Positions 1-64,000 of a DNA stretch of 64,000 nt are shown one piece after another; the stretch's first letter is position 1, and each line of letters begins with the position of its first letter. The translations under genes and the position numbers were made by a program. The DNA lies in the NCBI GenBank assembly GCA_016187945.1, contig JACPIT010000011.1:62001-126000 (forward strand), in the 5' to 3' direction. The stretch comes from Opitutia bacterium (GTDB lineage: Bacteria; Verrucomicrobiota; Verrucomicrobiia; Opitutales; Opitutaceae). The notes below the pieces were generated by a model. The model did no database searches and was not told where the DNA came from. It was given only the letters and a program-made list of their open reading frames with translations.

Positions 1-381
1 CTCGCCGCCGTCGGTCGGCAGCACGAAAACCTGGTAGTCGTCGCCGGCGCGGTTCGACTCGAACGCGATCCATTTGCCGTCGGGCGACCAGCGCGGGTGA
101 CGCTCGTTTTTGGGTGTCGAGGTGAGCGCGCGGACGTTGCCGCCCGTCGTGTCGGCGATCCACAAGTCGGACTGCGTGCGGTTTTCCGCGAAGAGAACTT
201 CGCTGACGACGTAGACGACATGCCGGCCGTCGGGCGAGATTTGCGGATCGGACACGCGCTTGAACTTGAACATGTCGTCCAGCGACAGCGGGCGTTTTTC
301 GGCCGCGACGCCGACGAGCGCGACCGCGACGAACGAGAACCAGAGAGCGGCACAGCGGCCGCGAAGGAGGCGGGGAAGCAT
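1..381 (-). CDS. S9-family (prolyl oligopeptidase-like) peptidase, N-terminal part, cut by window edge
   Basis: Reading from the ATG at 381, the first 127 residues are a signal-peptide-like stretch (LLRGRCAALWFSFVAVALVG) followed by LSLDDMFKFKRVSDPQISPD. The latter is the usual start of the beta-propeller domain of secreted S9C acylaminoacyl peptidases. Two TolB/PD40-like blades are visible: ISPDGRHVVYVVSE, and WSPDGKWIAFESNRAGD followed by DYQVFVLPTDGGE. The serine hydrolase domain would lie outside the window. The family releases amino acids or dipeptides from peptides in the periplasm. The gene runs away from the rest of the window, and a repeat-filled spacer separates it from the DUF4286 gene. 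The family call is secure at the level of propeller plus signal peptide. A stand-alone TolB-like propeller cannot be excluded because the catalytic part is missing. Confidence 0.8.
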   Translation of the reverse strand, partial: MLPRLLRGRCAALWFSFVAVALVGVAAEKRPLSLDDMFKFKRVSDPQISPDGRHVVYVVSEVLFAENRTQSDLWIADTTGGNVRALTSTPKNERHPRWSPDGKWIAFESNRAGDDYQVFVLPTDGGE

Positions 382-452
382 AGTTTCGCGGCAACGTAGC
401 GAGCGCACGTCATAAGGAAAGCGCACGTTTTCGGGTAAACCTTAATTCCGCA

Positions 453-600
453 GTTGAAACGCGGAGAGCGCGGAGGACGCGAAGTAGAACGCGGGAAAAT
501 CAGCCCCCCCCGAAGGTTCACCTGCCGGGTGAATGTCCGCGGAACAGAGTGATCGAAGTCTCTCCTCTGTGCTCTCCGCGTCCTCCACGTTTCAACGGCG
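453..600. repeat. Spacer inverted repeat enclosing a C8-GAA hairpin
   Basis: The 382-766 spacer holds no gene. Two arms rich in GAG/ACG (about 453-480, containing gcggagagcgcggaggacg, and about 570-600, containing ctccgcgtcctccacg) are inverted copies of each other. Between them, eight C residues and GAA (504-514) lead into a small hairpin, ttcacc-tgccg-ggtgaa (517-533). The same C8-GAA plus hairpin layout recurs between kdpA and kdpB at 36716-36758. Confidence 0.6.
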
Positions 601-633
601 TTCTTTGGGGCGACGCGACCGGCCTCGCCCGCC

Positions 634-690
634 GTAGCGCCGGCTTCCAGCCGGCATCGAAGCGCGGAGCAGGCTGGAAGCCTGCGCTAC
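634..690. repeat. REPIN-like element: GTAG hairpin pair, GCCGGC stem family
   Basis: GTAGC is followed by a perfect short hairpin gccggc-ttcca-gccggc. A spacer and the mirrored element follow, with stem caggc-tggaa-gcctg, ending in GCGCTAC. GTAG at the foot of one stem and CTAC at the foot of the other is the layout of REP doublets (REPINs). Its last base is 76 bp before the DUF4286 start. Confidence 0.65.
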
Positions 691-766
691 TTTCCCGCAA
701 CGTGCCGCGCTCCGCTTGCCGTCCATCGTCCTCCGTCCTGAGTTTTCCGAACTCTGCTTTCCACCC

Positions 767-1099
767 ATGCCCGCCGTCCTCTACACCGTTCGCGCCTCGT
801 GCCAAGACCTCCAACAACGCGGCCGTTTCCTCTCGTGGCTGACGCCGAACCACGTCGCCGAAGTGATGACCGGCGGCGCGACGTCGGTGCGCATCGTGCT
901 GCCCGACCGCGAGAGCGAAACGGCGCCGGCGGTGGTGGAGACGCAATACGTGTTCCCGTCGCGCAAGGCCTTCGACACCTACGTGCGCGACCACGCACCG
1001 CGCCTGCGCGCGGACGGCCTAAAGCATTTCCCGCCCGAGAGCGGCGTCACCTACGCGCGGCAAGTGGCCGAGATCGCAACGGAGCTGAGCGCCGAGTGA
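767..1099 (+). CDS. DUF4286 family protein
   Basis: A 110-residue cytosolic protein with no signal peptide or membrane segment. The opening MPAVLYTVRASCQD, the central VETQYVFPSRKAFDTYVRDHAPRLRADGL and its size (about 100 residues) fit the DUF4286 family, small ferredoxin-like fold proteins of unknown role. In-frame residues upstream of 767 are repeat-derived and low in coding character, so the ATG at 767 is preferred. The stop overlaps the start of a spurious upstream extension of the next gene. The real next start is 189 bp further on, so this gene is probably not part of the following cassette. No function can be assigned beyond the family. Confidence 0.75.
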   Translation: MPAVLYTVRASCQDLQQRGRFLSWLTPNHVAEVMTGGATSVRIVLPDRESETAPAVVETQYVFPSRKAFDTYVRDHAPRLRADGLKHFPPESGVTYARQVAEIATELSAE

Positions 1100-1288
1100 G
1101 TGAATCCTGCCGCCTCGCGTTGCGGCAGCCACCGGCCAGATCGAAGACGCAGACGGCAACACGACGGGACGCCGCTCGTCTCGAATCGCATCGGCATCCC
1201 GGCACGGCGCAGCATGGTCCGGCTGGTCGACGAATTCCCCCGTTCCGGTTCGCTTTCGGGCACGAACGTTGCTGAGCTTCGCAGCGCC

Positions 1289-2710
1289 ATGCCACGCCCT
1301 TGGTTATTCGTAGGCTTCACCGGCCATCGAAAACTGGCAGACCCACCACGCACTGCCGCCGCGATCCGACAGGCGCTTGTGCTTCTCTCGCGGCGCACCG
1401 GGGCTCCACTCGCGGCGGTCTCTTCCGCTGCTGCCGGCGCTGACACGCTATTTGCGGAGGCAGCCGCCGAACTCGCCCTGCCGTGGACGCTCCTGTTGCC
1501 GGCTTCGCTGGAAAATTTCCGCGTCGACTTTACGCCCGCCGAGTGGGCCCGCACCGAACGGCTGCTTCCGCGCGCCATCCAAACACACGTAGAACCGCCC
1601 GGCGCCGCACGACGGATGGCCTTCCTGCAGTGTGGCATTCGAGTGGTTGAGGAGTGCGATGTCCTGGTCGCCTTCTGGAACGACGAGCGCGGCCCGACTC
1701 CCGGCGGCACCGGAGACGTGGTCGCTTATGCGCGCGCGCTTGGGAAGCCGCTGCTGTGGATTCACGCCGGCACCTTCGCGCTCCACGAAGAGAACCTCTC
1801 TGCGCTGCCGGTTTCTCTTCCGGCCGGCCAAGCCGCCGTAGCGGCCGGTGCGACCGGCATCGCCGCGGCCCGCCAGTTATTCGACCAATTCAGCACCCAA
1901 GCCAAGAAGCACCGCCCGCTCGCTCTCAACCTCAACCTTTCCCTCGTAGTTCTCCATCAACTGGCGACGCTCGTGGCCGTCGCCGCGCTTCTGTGGTCAG
2001 ACTCCGCCCACCTTCACGAATGGGCTCCCCGGGTAAAAATCGCCGTGCTCCTGTTCGCGCTCGCCGTGCCGTGGCTGCTGCATCACGCGCATGCCACATG
2101 GCGCGACAGCCGGGCTCAAGCAGAGATATGCCGCTCCGCACTCGCGTTCTGGCCGGCGCCCGACGCTCCCGCGATCTTCACCGCGCTGCGTCTGCCGGTG
2201 TTTCTCACGCTGCAACGCCACCTCCAGCTCCTCCGCCTTCTCGCCCCCGGAGACGCGGCGTCGCTGGAGGATTTTCGCGCGCACTACGTCGAACGCCGCC
2301 TGCGGGCTCAGCGGGTCCACTACGAACGCCAGGCCGCAAGGGCGACCGCGCGGCGCCGGTGGTTGCGCCGGAGCGCCGCGCTCTGCACCGCCGGCGCGAT
2401 CCTCGCAAGCGCCGCCGTGATGCTCCACCTGATTGACCCGTCCGGCTCCACCTATACGACCGTGAAATTTTTCGGCGTCGGCTTGCCGCTCGCCGCAGCC
2501 GCGCTCCTCGCAGCGGGCGCGGCCCTCGACGTCGAACGTCGTTGTTCCCGCTACCGTGAAATGGCCGCACAACTAGGCCACGCCGAGCAACGCGCCCTGC
2601 ATGCCCCGACGGAGAACGGGCTGCGCGAGGTCGTAATCGACATCGAGCGCCGCCTGCTGCTTGAGGTCCTCGAGTGGCATGCCGTCACCCGCTACGCCGC
2701 GGCGCACTGA
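1289..2710 (+). CDS. SLOG-like nucleotide-sensor protein with SLATT-like 4-helix membrane module
   Basis: A 473-residue protein. Residues 1-165 look like a Rossmann-type SLOG (LOG/DprA-like) domain: FVGFTGHRKL (7-16), a SSAAAGAD turn (45-52), the strand CDVLVAFW (123-130) and the glycine loop PGGTGD (138-143) before LGKPLLWI. Residues about 214-236, 249-266, 362-382 and 392-413 are hydrophobic segments. The tail (420-465), with RYREMAAQLG and a terminal E-rich helix ending LEVLEWH, is typical of SLATT/2TM effector modules. SLOG domains are proposed to bind or process nucleotides or NAD-like ligands, and SLATT modules to form membrane pores in bacterial conflict systems. The ATG at 1289 lies directly before the SLOG fold; upstream in-frame sequence is arginine-rich and unconserved in look. 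The patatin gene starts 28 bp downstream. Domain calls rest on motif reading only. Confidence 0.7.
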   Translation: MPRPWLFVGFTGHRKLADPPRTAAAIRQALVLLSRRTGAPLAAVSSAAAGADTLFAEAAAELALPWTLLLPASLENFRVDFTPAEWARTERLLPRAIQTHVEPPGAARRMAFLQCGIRVVEECDVLVAFWNDERGPTPGGTGDVVAYARALGKPLLWIHAGTFALHEENLSALPVSLPAGQAAVAAGATGIAAARQLFDQFSTQAKKHRPLALNLNLSLVVLHQLATLVAVAALLWSDSAHLHEWAPRVKIAVLLFALAVPWLLHHAHATWRDSRAQAEICRSALAFWPAPDAPAIFTALRLPVFLTLQRHLQLLRLLAPGDAASLEDFRAHYVERRLRAQRVHYERQAARATARRRWLRRSAALCTAGAILASAAVMLHLIDPSGSTYTTVKFFGVGLPLAAAALLAAGAALDVERRCSRYREMAAQLGHAEQRALHAPTENGLREVVIDIERRLLLEVLEWHAVTRYAAAH

Positions 2711-2738
2711 GGAAGCGATCCACGCCGCCATCGCGAAA

Positions 2739-3857
2739 ATGAAACGCATCCTCGCACTTGATGGCGGCGGCATTCGCGGGGTGTTCAGCCTGACTGTCCT
2801 CGCCAAGATCGAAGCGATCTTCCGCGCAGAGCGCGGACGACGCACGCTGGTCTTGCGAGAGGAGTTCGATTTCTTCGCCGGCACCAGCACAGGCGCGATC
2901 ATCGCCTCCTGTCTGGCGTGGGGCATGAGCGTCGATGAAATTCTCACGCTCTACCGCACGCGCGGTCGGGAAATGTTCACTAAGGCGGGCTGGATGGATC
3001 GCTATTGGACCGGCCTCTACGATCCGCGGGTGATCGCCCGCCTGTTCAAGGATCTGTTTTTCGACGACGAGACGCAAAAGCCCGCGCTGCTGGGCTGCCG
3101 CCGTCTCTGGGGCGCAACGCCCGCCGACCAAAAACACCTGCTCGTCGTCATGCGTAACGCCACGGCCGGCTCAGCCTGGCCGGTGTCCAACAATCCCTTT
3201 TCCAAATACAACGACCGGGCCCGTGCCGACTGCAATCTCGACCTACCGCTCTGGAAGCTTCTCCGCGCATCGACCGCCGCGCCGGTCTATTTCCCGCCCG
3301 AGGAGATCCGACTCGGTCCGCGCACCGACCTTTTCGTCGACGGTGGGATGACACCCTACAACAACCCCGCGCTCATCGCCGTGCTGATGGCCACGCTGCC
3401 CGCTTACGCCATCGGCTGGCCTGCGGGCCGCGACGTGCTCCAAGTCGTCTCTGTGGGCACCGGCACCACGCGCGCGCAGCTCACGAAGCAGGCCGCCCGC
3501 AACGTCAACAACACGGACGTCGCGCAATTCATCGTTCCGGCGCTCCTCGGCTCGGCCGGGAACCAGCAGGATCTGCTTTGTCGCGTCTTGGGCCACTGTG
3601 TCTTCGGAGCGCCCATCGACCGCGAACTCGGCGCGCTCGCGGGCGACGGCCTGCTCGCCGCAACCGAAAAGAAATTCACTTACCTCCGCTACAACCGCGC
3701 GCTCACCGCGGCCGAGATTGCGGAGTTTGAACGCTCGTCGGGCAAGAAATTCAGCTTGGATAACACTGAGCTCATCGAGGATCTCGCCGCCCTTGGTGCG
3801 GCCTACGCCGAAGCCAGCGTCTGCCGCGAACACTTCTTTCCGTCCGAGCCGCCCTGA
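2739..3857 (+). CDS. Patatin-like phospholipase
   Basis: A 372-residue protein with all patatin hallmarks. LDGGGIRG at 7-14 is the oxyanion loop, GTSTG at 48-52 carries nucleophile Ser50, and FVDGGMTPYNNPA carries catalytic Asp201 in DGG. SKYNDRARADCNLDL and LLRASTAAPVYFPP are typical of the subgroup that includes the CBASS effector CapV. The family hydrolyses acyl chains of membrane phospholipids. The ATG at 2739 gives the usual MKRILALDGGG N-terminus; earlier in-frame starts at 2661 and 2679 would overlap the SLOG gene. There is no signal peptide, so it should act on the inner leaflet. It sits 28 bp after the SLOG/SLATT gene and is probably co-transcribed. No CD-NTase gene is present, so an ordinary CBASS operon is excluded within the window. 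Confidence 0.88.
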   Translation: MKRILALDGGGIRGVFSLTVLAKIEAIFRAERGRRTLVLREEFDFFAGTSTGAIIASCLAWGMSVDEILTLYRTRGREMFTKAGWMDRYWTGLYDPRVIARLFKDLFFDDETQKPALLGCRRLWGATPADQKHLLVVMRNATAGSAWPVSNNPFSKYNDRARADCNLDLPLWKLLRASTAAPVYFPPEEIRLGPRTDLFVDGGMTPYNNPALIAVLMATLPAYAIGWPAGRDVLQVVSVGTGTTRAQLTKQAARNVNNTDVAQFIVPALLGSAGNQQDLLCRVLGHCVFGAPIDRELGALAGDGLLAATEKKFTYLRYNRALTAAEIAEFERSSGKKFSLDNTELIEDLAALGAAYAEASVCREHFFPSEPP

Positions 3858-3965
3858 CCGCGCGCATGGGCTTGGAAAACGCTCTTCCGTTTCCAGTCCG
3901 CCTAATTTCCCCGCTCCGCTCTCGTATTTCCCGGCGTCTCCACCCCGCCACTTTTCCACGCACTC

Positions 3966-4229
3966 ATGTTCTCTTGCTCCCAGTGCCGCCCACTCGGGTT
4001 TGTCTTGCTCGCGGCTATCTTTGGCCCGCTGCCCGCGGCACCCACTCTCGGCCGCCGCCCCTGTGGCGGAGAGGTGGAACGACCCGTCGGCGCCCACCGG
4101 CGCGCCGGCGGCGCGAACGGCTACGAGCGCTACGGCGCTTTATCCTCCACCAGGCTGAAGCTCGCCAGCCCCACCGGCCAAGAGCTCACCGTTGCCGATG
4201 TTTTCCTCCGCGCCGGCAGCCCGCCGTGA
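3966..4229 (+). CDS. Small possible secreted protein (hypothetical)
   Basis: An 87-residue reading frame fills most of the 422 bp between the patatin and subtilase genes. It opens with MFSCSQCRPLGFVLLAAIFG, which reads as a short signal peptide (no lipobox cysteine in the right place). It ends RLKLASPTGQELTVADVFLRAGSPP, which has ordinary codon composition. The middle (about 30-50) is arginine- and glycine-rich and less convincing. No family is recognised. It could be a genuine small secreted partner of the subtilase or the remnant of a longer gene, and chance in high-G+C DNA cannot be ruled out. Confidence 0.35.
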   Translation: MFSCSQCRPLGFVLLAAIFGPLPAAPTLGRRPCGGEVERPVGAHRRAGGANGYERYGALSSTRLKLASPTGQELTVADVFLRAGSPP

Positions 4230-4279
4230 CGAAGGAATTCGGCCGCACCTCGCCTTGCACCCTCCCTAGCCTCCAGCCC

Positions 4280-6655
4280 ATGTCCGCTTCAAAACGCCCG
4301 CGCCTTCTCGCCCTTTTATTCCTCGCCACTGCGCTTGTCCGCGCTGCCGCACCCGCGGACTTGTTCACCGCCGCTAGCAACGACGACGTGGCCCGCATCG
4401 GCGAACTCGTCGCTGCCGGGGCCAATCTAGAGGCGACCGACTCGGTTCAGAACACGCCCCTCATGCTCGCCGCCCAGCAGGGCAATTTCGGAGCGCTCCG
4501 CGAACTGCTTCGCCTCGGCGCCGATCCCGCGCACGCCACGTCCGGCGGTCAAACCGCCCTCGCGCTGATCGACCCGGAGCATGAAGACGCTCGCGCCTGC
4601 CGGCTTCTGCTTCGCGCCTACGCCTATCTCTCGAAAAACGCCCGCCCGTCCACCACCCGCCCCAGCCGGCCCCACCTGGTCGTTCTCTTCGAGCCCACCG
4701 TCAATTACCTCCATCCCGCGCTCCGCTCCGCCTATTACGTCAACCCCGCCGAGCGCGACGGCCGCCCCGGCGTTGACGACGACCGGAACGGTTTTGTCGA
4801 CGACGTCTACGGCTGGAACCTCGCCACCGATCGCCCTCACGAAATCAGTCCGCTACAGCTCCAGATCTATCTTCAAAGCCGCGACACCATTGGGCGTCTC
4901 TTCAAAGCCTACAACGAGTTCGAGCAAGGCCGCCTCGATCAAACCGACTACGACCAACTCCGCGCCGGTTTCGACAATCCTCTGGCCAAAATCTTCGGAC
5001 GCCACGCCGGCTTCACCAACGGCGATTTCCTCGACCGTGCCATCGAACTCTCCCACGGCTCCCATGTCGCCGGAATCGTGCTCGAGCACAGTCGCGGCCA
5101 GGCGCTGCTGCACACGCTCTCTTGGGAATCCTTTGGCGACGCGCAGGCCTTTACCCGGCCGCCCGAACTCACCCAACTCGCCGGGGCGGCCTCCGACGTC
5201 GTCGATTTTCTCGCCCGCTATCGCGCCACGCTCCTCGACGAATCCCTCGCCGCCGGACGCCGTCTCAGCGACTACCTGCGCACCACCGGCGCAGGCGTGG
5301 TCAACCTGAGCATGACCGCCGACTACCACAGTTTCGCCCGCACCGCCGCGGACCTCGCCTCACGCTACCTCGAAGCCACCCATGCCACGGCGGAACAGAT
5401 CGAGGCCGCGCGCGCCGCCCTCCCCGACCTCGCCTTCGATTGCTACGTCGCCCACTCAGTCCAATTCCTTCTCCCCATCTACGAAAATCCGGACGTCCTG
5501 TTCGTCATCGCCTCCGGCAACGACGGCACCGACAACGACGCCAACCTGCCCTCTCCGGCCTATCTCTCCCGCTTCATGCCCAATGCGGTGGCGGTCGCAG
5601 CCGTCGATGCCGAGGGCACGATCGCGGCGTTCAGCAATTACGGCGAACGCTCCGTCGATCTTGGTGCGCCAGGAGTGAAAATCAGTTCCACCGCGATCCC
5701 GGAAGCGTCGGTGCTCATGAACGGCACCTCGATGGCCGCTCCCGCTGTCGCCGGCGCCGCCGCCGGATTGCGTCACGCTCGCCCTGACCTCACCGCCGAG
5801 CAACTGAAGCTCTTTCTTCTCTACACCGCTCGCTATCACTCTTCCCTCGCCCATCGCACCACCACCGGCGGCAGCCTGAACGGCGACCTGCTTTTTCAAC
5901 TCGCCGGCGACTCCTCCACCCGCGCGAAGGTTTGTGCCACCGCGGCGATTCACGCCGCCCAGGCTGATCAACACCGTTTGCCTGCCCATTTCATCGACGC
6001 CGACCGCCTGAGCCGCCTCGCCCTCGCCACCGACGACACCTGCGCCGAAGCCTGGCGCGCTCGCGCCGCCTACTTCGATCTGCGCGACGATCCCGCCGCA
6101 GCCGTTGAACCAATCGAGCGCGCGATCCAGCTCGATCCCACCAACTGGCACGTCTGGAACAGCTCCGGCATCATCCACGCTCACCTCAAACACCACGCCG
6201 AAGCCGCGACCGGCTACCGGTGCGCCGCCGAGCTCAGCGCTCACGATCCCAACGTCACTGCGCCAACCCGCGCCGCCATCTTCGTCCGCGCCGCCACGCA
6301 GTCCCTCGCCGCCGGCGATCGCGCCGACGCCTCCGCCGCGGTCCGCGCCGCCCGCGCGCTCCACTCCGACGTCTCGATCCCGGACGACCTCGCCGATCTC
6401 GAATTGGCCGCAACGGACGTGCCTCTCCTGATTCTGAAAAATCTCCGCCAACTCGCCGCCGCCGCGAACCAATATTACCGCGCGCAGAGCACCAACACCG
6501 CTCGCTTCGACGATCTGGTCGGCCCCGAGCCGGGAAAAACGGTTAAGCAGGTGATCAGCTACGCGGGCGAAGACTACCGCACCATCGTGTTCCAACAGGA
6601 TCAGCCCATCGTCGTCCGCACCCGCGCCGGCGAAGAAATCCGCTATCAAAACTGA
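4280..6655 (+). CDS. Secreted ankyrin-subtilase (S8) with TPR and pilin-like C-terminus; catalytic Asp position reads Glu
   Basis: A 791-residue protein: signal peptide 1-23; ankyrin repeats about 26-115; S8 domain about 130-520; TPR-like helices about 575-700; C-terminal module about 720-791. In the S8 domain His259 (SHGSHVAGIV), Asn414 (IASGNDG) and Ser484 (NGTSMAAP) are intact. The first catalytic motif, normally of the type VAVIDTGVDYTHP, reads VVLFEPTVNYLHP, placing Glu138 at the Asp position. The following DDDRNGFVDDVYGWN is the normal calcium-loop segment of this subtilase group. The tail (NQYYRAQSTNTARFDDLVGP, then a YAGEDY motif) resembles a module I associate with verrucomicrobial pseudopilins. 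The start at 4280 is fixed by the signal peptide. It is presumably exported. Reduced or altered activity is possible, since Glu for Asp is not the usual triad. Confidence 0.83.
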   Translation: MSASKRPRLLALLFLATALVRAAAPADLFTAASNDDVARIGELVAAGANLEATDSVQNTPLMLAAQQGNFGALRELLRLGADPAHATSGGQTALALIDPEHEDARACRLLLRAYAYLSKNARPSTTRPSRPHLVVLFEPTVNYLHPALRSAYYVNPAERDGRPGVDDDRNGFVDDVYGWNLATDRPHEISPLQLQIYLQSRDTIGRLFKAYNEFEQGRLDQTDYDQLRAGFDNPLAKIFGRHAGFTNGDFLDRAIELSHGSHVAGIVLEHSRGQALLHTLSWESFGDAQAFTRPPELTQLAGAASDVVDFLARYRATLLDESLAAGRRLSDYLRTTGAGVVNLSMTADYHSFARTAADLASRYLEATHATAEQIEAARAALPDLAFDCYVAHSVQFLLPIYENPDVLFVIASGNDGTDNDANLPSPAYLSRFMPNAVAVAAVDAEGTIAAFSNYGERSVDLGAPGVKISSTAIPEASVLMNGTSMAAPAVAGAAAGLRHARPDLTAEQLKLFLLYTARYHSSLAHRTTTGGSLNGDLLFQLAGDSSTRAKVCATAAIHAAQADQHRLPAHFIDADRLSRLALATDDTCAEAWRARAAYFDLRDDPAAAVEPIERAIQLDPTNWHVWNSSGIIHAHLKHHAEAATGYRCAAELSAHDPNVTAPTRAAIFVRAATQSLAAGDRADASAAVRAARALHSDVSIPDDLADLELAATDVPLLILKNLRQLAAAANQYYRAQSTNTARFDDLVGPEPGKTVKQVISYAGEDYRTIVFQQDQPIVVRTRAGEEIRYQN

Positions 6656-6730
6656 CCGCTGCCGCCGCCCGTTCGCCCGCATCCACGCCCGCCCAAAGCC
6701 AACCGACTCTGTCCCGCCTCTCCCTCCGCC

Positions 6731-9700
6731 ATGAGCACTCACTCAACCACCATCCCTCCGCCGGCGTTCTCCCTCGAACGGCTGCTCCCGATCCTGCGCG
6801 TCAATCCCCGCAATCTCTCGTTTCAACGCCGCATCCGCGGCGATGGCCTCGCGCTCTACCGCGATCGCATCGTCTTGTTTCGCGCTAAAAAATACGACGC
6901 CCCACTGCCCGGCGCGCTGCTCGCCGACGAGGGACATCAGGCGTTCGCCCGCCAGCCTGGCTTCAAGCTCCACGCCAGCCTGCCGCTCGACGCGATTCGC
7001 TCGGTGAAACTGCGGCCCTGGAAATCCAATGTAGTCCTTATCACCGTCGAAACAGTTAGCGACGAGACCTGGCATACCCACCAACTCGCCCGCGAGTGCG
7101 CTCATGTTGCCGATGCGCTCAAACTCATGCTCGGCGATCGCTTCCATCTTGAGGTCGATCCCGCCCAGCTCAGCCCCAAATGGACACAACCTGTCCGGCC
7201 TGCGCTGCTGACTCTCGGAGTGCTGCTCACGCTTGGCTTCTTGGCGGGTTCCATCTGGGCAGCGGTCGCTGGCGGAGATGTCAGCGGCCTGGCGCTTCCG
7301 CTCGGTGAACTCGGCGTGTTCGTGGGGTTCGCCGTTTTCTCCCACGTCGTCGAGACGCGACTGCTCCGCCGTCGTCGGCGCAAGGTTCTCGCCGGCGTGC
7401 CGCCATTTCGCTCCGCCGCTTTGGGTTGGGCTCTCAAGATCGTCGGGGTGCTCATCTTTCTCGTCGGCGTGTTCGTGCCGTGGCCGCTGCTTCGCCTGGG
7501 CCTGTTCGGCGCCGACGCCGCCATCTCCGAAACCGGCGATGAGATGAACGGTGTGATGATTCTTGCCACTTTTGTGCCGGCGATCGGCGCGTTCATGGTC
7601 TACTGGGGCTACCGTCTCGCGCTGCTTCCTGGTGGCCTCGTCTTGGGCGACGACCGTCGCGCGCCGGTGCTTTATCTGCGTTCCTTCCATGACGACGGTC
7701 GCAACGATCTGAATCCCCGCGGCGTGACCGCCTACCTGCTGGGCTTGCGCAATCTTCTCCACGACTATGTTCCGGCGATCGGCGCGCTCGGCAATCTCCA
7801 TCCCCTGCGTGTAGTGCGCCTGTTCATCGGCCGGTCCTCCGACACGGCCGAGGAACAACTCGCCGGCTATTTTAACCGCCGCATCGGCCCGTTTGTCGCC
7901 ATCGGCAAACCCGGCGAACATGTCGCGACCGCCGGTGCGGCGCGGCTCTACGTCGGCCAAGGCGAATGGCAGGCGAAAGTCCTCGAACTGCTCGAAAAAT
8001 CCAGCGCGGTCGTCCTGCAGCCCGCCGAGACGGAGGGAGTCTGGTGGGAAATCGCCCGCTGCCTCGAGCACCTGCCGCCGCGCAAGCTTCTCATCTGCCT
8101 CGCAAGCTATCTCCAGTCGCGCCAAGGCTACGAAGAATTTCGCCTTCGGTTCGAGGATATCACCGGACACTCGCTTCCACGCGACCGCGACGATGCGCTT
8201 TTCATTCGCTTCGACGACAACTGGACGCCGGTGATGCTTCCGGCCCGTCGCGCCGCCGAGTGGCGTTGGCCGCTCTTCGGCCTCGGCATCGACCTCGAAA
8301 GCACGCTGGCCGCCTTCATCGACCGCACCGGCACGCTCGCTCAACCCGCGCGGGCCTGGCGCGCGCCGCGCTTCCCGCGCCTGCGCGCCACCGCCGCCGT
8401 CGCTTTGTGGGGCGTCATGCTCTGGGCGCTCGAGTATCAACTCTCAGTCTTCATGATTCTCCGGTCCGTGAGCGTGCAGATTGCGACCTCGAGTCAGCAG
8501 GTAATCTCCGGCGCCCACGCTTCCAGTTCGTGGCACGTGAGCAAACATTGGCAAACCCGTCTGATTGGCGGTGACCAGGACTACGTGCTGATTTCCCCGC
8601 GAGATCTCTTCGGCGTCTCGCTCGCCACCCAAGCCGAATCCGTGGATCTCAAAGCCTCCATCGCAGCGAAGAATGCGGCTTTTGAAAAACAGGGCAACCA
8701 TCCGCGCGTGCTCTCGCAGAGCGACGTCGTGCGCCACAACCGCCGCTGGAGCCAAGCCGAATTCTCGCTCGTGATTACCGATCCGAATGGAGCGCCAACG
8801 GATTTCCGCTGGTTCCACCTTATCACCACTGGCCTGGACGGGACGTTTGCGATCAACTTTTGGACGAGCGAATCCATCTTCCGCAAATGCGCCGGACAAC
8901 GCGACGCGTTGCTCGACGCGGTCACCCGGATTGAGACGCCGCCGCTGACCGGCGAACGTCTCGCCGCCTCACTGGTCACGACCGCCGCCGCCGCCCACGA
9001 TCCCGGCTCCGTCGTCTGGACCGCAAACGACGCGATCGCCTACGAACTCGCGCTCAGTCCGGCCTGGTTGCCAATTATTCCCATTGGCGATCGCGCGTGG
9101 ATTTTCCAAGCCGATAGGGGCACTGGCCTGTTTGTCTTCGCCGAGCCCGCAGAAACGAGTGAAACCGACCTGCTGGCTAAAATCGCCCAGCAATGTGTCG
9201 TGCCCGAAACGGCCACGTCGATCGCGTTGCCTCGCCCCCCCGGCGGGCTCGCGTGGGGCCATCGGCGCTGGAGCTACGCCGAAGGCGACCAGTCCTGGCA
9301 GGTGGATGCTTTCCTCCATCACAGCGCTCGCGGTCATTTCGCCCTCGTGTCCCGCCTGCGCGGCCCCGTCGCTGACGACGATCCGCGCGCTCGCCTGCTC
9401 GCCCGTGCGGCCGCCGACTTCAAGCCCATCGGTCGACCGCCAGCCCCGCCGACCGCCCGCCCTGACACGCGCGGGCAGGACGGCCTCACCACTTATGATG
9501 GCGGGCAGCGCCGCTGGTTCGCCCGGCTATCCGATGACTGGGCGCCCATGCCGATGAAAAACTCGCCCGTCGACCGCGCCTTTCTTCGCCGTGACGGCAC
9601 ACAGGCCTTCGGCGTGATTTTTGAAAACCCGCAATCTGGCACGACGACCGCGCAGATTGCAGAACTGGTGCTCTCCCGCTATCGAGCCATCGGGACCGAA

Positions 9701-9937
9701 ACCAAGCTTCACCGACGCGAGGCGGCACGCCAATCCGGGCTCGACTGGGAGGAGTTCGTTCTCAGCGCCAAACTCGGCGATCAGAAATATCGCTATCTTT
9801 ATCGCGTCACCTCATCCCCGGCAGGACTCATCCAGCTCTTCACCTGGGTCGCCGACGATGGCACGGATACCCACGACCCACAATTGAAGGAGGCCCTCGA
9901 AACGATAGTGATTTCGCCCGTGGCTCCGGAATCCTGA
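6731..9937 (+). CDS. Large membrane protein with TIR/SLOG-like cytosolic domain, function unknown
   Basis: A 1068-residue protein. Residues 1-145 form a soluble N-domain that may be PH-like (DGLALYRDRIVLF, LPLDAIRSVKLRPW). Membrane segments are near 158-180, 187-207, 232-255 and 275-300. Residues about 310-530 carry VLYLRSFHDDGRND, EEQLAGYFNRRIGPFVAIGKP, AARLYVGQGEWQAKV and EGVWWEIARCLEHLP. This set recurs in uncharacterised bacterial membrane proteins and, to my reading, has an alternating strand-helix pattern compatible with a TIR-like or SLOG-like fold. A further hydrophobic segment lies at 555-580, followed by about 490 residues with no recognised family. It starts 75 bp after the subtilase and ends the cassette. 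I cannot assign a reaction. Sensor or effector roles both fit the neighbours. Confidence 0.6.
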   Translation: MSTHSTTIPPPAFSLERLLPILRVNPRNLSFQRRIRGDGLALYRDRIVLFRAKKYDAPLPGALLADEGHQAFARQPGFKLHASLPLDAIRSVKLRPWKSNVVLITVETVSDETWHTHQLARECAHVADALKLMLGDRFHLEVDPAQLSPKWTQPVRPALLTLGVLLTLGFLAGSIWAAVAGGDVSGLALPLGELGVFVGFAVFSHVVETRLLRRRRRKVLAGVPPFRSAALGWALKIVGVLIFLVGVFVPWPLLRLGLFGADAAISETGDEMNGVMILATFVPAIGAFMVYWGYRLALLPGGLVLGDDRRAPVLYLRSFHDDGRNDLNPRGVTAYLLGLRNLLHDYVPAIGALGNLHPLRVVRLFIGRSSDTAEEQLAGYFNRRIGPFVAIGKPGEHVATAGAARLYVGQGEWQAKVLELLEKSSAVVLQPAETEGVWWEIARCLEHLPPRKLLICLASYLQSRQGYEEFRLRFEDITGHSLPRDRDDALFIRFDDNWTPVMLPARRAAEWRWPLFGLGIDLESTLAAFIDRTGTLAQPARAWRAPRFPRLRATAAVALWGVMLWALEYQLSVFMILRSVSVQIATSSQQVISGAHASSSWHVSKHWQTRLIGGDQDYVLISPRDLFGVSLATQAESVDLKASIAAKNAAFEKQGNHPRVLSQSDVVRHNRRWSQAEFSLVITDPNGAPTDFRWFHLITTGLDGTFAINFWTSESIFRKCAGQRDALLDAVTRIETPPLTGERLAASLVTTAAAAHDPGSVVWTANDAIAYELALSPAWLPIIPIGDRAWIFQADRGTGLFVFAEPAETSETDLLAKIAQQCVVPETATSIALPRPPGGLAWGHRRWSYAEGDQSWQVDAFLHHSARGHFALVSRLRGPVADDDPRARLLARAAADFKPIGRPPAPPTARPDTRGQDGLTTYDGGQRRWFARLSDDWAPMPMKNSPVDRAFLRRDGTQAFGVIFENPQSGTTTAQIAELVLSRYRAIGTETKLHRREAARQSGLDWEEFVLSAKLGDQKYRYLYRVTSSPAGLIQLFTWVADDGTDTHDPQLKEALETIVISPVAPES

Positions 9938-10340
9938 CGCCCTGAGCCGGCCACAATCGACTCGAGCCCCGTGAGGAAAGGCGCGCACCCCTTCGGCTCG
10001 GGGAGTTGGTCGAAGGGCGCCTGGCCGCGCAGGGTCGCGAACCGCGGCTCGAGACGGGGCCTGAGTAGCGGTTGCTACGGGACGAGCGGCAAAGCAAATT
10101 GGCGACAACGGTCGATCAAGCGTCCACACGCTGTCGACAGCAGCGCGCCGTCGCCTCGAATGCCAAAGTCCGTAATACGGACTTTGGCTGGCGCGCTTCG
10201 CGTTCGCTCGACAGTCGCAGATCGCCGCTGCGGCTCGTCGGGACGACTCGCCCTACCAACCGGTGCGTTGCGACGGCGAGCGGAGTCGCCGCCCCGCCAG
10301 CGGCAGCCCGCTGCTTTCGAGCGGTCTCGCCCTGCAGCGC
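9938..10340. repeat. Gene-free spacer with GTAG-type and other palindromes
   Basis: No convincing gene lies between the end of the membrane-protein gene and the terminator of the convergent TonB receptor. The spacer holds a near-perfect palindrome at 10162-10188 (arms gccaaagtccgta / tacggactttggc around one base). A reversed REP-like hairpin ending in cgccctac lies near 10230-10258. Its CCAAA-TCCGTA palindrome is nearly identical to the one inside the adenine deaminase gene at 43661-43694. Confidence 0.6.
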
Positions 10341-10379
10341 AAAGAAAAAGGGTTTGTCACCTATTAGGTGACAAACCCT
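10341..10379 (-). terminator. Rho-independent terminator of the TPP-regulated TonB receptor
   Basis: A 15-bp perfect stem (10349-10379, arm agggtttgtcaccta) is followed on the minus strand by a T-rich run (complement of aaagaaaaa at 10341-10349). It lies 25 bp past the stop codon of the receptor gene. Confidence 0.8.
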
Positions 10380-10404
10380 CGGAGCATTCGCGGGGTGAGC
10401 GACC

Positions 10405-12576
10405 TCAGAAGCGATAGCTCGCGGTCACGCCGATCTGGCGCGGGTCGGCGCGGTCTTCGTAGCGGGTCTCGATGTAGTCGGGGTCTTCGTTGCCGAAGAA
10501 ATAGACGCGCTTGTCGTAGGTTTCGTCGAAGAGGTTCTTCGCCCACAGCGTCACGGTCCACTCGCGCCAGGCGTAGCCGAGGCTGGCGTTGACGACGCGA
10601 AACGCGCGGCGCGACTCGTTCTGGTTGTTCGAGTCGAACTGCTGCGCGCGGCCGACGAGTTCGGCGCTGGCGAAGAAGCCGGTCGCGGCGCCGTAGCGCG
10701 TGCCGAGCGTGTAGCCGTAGTGCGGCGTGTTCGCGAGGTCGCGGCCGCCGCCGGTGTTGCCGTTGCGGAGCGTGAACGGGTTCAGCTCGGAGCGCATGAG
10801 CGCGAGCGAGCCGCGAACGGTCCAATCATGCGCGAGTGCGTAGCCGGCCGCCGCCTCGAGACCGGTGACGTGCGAGTTGTCGCCGTTGTCGGTGAAGAAA
10901 CGGTAATTACCGCCGAAGCCGGCGGAGTCGCGCACCTGGGTGTTGCGGCGCGCGAGGTAGAAGGCCGTGAGTTCGCCCGTGAGTTTTTGCTCGAGCCAGT
11001 TGCCGCGGAAGCCGGCTTCGTAGTTCCAGAGCGTCTCGGTGTCGTAGGTGAGCGGGTCGGTGCCGACCGCGATGCGCGCGTCGACGTTGATGCCGCCGGC
11101 CTTGTAGCCGCGCGTGACCGAGGCGAACGCGAGCGTGTGCGCGTCGAGGTCGTGTTCGAGCGTGATCTTGCCGCCGAGGAGCGTGTCGCTGAACGACGGG
11201 CGGACCACGACCGGCGTGCGCCAGTTGCCGGACCATTTTTCGTAGCGCGTCTTCAGGCCGTCGCCGCTGAGTTTGATGCGCTCGGTGCGGAGCCCGACGA
11301 TCAGGCGCGTGGCCGGCGAGAAATCGTGCTGCACCTGGCCGAAGAGCGCGGCGTTCTTGGCGTGGTAGGTGGTTTTGAGGCCGCGCAGGTCCCACGGATC
11401 TTCGTCGGTGTAGCGCGACCATTCACCGAGGTCGGAGTAGAACGCGCCGGCGGTCCAGCGGTCGATCCAGCTCAGCGCGTGGCCGGGTTCGGAATCGAGG
11501 CGCAGCTCCTGGTTAACGACCCAGCGCGAGCGGTGCAGGTCGGAGAAACCCATGTAGGACGCGGCGGTCCAGTCGTCGTCGTAGGCGTAGCGCGAGCGCG
11601 AGCGGGCGACGCTCGTGACCGTCGTGAAGCGCGCGGCGTCGATGCCGCGGTAGGTGCCGCGCAGGCTGCCGGCGAGCGAGCGTTGCTCGTCGCGGCCGGG
11701 CTGGTCGCTGTAGGTGAGCTTGCCGTTGTTGTTCAGCGCGAACTCGTCGTAGCCGTTGTCGAAATCGGCGGCGATGAACGCAGCGTCCCAGCGCCAGAGA
11801 TCGCTCGGATTCCAGGTGAGGCGCAGGCGCGCGGTGGTCTCGTCGCGCGAGTTGGTGTCGCGGTTGAGCGTGACGTTGCGGCGGAAACCGTCCGCGCGCG
11901 TCTGCTGCACGGCGAGGCGCGCCATGAGCTCGTTCGGCCGGCTCGCGATGAGCGGACCGCCGACGGCGAAGGCGCCGCTGCGCAGGTCGTCGCCGCCGAC
12001 GGTGGCTTCGGCGGAGCCGGTCCAGACGGGCGTGGGAGCGTTGGTCACGAGGCGGACGACGCCGCCCGCGGCGTTGGCGCCGAACGCGCCGGCTTGCGGG
12101 CCACGGAGCACTTCGACCTGTTGCACGTCGAACGTGCTGGCGACGGTGCCGAGGCCGGTGAAATCGAAATCGTCGACGAGGAAGCGCACGGTCGAGTCGG
12201 GTGTCTCGCCCTCGAATTGCGAATTCTCGCCGATGCCGCGGATCTGGAAATACCGCGGCCGCGACGTGCCGCCGGTGTAGGTGAGATTCGGGATTTGGTC
12301 GACGAGGTCGCCGAAGTGGCGGACGACGCCGGTGCGCAACGCGTCGGCATCGTAGACGGAGACGCTCGCGGGGATTTGCGCGAGGGGCGATTGCCAGAGG
12401 TCCGCGGTGACGCGGAGCGGCTCGAGTTTGACCGGCGATTCGGTGGGTAGCCCGGCCTCTCCGAGGACGGGTGGCTGACCCGCGCCCGGAGGTCGCGGGC
12501 TACCGGTCTGGGCCCGGGCGACGGCGAGGGCCGTCAGCGCGAGGGTGATGGAGGTGATTCGTGTCGGGATTTGCAT
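10405..12576 (-). CDS. TonB-dependent outer-membrane receptor under TPP riboswitch control (probable thiamin transporter)
   Basis: A 723-residue protein with signal peptide MQIPTRITSITLALTALAVARAQ. It has the Opitutaceae-type box VKLEPLRVTAD, then a plug domain (PASVSVYDADALR, VEVLRGPQAGAFGANAAGG). A beta-barrel follows, ending in GVTASYRF with the terminal aromatic residue needed for barrel assembly. Such receptors take up scarce large nutrients using TonB energy. A TPP riboswitch at 12657-12750 covers the leader and implies repression when thiamin pyrophosphate is plentiful, so thiamin or a thiamin precursor is the likely substrate. The start at 12576 is chosen because an in-frame ATG further up lies inside the conserved riboswitch core. 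A strong terminator follows, so the gene is monocistronic. Confidence 0.9.
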   Translation of the reverse strand: MQIPTRITSITLALTALAVARAQTGSPRPPGAGQPPVLGEAGLPTESPVKLEPLRVTADLWQSPLAQIPASVSVYDADALRTGVVRHFGDLVDQIPNLTYTGGTSRPRYFQIRGIGENSQFEGETPDSTVRFLVDDFDFTGLGTVASTFDVQQVEVLRGPQAGAFGANAAGGVVRLVTNAPTPVWTGSAEATVGGDDLRSGAFAVGGPLIASRPNELMARLAVQQTRADGFRRNVTLNRDTNSRDETTARLRLTWNPSDLWRWDAAFIAADFDNGYDEFALNNNGKLTYSDQPGRDEQRSLAGSLRGTYRGIDAARFTTVTSVARSRSRYAYDDDWTAASYMGFSDLHRSRWVVNQELRLDSEPGHALSWIDRWTAGAFYSDLGEWSRYTDEDPWDLRGLKTTYHAKNAALFGQVQHDFSPATRLIVGLRTERIKLSGDGLKTRYEKWSGNWRTPVVVRPSFSDTLLGGKITLEHDLDAHTLAFASVTRGYKAGGINVDARIAVGTDPLTYDTETLWNYEAGFRGNWLEQKLTGELTAFYLARRNTQVRDSAGFGGNYRFFTDNGDNSHVTGLEAAAGYALAHDWTVRGSLALMRSELNPFTLRNGNTGGGRDLANTPHYGYTLGTRYGAATGFFASAELVGRAQQFDSNNQNESRRAFRVVNASLGYAWREWTVTLWAKNLFDETYDKRVYFFGNEDPDYIETRYEDRADPRQIGVTASYRF

Positions 12577-12656
12577 CGGTGTTGATGCCCGGACCGAATC
12601 GGACTCCCGTTGAAGGGGCGCTGCGTCGGCGCCACTCGGCGCTTTCGCGGCGCCTG

Positions 12657-12750
12657 CTGTTTCCTTCGTCGGCATGATCCGTTCAGGTTCCAGGGTCGAG
12701 CAGCCGATCGTGCCGCAATCTCAGCCCTCCGCGGAGGACACCCCTACAGG
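12657..12750 (-). promoter_or_regulatory. TPP (thiamin pyrophosphate) riboswitch
   Basis: Read on the minus strand, the leader shows the conserved blocks of the THI element in order. TAGGGGTGTCC comes first, then GGGCTGAGATT, then ACCCTGGAACCTGAACGG, then ATCATGCCGACGAAGGAAAC. About 80 nt separate it from the receptor start. That interval contains alternating ggcgcc / gcgcc segments that could form a mutually exclusive expression platform. It controls the TonB receptor gene at 10405-12576, presumably blocking expression when TPP binds. Confidence 0.93.
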
Positions 12751-12847
12751 CGAGCGCAACGAAACGCCGGTCACCGCGCCCGTCAACCGCGCAGTTTGTC
12801 ACCGGGCGGTCCCTCGCGGCACGCGCGAGCGGACGATGGGCGTGGGT

Positions 12848-12921
12848 GTAGGAGCGGCTTTATGCCGCGATTCGAACGTCACGAGTGCCTCGCACCGGTC
12901 GCGGCATAAAGCCGCTCCTAC
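12848..12921. repeat. REPIN-like element, family A (GCGGC-TTTAT-GCCGC stem)
   Basis: GTAGGA is followed by the hairpin gcggc-tttat-gccgc, a 30-40 bp middle, then the mirror image gcggc-ataaa-gccgc and TCCTAC. The same element occurs at 20792-20865 and 20993-21066, with half copies near 24656-24686, 45690-45712 and 48571-48602. Confidence 0.75.
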
Positions 12922-13050
12922 AATTCACGCGAGCGCGCGGTGCTCGCAGCGAGATCGCTTCGGGGCTTTTGCGCGATGCCGGCGCGGCATGACGAGGAGA
13001 GGCAGGAAGCATTTCTCGCGGCGGCAGGCGGCGGCTAGAATCCCACCGTC

Positions 13051-13554
13051 ATGAAACGCACCCAGTCCCTCGCCGCTCACGCCTTGCTCGCCATCGCGCG
13101 CCAACGCGCGGGCTTCGACGCCGAGCGGTGCCGTCTGGTGCTCGAGCATTTCGACACGTGCGCGATGCTGCACGCCGCCATCCACCGGACGCTCGCGCCG
13201 CACCGGCTCAGCGAACTGCAGTTCGGCGTGCTCGTGGTGCTGTTCTCGTTGGAGCCCGATCCGATCGGCGCCGCCGACCTCGCCGTGCACACGGCGGTCT
13301 CGCGCTCGGCCATCACCGAGGCCTTGGACAATTTGGAGGCGCAGAAACTCGTCACGCGCACCCGCGACACGCACGACCGGCGCGTGATCTACGTGCGCCT
13401 CTCCGCGGCCGGTCGCGCGCTCGCCGAGCCGGCGACGCTGGAGTTCCTGCGCACGGTGCAGGCCGTCACGCGCTTCCTCGACGACTCCGCCCAGCAGCAG
13501 GTGCTGGCCGGCTACGCGCGCCTGCAAGAGGGCGCGGCCAACTTCTCCGCCTGA
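13051..13554 (+). CDS. MarR-family transcriptional regulator
   Basis: A 167-residue protein with the MarR winged helix: LSELQFGVLVVLFSLEP, then the recognition helix region VHTAVSRSAITEALDNLEAQ, and the wing VTRTRDTHDRRVIYVRLS with the usual DxRxxxVxLT-type signature. It starts a tight run with the RND efflux genes (next start 9 bp later), so it most likely represses this operon and is released by a small-molecule substrate of the pump. The length is normal for the family. The spacer upstream, shared with the divergent riboswitch-controlled receptor, probably contains its operator, but no clear palindrome stands out apart from the REPIN. Confidence 0.9.
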   Translation: MKRTQSLAAHALLAIARQRAGFDAERCRLVLEHFDTCAMLHAAIHRTLAPHRLSELQFGVLVVLFSLEPDPIGAADLAVHTAVSRSAITEALDNLEAQKLVTRTRDTHDRRVIYVRLSAAGRALAEPATLEFLRTVQAVTRFLDDSAQQQVLAGYARLQEGAANFSA

Positions 13555-13563
13555 TCCCTTACC

Positions 13564-14664
13564 ATGAAAAAACGCATCGTGCTCACCGCCCTCGTCGCGC
13601 TCGCCGTCTTCGCCGCGATCTTCGGCTACAAATTCTATTCCATCCGCCAGCAGATGGCCGCGCGCGCCGGCATGAAACTGCCGCCCGTCACCGTGAGCGC
13701 CGCCGTCGTGCGCGCGGAGACGTGGCCCAACACGATCCAGGCCGTCGGCGCGCTGAAAAGCTTCCGCGGCATCGTCGTGAAAACCGAACTCGAAGGCGTC
13801 GTGCGCGAGATCGCCGCCACGTCCGGCGCCGCCGTCGACGAGGGCGCGTTGCTCGTGCGACTCGACACCGCCGTCGAAGAAGCGCAGCTCGCCGGTCTCG
13901 AAGCGCAGGCGCGGCTCGCCGAAATCAACCTCGGCCGCGCGCGCGAACTCCGCACCAACGGCACCAACACGCCCAACGACCTCGACACCGCCGAGACCAC
14001 GCTCGCCGCGACGCGTTCGTCCGTCGCGCAGCTCAAGGCCACGCTCGCGAAGAAGCGCATCGTTGCACCGTTCGCCGGCCGGCTCGGCATCGTGCAGGTT
14101 TACCCCGGGCAATTTCTCAACAAGGGCGACGCGCTCGTCGTGCTCGAAAGCATCGATCCGATCTACGTCGATTTCTCGCTGCCGCAGCAGGACATCGCCC
14201 GCCTCACGCTCGGCCAGACCGTGCGCCTCACCGTCGACGCGTATCCCGACCGGACATTCGAGGGCCAGATCACCGCACTCAGCCCGCGCGTGAACGACGC
14301 CACGCGCAACGTCGACCTTCGCGCCACGCTGCGCAATCCCGGCGAGGTGCTGCGCCCGGGCATGTTCGCCCGCGCCGAAGTCGTGCTGCCCGCGAGCGAG
14401 CACGCGCTCGTCATCCCGTCCGCCGCCGTCGTCTACAATCCCTACGGCGAAACCGTCTACGTGATCGCCGACGGCGTCGTGCAACAGCGCTTCATCAAGA
14501 CCGGCGCGAGCCGCGGCGATCTCACGCAGGTGCGCAGCGGCCTCAAGCCCGGCGAACAGATCGTCACCTCCGGCCAGATCAAGCTGCGCAACGGCAGCGC
14601 CGTGAAAATCGACAACTCCGCCGCGCCCGACGCGAACCCGGCCCCGAAACCCGTCGAGAGCTGA
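13564..14664 (+). CDS. RND efflux periplasmic adaptor (membrane fusion protein)
   Basis: A 366-residue protein with an N-terminal membrane anchor (LTALVALAVFAAIFGYKFYS) and no lipobox. It has a biotinyl-lipoyl half motif (VKTELEGVVREIAATSGAAV), a short alpha-hairpin (AQLAGLEAQARLAEINLG), the second half motif (KRIVAPFAGRLGIVQVYPG) and a beta-barrel region (PIYVDFSLPQQDI). It bridges the inner-membrane pump and outer-membrane channel. It follows the MarR gene by 9 bp, and the pump begins 114 bp downstream. The order regulator-adaptor-pump-channel is that of drug or toxin efflux operons; the substrate cannot be read from the sequence. Confidence 0.92.
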   Translation: MKKRIVLTALVALAVFAAIFGYKFYSIRQQMAARAGMKLPPVTVSAAVVRAETWPNTIQAVGALKSFRGIVVKTELEGVVREIAATSGAAVDEGALLVRLDTAVEEAQLAGLEAQARLAEINLGRARELRTNGTNTPNDLDTAETTLAATRSSVAQLKATLAKKRIVAPFAGRLGIVQVYPGQFLNKGDALVVLESIDPIYVDFSLPQQDIARLTLGQTVRLTVDAYPDRTFEGQITALSPRVNDATRNVDLRATLRNPGEVLRPGMFARAEVVLPASEHALVIPSAAVVYNPYGETVYVIADGVVQQRFIKTGASRGDLTQVRSGLKPGEQIVTSGQIKLRNGSAVKIDNSAAPDANPAPKPVES

Positions 14665-14778
14665 CCCGCTCCCCGCCCGAGAGTCTGCGACCGCGGCGCT
14701 CTCGCGACCGCGCTCCACTCTCCACTCTCAGCTCTCATCTCTCAACTTCCGACTTTTCGCTCTCAACTCCTCCGCGCC

Positions 14779-17700
14779 ATGCGCTTCACCGATCTCTTCA
14801 TCCGCCGTCCGATTCTGGCGACCGTCGTCAACCTCTTCCTGCTGCTCGGCGGCTGGCTCGCGTTCAAGGCGATGGTCATCCGCCAATACCCGCAGACCAA
14901 CAACGCCGTCGTCAAAGTCACGACCGCCTATCCCGGTGCCAGCGCCGACCTCGTCCGCGGCTACATCACCACGCCGCTCGAGCGCGAAATCGCCTCGGCC
15001 GACGGTCTCGACTACGTCGAATCCGTCAGCGGCCCGAACGTCTCCGTCATCACTGCCAAGCTGCGGCTCAACTACGACCCGAACGACGCGCTCACGCAGA
15101 TCACCTCCAAGGTGAACCGCGTCCGCAGCGAGCTACCCAGCGCGGCCGAAGATCCCGTCTTCGACGTCTCCGTCGGCGAGACGACCGCATCGATGTATCT
15201 GAGCTTCTCGAGCGACACGCTCGAGGCGAACCAGATCACCGACTACCTCGTGCGCGTCGTGCAGCCGAAGCTGTCCACGGTCGAGGGCGTGCAAAAAGTC
15301 GAAATCCTCGGCGGCCGCACGTTCGCCATGCGCATCTGGCTCAAGGACGACCGCATGGCCGCGCTCGGCCTCAGCGCCTCCGCCGTCCGCGCCAAGCTCG
15401 CCTCGCAAAATTACCTTTCCGCCATCGGCCAGACGAAGGGCGCGATGATCTCCGTCAACCTGACCGCGAAGACCGATCTGCACTCCGCGGAGGAATTTCG
15501 CCAGATCGTGATCGCCGAAAAAGACGGCCGCGTCGTGCGCCTCGGCGACATCGCCGACGTCGTGCTCGGCGCCGAGGACTACAGCTCCAACCTCACCTTC
15601 AACGGCCTGACCGCGACAGGCATGAGCATCAGCGTGCTGCCGACCGCGAACTCCATCGACGTCATCAAGCGCGTGCGCGCCGTCTGGCCCGACCTCGTCA
15701 GCCAGTTCCCCGCCGGACTCCAGGCCGCGATCCTCTACGACGCCACCGAGTTCATCAACTCGTCCATCACCGAGGTGCTGCACACGCTCGTCGAGGCGAT
15801 GTTGATCGTCATCGTGGTGATCTATCTTTTCCTCGGGTCGTTCCGCTCGGTCGTCATCCCGATCGTCGCGATCCCGCTCTCGCTCGTCGGCTGCGGCATC
15901 CTGATGCTCGCGCTCGGTTTCTCGATCAACCTGCTGACGCTGCTCGCGATGGTGCTGGCGATCGGCCTCGTGGTCGACGACGCCATCGTCGTCGTCGAAA
16001 ACATCCACCGCCACATCGAGGAGGGGCTCACGCCCTTCGACGCCGCGATCAAGGGCGCGCACGAACTCGTCGGCCCAGTCATCGCGATGACGATCACGCT
16101 CGCCGCCGTCTACGCGCCGATCGGTCTGCAATCCGGCGTCACCGGCGCGCTCTTCCGCGAGTTCGCGTTCACGCTCGCGGGCTCGGTGCTCGTGTCGGGC
16201 TTCGTCGCGCTCACGCTCTCGCCGATGCTCAGCGCGAAGCTGCTGCGGCATAACCCGAATCCGAAGGGCATCGAGCACTTCCTCGATGTCGCGTTCACGA
16301 AACTCCGCGAGCGCTACGAGCGCCTCCTCGACGGCGTGCTCAACACCCGGCCGGCGGTCGTGCTCGTCGCCGTGCTGATTTTCGCGAGCATCGTGCCGTT
16401 TTTCCTGATGACCAAAAAGGAACTCGCGCCCGCGGAAGACCGCGGCTTCGTGCTCGGCCTGATCAGCGGCGCGCCGAACGCCACCCTCGAGCAGACGCAG
16501 CGCTACACCGAGAAACTGAATCCGATGATCCAGCAAGCGGTGCCCGAGGCGAAAGTGCGGTTCATGATCCTCGGCTTCGATCCCGCCAGCGGCATGGCGA
16601 ATCCTTCCGGCGGCATGATGGGCCTCGTGCTCGCGCCGTGGGAGCAACGCACGCGCGGTGCCGCCGCGATCGCCACGCACGCGGCCGCGCTCGGCGGCGA
16701 AGTTTCCGGCATCAACCTCGCCGCGGTGCTGCCGCCGTCGCTGCCCGGCGCGGGCGGCGGTTTGCCCGTGCAATTCGTCGTCAGCTCGACCGCCGACCAC
16801 GCGCAAGTGCTCGAAGTCGCGAACGAACTCCTCCAGCGCGCGCTCGCCAGCGGCAAATTCGTCTATGCCGACAACAGCCTCAAATACGACATGCCGCAGG
16901 CCGACCTCGTGATCGACAAGGACAAGGCCGCGTTCCTCGGCATCGACATGTCGCAGCTCAGCGCCGATCTCGGCTCCATGCTCGGCGGCGGCTACGTGAA
17001 CCGCTTCTCGATCCAGGGCCGCGCCTACAAGGTCACGCCGCAAGTCACCCGCGTCTCGCGCCTCACGCCGGAGCAGCTCGGCAGTTACTACATCTCCACC
17101 GGCAAAGGCGAACTCGTGCCGCTCTCAAGCATCGCCCGCATCGAGAAGTCGACGCAGCCGCGCAGCCTCGGGCGTTTCCAACAACTCAACTCGGCCACGC
17201 TCGGCCTCGTGCCGCGTCCCGGCGTCTCGCTCGGCGAAGCGCTCGACTGGCTCAACGCCGAAGCCAAACAGGTCTTCCCCGCCGGTTTCTCCTCCGACTA
17301 CAAGGGCGAGCTGCGCCAATACGTGCAGGAAGGCAGTTCGCTCATGACCGCGTTCGCGCTGGCGATCGTCGTCATCTTCCTCGTCCTCGCCGCGCAATAC
17401 GAGAGCTGGCGCGATCCGTTCATCATCATGATGGCCGTGCCGCTCTCGCTCGCCGGCGCGATGGTGTTCCTGTTTTTCGGCGCCGCGACGCTGAACATCT
17501 ACACGCAGGTTGGCCTCATTACGCTCGTCGGCCTCATCACCAAACACGGCATCCTCATGGTCGAGTTCGCCAACGGCCTTCAGGAAAAAGGCTACGGCGT
17601 CCGCGAAGCGATCGAACACGCCGCCGGCATCCGGCTGCGCCCGATTCTCATGACGACCGCCGCGATGGTGCTCGGCGTGCTGCCGCTCGTCGTCGCGCGC

Positions 17701-17883
17701 GGCGCGGGCGCGGAAGCGCGTTTCAGCATGGGCCTCGTCATCGCCACCGGCATGTCGATCGGCACGCTCTTCACGCTCTTCGTCGTCCCGACGTTCTACA
17801 CGCTCATCGCGAAAGACCGCAAAGCGACGAGCGCCGCCCCCGCGACGACGCTGCCTGCTCCCGCTCCCGACGCCGCACACTGA
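14779..17883 (+). CDS. RND-family efflux pump, inner-membrane subunit (HAE-1 type)
   Basis: A 1034-residue protein, the normal size for AcrB/MexB-like pumps. It starts MRFTDLFIRRPILATVVNLF, as is usual, then has a large periplasmic loop, a cluster of six helices, a second loop and six more helices. Helix 4 contains LAIGLVVDDAIVVVENI, in which the adjacent aspartates carry protons in this family; helix 10 contains GLITLVGLITKHGILMVEF with the conserved lysine. It exports hydrophobic compounds from the periplasm and membrane in exchange for protons. In the family it is trimeric and docks with the adaptor and the TolC-like channel encoded on either side. The substrate is unknown. Confidence 0.94.
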   Translation: MRFTDLFIRRPILATVVNLFLLLGGWLAFKAMVIRQYPQTNNAVVKVTTAYPGASADLVRGYITTPLEREIASADGLDYVESVSGPNVSVITAKLRLNYDPNDALTQITSKVNRVRSELPSAAEDPVFDVSVGETTASMYLSFSSDTLEANQITDYLVRVVQPKLSTVEGVQKVEILGGRTFAMRIWLKDDRMAALGLSASAVRAKLASQNYLSAIGQTKGAMISVNLTAKTDLHSAEEFRQIVIAEKDGRVVRLGDIADVVLGAEDYSSNLTFNGLTATGMSISVLPTANSIDVIKRVRAVWPDLVSQFPAGLQAAILYDATEFINSSITEVLHTLVEAMLIVIVVIYLFLGSFRSVVIPIVAIPLSLVGCGILMLALGFSINLLTLLAMVLAIGLVVDDAIVVVENIHRHIEEGLTPFDAAIKGAHELVGPVIAMTITLAAVYAPIGLQSGVTGALFREFAFTLAGSVLVSGFVALTLSPMLSAKLLRHNPNPKGIEHFLDVAFTKLRERYERLLDGVLNTRPAVVLVAVLIFASIVPFFLMTKKELAPAEDRGFVLGLISGAPNATLEQTQRYTEKLNPMIQQAVPEAKVRFMILGFDPASGMANPSGGMMGLVLAPWEQRTRGAAAIATHAAALGGEVSGINLAAVLPPSLPGAGGGLPVQFVVSSTADHAQVLEVANELLQRALASGKFVYADNSLKYDMPQADLVIDKDKAAFLGIDMSQLSADLGSMLGGGYVNRFSIQGRAYKVTPQVTRVSRLTPEQLGSYYISTGKGELVPLSSIARIEKSTQPRSLGRFQQLNSATLGLVPRPGVSLGEALDWLNAEAKQVFPAGFSSDYKGELRQYVQEGSSLMTAFALAIVVIFLVLAAQYESWRDPFIIMMAVPLSLAGAMVFLFFGAATLNIYTQVGLITLVGLITKHGILMVEFANGLQEKGYGVREAIEHAAGIRLRPILMTTAAMVLGVLPLVVARGAGAEARFSMGLVIATGMSIGTLFTLFVVPTFYTLIAKDRKATSAAPATTLPAPAPDAAH

Positions 17884-17931
17884 GCCGCCGCCCATCTTTC
17901 GCAGGTCGAATCCGCGCGCTGCGTCGAACGA

Positions 17932-17954
17932 GGCCGGTCGAAGACCGGCCCTAC
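17932..17954 (-). repeat. Single REP-like hairpin, GGCCGGTC stem
   Basis: ggccggtc-gaa-gaccggcc followed by CTAC is one reversed GTAG hairpin. It lies in the 109-bp gap between the RND pump and its outer-membrane channel. The same stem family is seen at 33260-33282. Confidence 0.6.
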
Positions 17955-17992
17955 CCACGCTGCGCACCCGTCCTGCCAACCTTCCCTCCACA

Positions 17993-19306
17993 ATGAAAAC
18001 GCTTCGTCTCGCCCTCGTCCTTCCGCTGCTCGCGCTCGCCGCCGCCACCGCGCCGGCGCGCGCGGCCGACACTCCGCCCCCGTTGCCGCGCCCGCTCACG
18101 CTCGACGCCGCGCTCGCCTACGCGCTCGAGCATAACCCCGCGCTGCTCCGCACGCGCGAGCAGATCCGCGAGCAGGAAGGCGTCCTCGTCAGCGCGCGCG
18201 CCGCGCGCCTCCCCACCCTCGCCGCCAGCGGCAGCGCTTCGCGCGTCGACGACCGCCGCCTCGAGTCGCCGCTCGCCGAGGACCGCTCGTGGTCCGTCGA
18301 CGTCACCGCGTCGCAAGTGCTCTACGCCGGCGGCTCGCTCCAAGCGCAGGAGCGCGGCCAGCGCGCCCAGCTCGAAGCCGCGCGCCTCGCGTTCAACGCC
18401 GCCGTGAACGACACGCTGCTGAGCGTGCGCCAGCAATTCTCCACCGTCCTCCTCTCGCGCGAGCTGATCGGCGTGCAGGAGGAGGCGTTGAACGTGCTGG
18501 AAAACGAACTCGCCTACGCGCGCAGCCGCCGCGACGCGGGCACCGGCTCCGACTTCGATCTGCTGCGCGCCGAGGTCGCCGTCGCCAACGCCCGCCCCGG
18601 CCTCATCCGCGCCCGCAACGCCTTCAAAATCGCGCAGGAAAAACTCCGCACCACGCTCGGCGCCGCCTCCACGTCCGCCAGCGACCTCGACGTCCAAGGC
18701 TCGCTCGCCGTGCCCGCGCGCGACATCGCGCTCGCCGACGCCGTCTCCGCCGCGCGCGCGCAGCGTCCGGAGTTGCTGCAACAGGAGCGCCTCGTCCAGG
18801 CCGCGGAGCAAGGCGTCGTCGGCGCGCGCAGCGGCTATCTCCCGACCGTGAGCCTCGCGGCCGGTTACGAGTGGACGCGCCCGTCGCCCGTCACGACGAC
18901 GGCGGGCAACCTCCACGGCTGGTCCGCCGGCGTGCAGGCGAGTTGGAGCCTCTTCGACTCGAAGGCGACCGCGGGCAAAGTCACTCAAGCCCGCTCGCGC
19001 GCGCAGCAAGCCCGCCTCGCCCTCGAAGAGCGCCAGCTCGCGGTCGAACTCGAGGTGCGCACCGCGCACGCGAGCCTCGCCGAAGCCTCCGAGGTGCTGC
19101 GCGCCTCCGAACAGGTCGTCGCGCAGGCCCGCGAAAGCCTGCGGCTCGCGCAGACGCGTTACCAAGCCGGCCTCTCGACTCAGCTCGACGTGCTGTCGGC
19201 GCAGTCCTCGCTCACGCAAGCGCGCTCGAATCTCGCCCAAGCGCAGCACGACTACGCCGTCGCTCTCGCCAGCCTCGAACGCGCCACCGGCGCCGGCGGA
19301 CGGTGA
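17993..19306 (+). CDS. TolC-like outer-membrane efflux channel protein
   Basis: A 437-residue protein with a signal peptide (LRLALVLPLLALAAATAPARA). It has two OEP repeats made of long coiled helices, the first starting PLTLDAALAYALEHNPALLR and the second starting DAVSAARAQRPELLQQERL. The C-terminal helix QTRYQAGLSTQLDVLSAQSS is characteristic of TolC/OprM-type proteins. Three copies would form the outer-membrane duct of the pump encoded upstream. It lacks the N-terminal lipid-attachment cysteine of OprM. The gap from the pump gene is 109 bp and carries a REP hairpin, so its expression may be partly uncoupled. Confidence 0.92.
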   Translation: MKTLRLALVLPLLALAAATAPARAADTPPPLPRPLTLDAALAYALEHNPALLRTREQIREQEGVLVSARAARLPTLAASGSASRVDDRRLESPLAEDRSWSVDVTASQVLYAGGSLQAQERGQRAQLEAARLAFNAAVNDTLLSVRQQFSTVLLSRELIGVQEEALNVLENELAYARSRRDAGTGSDFDLLRAEVAVANARPGLIRARNAFKIAQEKLRTTLGAASTSASDLDVQGSLAVPARDIALADAVSAARAQRPELLQQERLVQAAEQGVVGARSGYLPTVSLAAGYEWTRPSPVTTTAGNLHGWSAGVQASWSLFDSKATAGKVTQARSRAQQARLALEERQLAVELEVRTAHASLAEASEVLRASEQVVAQARESLRLAQTRYQAGLSTQLDVLSAQSSLTQARSNLAQAQHDYAVALASLERATGAGGR

Positions 19307-19674
19307 TCCGAGCCGCGTTGCCGCCGCACAGGAACGCGTAGCAGCGCTCGTCAGAGCGCTGACGAACGCCCGCCGCTCTCAGTCGAAGTCATTCAGAAAC
19401 CTCCCGCGAATTGCGCGAATGACCGCGAATTCAGAGCGAGAAGCCTTCCCTCATCCGCCGAAGCGACGGCCTCGGCGATCGCCGGTTTTCATTCGCGCGA
19501 ATTCGCGCAATTCGCGGGCGACGGGGCATCGGTCCGCCTCCGCCGCCTCACGGCGGCTGCCACGAAATCGCATCGTCCGCACTTAACCGCTGCACGCCGG
19601 CCGCTTCTTGCCTTCGCGGCACGGCCCCGCCGCCTTGCGTCGGCGATACGCATTCCCCATCCTGCCCAACCGAA
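19307..19674. repeat. Gene-free spacer with REP hairpin and AT-richer inverted repeat
   Basis: A GTAG hairpin (19338-19361, stem cagcgctc-gtca-gagcgctg) comes first. An inverted repeat follows whose arms (19403-19421 and 19490-19518) are built from cgcgaatt and gcgcgaat blocks. The arms can pair over about 18 bp around a 70-bp loop. No ORF with coding character is seen before the LysR gene. Confidence 0.6.
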
Positions 19675-20607
19675 ATGGAACTCCGCCACCTGCGCTACTT
19701 CAAGGCCGTCGCCGAGCTGCTGAATTTCAGCCGCGCCGCTGAACAGTTGCGCGTGGCCCAGCCCGCGCTCAGCCGTCAGGTTCGCGCGCTCGAGGAGGAA
19801 CTCGGCGCGACACTCCTCGACCGGAATCACATGCGCGTCCGCCTCACCGACGCCGGCCGCGCCTACTACGTGCACACGTGCAAGATTCTCGCGCAGGTCG
19901 ACATGGCCGCCGCCGCCGTGCGCGAGGTCACCGAGGGCAGCGCGGGCGAGTTGATCGTCTGCAACGACTGGCATCTCGGCGGCAGTATCGTGCCTGCGGC
20001 GCTGAACGAGTTTCGCCGCCTCCACCCGCGCACCGACGTCGTGCTGCACGACCGCCGCGTTCACGATCAGCTCGCGCTAATCGCCAACCGGCGCGTGCAC
20101 GTCGGCTTCATGGTGCGCGAGCTGCTCGGCAACCGACGCGAGTTCGAGTGCCTCGACATCCTGCGCTCGCGCCTCGTGATCGTGGTGCCGTCCTCGCATC
20201 CCATCGCCGAGCGCACCGACGTGCGCCTCGCCGAACTGGCGAACGAAACCTGGATCACCGTCGACCGAAAGGAATCGCCCCAATTCATCGGCATCTTCAC
20301 GCGACTCTGCCGCTGGAGCGGTTTCACGCCGAAGCTCGGGCCGACGGGCACGACGCTCGAGGGCATCGCCGGGCGCGTCGCGAGCGGCTACGGCATCTGC
20401 ATCTTGCCGGAGCACATGGCGCTGACGATGGGGCCGGGCCTGCGGGCGGTGCCGAGCGATTGCGCTCCGGTGGAACTCTGCGCCGTCTGGCACCGCGAGG
20501 AAAAATCGAAACTCCTCGAACAATTTCTCGACGTCCTGCGCCGCCACGCCGTCGCGAGCGAGCCCGCCAAGGCCGCCGCTCCCGCCGCGAAACGCCGGAA
20601 GCGATAA
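19675..20607 (+). CDS. LysR-family transcriptional regulator
   Basis: A 310-residue protein with the standard N-terminal helix-turn-helix: MELRHLRYFKAVAELLNFSR, then AAEQLRVAQPALSRQVRALE. A linker helix and a two-lobed ligand-binding domain follow (GELIVCNDWHLGGSIVPAAL, FMVRELLGNRREFECLDIL, SGYGICILPEHMA). The C-terminus is extended by an A/K/R-rich tail (PAKAAAPAAKRRKR). LysR regulators often control a divergent neighbour, but here the upstream gene is the co-directional efflux channel and the downstream GGT gene is convergent, so no target is obvious from context. The ligand is unknown. Confidence 0.92.
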   Translation: MELRHLRYFKAVAELLNFSRAAEQLRVAQPALSRQVRALEEELGATLLDRNHMRVRLTDAGRAYYVHTCKILAQVDMAAAAVREVTEGSAGELIVCNDWHLGGSIVPAALNEFRRLHPRTDVVLHDRRVHDQLALIANRRVHVGFMVRELLGNRREFECLDILRSRLVIVVPSSHPIAERTDVRLAELANETWITVDRKESPQFIGIFTRLCRWSGFTPKLGPTGTTLEGIAGRVASGYGICILPEHMALTMGPGLRAVPSDCAPVELCAVWHREEKSKLLEQFLDVLRRHAVASEPAKAAAPAAKRRKR

Positions 20608-21174
20608 CTCCACGGCATGGCGCGGCGCACCGCGCAGGTATTTCCGCACCGCGGCGCGTTCGAGTATTCTGGCGGCCTTTGATCCAATGGTCGCCGCGAT
20701 CGTCACTCTCGCTCTCCTTACCTTGCTCGTCGTCATCGACGGCGGCGACGGGGCGGCGTGAGCGATCGGCGGCTCGCGCGATCGGCTTTTTGTAGGAGCG
20801 GCTTTACGCCGCGATACGAACGCGGCATACGCTTCGCACCCATCGCGGCGTAAAGCCGCTCCTACACTTCACGCGAGCGAGGGTTCGGGGTGGCACGGTG
20901 CTTCAGCTCGCGCGGGAGAATTTTTTCGACGCGGGCTAAAGCACCGCGCTACTCCTCGATCACTGACGGCCGCCTTCGCCTGGCCCGTTTTTGTAGGAGC
21001 GGCTTTATGCCGCGATCCGAACGCGGCATGCGCTTCGCACCCATCGCGGCATAAAGCCGCTCCTACAGTTCACGCAAGCGAGGGTTCGGGGTGGCGCGGT
21101 GCTTCAGTTCGCGCGGGAGGATTTTTTCGACGCGGGCTAAAGCACCGCGCTACTTCTCGATCATCGCGGTGCTC
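20608..21174. repeat. Spacer with tandem duplication of a REPIN pair (families A and K)
   Basis: A unit of about 173 bp occurs twice, at about 20790-20962 and 20991-21163. Each unit contains a family A REPIN (20792-20865; 20993-21066). A second pair with stem gcggtgctt follows, running from ggcacggtgcttcag to gcaccgcgctac (20891-20952; about 21092-21153). The copies differ at scattered single bases, so the duplication is not very recent or has been under drift. A 24-codon frame at 20688-20762 (MVAAIVTLALLTLLVVIDGG) is membrane-like but has no other support. Confidence 0.75.
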
Positions 21175-22965
21175 TCAATAGCCCACGGCTGCATTCGTGC
21201 GGCGCGGGTCGGCGTAGCCGGTGTATGTGCCGTCGGCGTGACGCTCGATGACGTTGATGCCGCCGAAGCGGCGACCGGTGCCGGGCGCTTCGCTCAAATC
21301 CACTTTCCAACCGAGCGCGCGGAGCGCGACGGCTTCGGACTCCGGCAACGAACGCTCGGCCTCGACGGTATCGTCGTCGCCGCGACGCCAGTTGTTGTCC
21401 CAATGCACGCGCGTGTCGCCGATCGCGTCGGCGAACGGGCGGTCGAGCACGAGCCGATCGAGCAGCGCCTGCAACATCGCGGTCGGAATGCGCGCGGCGC
21501 CGGGAATGCCCATGGCGAAGATCGGCTTGCCGTCGCGGAACGCGATCAGCGGCGAGATCGTGCTGCGCGAGCGGCGGCCGGGCGCAAGGTAGTTCAGGCT
21601 GCGCGGCTCGCTGAAGGAGAAGTTGCTCATCGAGTCGTTCATGACGACGCCGGTGCCGGGCGGCACGACGCCCGCGCCGAAGTGCAGACTCTGCGATTGC
21701 GTGGCGCAGACGAAGTTCCCCTCGGCATCCGCGACCGCGAAGTGCGTCGTAGCCGCGGCGTAATCGGAGGAGAAACCGCCATCGTCGAGCCACGCGGCCG
21801 AAGGCGCAGGGGATGGGACGGACTTTACGCCGCGCCACGGCGCAGCCGAATCGTCGAGGCGAAAAATTTCTCCCGCCTGGGCGGCGCGAACTTCCAACCT
21901 CACGGCGCGGACTTGCACGCGGAGCGCGGCGATCGAGTCGGGCGCGACGAGTTTCTCGAAATTGAACCACGCCTGCGGTGCGTCGGCGATGTCGCGGTAG
22001 ACGAGCGGCGAAACGACACGCCAGGTGCGACCGAGCAGATCGAGGTTGTCGGCGCGACGCAGCGGGCCGCCGCCGAAGGTTTCGTCCTCGAGCACTTTCA
22101 TCATCGTCAGGAACAGCGCCGGTCCGCTCGCGGGCGGCGGCGCGGCGAGCAGGCGGTAGCCGCGGAAATCCATCGCGAGCGGCTCGCTGACGCGCGCCTC
22201 GTAGCGCGCGAGATCGTCGGGCGCGATCGCTCCCCCGCCCTGCTGCGACGCGGCGACGATCGCCGCCGCCACCGGGCCGCGGTAGAACCCGTCGCGACCG
22301 TGCGCGGCGAGCAGCTCGAGCGTGTGCGCGAGGTCGGCGTTGGCGAGGCGTGTGTCGACGGCGGGCAGTTCGCCGCCGGGCAGGTAGAGGCGCGCGATCT
22401 CGGCGTCGCCGCGGCGGAGTTTTTTCTCCTGCTCGGCAAAGAAGTCGCGCGTCTTCGGCAGGATCGTGAAGCCTCCGCGCGCCAGGCGGATCGAGGGCGC
22501 GACATCGTCGGCCCACTTCAACTTGCCCCATTTTTCGTGCGCGAGCGCGAGGCCGGCGGCGAGGCCGGGCACGCAGACGGAGCCATAGCCGTAGCTGCGG
22601 TCGGCTTCGGGGCGTTTCACGTAAGCGGCGACATGGACCGACGGCGCGGCGTCCATCGCGTCGATGGCAAAGGTGCGGCCGGTCTTCGCGTCGTGGTAGA
22701 GCAGCATCAACTTGCCGCCGAGGCCGGAGCCGTAGGGTTCGGCGACGCCGAGCGCGAGCGAGACGGCGATGGCGGCGTCGACCGCGTTGCCGCCGGCTTG
22801 CAGGATTTCGACGCCGGCTTGCGCGGCTTCGGGATGGCCGGCGACGACGATGCCGTGCGGCGCGGTGACGGGTTCGACGCGGACGGGTGTCGCTGCGCTC
22901 GCAGCCGCAAGCGCGGCCGAGGACAGAAGAGCGAGGACGTAGGACGGTAGACGGAGGCGAGACAT
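21175..22965 (-). CDS. ggt: Gamma-glutamyltransferase, secreted
   Basis: A 596-residue protein with a signal peptide (YVLALLSSAALAAASAA). The large-subunit start is GIVVAGHPEAAQAGVEILQAGGNAVDAA, here written in two parts as GIVVAGHPEAAQ and GVEILQAGGNAVDAA. The autoprocessing site ATTHFAVADAEGN places the catalytic threonine at 406. The small subunit carries the glycine-rich oxyanion stretch (PGTGVVMNDSMSNFS). The family cleaves glutathione and other gamma-glutamyl compounds in the periplasm, releasing glutamate, or transfers the glutamyl group. It lies 76 bp downstream of a dicarboxylate/glutamate symporter gene on the same strand, so release and uptake of glutamate may be coupled. The length is slightly above the usual 570-580. 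Confidence 0.92.
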   Translation of the reverse strand: MSRLRLPSYVLALLSSAALAAASAATPVRVEPVTAPHGIVVAGHPEAAQAGVEILQAGGNAVDAAIAVSLALGVAEPYGSGLGGKLMLLYHDAKTGRTFAIDAMDAAPSVHVAAYVKRPEADRSYGYGSVCVPGLAAGLALAHEKWGKLKWADDVAPSIRLARGGFTILPKTRDFFAEQEKKLRRGDAEIARLYLPGGELPAVDTRLANADLAHTLELLAAHGRDGFYRGPVAAAIVAASQQGGGAIAPDDLARYEARVSEPLAMDFRGYRLLAAPPPASGPALFLTMMKVLEDETFGGGPLRRADNLDLLGRTWRVVSPLVYRDIADAPQAWFNFEKLVAPDSIAALRVQVRAVRLEVRAAQAGEIFRLDDSAAPWRGVKSVPSPAPSAAWLDDGGFSSDYAAATTHFAVADAEGNFVCATQSQSLHFGAGVVPPGTGVVMNDSMSNFSFSEPRSLNYLAPGRRSRSTISPLIAFRDGKPIFAMGIPGAARIPTAMLQALLDRLVLDRPFADAIGDTRVHWDNNWRRGDDDTVEAERSLPESEAVALRALGWKVDLSEAPGTGRRFGGINVIERHADGTYTGYADPRRTNAAVGY

Positions 22966-23041
22966 GAGAGAGGAGACGTGGGTCAGCGCGCTTGCGCGCG
23001 CCGAAGAGCGCCCGCAAGCGGGCTGCCCACATGAGGAAATT

Positions 23042-24289
23042 CTAGCGGAGGACTTGGGAGGCGCTTTCGGCGTTAGCGTCGAAGGCGCGGTCCCACTTCG
23101 CGACGACGAGCGTGGCGACGGTGTTGCCGATGAAGTTCGTGATCGCGCGCGCCTCGGACATGAAGCGATCCACGCCGAGGATCAGCGCCATGCCGGCGAC
23201 CGGCACGTGACCGGTGGCCGAGAGCGTCGCCGCCAGCGTGATGAAGCCGCTGCCGGTCACGCCCGCGGCGCCCTTCGAGGTGAGCAGCAGCACGCCGAGG
23301 AGACCGAGTTGGTGCCAGAGATCGAGCGGCGTGTCGGTCGCCTGCGCGATGTAGAGCGCCGCCATCGTCAGGTAGATGCAGGTGCCGTCGAGATTGAACG
23401 AGTAGCCGGACGGCACGACGATGCCGACGACCGACGGCTGGCAGCCGGCGCGCTCCATCTTCGTCATCAGGCCGGGCAGCGCCGCTTCGGACGACGACGT
23501 GCCGATGACGATCAGCAGTTCCTCGCGGATGAATTTCAGGATTTTCCAGAGCGAGAAGCCGCCCGCGCGCGCGATGAGGCCGAGCACGACGGCGATGAAG
23601 ACGATGCACGTCAGGTAAACGCAGGCCATGAGGCCCGCGAGGGACTTGAGCGAACCGAGGCCGTATTTGCCGACGGTGAATGCCATGGCGCCGAACGCGG
23701 CGAGCGGGGCGAGTTTCGAGACGAGGTTCACCATCATGAAAAACGCCTTCGCGATCTCGTGCAGGCCGTCGACGAGCGGCTTCGCGTGCGCGCCCATCTT
23801 CGCGAGAGCGAAGCCGAAGAGGAGCGCGATCACGAGCACTTGCAGGATGTCGCCGTCGACGAAGGCGCCGACGAACGTATTCGGGATGAGGTGCATCGCC
23901 CAATCGACGAACGATGCCTCCTTCGCCGCTTTCGCGTATTGCGCGACGGCACTGGCATCGAGCGTGGCCGCGCTCGCGTGCACGCCGGCGCCGGGTTGGA
24001 AGACGTTCGCCACAGCGAGGCCGATGACGAGTGCGAGCGTGGTGACGACCTCGAAGTAGAGCAGGGCTTTCGCACCGACGCGCCCGACTTGTTTCAGATT
24101 GCCCATGCCGCCGATGCCCGAGACGACCGTGCAGAAGACGATCGGGCCGATCAGCATCTTGATGAGTTTGATGAACAGGTCGCCGAGCGGCTTCAGGTCG
24201 GCGCCGAGCGCCGGATAAAGATGCCCGAGCAGCACGCCCGCGACGATGGCGAGCAACACCTGCACGTAGAGGTGACGCAGAAATTTCAT
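23042..24289 (-). CDS. Dicarboxylate/amino acid:cation symporter (DAACS family)
   Basis: A 415-residue membrane protein with the DAACS signatures: [20 protein letters not shown], then [17 protein letters not shown], the serine-rich hairpin [37 protein letters not shown] in helix 7, and [12 protein letters not shown] in hairpin 2. It resembles C4-dicarboxylate carriers (DctA) and proton/sodium-glutamate carriers. The sequence alone does not decide between succinate-type and glutamate-type substrates. It is the first gene of a probable pair with the secreted gamma-glutamyltransferase (gap 76 bp), which favours glutamate or aspartate. Confidence 0.88.
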
Positions 24290-24698
24290 GGGGTAACGGG
24301 GTGGACGAGCGAACGGGGACGAACCGGAAGGCCGGAGACTGATTCACCGCGGAGAAACCAGAAGCGAAAAAAAACGGGCGGAGCCAGAGCGGCGCAGGTG
24401 GAGCGCGTCGATCTCAACGTCGATCGCGCAGGTCGCAGGGGCCGCTTTTTCCTAAATTCCGCCGAAAAATTCACCACGGATTACATCGATTACACGGATG
24501 GAACTATTTCAGGAAAACCTCCTCTCCATTTTCGCTCACCTGCTGGGTGAAGCGGCTCCGCTGCCGAGGTCTTGATCTATCCGTGCCGTCCGTGAAATCC
24601 GTGGTTTCAACTGCTGATTTTAGGTTTATCCCGCGACTCGTGCGCGGCGCCGCGTTCGGATCGCGGCGGAAAGCCGCTCCTGCAAAGACACGCGGGCG
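24290..24698. repeat. Gene-free spacer with several repeat types
   Basis: Four structures are seen. A family F half hairpin (ggtggagcgcgtcgatctc) lies near 24397-24420. An inverted repeat has arms caccacggattacatcgatt (from about 24471) and gtccgtgaaatccgtggttt (about 24588-24608). A small hairpin, gctcacc-tgct-gggtgaagc, lies at 24534-24553. A family A half REP lies at about 24656-24686 (ggatcgcggcggaaagccgc, then tcctg). Confidence 0.6.
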
Positions 24699-27600
24699 TC
24701 AGAGTTTCTTCGTGAGCTGCACGGACCACGAGAGGCCGCGCGCCATCAAGTTGTAGACGCTGGGATCGTAGCCGCGCGAATCGCTCGAGAGCGGTGGCAC
24801 GCGATCGAAGAGATTCACGACGCCGAGGCGGAGGGTGGTGTCGTTGGTCCACTTGTTTTTCGTGCGCAGGCGATACGAGACGTAGGCGTTCGTCATGATC
24901 GCGTCGCGGACCTTGTAGCGGTAGGTCGTGGTGCCGTTGCTGAACACCGGCACGATGTAGCTCGGCGAGCCGAGCGATTCCCACGTGGTCTGCGTGGTCG
25001 TGGCGCCGGAGTCGGTGTAGGTGCCGGTGTAGTAGCCGGCGAGGCCGGCGCTCCACTGGCTGCGGCGCCAGGTGAGCGAGGCGTTGCCGCGCCACTTCGG
25101 CGAGGCGCCGCCGACCGCGGCGGAGTTGGTGTTGCGCAGATCGACGCGCGGGCCGCCATCCGAGTTGTAGGCGTGGAAATCGTTCAGGTAGGTCCACGTC
25201 GTGTTGAAGATGAAGTTGCCGATGGTCCACTTCGGGAAGCGATACGTCAGGTCGAAGTCGAAGCCGTTCACGAACTCCGACGACTTGTTGAAGTAGGTGG
25301 TGCGGAGAATATCGATCGCGCCGACCACCGCGCGCTGGTTGCCGGGCGCGCGCGAGGCGTTGTAGGTGGCGAAGAAATCGCGGTCGGTCTGCGTGACGGG
25401 CAGGCGGACGACCGCGGGATCGCCCTGGTAGGCGGCGGTGCCGGAGCCGAGATCGATCGAGCCGATGGCCTGGCCGCCGGCGAGCGCGGCTTGCGTGGCG
25501 GCGAGGAGCGCGGCGGTGTCGTCGGCGATCGAGCCGGAGGACGCGATGACGTTCGACTGGCGGATTTCCCAGTAGTCGACGCCGAGCGAGAGACCTTTCG
25601 CGAACGGCACGTCGACGACGACGCCGGCGGATTTGCCCTTCGCTTCCTCGGGCTGCAGATTCGGGTTGCCGGAGGCGATGCTGCGGCGGTTCGACGGGCC
25701 GTCGGTCGGCAGGCCGGTGACGGCGCTGCGGTAGGTGTCGGTGCTGCCGGTGACGGTGCGGATGAGCGTGCCGGTGAAGAGCTGCGCGAGGTTCGGCGCG
25801 TGGAAGCCTTCGTTGTAGGACGCGCGGACCATCGCCCAACGCACCGGCTGCCAGCTCAGGCCGAACTTCGGTTTCGTGGTGTTGCCGAAGTCGGTGTAGC
25901 GCTCGTGGCGCGCGGACGCGGTAAGCTCGAGCGACTCGACGAGCGGCAGCTTGAATTTCCGGCCGACGAGCGGAATCACGGTCTCGGCGTAGGCCGCGGT
26001 GACGTGGCGGTTGCCGTGCGTGTCGGAGTTCGGCGAGAACCCGAGGAAATCGTTCGCCGCCGGATCGAGGCCGGAGTCGGCGGGGTTGAGGCCGGCGTAG
26101 GGCGGGCGGAAGTCGTCGTAGACTTCGCGGCGATACTCGGCGCCGACGGCGAGGCCGACGGTGTTGCCGCCCCAGAGATCGAGGGCGTCGCCGCTGGCGC
26201 GCGCGTCCCAGCTCCCGAGTTTCGTGATGCCGTCGCGGATGAAGTGCGAGCGGAAGGTCTGCTGGACGCTCTCGGGATTCGCGTAATCGCCGGTGACGAC
26301 GAGGGTGCCGTTTTGCACGGCGAAGGTGCGCGTGAAGGGATTGAACGCCTTGGCGAGGTCGGTCTGGTTGATGGCGGCGATGAGGAGGCTCTTGCGCGAC
26401 GGGCCGGCTTCGTCGTCGGTGACGCGCGACTCGCCGTAGAGCAGGGCGGATTCCCAGGACCAGGAGCCGGCGAGTTTGCCGCGCAGGCCGGCGACGCCGC
26501 GGTAGACGGTGTTGTCGACGGTGGAGGTGCGCGTCGCGAGGTCGGTGAGGCGCTTGTTGCTGATGCGCACGGCCGCGGGTGTGCCGGTGAGACGGGGCGT
26601 GCCATCGGCGTTCGGCGCGCCGGTGGGCGACCAGAAGCGCGTGCCGAACGGATTAAAGGGATTCGTGGCGGGCACGATGATGTCGCCATCGGTGGACGCG
26701 GTGATGCCGTCGGGCTCGCGGTAGGTGACGGAGTGGGCGTGGTAGAAATTGAAGTCGGCGAACGCGGTCAGGTTTTCGCGAAGGTCGTATTCACCGGCCG
26801 CGAAAACGTTGGCGCGTTTCGACTCGGGCTGGAGGACGCGGTAGGCGTTGTTGTTCCAGTAGAAATCGTGCGTGACGCCCGCGCGGCTCGGCGTGCTGGT
26901 CTGGAAACCGACGCCGGTCGCGGTCGGCACGAGGTAGAACTGGCCGGAGCTGGCGACGAGAGCGGACGGAATGCCGGCAGTGCGGCCGGCGGTGAAAACG
27001 CCGCTGCTGTTGACCGTGCCGACGGTGAAGTTGCCGTATTCGGTCGTGGCCGAGCGGAGATTGAAGGTCGTGTTGGTGGAGACATCCCATGGCGCGGGTG
27101 CGCGGTAGCTGTTATCCGACTCGGCCATGAAGGCGCGATCGCGCGCGTAGGTCGCCTCGCGCCGGTAGAGATCGACGGTGACGAGGCCCCGACCTTTGCC
27201 GTTCGCGAAATCGAAGCCGTGCGTGAGCGCCGCGCGCGCCTCGGCGCCGTCGCCGTAACGGGTCTCGCCATAGCGGAGCTGCAGTTCGGTGCCGCGAAAT
27301 TCGCGGCGCATGATGTAATTCACGACGCCGGCGACGGCGTCGGTGCCGTAGATCGACGAGGCGCCGTCGCGCAGGATGTCGACGCGTTCGATGCCGCGGT
27401 TCGGCAGAATGTTGACGTTGGTCGTGAGCGTGGGGACGCCGGCTTCGGACTGCGAGATCGGGTGCGGCGGGAGACGACGGCCGTTCAGGAGGATGAGCGT
27501 GTTGCTCGAGGGAATGCCGCGGAGCGACGCGGAGGAATTGTCGCCGCGCGCCGTCGCGCCGAGCGTGGCGGTTTCGTTACCGGGCAGGCCGGTGACCTGC

Positions 27601-27866
27601 GGCAGCGAACTGAGCAAATCGGCGGGCTGCGCGGCGTCGCGCACTTCCATCGCTTCGCGGTCGATCACGGTGACGGGGAGCGTCTTTTCCTGATCGAGGC
27701 GCTTCAGGTTGGAGCCGGTGACGACGTATTGGTCGAGCTTCACGGGCGCTTCGTCGCGCGGCGGCGGCGCGGCGGGCGCCGGCGCGGTTTGCGCGAACGA
27801 GAGCGAGGCGAGCGTCAGCAGCGCGGAGAGCGCGTAGAGGCGGCGGATGCGCGTGGTTTGGTTCAT
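24699..27866 (-). CDS. Large TonB-dependent outer-membrane receptor
   Basis: A 1055-residue protein with a signal peptide (LYALSALLTLASLSFAQ), box PVKLDQYVVTGSNLKR, and plug motifs AQPADLLSSLPQVTG and NRGIERVDILRDGASSIYGT. The very long barrel ends YNLMARGLSWSVQLTKKL. The plug reads like the family that transports oligosaccharides, peptides or polyphenols rather than siderophores, because of the ANVINI-like NTNVNILPNRGIERVDIL pattern. It is preceded by 28 bp by a secreted alpha/beta hydrolase gene on the same strand, so enzyme and receptor may act on the same substrate. The start at 27866 is fixed by the signal peptide; in-frame upstream sequence lies inside the hydrolase gene. Confidence 0.9.
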   Translation of the reverse strand: MNQTTRIRRLYALSALLTLASLSFAQTAPAPAAPPPRDEAPVKLDQYVVTGSNLKRLDQEKTLPVTVIDREAMEVRDAAQPADLLSSLPQVTGLPGNETATLGATARGDNSSASLRGIPSSNTLILLNGRRLPPHPISQSEAGVPTLTTNVNILPNRGIERVDILRDGASSIYGTDAVAGVVNYIMRREFRGTELQLRYGETRYGDGAEARAALTHGFDFANGKGRGLVTVDLYRREATYARDRAFMAESDNSYRAPAPWDVSTNTTFNLRSATTEYGNFTVGTVNSSGVFTAGRTAGIPSALVASSGQFYLVPTATGVGFQTSTPSRAGVTHDFYWNNNAYRVLQPESKRANVFAAGEYDLRENLTAFADFNFYHAHSVTYREPDGITASTDGDIIVPATNPFNPFGTRFWSPTGAPNADGTPRLTGTPAAVRISNKRLTDLATRTSTVDNTVYRGVAGLRGKLAGSWSWESALLYGESRVTDDEAGPSRKSLLIAAINQTDLAKAFNPFTRTFAVQNGTLVVTGDYANPESVQQTFRSHFIRDGITKLGSWDARASGDALDLWGGNTVGLAVGAEYRREVYDDFRPPYAGLNPADSGLDPAANDFLGFSPNSDTHGNRHVTAAYAETVIPLVGRKFKLPLVESLELTASARHERYTDFGNTTKPKFGLSWQPVRWAMVRASYNEGFHAPNLAQLFTGTLIRTVTGSTDTYRSAVTGLPTDGPSNRRSIASGNPNLQPEEAKGKSAGVVVDVPFAKGLSLGVDYWEIRQSNVIASSGSIADDTAALLAATQAALAGGQAIGSIDLGSGTAAYQGDPAVVRLPVTQTDRDFFATYNASRAPGNQRAVVGAIDILRTTYFNKSSEFVNGFDFDLTYRFPKWTIGNFIFNTTWTYLNDFHAYNSDGGPRVDLRNTNSAAVGGASPKWRGNASLTWRRSQWSAGLAGYYTGTYTDSGATTTQTTWESLGSPSYIVPVFSNGTTTYRYKVRDAIMTNAYVSYRLRTKNKWTNDTTLRLGVVNLFDRVPPLSSDSRGYDPSVYNLMARGLSWSVQLTKKL

Positions 27867-27894
27867 GTGCTTGGGGTTGGTTGGTCGGCTTGGG

Positions 27895-28758
27895 TCAGTG
27901 CGGAAACAGGAGACGCGCGGCGTAGGGCGCCATGCCTTTGTTGTTGTGCGCGACGTTCGGGACGACGGAGAGCATCCACTGAAACGGCGCGCCCAGTGCG
28001 GCGGCGGCGGCTTTGGCGTGATGGAAAAAATACTGGCCGCGCGCGAAACGGCAGAGCCCCTGCGCGTCGGCCTCGGGCGAGTGGCGCAGCGCGGGATGTT
28101 TCGCGTCGGTGTCGGCGTCGCCGAGCAGCACATCGAACGGAAACGCGAAGGCGCGGCGCAGCGCGACAGCATCGACCGGGGTGCCCTTGACGCCGTAGGG
28201 GAACGCGCGGTCGAGCTCCGGCAGCATATACCAGCCGGCGTTGGCCGCGACGGCGCGCGACACGCGGGCGTCCGGCACGAAGTAGAGGAAACGCTGCACG
28301 AACTGCGCGCCCGCCGAGTGACCGTAGAGGAAATAGTCGGCGCGCGTGCTGCCGAGCTTCGCGCGCACGGCGTCGAATGCCGGCTCGATCATGCTGAACG
28401 ACCATGCGTCGCGCGGGAGCGGTTTGCCCGTCGCGTCGAAGAGATTGCCGGAGTTGAACGCTTCTTCGCCGGGAAATTCCTTTTTCGTGAACTCGGGGAC
28501 GACGAGCAGGAACTTTTTCGCGTCGGCGAGTGCGATCCAGTCGTTGAGGTAGTCCTCGGCATTGCGACCCACGCCATGGATGACGAACAGCACCGGTGCA
28601 TCCGCCCCGAGCGCGTCGGGGCGGTAGTGCCAGACCGGCAGTTCGTGTCCGCCGTGCCCGATCGTGAAATGCCCGCGCTCGCCCGCGCGCGCGAACAGCG
28701 CGGCGGCGAGTGCGCCGCACAGGAACAGGAAGCGAACGAGAGCAGTCAAGCGAGGCAT
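27895..28758 (-). CDS. Secreted alpha/beta hydrolase
   Basis: A 287-residue protein with a signal peptide (LVRFLFLCGALAAALFARAG). The fold is that of PHB-depolymerase or feruloyl-esterase-like hydrolases: APVLFVIHGVGRNAEDYLNDW contains the oxyanion HG, and the nucleophile elbow YGHSAG places Ser148. GDADTDAKHPALRHS is a plausible Asp loop, and VPNVAHNNKGM carries the His. It should cleave an ester or related bond in the periplasm or outside the cell. The downstream TonB receptor gene (gap 28 bp) suggests that the product is imported. The substrate is not evident. Confidence 0.82.
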   Translation of the reverse strand: MPRLTALVRFLFLCGALAAALFARAGERGHFTIGHGGHELPVWHYRPDALGADAPVLFVIHGVGRNAEDYLNDWIALADAKKFLLVVPEFTKKEFPGEEAFNSGNLFDATGKPLPRDAWSFSMIEPAFDAVRAKLGSTRADYFLYGHSAGAQFVQRFLYFVPDARVSRAVAANAGWYMLPELDRAFPYGVKGTPVDAVALRRAFAFPFDVLLGDADTDAKHPALRHSPEADAQGLCRFARGQYFFHHAKAAAAALGAPFQWMLSVVPNVAHNNKGMAPYAARLLFPH

Positions 28759-28950
28759 CGGAACGGGAAATTGGGAAGCCAGCGGTGCGGACCGGTGTGG
28801 CGCAACGCGGGACTACGTCAGGGGTGGTCATAAATTACCGGGAAACTCCGCGCGCCACCAGCCGGGCCGTTGCGCCGCGGCGTGGCGTAGTTCTACGCCA
28901 TGCGCGGCATGCTTGCAGTCTGCTATCAGTTGGGTGTGCTCACCTCCGAG

Positions 28951-29610
28951 ATGCCGTCCACCGCCGCGCCCGTCGCCCTGCACTTCGTCCTCGTGGACGA
29001 CACGGCGACGTTCCGCGGGCTGCTCAAAGCCTCGCTGCAACAGCGCTTTCAACCGCGCGTGTTTCAGGATTTCGCCCAAGGCGCCGACGCGCTCGCGGCG
29101 TGCCTCGCCAATCCGCCGGACTTGCTCATCGCCGATCTCTACCTGCGCGATCTCGACGGCCGCGACATCGTGCGGCGCCTGCGCGAACGCGGACTCGCGA
29201 CGCGCGTCGTGATCCTCACGGCCCATCCCGAGGCGCAACTGCCCGCAGAACTCGTCTCGCTCGGCGTCGCCGGCTTCGTCGACAAGAACTCGCCGTTCGA
29301 ACAGATCGACCGCGCCGTCCAGTGCGTGCTCGAAGGCGGCATGTTTTTCTCCGCGACGGTGCCGCCGCCGGTTCCGTCGTCGCTCGCGAGTCTGCCGGAA
29401 TTGCCGCGCCTCGGCGCCGAGGCGCTGTCGGAGCGCGAACGCGAGGTCGTCCGCCTCGTCGCGCGCGGCCGGGTCTCGAAGGAGATCGGCGCGCAACTCG
29501 ACCTGAGCACGCGCACGGTGGAGAAACATCGCGCGCGCATCCTCGCGAAACTCGGCCTGCACGACGTGCCGACGCTCGTGCGCTGGTGTTTGCGGAACGG
29601 ACTGGGGTGA
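28951..29610 (+). CDS. NarL/FixJ-type response regulator
   Basis: A 219-residue protein: receiver domain 10-130 (HFVLVDDTATFRGLL; phosphoacceptor Asp62 in LLIADLYLRDLDG; TAHPE; switch lysine in GFVDKNSPFEQ). A linker follows, then a LuxR-type helix-turn-helix (LSEREREVVRLVARGRVSKE, then IGAQLDLSTRTVEKHRARIL). An earlier in-frame ATG at 28900 would add 17 residues that do not belong to the receiver fold, so 28951 is chosen. It is divergent from the hydrolase/TonB receptor pair and convergent with a TPR histidine kinase gene 340 bp away. That kinase is the natural partner candidate. Confidence 0.85.
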   Translation: MPSTAAPVALHFVLVDDTATFRGLLKASLQQRFQPRVFQDFAQGADALAACLANPPDLLIADLYLRDLDGRDIVRRLRERGLATRVVILTAHPEAQLPAELVSLGVAGFVDKNSPFEQIDRAVQCVLEGGMFFSATVPPPVPSSLASLPELPRLGAEALSEREREVVRLVARGRVSKEIGAQLDLSTRTVEKHRARILAKLGLHDVPTLVRWCLRNGLG

Positions 29611-29952
29611 GTTGGACGGCAGCGCCGGCGTCCCGCCTGCCGCAACGTTCGTGGCAGGCGAGACGCCTGCGCTACTTTGCACGCGCCGCACTTTTGTATG
29701 TCATCGCGCGCTCCACGAGGCCGAGCGCCGCACGAACACACCCCGCCCGAGAGGGGAATCACGCCGCCAACGATCCGCTTTCGAGCCGGATGGATGCAGT
29801 CGAAATGCGCGCAGCGTCGTAGCAGCCGAGGTAACGAGGCTGTGCCGCGACGTTCACCTCAATCTCAGCCTCCTCACGTCGGCGGCTACGGCCGACCGCA
29901 ACGTTCCTGCTGGAGAGGAGTGACGCGCAGCGCCGGGTGTGTCGTCGCGGAA
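29611..29952. repeat. Spacer between response regulator and kinase genes with two REPIN-like pairs
   Basis: Pair one (29613-29675) runs from gacggcagcgccggcgtccc to the mirrored ggcaggcgagacgcctgcgc followed by TAC. Pair two (29819-29896) begins GTAGCAGCCGAGGTAACGAG and ends cacgtcggcggctacg. No ORF is convincing here. The gap sits between convergent genes and may also terminate transcription from both sides. Confidence 0.5.
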
Positions 29953-29964
29953 CGAGCATGCGCG

Positions 29965-31953
29965 CTACTTCACGGCGAGCGCGACCGGCAGCAGCACGCG
30001 GAAGACGGCGCCGCGGCCGGGCTGCGATTGCACTTCCAGCCGGCCGCCTTGAAGCGTGAGCAACTCGCGCGCGATGAAGAGGCCGAGGCCGGTCGAGTCC
30101 TCGCCTTCCCCGGTCGGTCGCGCGGAGAGCTTTTGGTAAGGCGCAAAAATTTTCGCGAAATCCGCCGGACCGAGCCCCGGGCCGCTGTCGCGCACTTCGG
30201 CGAACGCCCAGCCGGCCGCCTCGCCGAGCGCGACGGTAACGATCCCGCCGGGCGGGGAAAATTTCACGGCGTTGCCGACGAGGTTGTCGAAGACCTGCCG
30301 CAGCCGCTCCGGGTCGGCGAGCACGCGGGGCACGGCGGCGGACGCGGGGAGCAATTCGAGCCGCTGCTCCTTCTGCGCCGCCATGGGTTGCAGACTCTCG
30401 ACGGCGCTGCGCGCGAGTTCGGCGAGGTCGACCTCGCTCGTGTGCAGTTGCAGATTGCCCTCCTCCATCGCGGAAGCGTCGAGGAAGTCGCGCACGAGCG
30501 TGCGCATGCGCGCGGTGTCGGCCTGGATGTTGGCCGCGAGCCGGCGAACGTTCGCTTCGTCACTCGGCGCGCGGGCGATCAGGCCGGCGGTGGCGTTGAG
30601 CGCGGTGAGCGGGACTTTGAGATCGTGCGACGCCATCTGGAGCAGGCGCGATTTCAACGCCTCCGCCGCCTCGGCCTGCGCGCGGGCGCGCTCGGTGGCG
30701 GCGCGCATTTTCCGCTCGGCGCGGAGGCGCACGAGCTGCACGACGATCACGGCGCCGAGCAGCGTCATGCCGCCGACAAGGCCGGCGGCGAGCGCGAGGT
30801 TTTGCGAGCGCCGCTGCTCGAGTTCGGCGGCTTTCACGTCCTGGTCGCGCCGGAGCAGGCGGATTTGGAGATCGCGCTGCTCCTCGCGGTAGCGCGCGCG
30901 GAGCTCGTCCATGCGGCGGCGATCTTCCTCGCGCTGAAGCTGCTCGGTGGCGGCGGCGAGTTTGCGGTGGCTGTCGAGCGCAGCGGCAAGTTCGCCGCGG
31001 GCTTCGTGGGTGAGCGCGAGCTCGCGGTGGATTTCCGCGAGCACTTCGGCACTCTCGAGCGTGCCGGCGACTTGGAGCGCCGTGAGCAAGTGCGCGAGCG
31101 CGTCGTCGAGCCGACCGGCGTGGCGCAGCACCATGCCGAGGCGGCGGTGCGTGTTGGCGATGTAGCGGCGGTATTTCAGCGCGTCGAAGGTCGCGAGCGC
31201 GCGATTGAGGTAGCTGAGCGCTTTGTCGGTGTCGCCCTGCGCGTCGGCGGCGAGGCCGAGATTCGTGAGCGACTCGGCGATGGCGCGACGGTTGCCGTAG
31301 CCTTCGCGCAAATGCAGCGCCTCCTCGTGAATCGCGATTGCGCGCGGGTAATCGCGGCGGCCGAGGTAGTAATTGCCGAGGCTGTTGAGCAGGCTGGCGC
31401 GCATGCGCTCGTCCTTCGCTTGCGCGGCGTAATCGAGGCCGCGGTTGAAATGCTGCAACGCATCCTCGTCGCGGCCGTAGCGCTGGCAGGTGAGGCCCAG
31501 ACCGCCGTGGGTGCGCGCGAGCACGCCGGGATCGGCGAGCGATTCGGCCAGGTGCAATTCCTCGAGGTGACGCTCGAGCGAGCCGGGATAATCGCTGAGG
31601 TTCCAGTAGAGACGGCCGAGCAGGTAGAGAAAGTCGATTTGGAGGCGCGCGTCGCCGAGCGCGCGGGCGCGGGCGAGGCCGTCGCGCGCGCCGGCGATGC
31701 CGTCGGAATAGTCGCCGCGGCGACGCTGGAGGTTCACGACCGTCACGAGCGCGCGGAGGCGATCGGCTTCGCTGGCGGCTTGCGCGAGTGTTTGGCGGGC
31801 GGTTTCCCAGACTTCGTCGCCGTCGGGCGTCTCGGAATCGGTTGCGGTCGAGATCGGCGGACCGGCATCGCGCACGGTGCGCGGCGGCGGTTGCTCCGCT
31901 GCCAGCAGCGGCAGCGCGAAGACGAGCCAGAGCCAGCGTGAGGCGCGACGCAC
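29965..31953 (-). CDS. TPR-containing sensor histidine kinase
   Basis: A protein of about 662 residues. From a GTG at 31953 the N-terminus reads as a signal peptide (RRASRWLWLVFALPLLAA). Six or more TPR units follow (for example LLNSLGNYYLGRRDYPRAIA and ESLTNLGLAADAQGDTDKAL), a coiled coil, one membrane helix (LALAAGLVGGMTLLGAVIVV), then HisKA with LLQMASHDLKVPLTALNA carrying the phosphorylated His. The HATPase domain has N box DNLVGNAVKFSPPGG, G1 DSGPGLG and G2 GLGLFIAREL. TPRs would sit in the periplasm and sense a peptide or protein. An upstream GTG at 32046 extends into a hairpin repeat and is less likely. The response regulator at 28951-29610 is convergent and nearby. Confidence 0.85.
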   Translation of the reverse strand: MRRASRWLWLVFALPLLAAEQPPPRTVRDAGPPISTATDSETPDGDEVWETARQTLAQAASEADRLRALVTVVNLQRRRGDYSDGIAGARDGLARARALGDARLQIDFLYLLGRLYWNLSDYPGSLERHLEELHLAESLADPGVLARTHGGLGLTCQRYGRDEDALQHFNRGLDYAAQAKDERMRASLLNSLGNYYLGRRDYPRAIAIHEEALHLREGYGNRRAIAESLTNLGLAADAQGDTDKALSYLNRALATFDALKYRRYIANTHRRLGMVLRHAGRLDDALAHLLTALQVAGTLESAEVLAEIHRELALTHEARGELAAALDSHRKLAAATEQLQREEDRRRMDELRARYREEQRDLQIRLLRRDQDVKAAELEQRRSQNLALAAGLVGGMTLLGAVIVVQLVRLRAERKMRAATERARAQAEAAEALKSRLLQMASHDLKVPLTALNATAGLIARAPSDEANVRRLAANIQADTARMRTLVRDFLDASAMEEGNLQLHTSEVDLAELARSAVESLQPMAAQKEQRLELLPASAAVPRVLADPERLRQVFDNLVGNAVKFSPPGGIVTVALGEAAGWAFAEVRDSGPGLGPADFAKIFAPYQKLSARPTGEGEDSTGLGLFIARELLTLQGGRLEVQSQPGRGAVFRVLLPVALAVK

Positions 31954-32014
31954 GCGCGGAGGTCGCCAGAAGGCACGCGAGCTTTCAACGCCAATCCCCG
32001 GCCTCGGAAAACAT

Positions 32015-32281
32015 GAAGGGGCCACCTCTACAGGCGGCCCCTTCACGACCTAACACCAAGCAAACCGTAAGAACTATCGACACGAAAGACGCAGGGCGGA
32101 CGAAAACGTTGAATCTTTTCCGAAGAATTTTTCGGCCCCTCGATTTTCACCCTGAAAGTCGCGCCGGCCACCAAGCCAGCATGCCCCGCGCGGGCCGGCG
32201 GGAAGCCGCCCCCACAAACATGAAGGGCGCCCCTTTCGAGGCGCCCTGCATGACCTAACACCAAGCAAACCGTAAGAACTA
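32015..32281. repeat. Tandem hairpin plus 30-bp direct repeat (two copies)
   Basis: Each copy has a GC hairpin flanked by ATGAAGGG: first gaaggggcc/ggccccttc at 32015-32044, second agggcgcc/ggcgccct at 32224-32247. A 30-bp block follows, identical in both copies (32047-32076 and 32252-32281), starting gacctaacaccaag and ending cgtaagaacta. Weak similarity continues afterwards (cgaaaacgttgaatctttt against cgaaacgttgaaagttttt). The spacing is 205 bp. The stems differ while the flanks are conserved, which looks like compensatory change in an RNA structure. A 46-codon frame at 32288-32428 (MFRYERRTDVVQIDASRRET...) directly follows copy two but is otherwise unsupported. Confidence 0.65.
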
Positions 32282-32505
32282 CAAACAATGTTTCGTTATG
32301 AACGACGCACTGATGTCGTTCAGATAGACGCGAGCCGGCGCGAAACGTTGAAAGTTTTTCGGGAAATTTTGGCGGCGGCTTTTGTGAGTAACTTCTTCGA
32401 AATTCGGCTGGTGTTTCGCGTTGGCTAATCGTGAGTTGTGCGCCGGTTCGGTTCCGGTTTCAGGGCGCGGCAACGCGCCCCGCCTTGTCATAATCTCACG
32501 AAACC

Positions 32506-33258
32506 ATGAACCCTCGCCCCCACCTGTTCGGCGTCCTCGCCGGGCTGTTTCTCGCAGCCGGCCTCGCCGTGTCGGCCGCCATCGTCGCTTCGACGCTCAC
32601 GCGCCTGAACGACAGCTCCGCCATCAACGTCACCGGCTCCGCCCGCCGCAACGTCCGCTCCGATCTCATCATCTGGCGCGCAAATTTTTCTGCGGATGCC
32701 CCCACGCTGCTGGAAGCGCAGCGGCAGTTGCAGGCCGACTTGGCCAAAGTCTCCAGTTTTCTCCAACTCCACGGCATGACGAACGTCGCGCTCGCGCCCG
32801 TGCAAATCCGCGAGATCACCGCGAAACGCCGGGAGCGCAGCGACGACGATGACGCCGAGCCGCAAACCGTGCTCGTGCGCCTCGGCTATCGGCTCACGCA
32901 AGGCGTCGAGATCAGCTCGAGCGAAGTCGAACGCGTGCCGCGACTCGCGGCGGAGTCGGGCGTGTTGCTCGAGCAAGGCGTGGCGTTCGTATCCGAGGGC
33001 TTCCAGTTCATCTACACGAAAGCCGGCGAGGCGAAGGTCGAGATGATGGCCGAGGCCACGAAGGACGCCCGCGCCCGCGCCGAGCAGATCGCCGCGCAGG
33101 GCAACCGCCGCGTCGATGGCCTGCGCAACGCGAAGGTCGGCGTCGTTCAGATCAACCCGCTGCACTCGAGCGCGACGAGCTGGGACGGCAACAACGACAC
33201 CACCTCACTCGACAAAACGATCATCGCCACGGTGAGCGCGTCGTTCGCGATGAAGTGA
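32506..33258 (+). CDS. SIMPL domain (DUF541) protein
   Basis: A 250-residue protein with an N-terminal signal anchor (LFGVLAGLFLAAGLAVSAAIV). The SIMPL fold follows: INVTGSARRNVRSDLIIWRA at the start, LLEAQRQLQADLAKVSSFLQ, the central region SEGFQFIYTKAGEAKVEMMA, and EATKDARARAEQIAAQGNRR. The family is periplasmic or surface-exposed, and some members form oligomeric channels or assist envelope processes; for most, including this one, the role is unknown. It is transcribed alone between a repeat-rich leader and a GTAG repeat pair. Confidence 0.88.
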   Translation: MNPRPHLFGVLAGLFLAAGLAVSAAIVASTLTRLNDSSAINVTGSARRNVRSDLIIWRANFSADAPTLLEAQRQLQADLAKVSSFLQLHGMTNVALAPVQIREITAKRRERSDDDDAEPQTVLVRLGYRLTQGVEISSSEVERVPRLAAESGVLLEQGVAFVSEGFQFIYTKAGEAKVEMMAEATKDARARAEQIAAQGNRRVDGLRNAKVGVVQINPLHSSATSWDGNNDTTSLDKTIIATVSASFAMK

Positions 33259-33259
33259 A

Positions 33260-33486
33260 GTAGGGCCGGTCTGCGACCGGCCAAAAAGTCCGCACGCCAA
33301 ATCATCATCGAACCACTTCCGACCGGTGAGCGCCGCTGTCCCCAGCGGCGCCTTCCACGCCTTCATCTGCGCGCATCCTTGTCGTCGCCGAGACGGCGGC
33401 GACCACCTTGCCACCTTGCTGGGCTTGGCATCTAGCCGCCCAAACGTTTCGCGAGTTCCCCGGGGCCGGCTGAAGCCGGCCCTACC
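33260..33486. repeat. Widely spaced GTAG/CTAC hairpin pair
   Basis: GTAGG followed by gccggtc-tgc-gaccggc (33260-33282) lies at one end and ggccggc-tgaa-gccggcc plus CTAC (about 33463-33486) at the other. Together they fill the 228 bp between two convergent genes. Part of the middle, around 33328-33410, is not repeat-like, but no gene is evident. Confidence 0.6.
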
Positions 33487-34677
33487 TCACAGATGCACTT
33501 CCGCCGGCAGCACTTTGCCGGCGTTTTCCTTTTCCGGGACCGGCGTGCTCTTCAACGGATAGTGGAATTTCTTCCCTTCGAAATTGTGGAAGACCACTTC
33601 GTCGTCGGTGATTTTTTCCACGTAGTCGGGATTCACCGGCACCTTGCCGCCGCCGCCGGGCGCATCGATCACGTATTGCGGCACCGCGTAGCCCGTCGTG
33701 TGACCGCGCAGCGCCTGGATGATCTCGAGACCTTTGCGGACATCGACTTTGAAGTGCGCGCCGCCGGTGATGAGATCCATCTGGTAAAGATAATACGGCC
33801 GCACGCGCATCCGCAGCAGGCGATGCACGAGCGCCTTCATGACTTCGACATCGTCGTTCACCCCGCGGAGCAGCACGCTCTGGTTGCCGAGCGGCACGCC
33901 GGCAAACGACAGGCGCTCGCACGCATCCTTCAATTCCTGCGTCGCTTCGCGCGGGTGATTCACGTGGATGCTCATCCAGATCGGGCCGTGCTTTTTGAAG
34001 ACTTCGCACAGCTCCGGCGTGATGCGTTGCGGCAGGAACACCGGGATGCGCGAGCCGATGCGGATGAACTCCACGTGCTTGATCGCGCGCAGGCGGCCGA
34101 GCAGATGATCGAGTTTCTTGTCCGAGAGCAGCAGCGGATCGCCGCCCGAGAGGAGCACGTCGCGGATTTCCGGGTGCGCCTCGATGTAGCGGAGGCCTTG
34201 CTCGTATTCCGGATGGAAGTTGTAGTCCTGCGCGTTCGAAACGAGGCGGCTGCGCGTGCAATACCGGCAGTAGCTCGCGCAACGATCCGTCACGAGAAAC
34301 AGCACGCGGTCCGGATAACGGTGCACGAGACCGGGCACGGGCGAGTGCTCGTCCTCGCCGAGCGAGTCGAGCATTTCCTCGTTCGACACGATACTCTCGT
34401 CGATGCGCGGGATGACCTGCTTGCGGATCGGGCAATTCGGGTCGTCGCGATCGATCAGGTTGAAAAAGTAAGGCGTGATCGCCAGTGCGAGCTTGTGGCT
34501 GGCGAAGAGGACGCCGGCCTTCTCCTCGGGCGTGAGCGTCATCAGCCGCTCGAGCTGCTCGACCGTGGTGATGCGGTTCTTGAGCTGCCACGTCCAGTCG
34601 CGCCAATCGGCTTCCGGGATGTGCTGCCACAGTCCTTGGCCCTCGAACCAGGCGGCGCGATCTTCTGAGTAAGGCAT
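33487..34677 (-). CDS. kamA: Lysine 2,3-aminomutase (KamA-type radical SAM enzyme)
   Basis: A 396-residue protein. The radical SAM cluster motif is CASYCRYC, with Cys133, Cys137 and Cys140. It is followed by TRSRLVS, DVLLSGGDPLLLSDKKLDHL and RIGSRIPVFLPQRITPEL, all typical of lysine 2,3-aminomutases. The C-terminal part has the PLP-region sequence YAVPQYVIDAPGGGGKVP. The enzyme interconverts L-lysine and L-beta-lysine using SAM, PLP and a 4Fe-4S cluster. EpmB, the EF-P-modifying relative, is shorter (about 340 residues) and lacks this C-terminal extension, so KamA is preferred. No partner genes for lysine fermentation or beta-lysine acetylation lie nearby. Confidence 0.9.
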   Translation of the reverse strand: MPYSEDRAAWFEGQGLWQHIPEADWRDWTWQLKNRITTVEQLERLMTLTPEEKAGVLFASHKLALAITPYFFNLIDRDDPNCPIRKQVIPRIDESIVSNEEMLDSLGEDEHSPVPGLVHRYPDRVLFLVTDRCASYCRYCTRSRLVSNAQDYNFHPEYEQGLRYIEAHPEIRDVLLSGGDPLLLSDKKLDHLLGRLRAIKHVEFIRIGSRIPVFLPQRITPELCEVFKKHGPIWMSIHVNHPREATQELKDACERLSFAGVPLGNQSVLLRGVNDDVEVMKALVHRLLRMRVRPYYLYQMDLITGGAHFKVDVRKGLEIIQALRGHTTGYAVPQYVIDAPGGGGKVPVNPDYVEKITDDEVVFHNFEGKKFHYPLKSTPVPEKENAGKVLPAEVHL

Positions 34678-35023
34678 GATGCTGCAAAACGGCTATCCGG
34701 TTAGTCAGAGCTGTCAAACGGCGGTTTCGTCACCAGAACCGCACAGTTCCTCCCGAAAATTCCCGGTGTAGGACTCCGCTCCAACCGTCCGCGCCCCGCC
34801 GCCGCGCCTCGCCGGCAAACAGATCAGCCGACATGGAACCGATGCAGCGGAATTCAGCGGAAGTTTGCCGACGTAGCGAAATTCGTCAGAATTTCGCCGC
34901 CGCGATGCGCGAAAGCCTCACGGCTTCCGCTACGCCACATAGCGTCGCGTCTTAACGCTTTCTTAGCGCCCGCGCCCCCGGACTTAACTACCCGCGCCGC
35001 CCGCGCCCCGGTATCGTCCCGGC
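34678..35023. repeat. Divergent spacer kamA/kdpA with a REPIN
   Basis: The 346-bp spacer must hold both promoters. The only clear structure is a GTAG/CTAC hairpin pair at 34873-34933, with arms cgaaattc-gtca-gaatttcg and cgaaagcc-tcac-ggcttccg. Downstream, taacgctttcttagcg (about 34952-34967) is a short imperfect inverted repeat close to the kdpA start and could be a KdpE site. This last point is a guess. Confidence 0.5.
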
Positions 35024-36709
35024 ATGACCGCTGCCGACGTCACCTACCTCGCGCTCTTCGTCGCCCTGCTCGTCCTCGCCACGCCGCTTCTCGGCACCTG
35101 GCTCGCGGCCACGCTGCGCGGCGAGCCGCCCACCTGGCTCCGCTGGCTCGCACCGCTCGAACGCGCGATTTACCGCGTCGGCGGCGTCGACGCGTCCGCC
35201 GAGATGACGTGGTCGCGTTACGCCGCCGCGCTCGTCGTGTTCAACCTCCTCGGCGGCGCCGTCCTGCTCGCGCTGCAACTCGCGCAAGCTCACCTGCCGC
35301 TCAACCCGCAAAACTTCGCCGGCGTCCCGCTCGGCGTCGCGGTGAACACCGCCGTCTCCTTCCTCACCAACACCAACTGGCAGGCCTACTCCGGCGAAGC
35401 GTCGCTCAGTTACCTCACGCAACTGGCCGGCCTCGGCGTGCAAAACTTCCTCAGCGCCGCCACCGGCCTCGCCGTCATGGCCGCGCTCGCTCGCGGCTTC
35501 AGCCGCAAATCCGCCGCCGGCCTCGGCAACTTCTGGGCCGACCTCGTGCGCTCCACGCTCTACGTGCTCCTGCCGCTCTCGCTCGTCTTCGCCGTCGTGC
35601 TCGTCTCGCAAGGCGTCGTGCAATCCTTCGCGCCCTACCCGACCGCCACGACGCTCGCCGGCGCCGCGCAAGTCATCCCGCTCGGCCCGGCTGCCTCGCA
35701 GATCGCGATCAAACAGCTCGGCACGAACGGCGGCGGCTTCTTCGGCGTAAACTCCGCGCACCCCTTCGAGAACCCGACGCCGCTCGCCAATTTCCTCCAA
35801 ACGCTCGCGCTCCTCCTCCTGCCCGCCGCCTGCGTCTACGCTTACGGCGTGCTCGTCGGCGCGAAGCGACACGCGCGGGTGCTGTTCGCCGTGATGCTCA
35901 TCTTCTTCCTCGGCGCGCTCGGCCTCTCGCTCTGGAGCGAATACGCCGCGCCCGGCTCGGCCGCGCTCGCGCAGGAGGGCAAGGAAGTGCGCTTCGGCGT
36001 CACGCCCTCGATCCTCTGGGCCAACGCCACCACCGTCGCGTCGAACGGCTCCGTCAACGCCATGCACTCCTCGCTCTCGCCGCTCGCCGGCGGACTCGCG
36101 CTGTTCAACATTCTCCTCGGCGAAATCATCTTCGGCGGCATCGGCTCCGGCCTCTACGGCATGGTGATGATCGCGCTGCTCGCCGTGTTTCTCGCCGGCT
36201 TGATGGTCGGCCGCACGCCCGAATACCTCGGCAAAAAAATCGAGGCCTTCGAAGTCCGCATGGCCGTGCTCGCGATCTTGCTGCCGTGCGCCGGCGTGTT
36301 GCTCGGCTGCGCGGCGTCATTCGCCACCGAGGCCGGTCGCGCCGCCGTCGGCAACGCCGGCCCGCACGCGCTCACCGAAATCCTCTACGCGTGGGGCTCG
36401 ATGGCCAACAACAACGGCTCCGCCTTCGGCAGCCTCGACGCCACGGGCGATCTCTACACCTGGGGCGGCGCGCTCGCGATGCTGCTCGGCCGCTTCGGCG
36501 TGATCGTCCCCGTGCTCGCCGCCGCCGGCCGCTTCGCCGCGAAGAAAACCGTTCCGCCCTCGAGCGGCACCTTCCCGACCGACGGCCCGCTCTTCGCCGT
36601 GCTGCTCAGCGCCGTGATCGTGCTCGTCGCCGCACTCACCTACTTCCCCGCCCTCACGCTCGGCCCCGTCCTCGAACACCTCCTCCTCGCCGCCGGCCGC
36701 ACGTTCTGA
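35024..36709 (+). CDS. kdpA: Potassium-transporting ATPase subunit A (ion channel subunit)
   Basis: A 561-residue membrane protein, normal in size. The selectivity-filter segments of the four MPM repeats are visible: SFLTNTNWQAYSGE, KQLGTNGGGFFGVNSAHP, GSVNAMHSSLSPLAGG and AWGSMANNNGSAFGSL. KdpA binds and conducts K+ in the high-affinity KdpFABC pump. No kdpF-like small ORF is recognised directly upstream. It is the first gene of kdpABCDE. The gap to kdpB is 81 bp and contains a strong hairpin. Confidence 0.96.
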   Translation: MTAADVTYLALFVALLVLATPLLGTWLAATLRGEPPTWLRWLAPLERAIYRVGGVDASAEMTWSRYAAALVVFNLLGGAVLLALQLAQAHLPLNPQNFAGVPLGVAVNTAVSFLTNTNWQAYSGEASLSYLTQLAGLGVQNFLSAATGLAVMAALARGFSRKSAAGLGNFWADLVRSTLYVLLPLSLVFAVVLVSQGVVQSFAPYPTATTLAGAAQVIPLGPAASQIAIKQLGTNGGGFFGVNSAHPFENPTPLANFLQTLALLLLPAACVYAYGVLVGAKRHARVLFAVMLIFFLGALGLSLWSEYAAPGSAALAQEGKEVRFGVTPSILWANATTVASNGSVNAMHSSLSPLAGGLALFNILLGEIIFGGIGSGLYGMVMIALLAVFLAGLMVGRTPEYLGKKIEAFEVRMAVLAILLPCAGVLLGCAASFATEAGRAAVGNAGPHALTEILYAWGSMANNNGSAFGSLDATGDLYTWGGALAMLLGRFGVIVPVLAAAGRFAAKKTVPPSSGTFPTDGPLFAVLLSAVIVLVAALTYFPALTLGPVLEHLLLAAGRTF

Positions 36710-36715
36710 CGCCCG

Positions 36716-36758
36716 CCCCCCCCGAAAAGTGTAACCTAATAGGTTACAGTTTTCCGGG
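36716..36758. repeat. C8-GAA hairpin between kdpA and kdpB
   Basis: Eight C residues and GAAAAG lead into the arm tgtaacct-aat-aggttaca, and the stem is extended by cccgaaaa / ttttccggg, giving about 17 paired bases with one mismatch and one bulge. There is no U-run after the stem, so it is not a classical terminator. It could attenuate or protect the mRNA between kdpA and kdpB. The core ACCTAATAGGT also occurs in the terminator stem at 10349-10379. Confidence 0.65.
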
Positions 36759-36790
36759 CCGCGCACTCCCTCACCTCGCTCTCTTCGCTC

Positions 36791-38869
36791 ATGAAACCCA
36801 CTCACGCCTCCGCCTGGGATGCCGCCCTGCTCCGCCGCGCCGCGATCGACGCCGTGCGCAAGCTCGACCCGCGCGAACTCTGGCGCAACCCCGTCATCTT
36901 CGTCACCGCGCTCGGCGCCGTCGCCGTCACCTTCGTCGCCGTGCACGATCTCTTCGCGGGCACGCTCACCAGCTTCACGACGCAGATCACCCTCTGGCTG
37001 TGGTTCACCGTGCTGTTCGCGACTTTTGCCGAAGCCATCGCCGAAGGCCGCGGCAAGGCCCAAGCCGACTCGCTGAAACGCGCCCGATCCCAAGTCTTCG
37101 CGCACCGCACGCGCCCCGACGCCACCGAAGAACGCGTCGCCGCCACCGATCTGCGCAAAGGCGACATCGTCATCTGCGAAGCGCGCGACGTCATCCCCGC
37201 CGACGGCGAAGTCATCGAAGGCATCGCCAGCGTCGACGAGTCCGCCATCACCGGCGAATCCGCCCCCGTCGTCCGCGAGAGCGGCGGCGACCGCAGCGCC
37301 GTCACCGGCGGCACCCGCGTGCTGAGCGACCGCATCGTCGTGCGCGTCACCGTCGAGCCGGGCTCCGGCTTCCTCGACCGCATGATCGGCCTCGTCGAAG
37401 GCGCCTCGCGCCAGCGCACGCCCAACGAGATCGCGCTCGGGATTTTGCTCGTCGCGCTCACGGCGATATTCCTCGGCGTCGTCGCCACGCTGCCGTTCTT
37501 CGCCAGCTTCAGCGAATCGCTCGCCGGTCAACCCGGCGCGATCGACACCTCGCTGCCCGTGCTCGTGTCGCTCTTCGTCTGCCTGATACCGACGACCATC
37601 GGCGGCCTGCTCAGCGCCATCGGCATCAGCGGCATCGACCGCCTCATCCGCCGCAACGTCATCGCGACCTCCGGCCGCGCCGTCGAAGCCGCGGGCGACA
37701 TCGACGTGCTCCTGCTCGACAAGACCGGCACGATCACGCTCGGCAACCGCCAAGCCGTCGAATTTCTCCCCGCGCCCGGTGTCGCCGCCGAGCGCCTCGC
37801 CTCCGCCGCGCAACTCGCCTCGCTCGCCGACGAGACACCCGAGGGCCGCAGCATCGCCGTGCTCGCGAAGGAGAAGTTCAACCTCCGCGAACGCGAGGTC
37901 GCCGCGCCGCACGCGACCTTCGTGCCCTTCGCCGCGCAAACGCGCATGAGCGGCGTCGATCTCGCCGGCCGCTCGATCCGCAAAGGCGCCGCCGACAGCG
38001 TGCGCGCGTGGGTCGCCGCGCAAAGCGGCGCGTGGCCCGCCGAAGTCGCCGCCACCGTCGAGCGCATCGCCAAAGCTGGCGGCACGCCGCTCGTCGTCGC
38101 CGAGGACGCCGCCGTGCTGGGCGTCGTTTACCTCAAGGACGTCGTCAAAGGCGGCATCAAGGAACGTTTCGCCGAACTCCGCCGCATGGGCATTCGCACC
38201 GTCATGATCACTGGCGACAACCCGCTCACCGCCGCCGCCATCGCCGCCGAGGCGGGCGTGGACGATTTTCTCGCGCAAGCCACGCCCGAGATGAAACTCG
38301 CGCGCATCCGCGCCGAGCAAGCCGCCGGCCGCCTCGTTGCGATGACCGGCGACGGCACGAACGACGCCCCTGCGCTCGCCCAGGCCGACGTCGGCGTCGC
38401 CATGAACACCGGCACGCAGGCCGCGCGCGAAGCCGGCAACATGGTCGACCTCGACTCGAACCCGACGAAGCTCATCGAGATCGTCGAGATCGGCAAACAA
38501 CTGCTCATGACGCGCGGCGCGCTCACGACCTTCTCCGTCGCCAACGACGTCGCGAAATACTTCGCGATCGTCCCCGCGATGTTCGCCGCGCTCTACGCCG
38601 TCTCCGGCGGCGCCGCCGGCCCGCTCGCCGCGTTGAACGTCATGGCGCTCCACTCGCCGCACAGCGCGATCCTCAGCGCCGTGATTTTCAACGCGCTCAT
38701 CATCGTCGCGCTCGTGCCGCTCGCGCTGCGCGGCGTCGCCTACCGTGCGCTCCCCGCCGCCGACCTGCTGCGCCGCAATCTCGTCGTCTACGGCCTCGGC
38801 GGCCTCGTCGCGCCCTTCGTCGGCATCAAGCTCATCGACCTCCTCCTCGTCGCCGCGCACCTCGCGTGA
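36791..38869 (+). CDS. kdpB: Potassium-transporting ATPase ATP-binding subunit B
   Basis: A 692-residue P-type ATPase of the Kdp group. The actuator loop [20 protein letters not shown], the phosphorylation site DKTGTIT with Asp310, the nucleotide-binding motifs KGAAD and [14 protein letters not shown], and the hinge [20 protein letters not shown] are all intact. Seven membrane helices are expected. ATP hydrolysis here drives K+ uptake through KdpA. The long gap to kdpC (132 bp) contains an inverted repeat, unusual inside an operon whose products form a fixed complex. Confidence 0.96.
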
Positions 38870-38895
38870 AGCACGAATAAACCGATTCGATCTTG

Positions 38896-38980
38896 AACAC
38901 AGAGGACACAGAGATCGCAGAGAAATGCTCCGATCTTCGGTATTCCAGCTCTCTGTGCCCTCCGCGTCCTCTGTGTTAAA
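38896..38980. repeat. ACAGAG-type inverted repeat between kdpB and kdpC
   Basis: Arms aacacagaggacacagagat (from 38896) and tccgcgtcctctgtgttaaa (to about 38980) are inverted copies of each other. Arms of similar composition occur around 453-600, 53161-53268 and 58343-58498. The arms contain almost only A, C and G on one strand. Confidence 0.6.
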
Positions 38981-39001
38981 TCTTCCGTCCGATCATCTCT
39001 C

Positions 39002-39568
39002 ATGAAAACCACTCTCGCCGCCCTGCGCCTCCTCGTCGCGCTCACGCTCCTCACCGGCCTCGCCTACCCGCTCGCCGTTTGGGCGCTCGGCCGCGCGTTC
39101 TTCCGCGACGCCGCCGAAGGCTCGCTCCTGCACCGCGACGGCCAACTCGTCGGCTCCGCGCTGCTCGCGCAAAAAACCACCGACCCGCGCTACTTCTGGC
39201 CGCGCCCGTCCGCCGCCGACTTCGCCACCGTCGCCTCCGGCGCGAGCAACCAGGCCTGGACGAGCGCCAGACTCCACGCGGACCTCGCCGCCCGCCGCAC
39301 CGCCTACGCCGGCACGCCGGACGCCGCGAGCGCGATTCCGTCCGATCTGCTCACCGCCAGCGGCAGCGGCCTCGACCCCGAAATCTCGCTCGCCGCCGCG
39401 CAGTTTCAAATCGCCCGCATCGCCGCTGCGCGCCGCCTCACGGCCCCGCAACGAAATGCGCTCGCCGATCTCGTTGCGCAGCACGCCGAGGGCGGGCAAC
39501 TTAGTCCGGCCCGCGTCAACGTCCTCCGCCTCAACCTCGCCCTCGACACCGCCTTCCCCGCTCCGTGA
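39002..39568 (+). CDS. kdpC: Potassium-transporting ATPase subunit C
   Basis: A 188-residue protein with one N-terminal membrane helix (LAALRLLVALTLLTGLAYPL). Conserved periplasmic motifs are GQLVGSALLAQKTTDPRYFW, RPSAADFATVASGASN, IPSDLLTASGSGLDPEIS and LNLALD at the end. KdpC stabilises the KdpA-KdpB complex and raises K+ affinity. The stop codon overlaps the GTG start of kdpD by four bases, so translation of the sensor is probably coupled. Confidence 0.95.
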   Translation: MKTTLAALRLLVALTLLTGLAYPLAVWALGRAFFRDAAEGSLLHRDGQLVGSALLAQKTTDPRYFWPRPSAADFATVASGASNQAWTSARLHADLAARRTAYAGTPDAASAIPSDLLTASGSGLDPEISLAAAQFQIARIAAARRLTAPQRNALADLVAQHAEGGQLSPARVNVLRLNLALDTAFPAP

Positions 39569-42228
39569 CCGCTCCCGCCCGGCCCAATCCCGACGCCCTG
39601 CTCGCCTCGCTCCAGGCGAGCGAAGCGCGCGCGCGCCGCGGGCACTTGAAAATTTTCCTCGGGATGTGCCCGGGCGTGGGCAAGACCTACGCCATGCTCC
39701 GCGCCGGCCAGCGCGAGCGCGCCGCGGGCACGAACGTCGTCGTCGGCATCGTCGAGACGCACGGCCGCACCGAGACCGAAGCGTTGCTCAACGGCCTCGA
39801 AACGCTCCCGCGCCGCGCGATCGATTACCGCGGCGCGCAGCTCGGCGAACTCGATCTCGAAGCCGTCCGCGCGCGCGCGCCGCGCCTCGTGCTCGTCGAC
39901 GAACTCGCGCACACCAACGCCCCCGGCTCGCGCCACGCCAAGCGCTGGCAGGACGTCGTCGAGTTGCTCGACGCCGGCATCGACGTGCTCACGACGCTGA
40001 ACATCCAACACGTCGAGTCGCGCGCCGACGCCGTGCGCGAGATCACCGGCGCCGTGCAGCGCGAGACCGTGCCGGACTCCGTGCTCGACCTCGCCGACGA
40101 ACTCGAGCTCGTCGACCTCACGCCCGAGGGCCTGCTCGAACGCTTGCAGGAGGGCAAAGTCTACCTCGGCGACCGCGCCGCCGCGGCCGCGCAGAATTTT
40201 TTCCAGGAATCGCACCTCGCCGCACTGCGCGAGCTCGCGCTCCGCTACACCGCCGAACGCGTCGACCGCCAGCTCCGCGAGTTGCGCGCCGGCGCCGCGA
40301 AGCAGACCGTCTGGCGCAGCGGCGAGCGTCTGCTCGTCGCCGTCGGCCCAAGTCCGTTTTCCACGCAACTCGTCCGCTGGACGCGCCGCCTCGCCGCCGC
40401 GCAGGGCGCCGCGTGGATCGCCGTGCACGTCGAAGCGCTCTCGCCGCTCCCGCCGGAGGACCAGCGGCTGGTCGACAAGAACCTCGCCCTCGCGCGCGAA
40501 CTCGGCGCCGAAGTCGTCGTGACGCAGGACGCCGACATCGCCGCCGCGCTCGTGCGCACCGCGATCCAGCACAACGCCACGCAGATCGTCATCGGCAAAC
40601 CGCGCGCGCGCCGCGTGCTCGACCTCGTGCGCGGCACGCTCGTCGACCGCCTGCTCCGCCTCGGCGGCAAGATCGACATCTACGTCGTCCCCGTGGAAAA
40701 CCGCGCGCCGCTGGTCAATCTCGCGCACTTTGACCACGAGCTGCGCAGCGGCGCCAACGAATACGCGTTCGTCGCCGTCGTGCTCGCCGCCATCACGCTC
40801 GGCGGCGCGCTGCTGCCGACGAACTACTACCTCGGCACCGGCCTCGTCTATCTGCTCGCGACGATCCTGCTCAGCCTGCGCGTCGGCCGCGGCCCCGTGC
40901 TCGCCGCCGGCGTGCTCAGCGCGCTGGCGTGGAATTTTCTCTTCATCCCGCCGCGCTTCACGTTCCGCATCGAGAAGGTCGAGGACGGCCTGCTCTTCGG
41001 CACGTATTTCGTCGTCGCGCTCGTCGCCGGGCAACTCACCGCGCGCATCCGCGCCCAAGCCGTGGCCGAGCGCCGCCGCGAAGGCCGCGCCGTGGCGCTG
41101 TTCCAGCTCACGCGCGCGCTCGCCGCCGCGCGCACGCTCGACGAGGCGGTGTTCGCCGCGCTGCGCCAGGCGGATCAGCTCTTCGGCGCCAAGACCGCGT
41201 TGCTGCTCGGCGGCGCGCCCGAGTCGCTCGTGCCGCATTTCGCCGGCTCGCTCGCGCTCGACGAGAAGGAGCGCGGCGTCGCCGATTGGGTGCTGCTGCA
41301 CCGGCGACCCGCGGGACGCTTCACCGACACGCTGCCGGCCGCGGCGGCGTTTTATCTGCCGCTCGTGCGCGAGGACCGCGCCATCGGCGTGCTCGGCGTC
41401 GCCGTGCCGCGCGAGCAGGAGCTGACGCTCGCGCAACGCGACCTGCTCGAAGCCTTCGCGCGCCAGCTCGCGCTCAGTGTCGAACAGGAGCAACTGCGCG
41501 AGGCCAGCGAGCGCGAGAAGCTGCTCGCCGAGTCGGAAAAACTCCACCGCGTGCTGCTCGACAGCGTGTCGCACGAGCTGCGCACGCCGCTGGCGGTCAT
41601 CACCGGCTCGCTGGAAAATCTCGTCGACGCGCCCACCGATCTCCGCGCCGCGCTCGTCGAGGAAGCGCGCGCCGCCGCGCGGCGCTTGAACCGCCTCGTC
41701 GGCAACCTGCTCGACCAGACGCGTCTCGAGAGCGGCGCGCTGCGTCCGCGCCTCGACTGGTGCGACGCGCGCGACCTCGTGAACGCGGCGCTCGACGGCG
41801 TGCGCGACGAACTCGCCGGCCACCCGCTCGACATCGTGGTGCCGTCGGACTTGCCGCCGGTGCGCGCGGATTTCGCGCTGACGGAGCAGGCGCTCGCGAA
41901 CTTGTTGCTCAACGCCGCGCGCCACACGCCGGAGACGACCCCGGTGTTCGTGACCGCCGGCACCGAACGCGGCGGGCAGCGGGTGTTTTTCACCGTTGCG
42001 GACCGCGGACCGGGATTCCCGCTCGAGATGCGCGAGCGGCTGTTTAAGAAATTCGAGCGCGGCGACGCCGCGAAAGCCGGCGGGCTCGGTCTTGGCTTGT
42101 CGCTCGTGCGCGGCTTCGTCGCGGCGCAGGGCGGCGAGATTGTCGTCGGCGAAAACCCCGGCGGCGGCGCGGTGTTCACGATCTACCTGCCGCACCAAAC
42201 CGCGCAGCCGGAGCCGGCGGCGGAGTGA
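39565..42228 (+). CDS. kdpD: Potassium-sensing histidine kinase KdpD
   Basis: An 887-residue protein with full KdpD architecture. The N-terminal ATP-binding domain has Walker A GMCPGVGKTYAML and LVDELAHTNAPGSRHAKRWQ. A USP-like domain follows (to about residue 360), then four membrane helices (YAFVAVVLAAITLGGALLPT onward), a GAF-like region, HisKA with SHELRTPLAVITGSLENL, and HATPase motifs NLLLNAARHTPET and GLGLGLSLVRGFV. It phosphorylates KdpE when K+ is limiting. The GTG start overlaps the kdpC stop. This is a complete, not truncated, KdpD. Confidence 0.95.
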   Translation: MTAPARPNPDALLASLQASEARARRGHLKIFLGMCPGVGKTYAMLRAGQRERAAGTNVVVGIVETHGRTETEALLNGLETLPRRAIDYRGAQLGELDLEAVRARAPRLVLVDELAHTNAPGSRHAKRWQDVVELLDAGIDVLTTLNIQHVESRADAVREITGAVQRETVPDSVLDLADELELVDLTPEGLLERLQEGKVYLGDRAAAAAQNFFQESHLAALRELALRYTAERVDRQLRELRAGAAKQTVWRSGERLLVAVGPSPFSTQLVRWTRRLAAAQGAAWIAVHVEALSPLPPEDQRLVDKNLALARELGAEVVVTQDADIAAALVRTAIQHNATQIVIGKPRARRVLDLVRGTLVDRLLRLGGKIDIYVVPVENRAPLVNLAHFDHELRSGANEYAFVAVVLAAITLGGALLPTNYYLGTGLVYLLATILLSLRVGRGPVLAAGVLSALAWNFLFIPPRFTFRIEKVEDGLLFGTYFVVALVAGQLTARIRAQAVAERRREGRAVALFQLTRALAAARTLDEAVFAALRQADQLFGAKTALLLGGAPESLVPHFAGSLALDEKERGVADWVLLHRRPAGRFTDTLPAAAAFYLPLVREDRAIGVLGVAVPREQELTLAQRDLLEAFARQLALSVEQEQLREASEREKLLAESEKLHRVLLDSVSHELRTPLAVITGSLENLVDAPTDLRAALVEEARAAARRLNRLVGNLLDQTRLESGALRPRLDWCDARDLVNAALDGVRDELAGHPLDIVVPSDLPPVRADFALTEQALANLLLNAARHTPETTPVFVTAGTERGGQRVFFTVADRGPGFPLEMRERLFKKFERGDAAKAGGLGLGLSLVRGFVAAQGGEIVVGENPGGGAVFTIYLPHQTAQPEPAAE

Positions 42229-42267
42229 CGCGGGCGTCTCCAAGTCAGCGAGCAGCGGCTGTCACAG

Positions 42268-42339
42268 GTAGGGCGGAGCGGCCCGCTCCGCCGCGTTCAC
42301 GGCATTGCGATCCCGGCGGACCGGGCCGGTCCGCCCTAC
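42268..42339. repeat. REPIN-like element between kdpD and kdpE
   Basis: GTAGG plus hairpin gcggagcggcccgctccgc, then a 25-bp middle, then gcggaccgggccggtccgc plus CCTAC. Both half stems are near perfect. It sits in the 190-bp gap before the kdpE start. Confidence 0.7.
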
Positions 42340-42418
42340 CTCCGAACTCCGTGGCGACTTGCGCGCGTCGGGATTCGTTCGCCGTCGACCCCTTTGTGTC
42401 TTTTTCTACCCGTCGCCC

Positions 42419-43111
42419 ATGACCGCACCCGCCGCCAACGCCACGCTCCTCGTCATCGACGACGAGAAGCAGATCCGCCGGCTCCTGCGCGTGACGCTCG
42501 AGTCGGGCGGCTACGCGGTGCGCGAGGCGGAGAACGCCACGCTGGGCTTGCAGGAAGTCGCGCATCAGGCGCCGGACGGCATCGTGCTCGACCTCGGCTT
42601 GCCGGACCTCGACGGCGTCGAAGTCATCCGCCGCCTGCGCGAGTGGTCGCGCGTGCCCGTGCTCGTGCTCTCCGTGCGCGAGGGCGAGGAGGAGAAAATC
42701 GCCGCGCTCGACGCCGGCGCCGACGATTACCTGACGAAGCCCTTCGGGGGCCGCGAACTGCTCGCGCGCGTGCGCGCCATCCTGCGCCGCGCGCCCGGCG
42801 GGCAGGAAGCGGCGGTGGTGAAGTTCGGCGAGATCGAGATCGACCTCGCCGCGCGCCTCGTGCGCCGTGCCGGCACGGAGGTGCACCTGACGGCGAAGGA
42901 ATACGCATTTCTCAAACTCCTCGTGCAGCACCGCGGCAAAGTCGTCACGCACCGCCAAATCCTCCGCGAAGTCTGGGGCCCAGCCGCCGAGGAGCGGACG
43001 GATTACCTGCGCGTGCACATGACGCACCTCCGCCAAAAGCTCGAGCCGACGCCCGCCACCCCGCGCCACCTGCGCACCGAGGCGGGCATCGGGTATCGGT
43101 TGGTGGAGTGA
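42419..43111 (+). CDS. kdpE: Response regulator KdpE
   Basis: A 230-residue OmpR-type regulator. The receiver has acidic pocket VIDDEKQ, phosphoacceptor Asp58 in GIVLDLGLPDLDG, LSVRE and the switch lysine in DDYLTKPFGGREL. The C-terminal winged helix has VHLTAKEYAFLKLLVQHRGK, HRQILREVWGP and YLRVHMTHLRQKLE, matching KdpE closely. It should activate the kdpABC promoter when phosphorylated by KdpD. The ATG at 42419 gives the standard KdpE N-terminus. The gap from kdpD (190 bp) carries a REPIN, where most bacteria have a short overlap. Confidence 0.93.
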   Translation: MTAPAANATLLVIDDEKQIRRLLRVTLESGGYAVREAENATLGLQEVAHQAPDGIVLDLGLPDLDGVEVIRRLREWSRVPVLVLSVREGEEEKIAALDAGADDYLTKPFGGRELLARVRAILRRAPGGQEAAVVKFGEIEIDLAARLVRRAGTEVHLTAKEYAFLKLLVQHRGKVVTHRQILREVWGPAAEERTDYLRVHMTHLRQKLEPTPATPRHLRTEAGIGYRLVE

Positions 43112-43129
43112 CCAGCGACGCAGCGTGAG

Positions 43130-43236
43130 GTAGGGCGCGGACTCTCACGGACTCACCGGATGGGCAACACTTTCCCTTTCGCGCTGGCGGCGCGAAGCCC
43201 GCGGGCTTTCCGCGGCGAAGGGATTCGCCGCCCTAC
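43130..43236. repeat. GTAG/CTAC repeat pair downstream of kdpE
   Basis: GTAGGGCGCGGAC (43130) and the mirrored gggattcgccgccctac (to 43236) flank a spacer between the convergent kdpE and adenine deaminase genes. The second half also contains cgcgggctttccgcgg as an inner stem. Confidence 0.5.
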
Positions 43237-43246
43237 CTTTCCCGCG

Positions 43247-44923
43247 TCACTGATTCAGCGGCACGAAGCCCCACTGCGTCGCCGAAAACAACCCGCGGTC
43301 GCTCAGCTTCAGATCGGGGATCACGAGCAGCGCCATGAACGACAGCGTCATGAACGGCGCGTCGAGTTTCGAGCCGAGCTTTTTAGCTGCGCGATCGAGC
43401 TCCGTGTAGCGCTGCGCCACCCAGCGCCCGTCGCGGTTCGACATCAGCCCCGCGATCGGCAGCGGCAACACGCGGCCGCGCCCCGCGCGATCGACGACGC
43501 TCAGGCCGCCGCGATTTTTAATCACGAGATTCACCGCGCGCGCCAGCGCCTCATCGTCAGCGCCGACCGCGACGATGTTGTGCGAATCGTGCGCCACCGA
43601 CGACGCCAGCGCACCCGCCTTCAGCCCAAACCCGCGGATGAACCCCACCGCCACGCGCACCCCGCCAAACTCCGTATTACGGAGTTTGGGCGGGTTCGCG
43701 TAGCGGTTCACGACGGCGATCTTCAGCAAGTCGCGCTTCGGGTCGGAAACGAACGCGCGCTCGCGCACCGTCGGCACCTCGCGCAGGTGGCGCGTGATGA
43801 GCTGGCCGTTGAGCGCCTCGATGACGTTCAGCTTCGCGCCGCCGGTCGGTCGCACGGCGAAATCCGCCGCGACGCGCGGCCGGGCGCGAAACTGGTTCGG
43901 CGTCTTCGTGCGCAGTCGCTTCAGGCGCGAGCGGCCGTTCGCGGCGACGAGCGTGCCGTCGATGTAGGTGCGCTGCACGCGGAAGTTTTTCCAGCCGTCG
44001 ACGACGATGAAATCCGCCGGATCGCCCGCGCGCAGCAGGCCGACGTTCATCTTGTAGTGCTCGACCGGATTCACGCTCGCCGCGCGCAGCACGTCGAAGC
44101 GATCCGCACCGCTCGCGAGCGCGCGGCGCACGTGCGCGTCGAGGTGGTGCTGCACGAGCAGGTCCGGGTGCAGGTCGTCGCAGCAAAGCATCACGCGATC
44201 GGCATGCGTCTTCAGCAGCGGCGCGAGCGCAGCGAAGTTGCGCGCGGCCGAGCCTTCGCGGATGAGAACCTTCATCCCGGCAGCAAGTTTGTCCTGCGCT
44301 TCCTCGAGCGTGAAACACTCGTGGTCGGTCGACGGGCCGGCCTTCGCGTAGGCGCGCGCCTGCTCGCCGCGCAGGCCCGGCGCGTGGCCGTCGATCGGTT
44401 TGCCGAGCTTCTTCGCTGTCGCGATCATTTCGCGCAGCGCGGGATCGCCGGCGAGCACGCCGGGGAAATTCATCACTTCGGCGAGGTAGTGGACGTCGCG
44501 GCGCTTCAGCAGGCGCGCGACGGCTCTCGCGTCGAGCGCGGCGCCGGCGGACTCGAACGTCGTCGCCGGCACGCACGAGGGCGCGCCGAAGTGAAACTTC
44601 AGCGGCGTGCGCGCGCCGTCGCGGATCATGTAGTCGACGCCGCGCTCGCCGAGCACGTTGGCGATTTCGTGCGGATCGGAGATCGTCGCCACCGTGCCGT
44701 GCGCTACGGCCAGCCGCGCGAATTCCGAGGGCGGCAGCAGCGAACTCTCGATGTGGATGTGCGCATCGACGAAGCCCGGCAGAATCAGCCGCGACTCGCG
44801 CACAGCGTCGTCGCGCACGAGGCGCACGATGCACCCGTCGCGCCACTCGACCCGGCCCGCGTAGCAGGTTCGGGCGTGCAAATCCACGATCTGGCCGGGT
44901 AGGCGCTGCAAACGATCTTTCAT
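43247..44923 (-). CDS. ade: Adenine deaminase
   Basis: A 558-residue amidohydrolase. LPGFVDAHIHIESSLLPPSE is the metal-binding HxH region. AHGTVATISDPHEIANVLG, DGHAPGLRGEQARAYAKAG with STDHECFTLEEA, and MLCCDDLHPDLL follow, as in Ade enzymes. The C-terminal domain has GFIRGFGLKAGALASSVAHD with SHNIVAVG. It converts adenine to hypoxanthine and ammonia in the cytosol. In this C-terminal domain, after NRYA, an extra segment PPKLRNTEFGG is encoded exactly by a palindrome (43661-43694). The frame is preserved, so the enzyme is probably functional. The ATG at 44923 gives the expected N-terminus; clpP starts divergently. Confidence 0.93.
   Translation of the reverse strand: MKDRLQRLPGQIVDLHARTCYAGRVEWRDGCIVRLVRDDAVRESRLILPGFVDAHIHIESSLLPPSEFARLAVAHGTVATISDPHEIANVLGERGVDYMIRDGARTPLKFHFGAPSCVPATTFESAGAALDARAVARLLKRRDVHYLAEVMNFPGVLAGDPALREMIATAKKLGKPIDGHAPGLRGEQARAYAKAGPSTDHECFTLEEAQDKLAAGMKVLIREGSAARNFAALAPLLKTHADRVMLCCDDLHPDLLVQHHLDAHVRRALASGADRFDVLRAASVNPVEHYKMNVGLLRAGDPADFIVVDGWKNFRVQRTYIDGTLVAANGRSRLKRLRTKTPNQFRARPRVAADFAVRPTGGAKLNVIEALNGQLITRHLREVPTVRERAFVSDPKRDLLKIAVVNRYANPPKLRNTEFGGVRVAVGFIRGFGLKAGALASSVAHDSHNIVAVGADDEALARAVNLVIKNRGGLSVVDRAGRGRVLPLPIAGLMSNRDGRWVAQRYTELDRAAKKLGSKLDAPFMTLSFMALLVIPDLKLSDRGLFSATQWGFVPLNQ
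43661..43694. repeat. In-frame palindromic element inside ade
   Basis: The arms cccgccaaactccgta and tacggagtttgggcggg pair over about 16 bases around one T, with a single-base offset. Read with the gene it adds PPKLRNTEFGG without shifting the frame. A near-identical palindrome is in the spacer at 10162-10188, with c/g replaced by g/c at one pair of symmetric positions. Confidence 0.8.
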
Positions 44924-45013
44924 CGCCGCCAGCCTGCGGGGCAGGCCGCCCGCTGGCAATCCCCGCCCAAAAACGACTCGCAAAACCGCTCCACCGGTGC
45001 ACGGTTCAGAGCC

Positions 45014-45664
45014 ATGTCCGCTCACACTCTCACCCGCGATTACCAGAACCCGATCACGCCGCGCCTGGACGACGACGATGACGACCGCGAGGACTCGACC
45101 GTCGGCAAAACCCCGACGCCCGTGGGCGCGCAAATCCAGCGCAAGTTCCTCGAACAGCGGAAAATTTTCCTCTGGGGCGCCGTCACCGACGAGTCCGCGA
45201 AAGACCTCACCGAGAAGCTGCTCTACCTCGAAGCCGTCGGCCCGGGCAAAGAAATCAACTTCTACATGAACACGCCCGGCGGCTCCATCACGGCCGGCAT
45301 GGCGGTCTACGACACGATCAAGCTCATCACTTCGCCCGTGAACATCATCGTCACCGGCATGGCCGCCTCGATGGGTTCGATCCTGCTCAGCTCCGTGCAA
45401 AAAGGCCGGCGCTTCATCTTCCCGCACGCCCGCGTGCTCATCCACCAGCCGCTCATCACCGGCCGCATGGTCGGCCCCGCGTCGGACATCAACATTCAGG
45501 CGAAGGAAATGGAAAAACTCCGCGCCGAACTGAATCAGATCCTCGCCGAAGCCTCGGGCCAGCCGATCGAGAAAGTCGCGAAGGACTCCGACCGCGATTT
45601 CTACCTGAACGCGCAGGAAGCCATCGCCTACGGCCTCGCCGACAAGATCGTCACGAAGCTCTGA
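45014..45664 (+). CDS. clpP: ATP-dependent Clp protease proteolytic subunit
   Basis: A 216-residue protein. GMAASMGSILLSS carries catalytic Ser119, RVLIHQPL carries His144, and DSDRDFYLNAQEAIAYGLAD contains the catalytic Asp. NTPGGSITAGMAVYDTI is the ClpP handle-adjacent signature. The N-terminus (about 45 residues before the fold) is longer than in E. coli and has an acidic run, DDDDDDRED. No clpX or tig gene is adjacent, so this could be one of several ClpP paralogues. It forms the peptidase chamber that works with ClpX or ClpA in the cytosol. Confidence 0.93.
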   Translation: MSAHTLTRDYQNPITPRLDDDDDDREDSTVGKTPTPVGAQIQRKFLEQRKIFLWGAVTDESAKDLTEKLLYLEAVGPGKEINFYMNTPGGSITAGMAVYDTIKLITSPVNIIVTGMAASMGSILLSSVQKGRRFIFPHARVLIHQPLITGRMVGPASDINIQAKEMEKLRAELNQILAEASGQPIEKVAKDSDRDFYLNAQEAIAYGLADKIVTKL

Positions 45665-45871
45665 GCGACCGACGCAGGAGCCGTCTCCTGTCGGAGCGGC
45701 TTTACGCCACTATGGCCGCGAAGCGCCGTCCGTCCGCGAACGTTTCCCGTAGCCGCCGACGTCAGTCGGCTGTCCGGACGGGGCGGGCTTCGTCAGCCGA
45801 CTCACGTCGGCTGCGACGACGGCTCTCGCCACTCGGCAAGTTTTGCGCGACCGCGCCCGCCACCGCCGCGC
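45665..45871. repeat. Spacer with family A half REP and family B REPIN
   Basis: gtcggagcggctttacgcc (about 45690-45709) is half of family A. From 45749, GTAGCCGCCGACGTCAGTCGGCTG and the mirrored cagccgactcacgtcggctg (to about 45818) form a family B pair. The pair recurs at 48467-48535 on the far side of the crcB operon. No gene is seen. Confidence 0.65.
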
Positions 45872-47512
45872 TCACTTCGTCGCCGTGGGCGCGACCGGCG
45901 GCGTGAAACTCGCCGCCTGGCGCGCGAACTCCAGCGAGCGCGCCAGGTCGCCCGCAGCGTCGGCCACGCGGCGCGCGTCGTTGAGCACGCGCAACTGCGC
46001 GTCGGCGTTCGGCGCGGTCGAGCGCACCAGCAAATCGAAGAACGGCAGCGCCTCGCGCGCCGTGCCGTGCGCGGCCACGAGTTCCGCGGCCAGTTTCACC
46101 AGCGGCCAATCGAGCGCGGACGCCGGCGGCAGCTTCGGCACGAAGCCGAGCGCGTCGATCGCTACTTTGGGGCGATTGTGCGCGATCTGGTAGCGCGCGA
46201 CCGCCAGCGCCAGCGGCACACTGGGCAGTTCGCGCATGCCGCGCGTGAGCAAGCTGCGCGCTTCGTCGTCGAGTCCGAGCCGGTCGAGCACCGCGACGCG
46301 GCGGGAGATGGCGTAGCCGGCCAGCGTGTGCGGCAACTCGGAGAGGTGCCGGATCTGTTCGTCGAGCGAAACCTTGAACGGCCGGTAAAGCGGATCGCCG
46401 ATCACGATCGTCTGCCAGCTCAGCGCGGGCGTGGCAAAATACGCGGCGTCGCCCAACGTCTTGCCCAGCGCGAGTTCCGCGAGGAGGAGCTGCGGACGGA
46501 TGGTGAATTCGAGATACGGCTCGTAGACGTTGCCGAAGGTCGCCGTCACGCCGTGCGCGACGAGCGGGCCGCACCAGTTGTCTTTCTCGCTCCGCAGAGT
46601 GGCCGCCGAGTAGCTGTGGATGTGCAGCGCGATCGCGCCCGGCGGAAACCGAAATTCGGGGCGGACGAACGGTCCGTCGGCAGTGCCGGTATACCAGCCG
46701 AAATAGAGCACGGGCGCGTCGAAACGATCGGTCGCGCTGAAAGTGCCGCTGCCGTTTTGCACGTCTCCGAAGTAACCCAGGTCGGTGAGCTGGTCGCGCG
46801 TGGCTTCGAGCCAGCGGTCGCCGTTCGAGTGCGGCCCGCCGAGGTCGACATAATAGCGGCCGATCAGGCCTTGGTGCTCCGCTTCGAGCGCGGAGGTGAC
46901 GAGGTTGCGCGCCGCCCGATCGCTCGGGCCGTCGAGCCGCGCCACTTTCACGACGAGTTCGCTGCTCACTTCCGACGTGCGCGGGGCGTTGAACAGCGGG
47001 TTGGGCAGCGGACCGAGGCTCGGCGGGTTGTTCTGCGCGAGCAGCGCGAGTTCCGAGTCGACGGACGCCGCGGTGGTGCGAAATTCCTTTTGCAGGCGAG
47101 CCGCCACGCGTTCGTCGAACGTCGTCGGATCGTGGTCGATGCGCAGCGGCGTGCCGCGACAAACGACGAGATACGCGAGCCTGTGGCCGGTGACGGCGGA
47201 GCGACGGCGACCGAGCGCGTCGAGTTTGTCGGAGAGAAATCCTTCGAGCCAGCCGCGGCGCAGAAGCTCGTCCTGGAGCGGCTGCCACACGTAGTCGACG
47301 AACGTGCGCCACGTGATCGTCTCCTCCGCCGGCAGCGGCAGCGCGACGAGATTGGTCGGCGGGATGCCGCGCTTCGCCGCGTAGAACTCGCCGAGCGCGA
47401 CCGACTCCGGCTGGCGCGAGTTGACGAGGATCACGGTGCGCGCCGCGCGATCGTCCGGTGCGGCGCGCGCGACCGTCAGCAGAAACAGGAAAGCGAGGGG
47501 CAGGAGACGCAC
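45872..47512 (-). CDS. TIGR03790 family secreted protein
   Basis: A 546-residue protein from a GTG at 47512, which gives a clean signal peptide (RLLPLAFLFLLTVARAAPDD). TVILVNSRQPESVALGEFYA with AKRGIPPTNLVALPLP, then YLVVCRGTPLRIDHDP, VLYFGWYTG, HSYSAATLRSEKDNWCGPLV and SWQTIVIGDPLYRPF match the pattern I know from TIGR03790, a family of unknown function common in Verrucomicrobia, Planctomycetes and some Acidobacteria. The last 130 residues look like helical repeats. It is convergent with clpP, and the start faces the fluoride riboswitch. A protease-like or surface role has been supposed for the family; nothing in the sequence proves it. Confidence 0.8.
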   Translation of the reverse strand: MRLLPLAFLFLLTVARAAPDDRAARTVILVNSRQPESVALGEFYAAKRGIPPTNLVALPLPAEETITWRTFVDYVWQPLQDELLRRGWLEGFLSDKLDALGRRRSAVTGHRLAYLVVCRGTPLRIDHDPTTFDERVAARLQKEFRTTAASVDSELALLAQNNPPSLGPLPNPLFNAPRTSEVSSELVVKVARLDGPSDRAARNLVTSALEAEHQGLIGRYYVDLGGPHSNGDRWLEATRDQLTDLGYFGDVQNGSGTFSATDRFDAPVLYFGWYTGTADGPFVRPEFRFPPGAIALHIHSYSAATLRSEKDNWCGPLVAHGVTATFGNVYEPYLEFTIRPQLLLAELALGKTLGDAAYFATPALSWQTIVIGDPLYRPFKVSLDEQIRHLSELPHTLAGYAISRRVAVLDRLGLDDEARSLLTRGMRELPSVPLALAVARYQIAHNRPKVAIDALGFVPKLPPASALDWPLVKLAAELVAAHGTAREALPFFDLLVRSTAPNADAQLRVLNDARRVADAAGDLARSLEFARQAASFTPPVAPTATK

Positions 47513-47604
47513 GGAGGAAAGCGGGGGAAACTTTGCGAGCGCGCCGGGTCGAGGCGAGGAGTTTCGCCGACTTGCCAAACGCGCACGCGTCCGCTTGGCT
47601 CGCC

Positions 47605-47672
47605 GCGGCGATGGATTCCGCCTTCCTGCGAGGGTAAACCGTCCCGCTCCGCGGGTCTGATGACTCCTGCCG
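47605..47672 (+). promoter_or_regulatory. Fluoride (crcB-type) riboswitch
   Basis: GGCGATGGATTCCGCC, then GTAAACCG, a small GC hairpin (cccgctccgcggg) and CTGATGACTCCTGCC are the conserved blocks of the fluoride riboswitch in the right order and spacing. It ends 24 nt before the crcB start. Fluoride binding should switch on the crcB-DUF190 pair. Confidence 0.93.
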
Positions 47673-47696
47673 TCCGCTCTCACTCCAGGCTTCATC

Positions 47697-48095
47697 ATGC
47701 GTCTCTATGCTCTCATCGCCCTCGGCGGCGCGCTCGGCAGCGTGCTGCGCTTCTGGCTCTCGGGTCTCGTCGCCACGCACGTGGGCGAGACGTTTCCGTG
47801 GGGCACGCTGTTCGTCAACGTCACCGGCTCGTTCGTGATCGGATTTTTCGCCACGCTGGCCGGTCCCGACGGGCGCGCGTTCGTGAGCGCGGAAACGAGG
47901 CAATTCGCGATGACCGGCATTTGCGGCGGCTACACGACGTTTTCCTCGTTCAGTCTTCAAACCCTGACGCTCGCGCGCGGCGGCGAATGGCTGCGCGCTG
48001 GCGGCAACGTCACCGGCTCCGTGCTGCTGTGTCTCCTCGGCGTCTGGCTCGGCCACCTCGCCGCCGCTCAACTCAACGCCCTCCGCGGCGCCTGA
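47697..48095 (+). CDS. crcB: Fluoride efflux channel CrcB/Fluc
   Basis: A 132-residue protein with four membrane helices. GGALGSVLRFWLS, WGTLFVNVTGSFVIGFFATL and the GICGGYTTFSSFSLQT break motif are the Fluc signatures. In the family this forms a dual-topology dimer that lets fluoride leave the cell. The gene directly follows a fluoride riboswitch and is followed after 3 bp by a DUF190 gene. Only one crcB copy is present in this operon. Confidence 0.95.
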   Translation: MRLYALIALGGALGSVLRFWLSGLVATHVGETFPWGTLFVNVTGSFVIGFFATLAGPDGRAFVSAETRQFAMTGICGGYTTFSSFSLQTLTLARGGEWLRAGGNVTGSVLLCLLGVWLGHLAAAQLNALRGA

Positions 48096-48098
48096 ATC

Positions 48099-48440
48099 AT
48101 GCAACTGCCCACCGAATCCGTTTTGCTCCGCATCTTCATCGGCGAGTCGGACCGCTACGACGGCAAGCCGCTGCACGAAGCGATCGTGCTCGCCGCACGC
48201 GAACGTCATCTCGCCGGCGCCACCGTGCTGCGCGGCGGCATGGGCTTCGGCCCGAGCAGCCGCATCCATACCACGAAGATTCTCCGCCTCTCCACCGATC
48301 TGCCGATCGTGATCGAGATCGTCGACAGCGAGGAGAAGATCAACGGCTTCCTGCCCGAGCTGGACCGCATGATGGGCGGCGGCCTCGTGACGCTGGAAAA
48401 GGTGAAAGTGCTGCACTACCGCACGCCGCCGACGGCGTGA
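48099..48440 (+). CDS. DUF190 domain protein
   Basis: A 113-residue soluble protein. LLRIFIGESDRYDGKPLHEA, ATVLRGGMGFGPSSRIHTTK, LPIVIEIVDSEEKINGFLPE and the terminal MGGGLVTLEKVKVLHY are DUF190 signatures; the fold is PII-like. The gene starts 3 bp after crcB and shares the fluoride riboswitch. DUF190 genes are repeatedly found next to crcB. A regulatory role on the channel or in fluoride sensing is plausible by analogy with PII proteins, but has not been read from this sequence. Confidence 0.9.
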   Translation: MQLPTESVLLRIFIGESDRYDGKPLHEAIVLAARERHLAGATVLRGGMGFGPSSRIHTTKILRLSTDLPIVIEIVDSEEKINGFLPELDRMMGGGLVTLEKVKVLHYRTPPTA

Positions 48441-48466
48441 GCGGGATGCGGGGCGGCTGACGCGGC

Positions 48467-48648
48467 GTAGCAGCCGACGTGAGTCGGCTGGGAACGGCGG
48501 ACGAAAATCCTTTAGCCGACTGGCGTCGGCTGCGACGAGGGCTCGTGGCCTTCGTCGCGGGGCGCAACGCGGCCGATCGCGGCGTAAAGCCGCTCCGACA
48601 GTTCACGCGGGCGAGGGCTTGGAGTAGCGCGGTGCTTCGGCCCGCGCT
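48467..48648. repeat. Composite of REP families B, A (half) and K (half)
   Basis: A family B pair (48467-48535) starts GTAGCAGCCGACGTGAGTCG and ends gccgactggcgtcggctgcg. A family A half with gcggcgtaaagccgctcc lies near 48579-48597, and a family K half GTAGCGCGGTGCTTCGGCCC starts at 48624. Three otherwise separate families are packed into the 232-bp gap between convergent genes. Confidence 0.7.
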
Positions 48649-48672
48649 GAACGTCCGCCCGCGCGCGCGCCG

Positions 48673-49788
48673 TTACGGATTTTTCTTCGGCTCGGCGGTC
48701 GAGGCGGCGGGCGCCAGCGCCGGCGCGGGCGGATTCGCAGCGGCCGCGGCTTCCGCGGCGCGGGTTTGGCGACGCACGAGCGACTCGCGCAGATACGTGT
48801 CGACCGGCGCCGCTTTCCACGCCGTCACCCACAGGCGCGCCAGCATCTGTCCGCCCGCGAGGAAACGATCCTCGAAAAACGCGCGCGCCTCCGGCGTGAC
48901 GGGCAGCTCGGGCTTGTTGCCGAGCAGGCCGCCCTTCTCGAGCGCGTAGAGCGGCTCCACGAGCGCGTGCGTCGTCATCACGTAATCCATCGCGGCCACG
49001 AACAGCGGATCGCGACCGTCCGCGCGCATCGGCAGCGGCAGCGGTTCGACCGGCGTGGCGCGCGTCTGCAAATCGGCCGCTTTGATGCCGGCCTTCGCGA
49101 CGAAACCGCCGTCGACCCACGAGTGAAACTTCGGCCACGTGGTGTAGCCGTTCGGGTTGGCGCCGACCCAGCCGTTGTGATGCACGGTCGTGTGCAACGG
49201 TTGCGCGCAATCGGCGACGTAGTGCCCGAGCAGGCCCATCGCGAAGATCACGTCCGCCTGTGCGTTCGCGATCTCCGACGGCGTGCCGCCGAGTTCCTGA
49301 TACGCCTTCAAGTAACCGAATGCGGAGCGCAGCTTGTGGAAATTTTCCGTGATGCCCCACGGTGCAAAACCAGGCCACTCGTTCGTGTGGCCGGCATTTT
49401 TCTCGGGATCGACGGCGGGAAATTTCTCCGCGTGCGCAATGCGCCCGGCGGCGAACATCAGCGCGAAATCGAGCCGCAGCGATGGCACGGTTTTCGGATC
49501 GAGGCCGGCGTCGGGCAACTGCTCGATGTCGAGGAAGTGATCCTCCCAACTGCCGCCGACCTGTTTGAGCGCGGGGTCGACGTTGCGCCAGCGGTCCGGC
49601 ACGTTGGCCAGGTGCAGAATGCGATCCGTCGCGGCGGCGTCGCGCGCGAACGCGGGGAAATCGGCCGGCAGCGAGTAGAGCGCGACCTGGTTGACGATGC
49701 GGTGACCTTCGGCGTCCCAGGCGCGTGCGGCCGCGAGCGCGGCGAGCGCGACGAAACCGGCGCCGAGCGGGCGAAACAGTTTATGCAT
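48673..49788 (-). CDS. S1/P1-like zinc nuclease (or zinc phospholipase C-like) secreted protein
   Basis: A 371-residue protein with a signal peptide (LGAGFVALAALAAARA) cut just before W24-D-A-E-G-H29. A mature N-terminal Trp and nearby His ligate zinc in the S1/P1 nuclease/phospholipase C fold. Further ligand regions are DRILHLANVPDRW, HFLDIEQ and GLLGHYVADCAQPLHTTVHH. The C-terminus is A/P-rich (EAAAAANPPAPALAPAAST). These enzymes cut single-stranded nucleic acids or 3'-phosphates outside the cytoplasm; phospholipase-type specificity cannot be excluded. It is last in the minus-strand run, and a REPIN separates it from the amidase gene. Confidence 0.82.
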   Translation of the reverse strand: MHKLFRPLGAGFVALAALAAARAWDAEGHRIVNQVALYSLPADFPAFARDAAATDRILHLANVPDRWRNVDPALKQVGGSWEDHFLDIEQLPDAGLDPKTVPSLRLDFALMFAAGRIAHAEKFPAVDPEKNAGHTNEWPGFAPWGITENFHKLRSAFGYLKAYQELGGTPSEIANAQADVIFAMGLLGHYVADCAQPLHTTVHHNGWVGANPNGYTTWPKFHSWVDGGFVAKAGIKAADLQTRATPVEPLPLPMRADGRDPLFVAAMDYVMTTHALVEPLYALEKGGLLGNKPELPVTPEARAFFEDRFLAGGQMLARLWVTAWKAAPVDTYLRESLVRRQTRAAEAAAAANPPAPALAPAASTAEPKKNP

Positions 49789-49858
49789 GGCGGAAACCTC
49801 GCGACGGACACGCGCGGAGGCCAGACTGATTTCGCGCGCACGGCAGCGGGCGCGAGCG

Positions 49859-49942
49859 GTGGAGCGCGTTGACCTCAACGCGCTCGCATGCCTTCCGCAG
49901 CGTGCGGCATTCCCGAGCGTCTTGAGGTCAAGCCGCTCCACC
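49859..49942. repeat. REPIN-like element, family F (AGCGCGTTGA stem)
   Basis: ggtggagcgcgttgacctca with acgcgctc forms one hairpin. After a middle of about 35 bp, gagcgtcttgaggtcaagcc and gctccacc form the other. The related element at 63652-63717 has a stronger stem with ccccaacgcg in place of cctcaacgcg. The foot here is GTGG/CCAC rather than GTAG/CTAC. Confidence 0.7.
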
Positions 49943-49966
49943 TCGACCAGCGCACGTCACCCGGCC

Positions 49967-51046
49967 CTACTTTTTCGGCTCGGGGCGGAGCTTTTCGAGC
50001 TGCTCGCTGTAGGCGACGACGCCGGCGGCGATCGACTCGGCGATCTGTTGGCGAAACTCCGGCTTCGCCACGCGCCGCGCTTCCTCGTCGTTGGAAAGGT
50101 AGGCGCATTCGACGAGCACGCCGGGGCAGGCGAGCGTCCGCAACACGGCCCAGCGCGCGCGCTTGTAGCCGCGATCGGGCGTCTCGAGTCCGCGCATCAT
50201 CGCGCGGTGCACGGCGAAGCCGAGGAGCAGATTCGCGTGATCGTAGCGATTGCCGGGGAGGGCGCGCGGCGTGTCGTCGTCGGGCGCGGTGGACGCGGTC
50301 GAGAGCATGTGCTGCGGCGTGAGCGTGTAGGTCTCGACGCCCTTGATCGACTCGGGAGCGTTGTTGAAATGGATGCTGACGAAGAGATCGGCGAGCGCCT
50401 TGTTCGCGAAGGCGGCGCGCATCGGCAGGTCGACGCGGGGGTTGCCGGAGAAGCGCGTGTCCTTCTCGCGCGTCATCTTCACGCGATAGCCGCGGGCCTC
50501 GAGGAGCTTTCGCACGCGCAGGGCCACGTCGAGCGCGGCGGTCTTTTCGGAGATGCGGGCCTTGGCGTTTTCCGTGCCGGGATCGGTGCCGCCGTGACCG
50601 GGGTCGAGCACGATGAGACGCGGCGCGCCGACGGGAAGCTGCGCGGCGAGATCGGCGGGGCGGAAGAGCGGAAGGACGGTTTTCTCGGCGTCTTGCTTCG
50701 TGATCCAAAGGCTGTCGGCGCTGGCGACGACCGGCTTGCTCATGTGGACGCGGATGCCGTCGAGGTGGAAATCGCGTTCAATGTCCTCGAACACGCAGCG
50801 CGTGCCACCGGCATCGCTGAGCGTCGCCTTCCTGCCAGCGAGAGCGAATTTGAAACCGAGCTTCCTGGCCACCACGGCGAGGTCGACGTAATCGTCGCCG
50901 TAGAGGCGTGCGGTCGGCCACTCGATCTGACCGAAGACTGCGCCGGGGCGCGTGGGCGGGGCGCGCAATCCGGCGGGCGCCTGGCGGGCAAGCGCGCACG
51001 AACTCGCGGCGAGCAGCGCGAGCGCGGCGACGAGAACCCGGATCAT
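49967..51046 (-). CDS. N-acetylmuramoyl-L-alanine amidase (Amidase_3)
   Basis: A 359-residue protein with a signal peptide (MIRVLVAALALLAASSCALA). It has an N-terminal domain of the copper-amine-oxidase-N type (YVDLAVVARKLGFKFALAGR), then a zinc amidase domain: DPGHGGTDPGT (His151), ISEKTAALDVAL (Glu167), SIHFNNAP (His226) and catalytic Glu313 in VLVECAYLSNDEE. It cleaves the bond between MurNAc and the stem peptide in the periplasm, in cell separation or wall turnover. It starts 28 bp after infC and is probably co-transcribed with it. Confidence 0.92.
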   Translation of the reverse strand: MIRVLVAALALLAASSCALARQAPAGLRAPPTRPGAVFGQIEWPTARLYGDDYVDLAVVARKLGFKFALAGRKATLSDAGGTRCVFEDIERDFHLDGIRVHMSKPVVASADSLWITKQDAEKTVLPLFRPADLAAQLPVGAPRLIVLDPGHGGTDPGTENAKARISEKTAALDVALRVRKLLEARGYRVKMTREKDTRFSGNPRVDLPMRAAFANKALADLFVSIHFNNAPESIKGVETYTLTPQHMLSTASTAPDDDTPRALPGNRYDHANLLLGFAVHRAMMRGLETPDRGYKRARWAVLRTLACPGVLVECAYLSNDEEARRVAKPEFRQQIAESIAAGVVAYSEQLEKLRPEPKK

Positions 51047-51074
51047 GCTCGGCGGCGCCGCAGAGCGACGCGCG

Positions 51075-51743
51075 TCAGGCTTGCGGAGCCGGCGCCGAGG
51101 CCGTGCCGTGTTCCTGGCCGTGATTGGCCGGCGCGGATTCGCGCACGTGATACTTCGGCTTGCGCTTGTTCACCGGATTCGGCGTCAGCATGACGTTAAT
51201 CTGCTTGCCGTTCAGTTTCGGCGGCGCGTCGGGGTGGCCCATGCCTTCGAGTTCGCTGAGGGCGCGCTTCATGACGTCGAAGCCCATCTCCGTGTGCGCC
51301 ATTTCGCGGCCGCGGAATTTCAGGCGGAGTTTCACCTTGTTGCCCTCGTCGAGGAATTCCTCGGCGTGGCGGACCTTGGTCATGAAATCGTGCGCCTCGA
51401 TGCGGACGGTGAACTCGATTTCCTTGAGCTTCGTGCCGGCCGGCTTCGAGTGGGCGTGCTTCTTCTGTTCCTCGTAGATGTATTTGCCGAAATCCATGAT
51501 GCGGCAAACGGGCGGCACGGCGGCCGACGCGACTTCGACGAGGTCGAGATTGAACTGCTGCGCGAGGGCGAGCGCCTTCGGCGTATCGATGATGCCGAGC
51601 TGCCGGCCTTCGGGGCTGATGACGCGCACCTGGGGGGACTTGATGCGCGCGTTACGCTTGATGTGAGCGTAGGGGTCGTTGTTGCGGGGAGCGCCGCGAT
51701 TATAGGGCTGGCGGGGGCCGCTGGAGGAGGAGGGAAGTGCCAT
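51075..51743 (-). CDS. infC: Translation initiation factor IF-3
   Basis: A 222-residue protein. The N-domain has RVISPEGRQLGIIDTPKALA and DLVEVASAAVPPVCRIMDFG with KYIYEEQKK. The C-domain has KEIEFTVRIEAHDFMTKVRH and GREMAHTEMGFDVMKRALSE. Both ends carry extra low-complexity sequence (SSSSGPRQPYNRGAPRNN at the start; PANHGQEHGTASAPAPQA at the end), making it longer than the E. coli protein (180). IF-3 binds the 30S subunit and checks initiation. The usual partners rpmI and rplT are not downstream; an amidase gene takes their place. The ATG at 51743 is used, but a shorter start is possible. Confidence 0.94.
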   Translation of the reverse strand: MALPSSSSGPRQPYNRGAPRNNDPYAHIKRNARIKSPQVRVISPEGRQLGIIDTPKALALAQQFNLDLVEVASAAVPPVCRIMDFGKYIYEEQKKHAHSKPAGTKLKEIEFTVRIEAHDFMTKVRHAEEFLDEGNKVKLRLKFRGREMAHTEMGFDVMKRALSELEGMGHPDAPPKLNGKQINVMLTPNPVNKRKPKYHVRESAPANHGQEHGTASAPAPQA

Positions 51744-51848
51744 TAAGTAGGTTTGCTGAACCGAGTAGGTCGGGCGTGTTTTTTGCCGTGAACCCGGGTG
51801 ATGACAACCCCTTTTTGAGCAGGTTGCCCCGGGAAAACCCCGGCTGCG

Positions 51849-52226
51849 TCACACGCTGAAGCTTTCGCCGCAGGAGCAGGAGGCTTTGGCGTTGGGGTTG
51901 GCGAACTTGAAACCGCCGCCGACCATCTTGTGCGAGTAGTCGAGGAGGGTGCCTTTCAGGTAGAGGGCGGTCTTGGCGTCCACCACCACGGTGGCGCCGC
52001 CGGTGCGGACGACGATGTCGCCGCGTCGCGGCTCGGGGACGAAGCGGAGCTTGTAGCTGAGGCCGTTGCAGCCACCGCCGGTGATGGCGATGCGGAGGAA
52101 CTCGCCCTGCTGCTCGCGCGCGACGAGCGCCGCGACCTTCGCGCCGGCGTCGGGCGTGAGGCGCACGAGTTTTTCGTTACCTTCGCGGACGCCTTCGGGC
52201 AAAGTGATTGGAGCGGCTGGGAGCAC
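51849..52226 (-). CDS. HesB/IscA-type iron-sulfur cluster assembly protein
   Basis: A 125-residue protein from a GTG at 52226. VRLTPDAGAKVAALVARE, ITGGGCNGLSYKL with Cys53, DAKTALYLKGTLLDYS and the C-terminal ASCSCGESFSV with Cys117 and Cys119 are the three-cysteine signature of A-type Fe-S carriers (IscA/ErpA/SufA). It accepts or delivers iron-sulfur clusters in the cytosol. It starts 8 bp after the pdxA stop and is probably translated from the same message. No isc or suf genes are nearby, so an ErpA-like carrier role is likely. The start is uncertain; no ATG fits. Confidence 0.88.
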   Translation of the reverse strand: MLPAAPITLPEGVREGNEKLVRLTPDAGAKVAALVAREQQGEFLRIAITGGGCNGLSYKLRFVPEPRRGDIVVRTGGATVVVDAKTALYLKGTLLDYSHKMVGGGFKFANPNAKASCSCGESFSV

Positions 52227-52234
52227 GCACAGAG

Positions 52235-53158
52235 TTATTGCCGGCCCCGGAGATTTATCAAGCGCCGCGCCACGGTCACGGCATTCGTGAAGCTCCGCGC
52301 GCTGGCTTTCCCCTGCCCTGCGATGCCGAAGGCCGTGCCGTGATCCGGACTTGTGCGCACGTGCGGCAGGCCGAGGGTGACGTTCACGGACTCGTCGAAG
52401 TCGATCACCTTGAGCGGCGCGAGGCCCTGGTCGTGGTAGAGCGCCACGACGACGTCGAACTCGCCGCGCAGCGCTCGGGCGAAAAGCGTGTCGCCTGGCT
52501 GGCAGAGCGACAGACCGGGAAACTCGCCGCGCATCTTTTCGAGCGCCGGGTTCAGAAAATCGCGCTCTTCCAAGCCGAGAACGCCGCCCTCGCCCGCGTG
52601 CGGGTTGAGGCCGCACACGCCGATGCGCGGCGCGACGACACCGTCGGCGCGCGCGAGCTGGTCGGCCGCGGCGACGGTGCGGTGCAGGAGTTGCGGACCG
52701 AGCGATTGCGGCACCTCGCAGAGCGGCACGTGCCAGGTCGCGAGCGCCACGCGGAGCTTGCCGCCGCAGAAACACATCACCGGCTCGCCGCCCCAGCGCG
52801 CGGCGAAAAATTCGGTTTGCCCGGGAAACTCGTAACCGATCGCGGCGAGGCGCTCCTTGCTGACCGGTCCGGTCACGACGCCGGAAAATTCGCCGGAAAC
52901 GCAACCGGCCGCTGCCCGCTCCATCGCCGCCCACGCCACGAGTGCGCCGTCGCCGTCGGGTCGGCCGGGCGTGGCGGCGAAATCGTCGAGGCCGACGGCG
53001 ACCTTCGCGCCGCAAGCGGGCAGCGTTTCGAGCCAGCGCGCGGGACCGATCACGGCGACGTCAGCCGCTTCAGTCGCGTGCGTCGCCAGCCACGTCGCGA
53101 TGATTTCGGGACCGACGCCGGCCGGGTCGCCGCAGGTGAATGCGAGAGGAGCGTTCAT
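52235..53158 (-). CDS. pdxA: 4-hydroxythreonine-4-phosphate dehydrogenase
   Basis: A 307-residue protein. FTCGDPAGVGPEI opens the fold. Metal-binding histidines are in ALATWHVPL, ALYHDQGLAPLK and RTSPDHGTAFGIAG, and CGLNPHAGEGG is present. The enzyme makes the precursor of pyridoxine by NAD-dependent oxidation and decarboxylation. The motif that is GHTEF in E. coli reads GQTEF here, changing a substrate-contacting His to Gln. The ATG at 53158 gives the normal N-terminus. It is followed closely by the IscA-type gene. Confidence 0.92.
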   Translation of the reverse strand: MNAPLAFTCGDPAGVGPEIIATWLATHATEAADVAVIGPARWLETLPACGAKVAVGLDDFAATPGRPDGDGALVAWAAMERAAAGCVSGEFSGVVTGPVSKERLAAIGYEFPGQTEFFAARWGGEPVMCFCGGKLRVALATWHVPLCEVPQSLGPQLLHRTVAAADQLARADGVVAPRIGVCGLNPHAGEGGVLGLEERDFLNPALEKMRGEFPGLSLCQPGDTLFARALRGEFDVVVALYHDQGLAPLKVIDFDESVNVTLGLPHVRTSPDHGTAFGIAGQGKASARSFTNAVTVARRLINLRGRQ

Positions 53159-53160
53159 AT

Positions 53161-53268
53161 TTTCACACGAAGGACGCGAAGGAGGCGAAGTTCGCTGCAA
53201 GCCCGCAAGCGCCGCATCCGGGCTCTTCGCGATCTTGGCTGCCTTCGTGTAAGTTCATTTCGATCCTT
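53161..53268. repeat. Inverted repeat between lpxA and pdxA
   Basis: tttcacacgaaggacgcgaa at one end and ggctgccttcgtgtaagttc at the other pair through acacgaagg/ccttcgtgt. They fill most of the 144-bp gap. The composition is like the ACAGAG-type repeats elsewhere in the window. Confidence 0.45.
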
Positions 53269-53302
53269 GGGCTGGCCGCGAACTGAGAACGGGCGCCGCG
53301 TT

Positions 53303-54046
53303 TCAAGCCTCTGCGGTTTCGTCGCTGCTTTTGTGCGGTCGCGCGAAGCTGCGTTTGCCGCCGGCGAAGAATTCGAGGAAGCGCTTCGCTTCCGCACTCT
53401 GCACCCCAGCCGCAAGCTTCGCCGCTGCGAGCGGGCGCGGATCGCCGCCGGAGAACACGTGCGCGTAGCAGTCCTTGATCTCGAGAATCGCCGCGCGCGA
53501 GAAGCCGCGGCGTTTCAGGCCGACGAGATTGAAGCCCGGCACCTCGTCGCGCTCGGCCACCATGAGGAACGGCGCGACGTCCTTGGTGAGCCGCGTGAGG
53601 CCGCCGACCATCACGCCTTCGCCGATGCGCACGAACTGGTGAATGCCCGCGCCGCCGCCCACGAAAGTGAAACTGCCCACGCTGACGTGACCGGCGAGCA
53701 TGACGTTGTTCGCGAGCACGACGTCGTCCGCCACCTCGCAATCGTGGCCGACGTGCGCGTTGGCCATCAGGAAACAGCGCGCGCCGATCACGGTGTTTTT
53801 GCCGGCGTAGATCGAGCGGTTGAGCGTGCAGTGTTCGCGGATGACCGTGCCCGCGCCGACCACGACGCCGCTCGCGGTCGCCGGATCGAACTTCAGGTAT
53901 TGCGGATCGCCGCCGACGACGGCGAACGGGTGCACGACCACGCCGTCGCCGAGCACGGCGTGCTTCGTGACGATCGCGTGTGCGTGGATGGTGCAATTCG
54001 CGCCGAGTTGCGCGCCGGGTTCAATGAGAGCAGTGGGATGGATCAC
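53303..54046 (-). CDS. lpxA: Acyl-ACP--UDP-N-acetylglucosamine O-acyltransferase
   Basis: A 247-residue left-handed beta-helix protein: IHPTALIEPGAQLGANCTIH, HAVLGDGVVVHPFAVVGG, GAGTVIREHCTLNRSIYAGK, then MANAHVGHDCEVADDVVLAN with catalytic His101 in GHDC, and GGGAGIHQFVRIGEGVMVGG. The C-terminal helical part has FNLVGLKRRGFSRAAILEIK. It catalyses the first step of lipid A synthesis in the cytosol. It is slightly shorter than E. coli LpxA (262). lpxD and fabZ are not adjacent. Confidence 0.94.
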   Translation of the reverse strand: MIHPTALIEPGAQLGANCTIHAHAIVTKHAVLGDGVVVHPFAVVGGDPQYLKFDPATASGVVVGAGTVIREHCTLNRSIYAGKNTVIGARCFLMANAHVGHDCEVADDVVLANNVMLAGHVSVGSFTFVGGGAGIHQFVRIGEGVMVGGLTRLTKDVAPFLMVAERDEVPGFNLVGLKRRGFSRAAILEIKDCYAHVFSGGDPRPLAAAKLAAGVQSAEAKRFLEFFAGGKRSFARPHKSSDETAEA

Positions 54047-54103
54047 GAAAGTTTCGATTTTCGAACGGACCGAAGCGATGTGCGCGAGACGTGCCTCCGG
54101 CGC

Positions 54104-54736
54104 TCACTCCTTCTCGCGGCGGCTGGCGACGCGATCGGTGAGGAGATCGAGCTGCGGATCGCGCAGCAGGTCGTAGTTTTTCAGCACACGGATGAGTTGG
54201 AGCGTGTCGCTTTTGCCGTAGTTGCGGTTCAGCTCCACCTTGTCGATCAGGTCGAGCAGCATCGCGCGGAACGAGATCACGGCATCGACCCCCTTCTCCT
54301 TCAACATCGTGACCGCTTGCGAGCGATACGGCTCGGCGGTCGGCAGGCCGGGCAACACGAGAATTTTCAACAGGCCCGTGCCGTCCGGATCTTCGACCTC
54401 GGTCGGGAAGAGGCGCGACGCCTCCTTCAGCACGCTCTGCTCGAGAAAGCGGAAAATTTCCGGCTGGTTGCGCAGCGTGCTCGGCGTGAAGCGACCCGCG
54501 ACGTGCCAGCCTTTGATCGAGATCACCGCGCGATGGACGAACGGCAGCTCGTTCGCGAAGAGGAAGAAATCGGGCCGGCGCGAGCCGCGCTGCCAAGTCG
54601 GGTTGAACACCACGAAGTCGATCACCTCGTCCGCCGCGCCCTTGCGGGCGGTCAGGGCGTATTTGCGCGCCTGGCGCACGAAGAAGCCGGCTTGCTCGAA
54701 GTATTCGCGAACGATGCCCTCGTCGATGGCAGACAT
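54104..54736 (-). CDS. Conserved hypothetical protein (possible nuclease-like fold)
   Basis: A 210-residue soluble protein without signal peptide. It begins MSAIDEGIVREYFEQAGFFV. A central block VIDFVVFNPTWQ, then RRPDFFLFANELPFVHRAVI and SIKGWHVAGRF, resembles an arrangement D...PD-x-(8-15)-K as in some PD-(D/E)XK folds; this is a weak structural guess. I believe similar proteins occur in Verrucomicrobia and Planctomycetes without a known function. It lies between aroB and lpxA on the same strand (57 bp before lpxA, 136 bp after aroB), so it travels with housekeeping genes rather than with phage or defence genes. Confidence 0.6.
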   Translation of the reverse strand: MSAIDEGIVREYFEQAGFFVRQARKYALTARKGAADEVIDFVVFNPTWQRGSRRPDFFLFANELPFVHRAVISIKGWHVAGRFTPSTLRNQPEIFRFLEQSVLKEASRLFPTEVEDPDGTGLLKILVLPGLPTAEPYRSQAVTMLKEKGVDAVISFRAMLLDLIDKVELNRNYGKSDTLQLIRVLKNYDLLRDPQLDLLTDRVASRREKE

Positions 54737-54872
54737 GGAGGATTTTCGATTTTGGATGGCTGAGGCCCGTTGGGCTGAACTCGATTTGCGAACTCCCCGG
54801 AAAGGGAGACCGCGAAAATCGAACTCGGGAAAGACGTTCCTAAATCAAAAATCGAGAATCGAGAATCGAAAA
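54737..54872. repeat. AT-richer inverted repeat between aroB and the unknown gene
   Basis: ggattttcgattttggatgg at one end and tcgagaatcgagaatcgaaa plus att at the other pair through attttcgattt. The second arm is a short direct repeat of gaatcga. The base composition is much lower in G+C than the flanking genes. Confidence 0.5.
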
Positions 54873-55961
54873 TTAGCAGGCTCCCACCGCGCACCAGACC
54901 CTCTCGACCGGCTCGACCGGCACGTCGCCGCGCGTGACCGCACGGCCGAGCGCCTCGAGGACCACGAAACGCAGCTTGCCGTCGCGGTTCTTCTTGTCGC
55001 GAGCCATCGCGGCGAAGAGCGCCGACAGCGGCAGCGGCTCGCGCAGACGCACCGGCAAATCGTGCGCCGCCACGACGCGTTCGACACGCGCGACCGCCGC
55101 GTCGTCGATGAGCCCGAGCTCGCGCGAGAGTCGCGCGGCCGCCGCGAGGCCGACCGCCACCGCCTCGCCGTGCAAATACGCGCCGTAGCCCGCGACGTTC
55201 TCGATCGCATGGCCGAACGTGTGTCCGAGGTTCAACAGCGCGCGCCCGCCCTCGGGCGCCGTCTCGCGCGGATCGGCTTGCACGACCTGCGCCTTGATTG
55301 CGCAACAGCGCCGCACGATCGCAAGCAGCTCCGGATGCGCGAGCGTGAGCGGCTTCGCCTCGAGCTGCGCGAAGAGCGCCTCGTCCGCGAGCAGACCGTA
55401 TTTCACCACCTCCGCCGCGCCGGCCGCGAACTCGCGCGCCGGCAGCGTGCGCAGAAAATCGGCGAACGCATAGACCGCTTGCGGGTGATGAAACGCGCCC
55501 GCGAGATTCTTGCCGGCTTGGAGATTCAGCCCCGTCTTGCCGCCCACGGAGCTGTCGACCATGGCGAGCAGCGTTGTCGGCACCTGCACGTAATCGATGC
55601 CGCGCAGATAACTCGCCGCCGCGAAACCGGCCAGATCGCCCACGACACCGCCGCCGATCGCCCACAGCACGCCGCGCCGGTCGACGCGATTGCGCGCGAG
55701 AAATTCCCAGACTTCGACGAGCTGCGCGGCCGTCTTCGTCCCCTCGCCCACCGGCAACACCAGCGTCGGCACGTCGGCGACCGATCCGCCCGCCCCCACC
55801 CCCAAGACTTTTGCAACGGAGGCGTCGGTCACGACCGCCGCCGCGCGCCCCGCCCAAGCCACCTCCGCCATCGCCGCGGCCAAGGCCTGTTGCACGGCTC
55901 CGGTGCGAAGATGGATCGGATAACGGTGCTCAGAGAGCTGGACTTCAAGGGTTTCAGGCAC
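54873..55961 (-). CDS. aroB: 3-dehydroquinate synthase
   Basis: A 362-residue protein from a GTG at 55961. The NAD-binding loop GVLWAIGGGVVGDLAGFAAA, VPTTLLAMVDSSVGGKTGLN, FAAGAAEVVKYGLLAD, NLGHTFGHAIENVAGYGAYL and HGEAVAVGLAAAARLSREL are the AroB signatures, including zinc ligands Glu and His. It converts DAHP to 3-dehydroquinate in the shikimate pathway. An in-frame TTG at 55997 would add 12 residues; the GTG gives the family's usual start (PETLEVQLSEHRYPIH). It heads the minus-strand housekeeping run and is divergent from a TonB receptor gene. Confidence 0.94.
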   Translation of the reverse strand: MPETLEVQLSEHRYPIHLRTGAVQQALAAAMAEVAWAGRAAAVVTDASVAKVLGVGAGGSVADVPTLVLPVGEGTKTAAQLVEVWEFLARNRVDRRGVLWAIGGGVVGDLAGFAAASYLRGIDYVQVPTTLLAMVDSSVGGKTGLNLQAGKNLAGAFHHPQAVYAFADFLRTLPAREFAAGAAEVVKYGLLADEALFAQLEAKPLTLAHPELLAIVRRCCAIKAQVVQADPRETAPEGGRALLNLGHTFGHAIENVAGYGAYLHGEAVAVGLAAAARLSRELGLIDDAAVARVERVVAAHDLPVRLREPLPLSALFAAMARDKKNRDGKLRFVVLEALGRAVTRGDVPVEPVERVWCAVGAC

Positions 55962-56042
55962 GGTCTCCGTTAGAGCACAGTTACTTGCGACGGTCAAACC
56001 GCGTTTCGGTCATGCGCATTTAATGCGCTCCCTGCCTCGTTT

Positions 56043-56057
56043 TGAGACAAAATCTCA
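56043..56057. promoter_or_regulatory. Candidate operator palindrome upstream of a TonB receptor
   Basis: TGAGA-caaaa-TCTCA is a perfect 5-5-5 inverted repeat about 75 bp before the receptor start, in a locally AT-rich stretch. A second short one, GTGA-gattggg-TCAC, follows at 56071-56085. Position and symmetry fit a metal-responsive repressor site, but the sequence matches neither the classical Fur box nor the DtxR box closely. Confidence 0.35.
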
Positions 56058-56133
56058 GTTTTTATTTGACGTGAGATTGGGTCACAAGTGCAGTGCGATC
56101 CGTTCTCAAGTGAATCAACGCCCGACTTTCTCC

Positions 56134-58290
56134 ATGCACCTTCACGCCAACCGCCATTCCCGCCGCTTCGCCGCCGTCGCCGCGCTCGCCGGCCTCGCCG
56201 CCACGAGCGCCCTCCGCGCCGACGACGCCGGCGACACGCCGAGCTACCTGCCGCCGTCCAACGAAGTTCATCTCCTCGCCCAGTTCGAGGTGAACGGCCA
56301 GAAGGAGAAAAACGTCTACACCGTCCAGCGCAGCGCCACCGCGACCAAGACCGACACCGCCCTCGTCGACGTCCCGCAGTCCATCTCCGTCATCACGCGC
56401 GAGCTGATCGACGACCAGGCGATGCAGAACATCGGCGACGTCACCCGCTACGTGCCCGGCGTCGGCATCGCACAGGGCGAAGGCAACCGCGACACGCCCG
56501 TCCTCCGCGGCAACAGCACGACCGCCGACTTCTTCATCGATGGCGTGCGCGACGACGTCCAATACTTCCGCGACCTCTACAACGTCGACCGCGTCGAAGT
56601 CCTGAAAGGCCCCAACGCGATGATCTTCGGCCGCGGCGGCTCCGGCGGTCTCATCAACCGCGTCACGAAGCAGGCCAACGGCCGCGCCCACCGCGAAGCC
56701 ACGCTCCAAATCGGCTCGTGGGAACAATACCGCGGCACGCTCGACTTCGGCGACAAACTCACCGACGCGTTCTCCTACCGCGTCACCGGCCTCTACGAAG
56801 ACAGCAACAGTTACCGCGACGGGGTCACGCTCAAGCGCTACGGCACCAGCCCGACGTTCCGCTACGACCTCTCGCGCGCCACGACGCTGCGCTTCGGTTA
56901 CGAATACTTCCACGACGAGCGCGTCGCCGACCGCGGCATCTCGTCCTACCAAGGCCGCCCGCTCGCGGTCGATCCGTCGACGTTCTTCGGCGACCCTGCG
57001 CAGAGCCACGTCGACGCGACCGTCCACACCGCGTTCGCGGCGATCGATCACCGCATCAACGCCGCCCTCACGCTGCGCAACCACACGCGCTTTTCCACCT
57101 ACGACAAGTTCTACCAAAACGTCTTCCCCGGCGCCGTGAACGCCACCGGCACCACCGTCGCGATCCAAGGCTATAACAACGCCACGCAACGCGATAATCT
57201 CTTCAACCAAACCGACCTCGTCTGGGATCTCGACGCCGGCAGCTTGAAGCACCAGATCCTCACCGGCCTCGAACTCGGCCGCCAGGTCACCGACAATTTC
57301 CGCAACACCGCCTACTTCGACTCCGTCGCCCCCGGCACGACCTCGATCCAAGTCCCGCTCTCGAACCCGCGCACGACGATCCCGGCCGTCTTCCGTCAGA
57401 GCGCCACCGACGCCAACAACCACGGCGTCGCCCGCACCGCCGGCCTCTACGCGCAAGACCAGATCGAATTCACGCCGCACGTCCTCGGCATCGTCGGCCT
57501 CCGCTACGACCGTTTCGCCGTCGATTTCCGCAACAACCGCACCGCCGTCGAACTCGACTCGACCGACGAGATGCTCTCGCCGCGCGCCGGCCTCGTCATC
57601 AAGCCCGCCGCGAACCTCTCGCTCTACACGAGCTACAGCATGTCGTTCGTCCCCCGCGCCGGCGAACAGCTCTCCTCCCTCAGCCTCACCAACCGCAACC
57701 TCGATCCCGAGGAATTCAAAAACTACGAAGTCGGCCTGAAGTGGGACATCCGCCCCGAACTCTCCTTCACCGCCGCCGCCTACCGCCTCGACCGCACCAA
57801 CGTCGCCGTCACCGACCCGACCGACTCCACCAAATCGATCCTCATCGATGGCCAGCGCGCCAAGGGCATCGAGCTCGGCATCACCGGCCGCGTCGCCCGC
57901 AACTGGAGCATCTCCGGCGGCTACGCCTACCAAGACGGTGAAATCCTCTCGACCCAGTCCGCCACCGTCAAAGCCGGCGCGCGCCTCGCCCAGCTCCCGC
58001 GCCACACGATCTCGCTCTGGAATCGCTACGATCTCAACCGCGATTGGGGCTTCGGCCTCGGCGCGATCTACCGCGGCGAGATTTTCGCCTCCACCGACAA
58101 CACCGTGCGCATCCCGAGCTTCGTGCGCTTCGACGCCGCCGCGTTCTACCGCATCAACGACCGCATCCGCGCGCAGCTCAACGTCGAGAACGTCCTCGAC
58201 CGCGACTACATCTCCACCGCGAACAGCAACACGAACATCACGCCCGGCTCCCCGCGCGCCTTCCGCGTGAGCGTCACCACGACGTTCTGA
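56134..58290 (+). CDS. TonB-dependent siderophore-type receptor
   Basis: A 718-residue protein with signal peptide (RRFAAVAALAGLAATSALRA). HLLAQFEVNGQKEKNVYTVQ is followed by plug motifs VDVPQSISVITRELIDDQAM, DVTRYVPGVGIAQGEGNRDT, FFIDGVRDDVQYFRDLYNVD and RVEVLKGPNAMIFGRGGSGG. The barrel ends TPGSPRAFRVSVTTTF. The plug (VPQSISVITRE, RGSGGLIN-like) is that of ferric-siderophore receptors such as FhuA/FpvA relatives. The next gene is a truncated PepSY membrane protein, a common companion in iron uptake loci. Earlier in-frame codons (from 56023) include no signal peptide, so 56134 is chosen. Confidence 0.93.
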   Translation: MHLHANRHSRRFAAVAALAGLAATSALRADDAGDTPSYLPPSNEVHLLAQFEVNGQKEKNVYTVQRSATATKTDTALVDVPQSISVITRELIDDQAMQNIGDVTRYVPGVGIAQGEGNRDTPVLRGNSTTADFFIDGVRDDVQYFRDLYNVDRVEVLKGPNAMIFGRGGSGGLINRVTKQANGRAHREATLQIGSWEQYRGTLDFGDKLTDAFSYRVTGLYEDSNSYRDGVTLKRYGTSPTFRYDLSRATTLRFGYEYFHDERVADRGISSYQGRPLAVDPSTFFGDPAQSHVDATVHTAFAAIDHRINAALTLRNHTRFSTYDKFYQNVFPGAVNATGTTVAIQGYNNATQRDNLFNQTDLVWDLDAGSLKHQILTGLELGRQVTDNFRNTAYFDSVAPGTTSIQVPLSNPRTTIPAVFRQSATDANNHGVARTAGLYAQDQIEFTPHVLGIVGLRYDRFAVDFRNNRTAVELDSTDEMLSPRAGLVIKPAANLSLYTSYSMSFVPRAGEQLSSLSLTNRNLDPEEFKNYEVGLKWDIRPELSFTAAAYRLDRTNVAVTDPTDSTKSILIDGQRAKGIELGITGRVARNWSISGGYAYQDGEILSTQSATVKAGARLAQLPRHTISLWNRYDLNRDWGFGLGAIYRGEIFASTDNTVRIPSFVRFDAAAFYRINDRIRAQLNVENVLDRDYISTANSNTNITPGSPRAFRVSVTTTF

Positions 58291-58342
58291 TCGTTCCGAT
58301 CCGAGACGATCAACGCCCCGACGGTCAGCCCGTCCAATCGGA

Positions 58343-58498
58343 TGAACCACAAAGACACAGAGCCACAAAGGCCAAGTCGGGCGCGAACTCCGTTCCGCGT
58401 CGCGGCGGCGCAGGGCTTCGCCGCCGTCCCTCTCCAGTCACCCCTCAATTCAACCGCCCCGTGGTCCGACTTCGTGTCTTTGTGCCTCGGTGGTTCAA
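58343..58498. repeat. ACAGAG/ACAAAG-type inverted repeat
   Basis: gaaccacaaagacacagagc (from 58343) and cgtgtctttgtgcctcggtg followed by gttc (to 58497) are inverted imperfect copies around about 90 bp. They lie between the TonB receptor and the PepSY remnant. Confidence 0.6.
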
Positions 58499-58520
58499 AT
58501 TCATCGAGGCCCGCTCGCTG

Positions 58521-58664
58521 ATGTGCGTCCTTCGCCGCACGCTCTTCTGGCTCCATCTCGCCGCCGGCCTGATCGCCGGCGTCGTGATCGGCATCATGTG
58601 CGTCACCGGCGCCGCGCTCGCGTGGCGCCGTTTCTTTCCGTGTCCCCGCGCAAACGCGTCCTGA
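58521..58664 (+). pseudogene. Truncated PepSY-associated membrane protein (5' remnant)
   Basis: MCVLRRTLFWLHLAAGLIAG followed by VVIGIMCVTGAALAW is the first membrane helix of a PepSY-TM protein, as also seen at 63766. After 35 residues the similarity stops, and the frame ends after 47 residues (RRFFPCPRANAS), whereas the family is about 380-500 residues long. A deletion joining the 5' end to foreign sequence is the simplest reading. Its place right after a siderophore receptor is where an intact PepSY gene would be expected. Confidence 0.7.
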
Positions 58665-58675
58665 TTTCCGCTTCC

Positions 58676-58792
58676 ATGCCGCCCGAACTCATGAACTCAC
58701 CGCAACGCGCCGATCTCCGCTTCGTCCTCGGCCTGCTCGTCGCCGTCGCGCTGCTCGCGGCGTTCGTCGTGAGCCTCCATCTCGCGCGCTGA
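58676..58792 (+). CDS. Very small membrane protein (hypothetical)
   Basis: A 38-residue frame, MPPELMNSPQRADLRF followed by one membrane helix VLGLLVAVALLAAFVVSLHL. It starts 11 bp after the PepSY remnant stops. An alternative start at 58691 gives 33 residues. It may be the surviving end of a deleted gene or a real small membrane protein; there is no recognised family. Confidence 0.35.
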   Translation: MPPELMNSPQRADLRFVLGLLVAVALLAAFVVSLHLAR

Positions 58793-58915
58793 ATTTCTCT
58801 TCCTGATTTCTTCTCCGCCGCCGTCGCGTTCCCTGGCGCCCCTCCTGGTTCGGATTGAATGGGTTTCCGAGGCAGGCGCCGGGCCGGCGGCGGAGAGAGC
58901 CTTTCACCTCTCGTC

Positions 58916-61075
58916 ATGCTCAACCGCACTCCACGCACCCTCACCGCTCTCGCCTCCGCGCTCCTGCTCGCGGCCAGCCTCCGCGCGCAGACCGCGCCCG
59001 CCGAACCGGCGACCGACGAAGTCGTCAAACTCGGCGAGTTCAAAGTCACCACCGCCACGCGCACGGAAAAAGCGCTCGAGAAAATCCCCGGCGCGATCGA
59101 GGTCATCACGCGCCGCGATCTCGACACGCAGCTCCTGATCGCCGACGACCCGTCGCAAGCGCTCGCGACCTTCGTCCCGGGCTTCGCGCCGAGCCGCCAG
59201 AAGCTCACGCAAACCGGCGAGTCCCTCCGCGGCCGCCCGGTGCTCTATCTCTTCGACGGCATCCCGCAGTCGAATCCGCTGCGCGCCGGCATGCGCGAAG
59301 GCTACTTCGCCGACCCGCTCGTCATCGACCGCATCGAAGTCGTCAACGGCGCCAGCGCCACCCACGGCGCCGGCGCGACGGGCGGCATCATCAACTACAT
59401 CACCAAGACCCCGCGCGCGAACGGCACGCACCAGGCGTTCACGACGCAGCTCGGCACGCAATTCCGCGACGACGATTTCGGCTGGAAGGCCGGCTACTCG
59501 TTCCAGCACAAACGCGACGCGTTCGACGTGCTGGCGTTCGCCGGCGTGCAGCGCCGCGGCATGGCCTACGACGGCAACGGCCGCCGCATCGGCGTCGATC
59601 CCGTGCAGGGCGACACGATGGACAGCTTCGGCTACGACCTCTTCGTGAAGGCCGGCTACGAACTGCCCAACTCGCAGCGCGTGCAGCTCTCCGCCAACCG
59701 CTATGACCTCAAAGGCGACGGCGACTACAAACTCGTCTCCGGCAACCGCGCCACCGGCCTCTCCACGAGTTCCACGCGCGGCACGTCGCCCGGCGAGCCC
59801 GCGCGCAATCTCGTTAAAAGCCTCAGCCTCGACTACACGCACCGCGCGCTCCTCGGCGGCGTGTTGTCCGCGCAGGTTTTCAAACAGGACTTCAGCTCGC
59901 TCTACGGCGCGACCAACGCCACGACGTTTCAGGACGCGACCCTCGCGCCCGTCGGCACGCTCTACGACCAGTCGGAAATCGTCGCCGACAAAAAGGGCGC
60001 GAAGCTCACCTACTCGCGCCCGGACACGTTCGTCCAAAATCTCGAACTCACCGGCGGCCTCGACTGGCTGAGCGACAACACCCGCCAGCGCCTCGCCGCG
60101 ACGAACCGCACGTGGGTGCCGCCGCTCGACTACACCAGCGTCGCGCCGTTCGCGCAGGCCGAATACGAGTGGGGCCGCCTCACCGTCCGCGGCGGCGCGC
60201 GCCTCGAGAACGCCAAGCTGAACGTCGACACCTACCAGACCCTCGCGTTCTACGGCCGCCGCAACGTCCAGGGCGGCGAGCTGAGCTTCGAGGAGCCGGT
60301 CGTGAACCTCGGCGGCGTCGTCCGCCTCGGCGCGGGCTTCTCGGCGTTCCTCGCCTACACCGAGGGCTTCGGCCTGCCCGACGTCGGCCTGATCCTGCGC
60401 GCCGTGAACAAGGCCGACCAAAGCGTCGAGCGCCTGCTCGAACTCGTGCCCGTGCTCACGAAGAACAACGAAGCCGGCCTCACCTGGCGCAACGGCCGTG
60501 GCAGCGCGACGCTCACGGTCTACGAATCCGAGTCCGACCTCTCGAGCGTCGTTCGCATCGACAGCGCCGGCATCGGCCACGTCGACCGCGTGCCGACGCG
60601 CGTGCGCGGTGCCGAATTGAGCGCCGAGTTCCGCCCGATCCCCGCGCTCACGCTCAACGCCGCCGCCGCGCTCCTCGATGGCAAGACCGCCACCGCGGCC
60701 GGCCAGCCGATCGATCTCGATCTCGGCGCGCGCAACATCGGCCCCGACAAGCTCAACCTCGGCGCCACCTGGCGCGCGCGGCCAGACCTCAGCATCCGCC
60801 TGCAAAGCTCCACGCTCTTCGATCGCGACATCAACATCGGCCGCAACACGTCGTCCACGCGCTTCGAGGAACACTTCAAAGGCTACACGCTGTTCGATCT
60901 CGCGATCACGTGGCGCACGCGCGCCGGCACGCTCGGACTCGGCGTCGAGAACCTCCTCGATCGGCAATACTACGGCTACTACGCGCAAGCCGACGTGAAC
61001 GCCGCGTTGAGCAACGACAGCTACTTCGCCGGCCGCGGCCGCACGTTCACCACGCGCTGGTCCTACGAATTCTGA
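58916..61075 (+). CDS. TonB-dependent receptor (iron or cofactor type)
   Basis: A 719-residue protein with a signal peptide (RTLTALASALLLAASLRAQ). It has the box EVVKLGEFKVTTATRTEKAL, plug motifs EKIPGAIEVITRRDLDTQLL, SLRGRPVLYLFDGIPQSNPL and DRIEVVNGASATHGAGATGG, then IINYITKTPRANG. The barrel ends GRTFTTRWSYEF with a terminal Phe. The plug resembles colicin I/haem-type receptors (TATRTEK, RGRPVLYLFDG). It is the second of three receptors in this cluster. The start at 58916 is set by the signal peptide; the first 19 upstream codons have none. Confidence 0.92.
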   Translation: MLNRTPRTLTALASALLLAASLRAQTAPAEPATDEVVKLGEFKVTTATRTEKALEKIPGAIEVITRRDLDTQLLIADDPSQALATFVPGFAPSRQKLTQTGESLRGRPVLYLFDGIPQSNPLRAGMREGYFADPLVIDRIEVVNGASATHGAGATGGIINYITKTPRANGTHQAFTTQLGTQFRDDDFGWKAGYSFQHKRDAFDVLAFAGVQRRGMAYDGNGRRIGVDPVQGDTMDSFGYDLFVKAGYELPNSQRVQLSANRYDLKGDGDYKLVSGNRATGLSTSSTRGTSPGEPARNLVKSLSLDYTHRALLGGVLSAQVFKQDFSSLYGATNATTFQDATLAPVGTLYDQSEIVADKKGAKLTYSRPDTFVQNLELTGGLDWLSDNTRQRLAATNRTWVPPLDYTSVAPFAQAEYEWGRLTVRGGARLENAKLNVDTYQTLAFYGRRNVQGGELSFEEPVVNLGGVVRLGAGFSAFLAYTEGFGLPDVGLILRAVNKADQSVERLLELVPVLTKNNEAGLTWRNGRGSATLTVYESESDLSSVVRIDSAGIGHVDRVPTRVRGAELSAEFRPIPALTLNAAAALLDGKTATAAGQPIDLDLGARNIGPDKLNLGATWRARPDLSIRLQSSTLFDRDINIGRNTSSTRFEEHFKGYTLFDLAITWRTRAGTLGLGVENLLDRQYYGYYAQADVNAALSNDSYFAGRGRTFTTRWSYEF

Positions 61076-61554
61076 TCCGCACTCCGCTTTCCGCGAGCGC
61101 CGTCTCCTCCGGCGGCGCTCGCGTTTCTCCTCCGTGATTTTCGCTTCGCTCCCATTCCACTCCGCTGCCCGCACGCTGGCGTCCTTCACTGGACGGCGTG
61201 CGCGGCCGCCTCGCTCCGACTGCGCCGCCGTTTGCGCGCAGGGCGGTGAGCGCGCCGGCGCTTCGACCCTTTCCGAGCCACGACGTGTGCAGATCCCTGC
61301 ACGCCATGTCCTCTCTCCACCGCTCAGGCGCCTCGTCTGATCGCTTCGTCTCGTCCCTGCATTTGAACGCCCGCGCGCTTCGCGCGGCTGGCGCCGCTCC
61401 GGCGCAGCCGCGGACCGCGCGCGCCCGCTGCCTTGGGGTGTGCTGACCCTTGCCCGTCCGTGCCGGAGCGCCGCTGTGCACATGTCGTGGCTCGGAAAAT
61501 CCACGACCACGCCGGCGCCCGGTGCGGACGGGTCCACTTTGCCATTTTTTCGCC
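61076..61554. repeat. Long inverted repeat in spacer between two TonB receptors
   Basis: Arms tttccgagccacgacgtgtg (61270-61291) and tgcacatgtcgtggctcgga (to about 61498) are near-perfect inverted copies about 180 bp apart. The enclosed stretch has its own short stems (ctggcgccgctccggcgcag; gcgcgcttcgcgc). The arm nearest the downstream gene ends about 55 bp before its start. No gene with coding character is seen here. Confidence 0.6.
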
Positions 61555-63642
61555 ATGAAAATCCGTCCGTCCTGTAACGGCTCCTTGTTAGCCCTGGCCG
61601 CGCTGAGCGCCGCCACCTTGCTCCGCGCGCAATTCGTCACCGACGGCGACGTCGTGAAACTCGACGACTTCACGGTCGAGAGCGAACGCGGCGTCTCCTA
61701 CGCTCCGCCCCCCACGAGCTTCGCCGGCAAAAGCGCCGTGCCGCTCGAGCAAAACCCGCAAAGCATCGCCATCGTGCCCGAGGCGCTGCTCGCCGACTGG
61801 CGTCCGCTCAAACTCGAAGACGCCCTCGTCGGCGTGGCCGGCGTCGCCGCCGGCGGCTACTACGACGACTGGGATTACCTCCGCATCCGCGGCTTCGACG
61901 TCACGCCGAACGACACCTACGTCGACGGCCTGCGCTCGGGCGCGGGCTGGGTCGCGATGAACATCGAGACGTTCGGCGTCGAGCGCATCGAAGTCCTCAA
62001 AGGCCCCGCCGCTCTCTACGGCTCGGGCTCGGTCGGCGGCCTCGTGAACCTCGTGAGCAAGCGCCCGCGCGCGGAAAAATTCACCGCGCTCGAACTCAGC
62101 GTCGGCTCCGAAGGCTTCGTCGAGAGCACGCTCGATTTCAACCGCCCGCTCGACGCGCAGCAGCACGTGCTCTTCCGCCTCGTCGCGCTCGCCCGCGATC
62201 GCAACTCGAACATCGATTACGTCGGCAGCCGCCGCGTGCACGTCGCGCCCTCGCTCTCCTGGCGCGCGAGCCCGCGCACGACCGTGACGCTGCTCGGCAG
62301 TTACCACGAAAGCCAGGGCACGCTCGCCTGGCCGCTGCCCGCGGAGGGCACCGTGCTGCCCAACCCGAACGGTCACCTCTCCTCCGATCTCAACATCGGC
62401 GCTCCCGACGCCAACGCCACCGTCGAGCGCACCAAGAAAGCCGGCTGGGAAATCACGCACGAGTTCAACGACCGCATCACGCTCACGCAGGCGCTGCGCT
62501 TCGAGGATTACTACAACCTCGGCGACCATTTCCTCTACCCCGGCTATCTCGACGCCGACAAACGCACGCTCTACCGCTACTGGTGGAGCTGGGACGAAAC
62601 CGCCGAGGCCGTCGTCGCCGATACCCGACTCTCCGCCCGCTTCGGTCGCGCAGGTCTCCAGCACGACGTCACCGCCGGCGTCGACTACTACCGGCGCGAG
62701 CACCACGGCGATTTTTCCTACAATTGGACCGACGGCGTGCCGCTCGACCTCTTCGCGCCCGTCTACGGCGCCACGCTCCCGCCCGCGGCCGACGCTTACA
62801 GTTCCGACGAACGCACCCGCCTCACCGGCGTCTACGCGCAGGACCATCTCTCCCTCGCGCACGGCGTCACGCTCACCGTCGGCGGCCGCTACGACTTCGC
62901 GAAAGTCGACGCCGATCACGAGCAAGCCTTCACCGGCCGCGCCGGGGCGACGTGGGAATTCCGTCCGGGGCTGACCGCCTATGCGAGCTACAGCGAGGCG
63001 TTCAACGTTCAGGCGGGCGCCACGACCGCCGGCGATCCACTCGCACCCGAGACGGGCAACAACCTCGAAGCCGGCCTGCGCAGCCATTTCCTCGACGGCC
63101 GGCTCAACACCACGCTCGCCGTCTACGAGATCACGCGCCGCAACCTCGCCACCGCCGACCTCGCCCATCCCGGCTACTTCCTCACGACCGGCGAGCAACG
63201 CAGCCGCGGCGTCGAACTCGATGCGCGTTTCGTTCCTGTCAAAGGATGGGAGCTCCTCGGCGCCTACGCCTACACCGACACTGCCATCACCGCGGACAAC
63301 TCGATCCCCGTCGGCGCGCGCATCGCCGGCGTGCCGCTGCACACCTTCAACGCGTGGACGAAGCACACGCTCCAAAGCGGGCGCCTCCGCGGCTTCGGCG
63401 TCGGGCTCGGCGCCAGCTACACCAGCGCGCAGGACGGCGACCGCACTTACACGGTGAACTTCCAACTGCCGGGCTACGTGCTGTGGCGCGCCGCGCTTTA
63501 CTACGACCGCGGACCGTTCCGCGCCCAGTTGAACGTCACGAACCTCTTCGACCGCGAGCACTACGTCGGCGCCTACGACGCGCTCTACGTCGGCCCCGGC
63601 GCCCCGCGCACGCTGCGCCTAACGCTCGGCTGGAAATTCTGA
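61555..63642 (+). CDS. TonB-dependent siderophore receptor
   Basis: A 695-residue protein with a signal peptide (CNGSLLALAALSAATLLRAQ). The box is DVVKLDDFTVESERGVSYAP. Plug motifs are PLEQNPQSIAIVPEALLADW, DYLRIRGFDVTPNDTYVDGL and VERIEVLKGPAALYGSGSVG, with GLVNLVSKRPRAE. The barrel ends GPGAPRTLRLTLGWKF. The order and wording of plug motifs (NPQSIAIV, RGF...TYVDGL) is that of ferrisiderophore receptors. The PepSY gene downstream is typical. The ATG at 61555 gives the signal peptide. Confidence 0.93.
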   Translation: MKIRPSCNGSLLALAALSAATLLRAQFVTDGDVVKLDDFTVESERGVSYAPPPTSFAGKSAVPLEQNPQSIAIVPEALLADWRPLKLEDALVGVAGVAAGGYYDDWDYLRIRGFDVTPNDTYVDGLRSGAGWVAMNIETFGVERIEVLKGPAALYGSGSVGGLVNLVSKRPRAEKFTALELSVGSEGFVESTLDFNRPLDAQQHVLFRLVALARDRNSNIDYVGSRRVHVAPSLSWRASPRTTVTLLGSYHESQGTLAWPLPAEGTVLPNPNGHLSSDLNIGAPDANATVERTKKAGWEITHEFNDRITLTQALRFEDYYNLGDHFLYPGYLDADKRTLYRYWWSWDETAEAVVADTRLSARFGRAGLQHDVTAGVDYYRREHHGDFSYNWTDGVPLDLFAPVYGATLPPAADAYSSDERTRLTGVYAQDHLSLAHGVTLTVGGRYDFAKVDADHEQAFTGRAGATWEFRPGLTAYASYSEAFNVQAGATTAGDPLAPETGNNLEAGLRSHFLDGRLNTTLAVYEITRRNLATADLAHPGYFLTTGEQRSRGVELDARFVPVKGWELLGAYAYTDTAITADNSIPVGARIAGVPLHTFNAWTKHTLQSGRLRGFGVGLGASYTSAQDGDRTYTVNFQLPGYVLWRAALYYDRGPFRAQLNVTNLFDREHYVGAYDALYVGPGAPRTLRLTLGWKF

Positions 63643-63651
63643 CGTCGCCTC

Positions 63652-63717
63652 GAGGTGGAGCGCGTTGACCCCAACGCGCTCGGGCGAGAACGCGTTGGGG
63701 TCAACGCGTTCCACCTC
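63652..63717. repeat. REPIN-like element, family F
   Basis: gaggtggagcgcgttgaccc with caacgcgctc and the mirrored gagaacgcgttggggtcaac with gcgttccacctc form two hairpins and also pair with each other over their full length. It lies between the receptor and PepSY genes. Compare 49859-49942. Confidence 0.7.
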
Positions 63718-63765
63718 CGGCCGACCGCCTTCGTCACCTTCACTCTCACTTTCCTCCGCCCTCCG

Positions 63766-64000
63766 ATGCGCAAACGCCTCTGGCAACTCCACTCCTGGCT
63801 CGGCCTCATCGCCGGGCTGGGCCTGCTCGTCATCGGCCTCACCGGCAGCGTGCTGGTCTTCCGCACCGAAGTGGAAGCGCTGGCGCATCCCGCGCTCACG
63901 CACGTCGCGCCCGCGCCGGCTGGCCGGCTCGCGTTCGACGCGTTGCTCGCCTCGGCGCAGCGCCAGCTCCCGCGCCACGAGATCGTCGGCTGGGTCGTCT
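63766..64000 (+). CDS. PepSY-associated membrane protein, N-terminal part, cut by window edge
   Basis: The first 78 residues are MRKRLWQLHSWLGLIAGLGL then LVIGLTGSVLVFRTEVEALA. This is the first helix of PepSY-TM proteins, followed by the start of the periplasmic PepSY domain (GRLAFDALLASAQRQLPRHE). These inner-membrane proteins commonly accompany siderophore receptors and some reduce or help release iron. It follows the TonB receptor by 123 bp, with a REPIN between. The intact family length cannot be checked. Confidence 0.85.
   Translation, partial: MRKRLWQLHSWLGLIAGLGLLVIGLTGSVLVFRTEVEALAHPALTHVAPAPAGRLAFDALLASAQRQLPRHEIVGWVV

Follow-up and report, generated by a model that had tools for sequence, protein, structure and literature searches.

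The window, that is, the whole 64,000-nt stretch of Opitutaceae DNA analyzed here, carries on its minus strand an open reading frame (43247..44923) for an adenine deaminase of 558 aa, Ade, which matches the Pfam families Adenine_deam_C (E 5e-57) and Amidohydro_1 and is a homologue of the protein in PDB entry 3nqb. Within ade, a palindrome search located a palindrome at 43665..43689, CCAAACTCCGTATTACGGAGTTTGG, which is perfect over 25 nt, has the centre TAWTA and carries the stem type referred to as F1 hereafter. Weaker outer arms (87% over 30 nt) accompany it at 43647..43707, and the 34-nt stretch around it folds as RNA at -24.5 kcal/mol (z -6.65). The original prediction had described a near-perfect palindrome that reads PPKLRNTEFGG in Ade without breaking the frame, and both the palindrome and the reading are borne out: KLRNTEF corresponds to Ade residues 413–419 of 558, in the C-terminal domain and within Pfam Adenine_deam_C.

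A DNA alignment with 6 relatives and a protein alignment with 10 relatives revealed a 30-nt insertion (10 aa) on the minus strand at 43660..43689 that is absent from the relatives. The element predicted originally thus stands as a palindrome, while the net insertion with respect to the relatives is these 30 nt, the edges of which (about 43660–43689) vary with the alignment. The Ade stretch between the motifs NRY and VAVGF (or equivalent) is 10 aa shorter in all 10 fetched relatives, nine from the genus and one from the wider family, and the alignment with 3nqb leaves a 9-residue gap at the insert position, in agreement with the earlier claim that other adenine deaminases lack the segment. Because the relatives are uniformly shorter and the solved homologue shows the gap, the simplest reading of these alignments is that the lineage leading to the window's genome gained the segment as an in-frame insertion. 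A loop of the same length was found in none of the relatives. By eye, neither a direct repeat nor a target-site duplication, as expected for a MITE, is seen beside the insert, the relatives being too distant for exact footprints. A surface-loop position of the insertion, as known from the Rickettsia parallel, is unsupported: the structure model, built from 11 sequences, has a mean pLDDT of 45 and presents the insert as a low-confidence turn between two strands, and placing the insert in a loop on this basis was dropped, as the model is too poor.

The related intergenic copy that had been predicted at 10162..10188 is real. It is a perfect 27-nt palindrome between convergent genes (heuristic gene calls) and represents the G/C version of the F1 stem; the C/G swap between the two copies preserves the pairing, as predicted. 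The same intergenic gap contains a perfect 31-nt palindrome, AGGGTTTGTCACCTATTAGGTGACAAACCCT (10349..10379), which is the C/G version of another stem type, F2, and the palindrome search and ortholog comparison placed a further F2 palindrome at 36720..36758, between two genes that we take, from reading the flanking peptides, to be kdpA and kdpB. Both copies of the family proposed originally therefore exist, but they are part of a larger set with further stem types, only one of which had been caught. The F1 consensus matches the window twice, as compared with 0 matches in 100 shuffles. A genome-wide search for it, which the original prediction had proposed as its check, gave 20 sites at ≤3 mismatches and 0 for the reversed control, so that the consensus does recur far beyond ade.

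By reading of the open reading frames, 12 of the 20 F1 sites are genic, and the palindromes are read without a stop in all three frames: eight are KLRNTEF-like, two NSVIRSL-like and two TPYYGV-like. A heuristic gene caller assigned 9 of the 12 to genes; the other 3, which have no TAWTA centre and were absent from the caller's input, lie in the same open reading frames. The hosts with one site each are a CCG protein, an alpha/beta hydrolase, Ade, RsmB and MutY, and those with multiple sites are an SNF2 protein (two), another SNF2 protein (three) and a presumed VWA-type protein (two); Pfam was run on all of them except one SNF2 protein and the VWA-type protein. The ATP-dependent DNA ligase of the relative G052 also carries two F1 palindromes. 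Two observations on the same kinds of genes concern other sequences. One is that the peptide STSGHKAP occurs in both an SNF2 protein and the VWA-type protein (L007, L010), which suggests another intragenic repeat. Another is that the ATP-dependent DNA ligase of G003 (L156) contains the peptide GDATPSSR three times, different repeats having entered this gene in G003 and in G052.

The genic sites differ in what the palindrome adds to the protein. RsmB is longer by 2 to 6 aa at the palindrome than in 7 relatives (12 to 18 nt net with respect to four of them), and the alpha/beta hydrolase is longer by 26 aa than in 2 relatives, which exceeds the element alone. In the CCG protein, a linker is replaced at the palindrome, which alters the length by -1 to about +4 aa, and in MutY the length change is zero. 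As these net values, together with the 30 nt of Ade, differ from gene to gene, a single fixed-length insertion was ruled out. The MutY site is also the one that speaks for coincidence, or for convergence in coding DNA rich in GC: its native peptide KSVxR is similar to what the palindrome encodes in one frame, and most MutY orthologs fail to beat their control windows in the pair score. As the shuffles and the reversed-pattern controls gave 0 matches, a chance origin of the whole family is virtually inconceivable and is refuted, while a single site such as that in MutY may be partly chance.

To what extent the F1 sites belong to a larger set is seen in a census of near-contiguous palindromes, in which 464 kb of the own genome and 400 kb of G052 were compared with one set of local shuffles. 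The excess was largest for palindromes with a one-base centre (arms of at least 10: 19 versus 0 shuffled in the own genome and 18 versus 1 in G052) and smaller for other loops. TAWTA was the commonest one-base centre at a score of at least 8, with 9 cases in the own genome, counted over 444 kb after leaving out 20 kb that coincide for the most part with the window, and 19 in the 400 kb of G052. At the census threshold, 100 kb of G040 contained 5 TAWTA palindromes and 100 kb each of G003, G004 and G005 contained none. The stem types distinguished were F1 (AAASTCCG), F2 (GTMACC), F3 (TTTGAACCG), F4 (GTAGTC) and, in relatives, TTTGCCG.

The F1 consensus (≤3 mismatches) was present in 8 of 200 sampled Opitutaceae genomes. 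Exact F1 21-mers in genome contigs formed 29 stretches in a search that may leave out the own genome: 27 came from three assemblies (G052, G065 and G200), and the other two from one Patescibacteria record and one Thermodesulfovibrionales record. The F2 core, GTMACC-TAWTA-GGTKAC, was found in 53 of the 200 genomes and in 19 of 49 genera (reversed control 0); the own genome has 34 copies, and the highest count in another genome is 54. In a sample of the phylum Verrucomicrobiota, it occurred in 15 of 37 Opitutaceae genomes and in 0 of 350 genomes outside the Opitutaceae; among the sampled genomes of the phylum, F2 is thus restricted to this family. Carriage by viruses is unsupported, as the viral contigs gave 0 matches for F1 and, for F2, 13 stretches, which is about the chance level by a rough estimate.

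The placement of the copies was examined using 79 fetched TAWTA palindromes, a non-random sample in which the own genome's codon table also served to score G040 and G074. The heuristic caller assigned 25 of them to genes and 54 to regions outside, the neighbors of the latter being co-directional in 27 cases, convergent in 20 and divergent in 7. F2 has one stop-free reading frame, and the intragenic F2 copies inspected use that frame. The copies cluster, with two to four lying within a few hundred nucleotides. One such place in the own genome (L369, G000:C8:27074-27309) has four F2-type palindromes in about 220 nt, with co-directional neighbors according to the heuristic caller.

For the complementarity of the arms, 49 F2 sites were picked by the 17-nt core alone, and the pairing outside the core was counted. 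Positions 9–12 were paired in 45, 35, 28 and 28 of the 49 sites, as compared with 26.2, 13.5, 16.8 and 18.1 with shuffled partners; the excess was insignificant from position 13, and the pairing is at background beyond position 12 (beyond position 13 for F1). The covariation score of 38 distinct F2 25-mers was 0.287 against 0.095 for the shuffles and at most 0.123 for slid versions, whereas two of the five measures (two-sided pair changes and further pair types) were the same as in the shuffles; these controls ignore relatedness, and copies in one species tend to share stems. By eye, the variable pair was non-complementary in three of the 77 listed F2 places. The outer arms differ between loci and yet pair: in G052 and G065, four copies extend 4 to 9 pairs past the common part into locus-specific sequence.

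The orthologous sites give information on how such copies age. In an exosortase-DUF3485 gene (Pfam), a related palindrome occupies the same linker position in 6 of 7 genus members and is decayed in G096; its stems are GTAGTC, GTAACC, GTGACC (with one mismatch) and others, and the flanks are 48 to 64% identical. When the rows of the 7 genomes were recentred on the best palindrome, which leans towards structure, 80% of the cells were paired, as compared with 67.4% in the shuffles (reached by 0 of 500) and 20–43% in slid versions. The covariation score was matched by 1 of 500 shuffles, and two of the five measures were ordinary (47 and 358 of 500 shuffles). With the pair score as the sole measure, the palindrome outscores the best control window of its fragment in only 2 of 6 relatives. 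At the intergenic site L046, GAACTCCG in the own genome (G000) corresponds to TTTGCCG in G074 and G040 with all 8 of 8 stem pairs formed; among the other relatives, one is partly palindromic, and 6 of 9 have no palindrome. The arms thus change together at the exosortase site, by three of the five measures, and at L046. L010 shows a swapped G/C pair, with one mismatch, in 2 of 2 relatives. At L045, the full palindrome is found in 0 of 7 relatives, with a short stem left in G201; among 7 relatives of the L007 SNF2 gene, the inner stem is kept in one and a short TAWTA palindrome is present in one; and at L011 the palindrome is present in 1 of 5 relatives. Some old copies therefore persist across the genus with differing, mostly complementary stems, and others have been lost. 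The central base also varies: TAATA and TATTA alternate at 3 of the 6 orthologous sites with at least two TAWTA copies, although point mutation would look alike.

These data bear on two explanations in which the palindromes are selected for a function. One is that they are sites of a chromosome-organizing or regulatory protein, with parS, SlmA and Noc sites as the model and with stem types that track changes in the specificity of the protein. The perfect symmetry fits a dimeric binder, 19 of 49 genera share the exact F2 core, and between kdpA and kdpB the 17-nt F2 core is identical in three genomes (the own and two relatives), where the outer arms differ, despite flanks that are about 20% different. 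However, the neighbors are divergent for only 7 of the 54 intergenic copies fetched, a genome can contain several stem types side by side, the stems differ at orthologous sites, the locus-varying outer arms still pair, and the copies enter genes as insertions and gather two to four per few hundred nucleotides. We thus regard the binding-site explanation as quite unlikely.

The other is that the hairpin is selected as RNA, protecting or marking mRNAs at operon gaps and gene ends, as in the role proposed for REP transcripts. The hairpins are indeed very stable (z -6.7 to -8.6 for the three tested by RNA fold), the stems covary, and copies are found between operon genes and between convergent genes. 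Against this, the exchange of TAATA and TATTA at the orthologous sites alters the RNA loop, and the F2 copy number is patchy in close relatives: the ten sampled genus members have 34, 41, 51, 15, 8 and 1 copies and four zeros. In the own genome, the A centre is the one read in most of the coding copies; this strand bias of the loop was set aside as a sign of RNA function, since the excess of A centres may reflect codon preference. A selected RNA is, in our judgment, very unlikely.

Regarding mobilization, 12 doublets of the palindromes show recurrent spacings of 45 and 53/54 nt. The spacers are similar at p<0.02 in 13 of 66 pairs, uncorrected for multiple tests, and only some doublets have related spacers; for example, a methyltransferase gene in the own genome and a helicase-like gene in G040 each contain a doublet, and the spacers of these two are related. 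A larger shared unit around every copy was rejected, because the best 69 of the 167 flank matches were neighboring palindromes, other repeats or orthologous flanks. Such doublets speak for untagged REPs moved by a RAYT-type (Y1) transposase whose gene escaped recognition as the cognate one, an explanation that overlaps with the one we favor below as its missing agent. Y1 transposases occur in all 22 genomes, a presence that does not discriminate and was set aside as an explanation in itself. At the 8 own Y1 loci (3.2–3.3 kb fetched each), no TAWTA palindrome was found; at the 12 Y1 loci of five other genomes, one lies 0.6–1.5 kb from the gene in 2 cases, in a non-flanking position. One own Y1 domain has a different A/T-centred odd palindrome on both sides, which favors a transposase of this kind, whereas in G116, which is rich in F2 (15 copies), the only Y1 hit belongs to a type that, as judged from hit length and position only, also occurs in F2-free relatives. 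Spread by a RAYT is possible, though on balance doubtful.

Several other repeats were noticed in the course of this analysis. The Y1 domain just mentioned (L307, G000:C9:597600-600800) is bordered by GGAGGGGCGATAT-W-ATATCGCCCTTCC, and four related palindromes, centred on ATAAT, were found elsewhere in the census. The window contains three REPIN-like pairs of the GTAG-tagged REP type, TGTAGGAGCGGCTTTA...TAAAGCCGCTCCTACA, at 12847–12922, 20791–20866 and 20992–21067. A repeated odd palindrome, approximately GGCGGAGCGG-S-CCGCTCCGCC, is present at 42271–42335 and at L120, L127 and L128, in some cases beside GTAG or CTACC, and also elsewhere in the genome. A further repeat, approximately GAGCGCGTTGACCTCAACGCGCTC, has a short loop and varying but pairing arms (49858–49942 and 63644–63725 in the window; L115, L120, L124, L132 and L133).

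The explanation that we consider probable is that the Ade segment is an in-frame insertion of a selfish REP-like hairpin of about 25 nt, with the centre TAWTA, whose arms are complementary largely through template switching. Three steps would be involved. In the first, the hairpin inserts at new sites, a step that Ade demonstrates and for which RsmB and the hydrolase provide support; it would spread alone or as a REPIN-like doublet, presumably with no function for the host. In the second, genic copies would survive because the frame of the hairpin is open and the linker of the protein is variable and tolerant. In the third, template switching during replication within the hairpin would copy one arm onto the other and would thereby produce the perfect arms, joint changes of both arms, the arms that run into locus-specific flanks and the flips of the central A/T. 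Several findings stand against this explanation: no transposase could be tied to the family, the MutY and CCG copies are unlike clean insertions, many sites have been lost, and drift under template switching alone would not lead to the same exact F2 core in as many as 19 genera. A binding protein or a function as RNA may have a part in this last recurrence. A version in which the palindrome is a transposase-free parasite, where captured single-stranded DNA would spread the hairpins and template switching would repair the arms and rewrite the stems in place, seems unlikely to us. If it were true, genic sites would last for the age of the genus while their sequence and the encoded peptide were replaced in two-arm steps.

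The original prediction compared the ade palindrome with the Rickettsia palindromic elements (RPEs), which are about 100–150 bp long. The likeness lies in palindromes that are tolerated in genes, being inserted in frame in many unrelated genes; the differences are that the TAWTA core is 21–27 nt, is read in three frames and has many intergenic copies. The ade palindrome is therefore not a member of the RPE class, and the earlier interpretation is only partly supported. A further difference is that the TAWTA arms stay complementary in some old copies, whereas the repeats of the Rickettsia elements are reported to become less identical with age (PMC6649704).

The REP elements that are defined by a GTAG/CGTC tag are the closer parallel. 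According to PMC3733652, REPs lie mostly between co-directional or convergent genes, and GTAG/CGTC REPs have intragenic copies in Opitutus terrae, including those in a DNA ligase and RNA helicases. The TAWTA palindromes are likewise short hairpins dispersed in multiple copies (in the own genome, 20 sites for F1 and 34 for F2), form dimers at short spacing (45 and 53/54 nt), lie between co-directional or convergent genes in 47 of the 54 fetched intergenic copies (heuristic calls, non-random sample), and have genic copies in the ATP-dependent DNA ligase of G052 and the SNF2 proteins of the own genome. They differ from REPs in three respects. One is that the listed copies have, by eye, no GTAG/CGTC tetranucleotide beside the stem. 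Another is that they are mostly perfect, odd, TAWTA-centred palindromes with locus-variable outer arms. The last is that a cognate RAYT flanked by the repeat was not found at the 8 own and 12 other Y1 loci. The TAWTA palindromes are an untagged REP-like variant with unusual in-place turnover of the stem. No description of them was found in the mainly open-access literature searched, the supplementary element lists of PMC3733652 lying outside this search.

Three other systems share single features. In the mitochondria of Nematomorpha, perfect inverted repeats occur in genes, some of their midpoints are common to species, and repeat conversion or template switching has been proposed for them (PMC6649704); here, by contrast, the same few cores occur at dozens of genic and intergenic loci, and the passages of PMC6649704 considered make no mention of a shared dispersed core. 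Template switching at quasipalindromes, also the topic of PMC8794818 and PMC7202029, homogenizes arms and inverts spacers in yeast coding DNA (PMC8604942). These two signatures are the ones compared here, but template switching is a mutation process with no dispersed repeat family and leaves the spread unexplained. PARCELs are tandem repeats of surface proteins, whereas the TAWTA copies are single insertions in housekeeping genes. The likeness is that the palindromic sequence also codes (PMC2996958), as the TAWTA copies do in genes.

The present results add an untagged class, restricted to the Opitutaceae, to the REP-like repeats, and they provide a series of orthologous sites, some of them genic, at which the stems differ and the pairing is largely kept. 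Short peptides enter conserved enzymes (Ade and RsmB) from a dispersed repeat. Whether it is selection or the process of mutation that maintains perfect genomic hairpins becomes testable, and arms that stay complementary through sequence change could show how repeats survive in genes.
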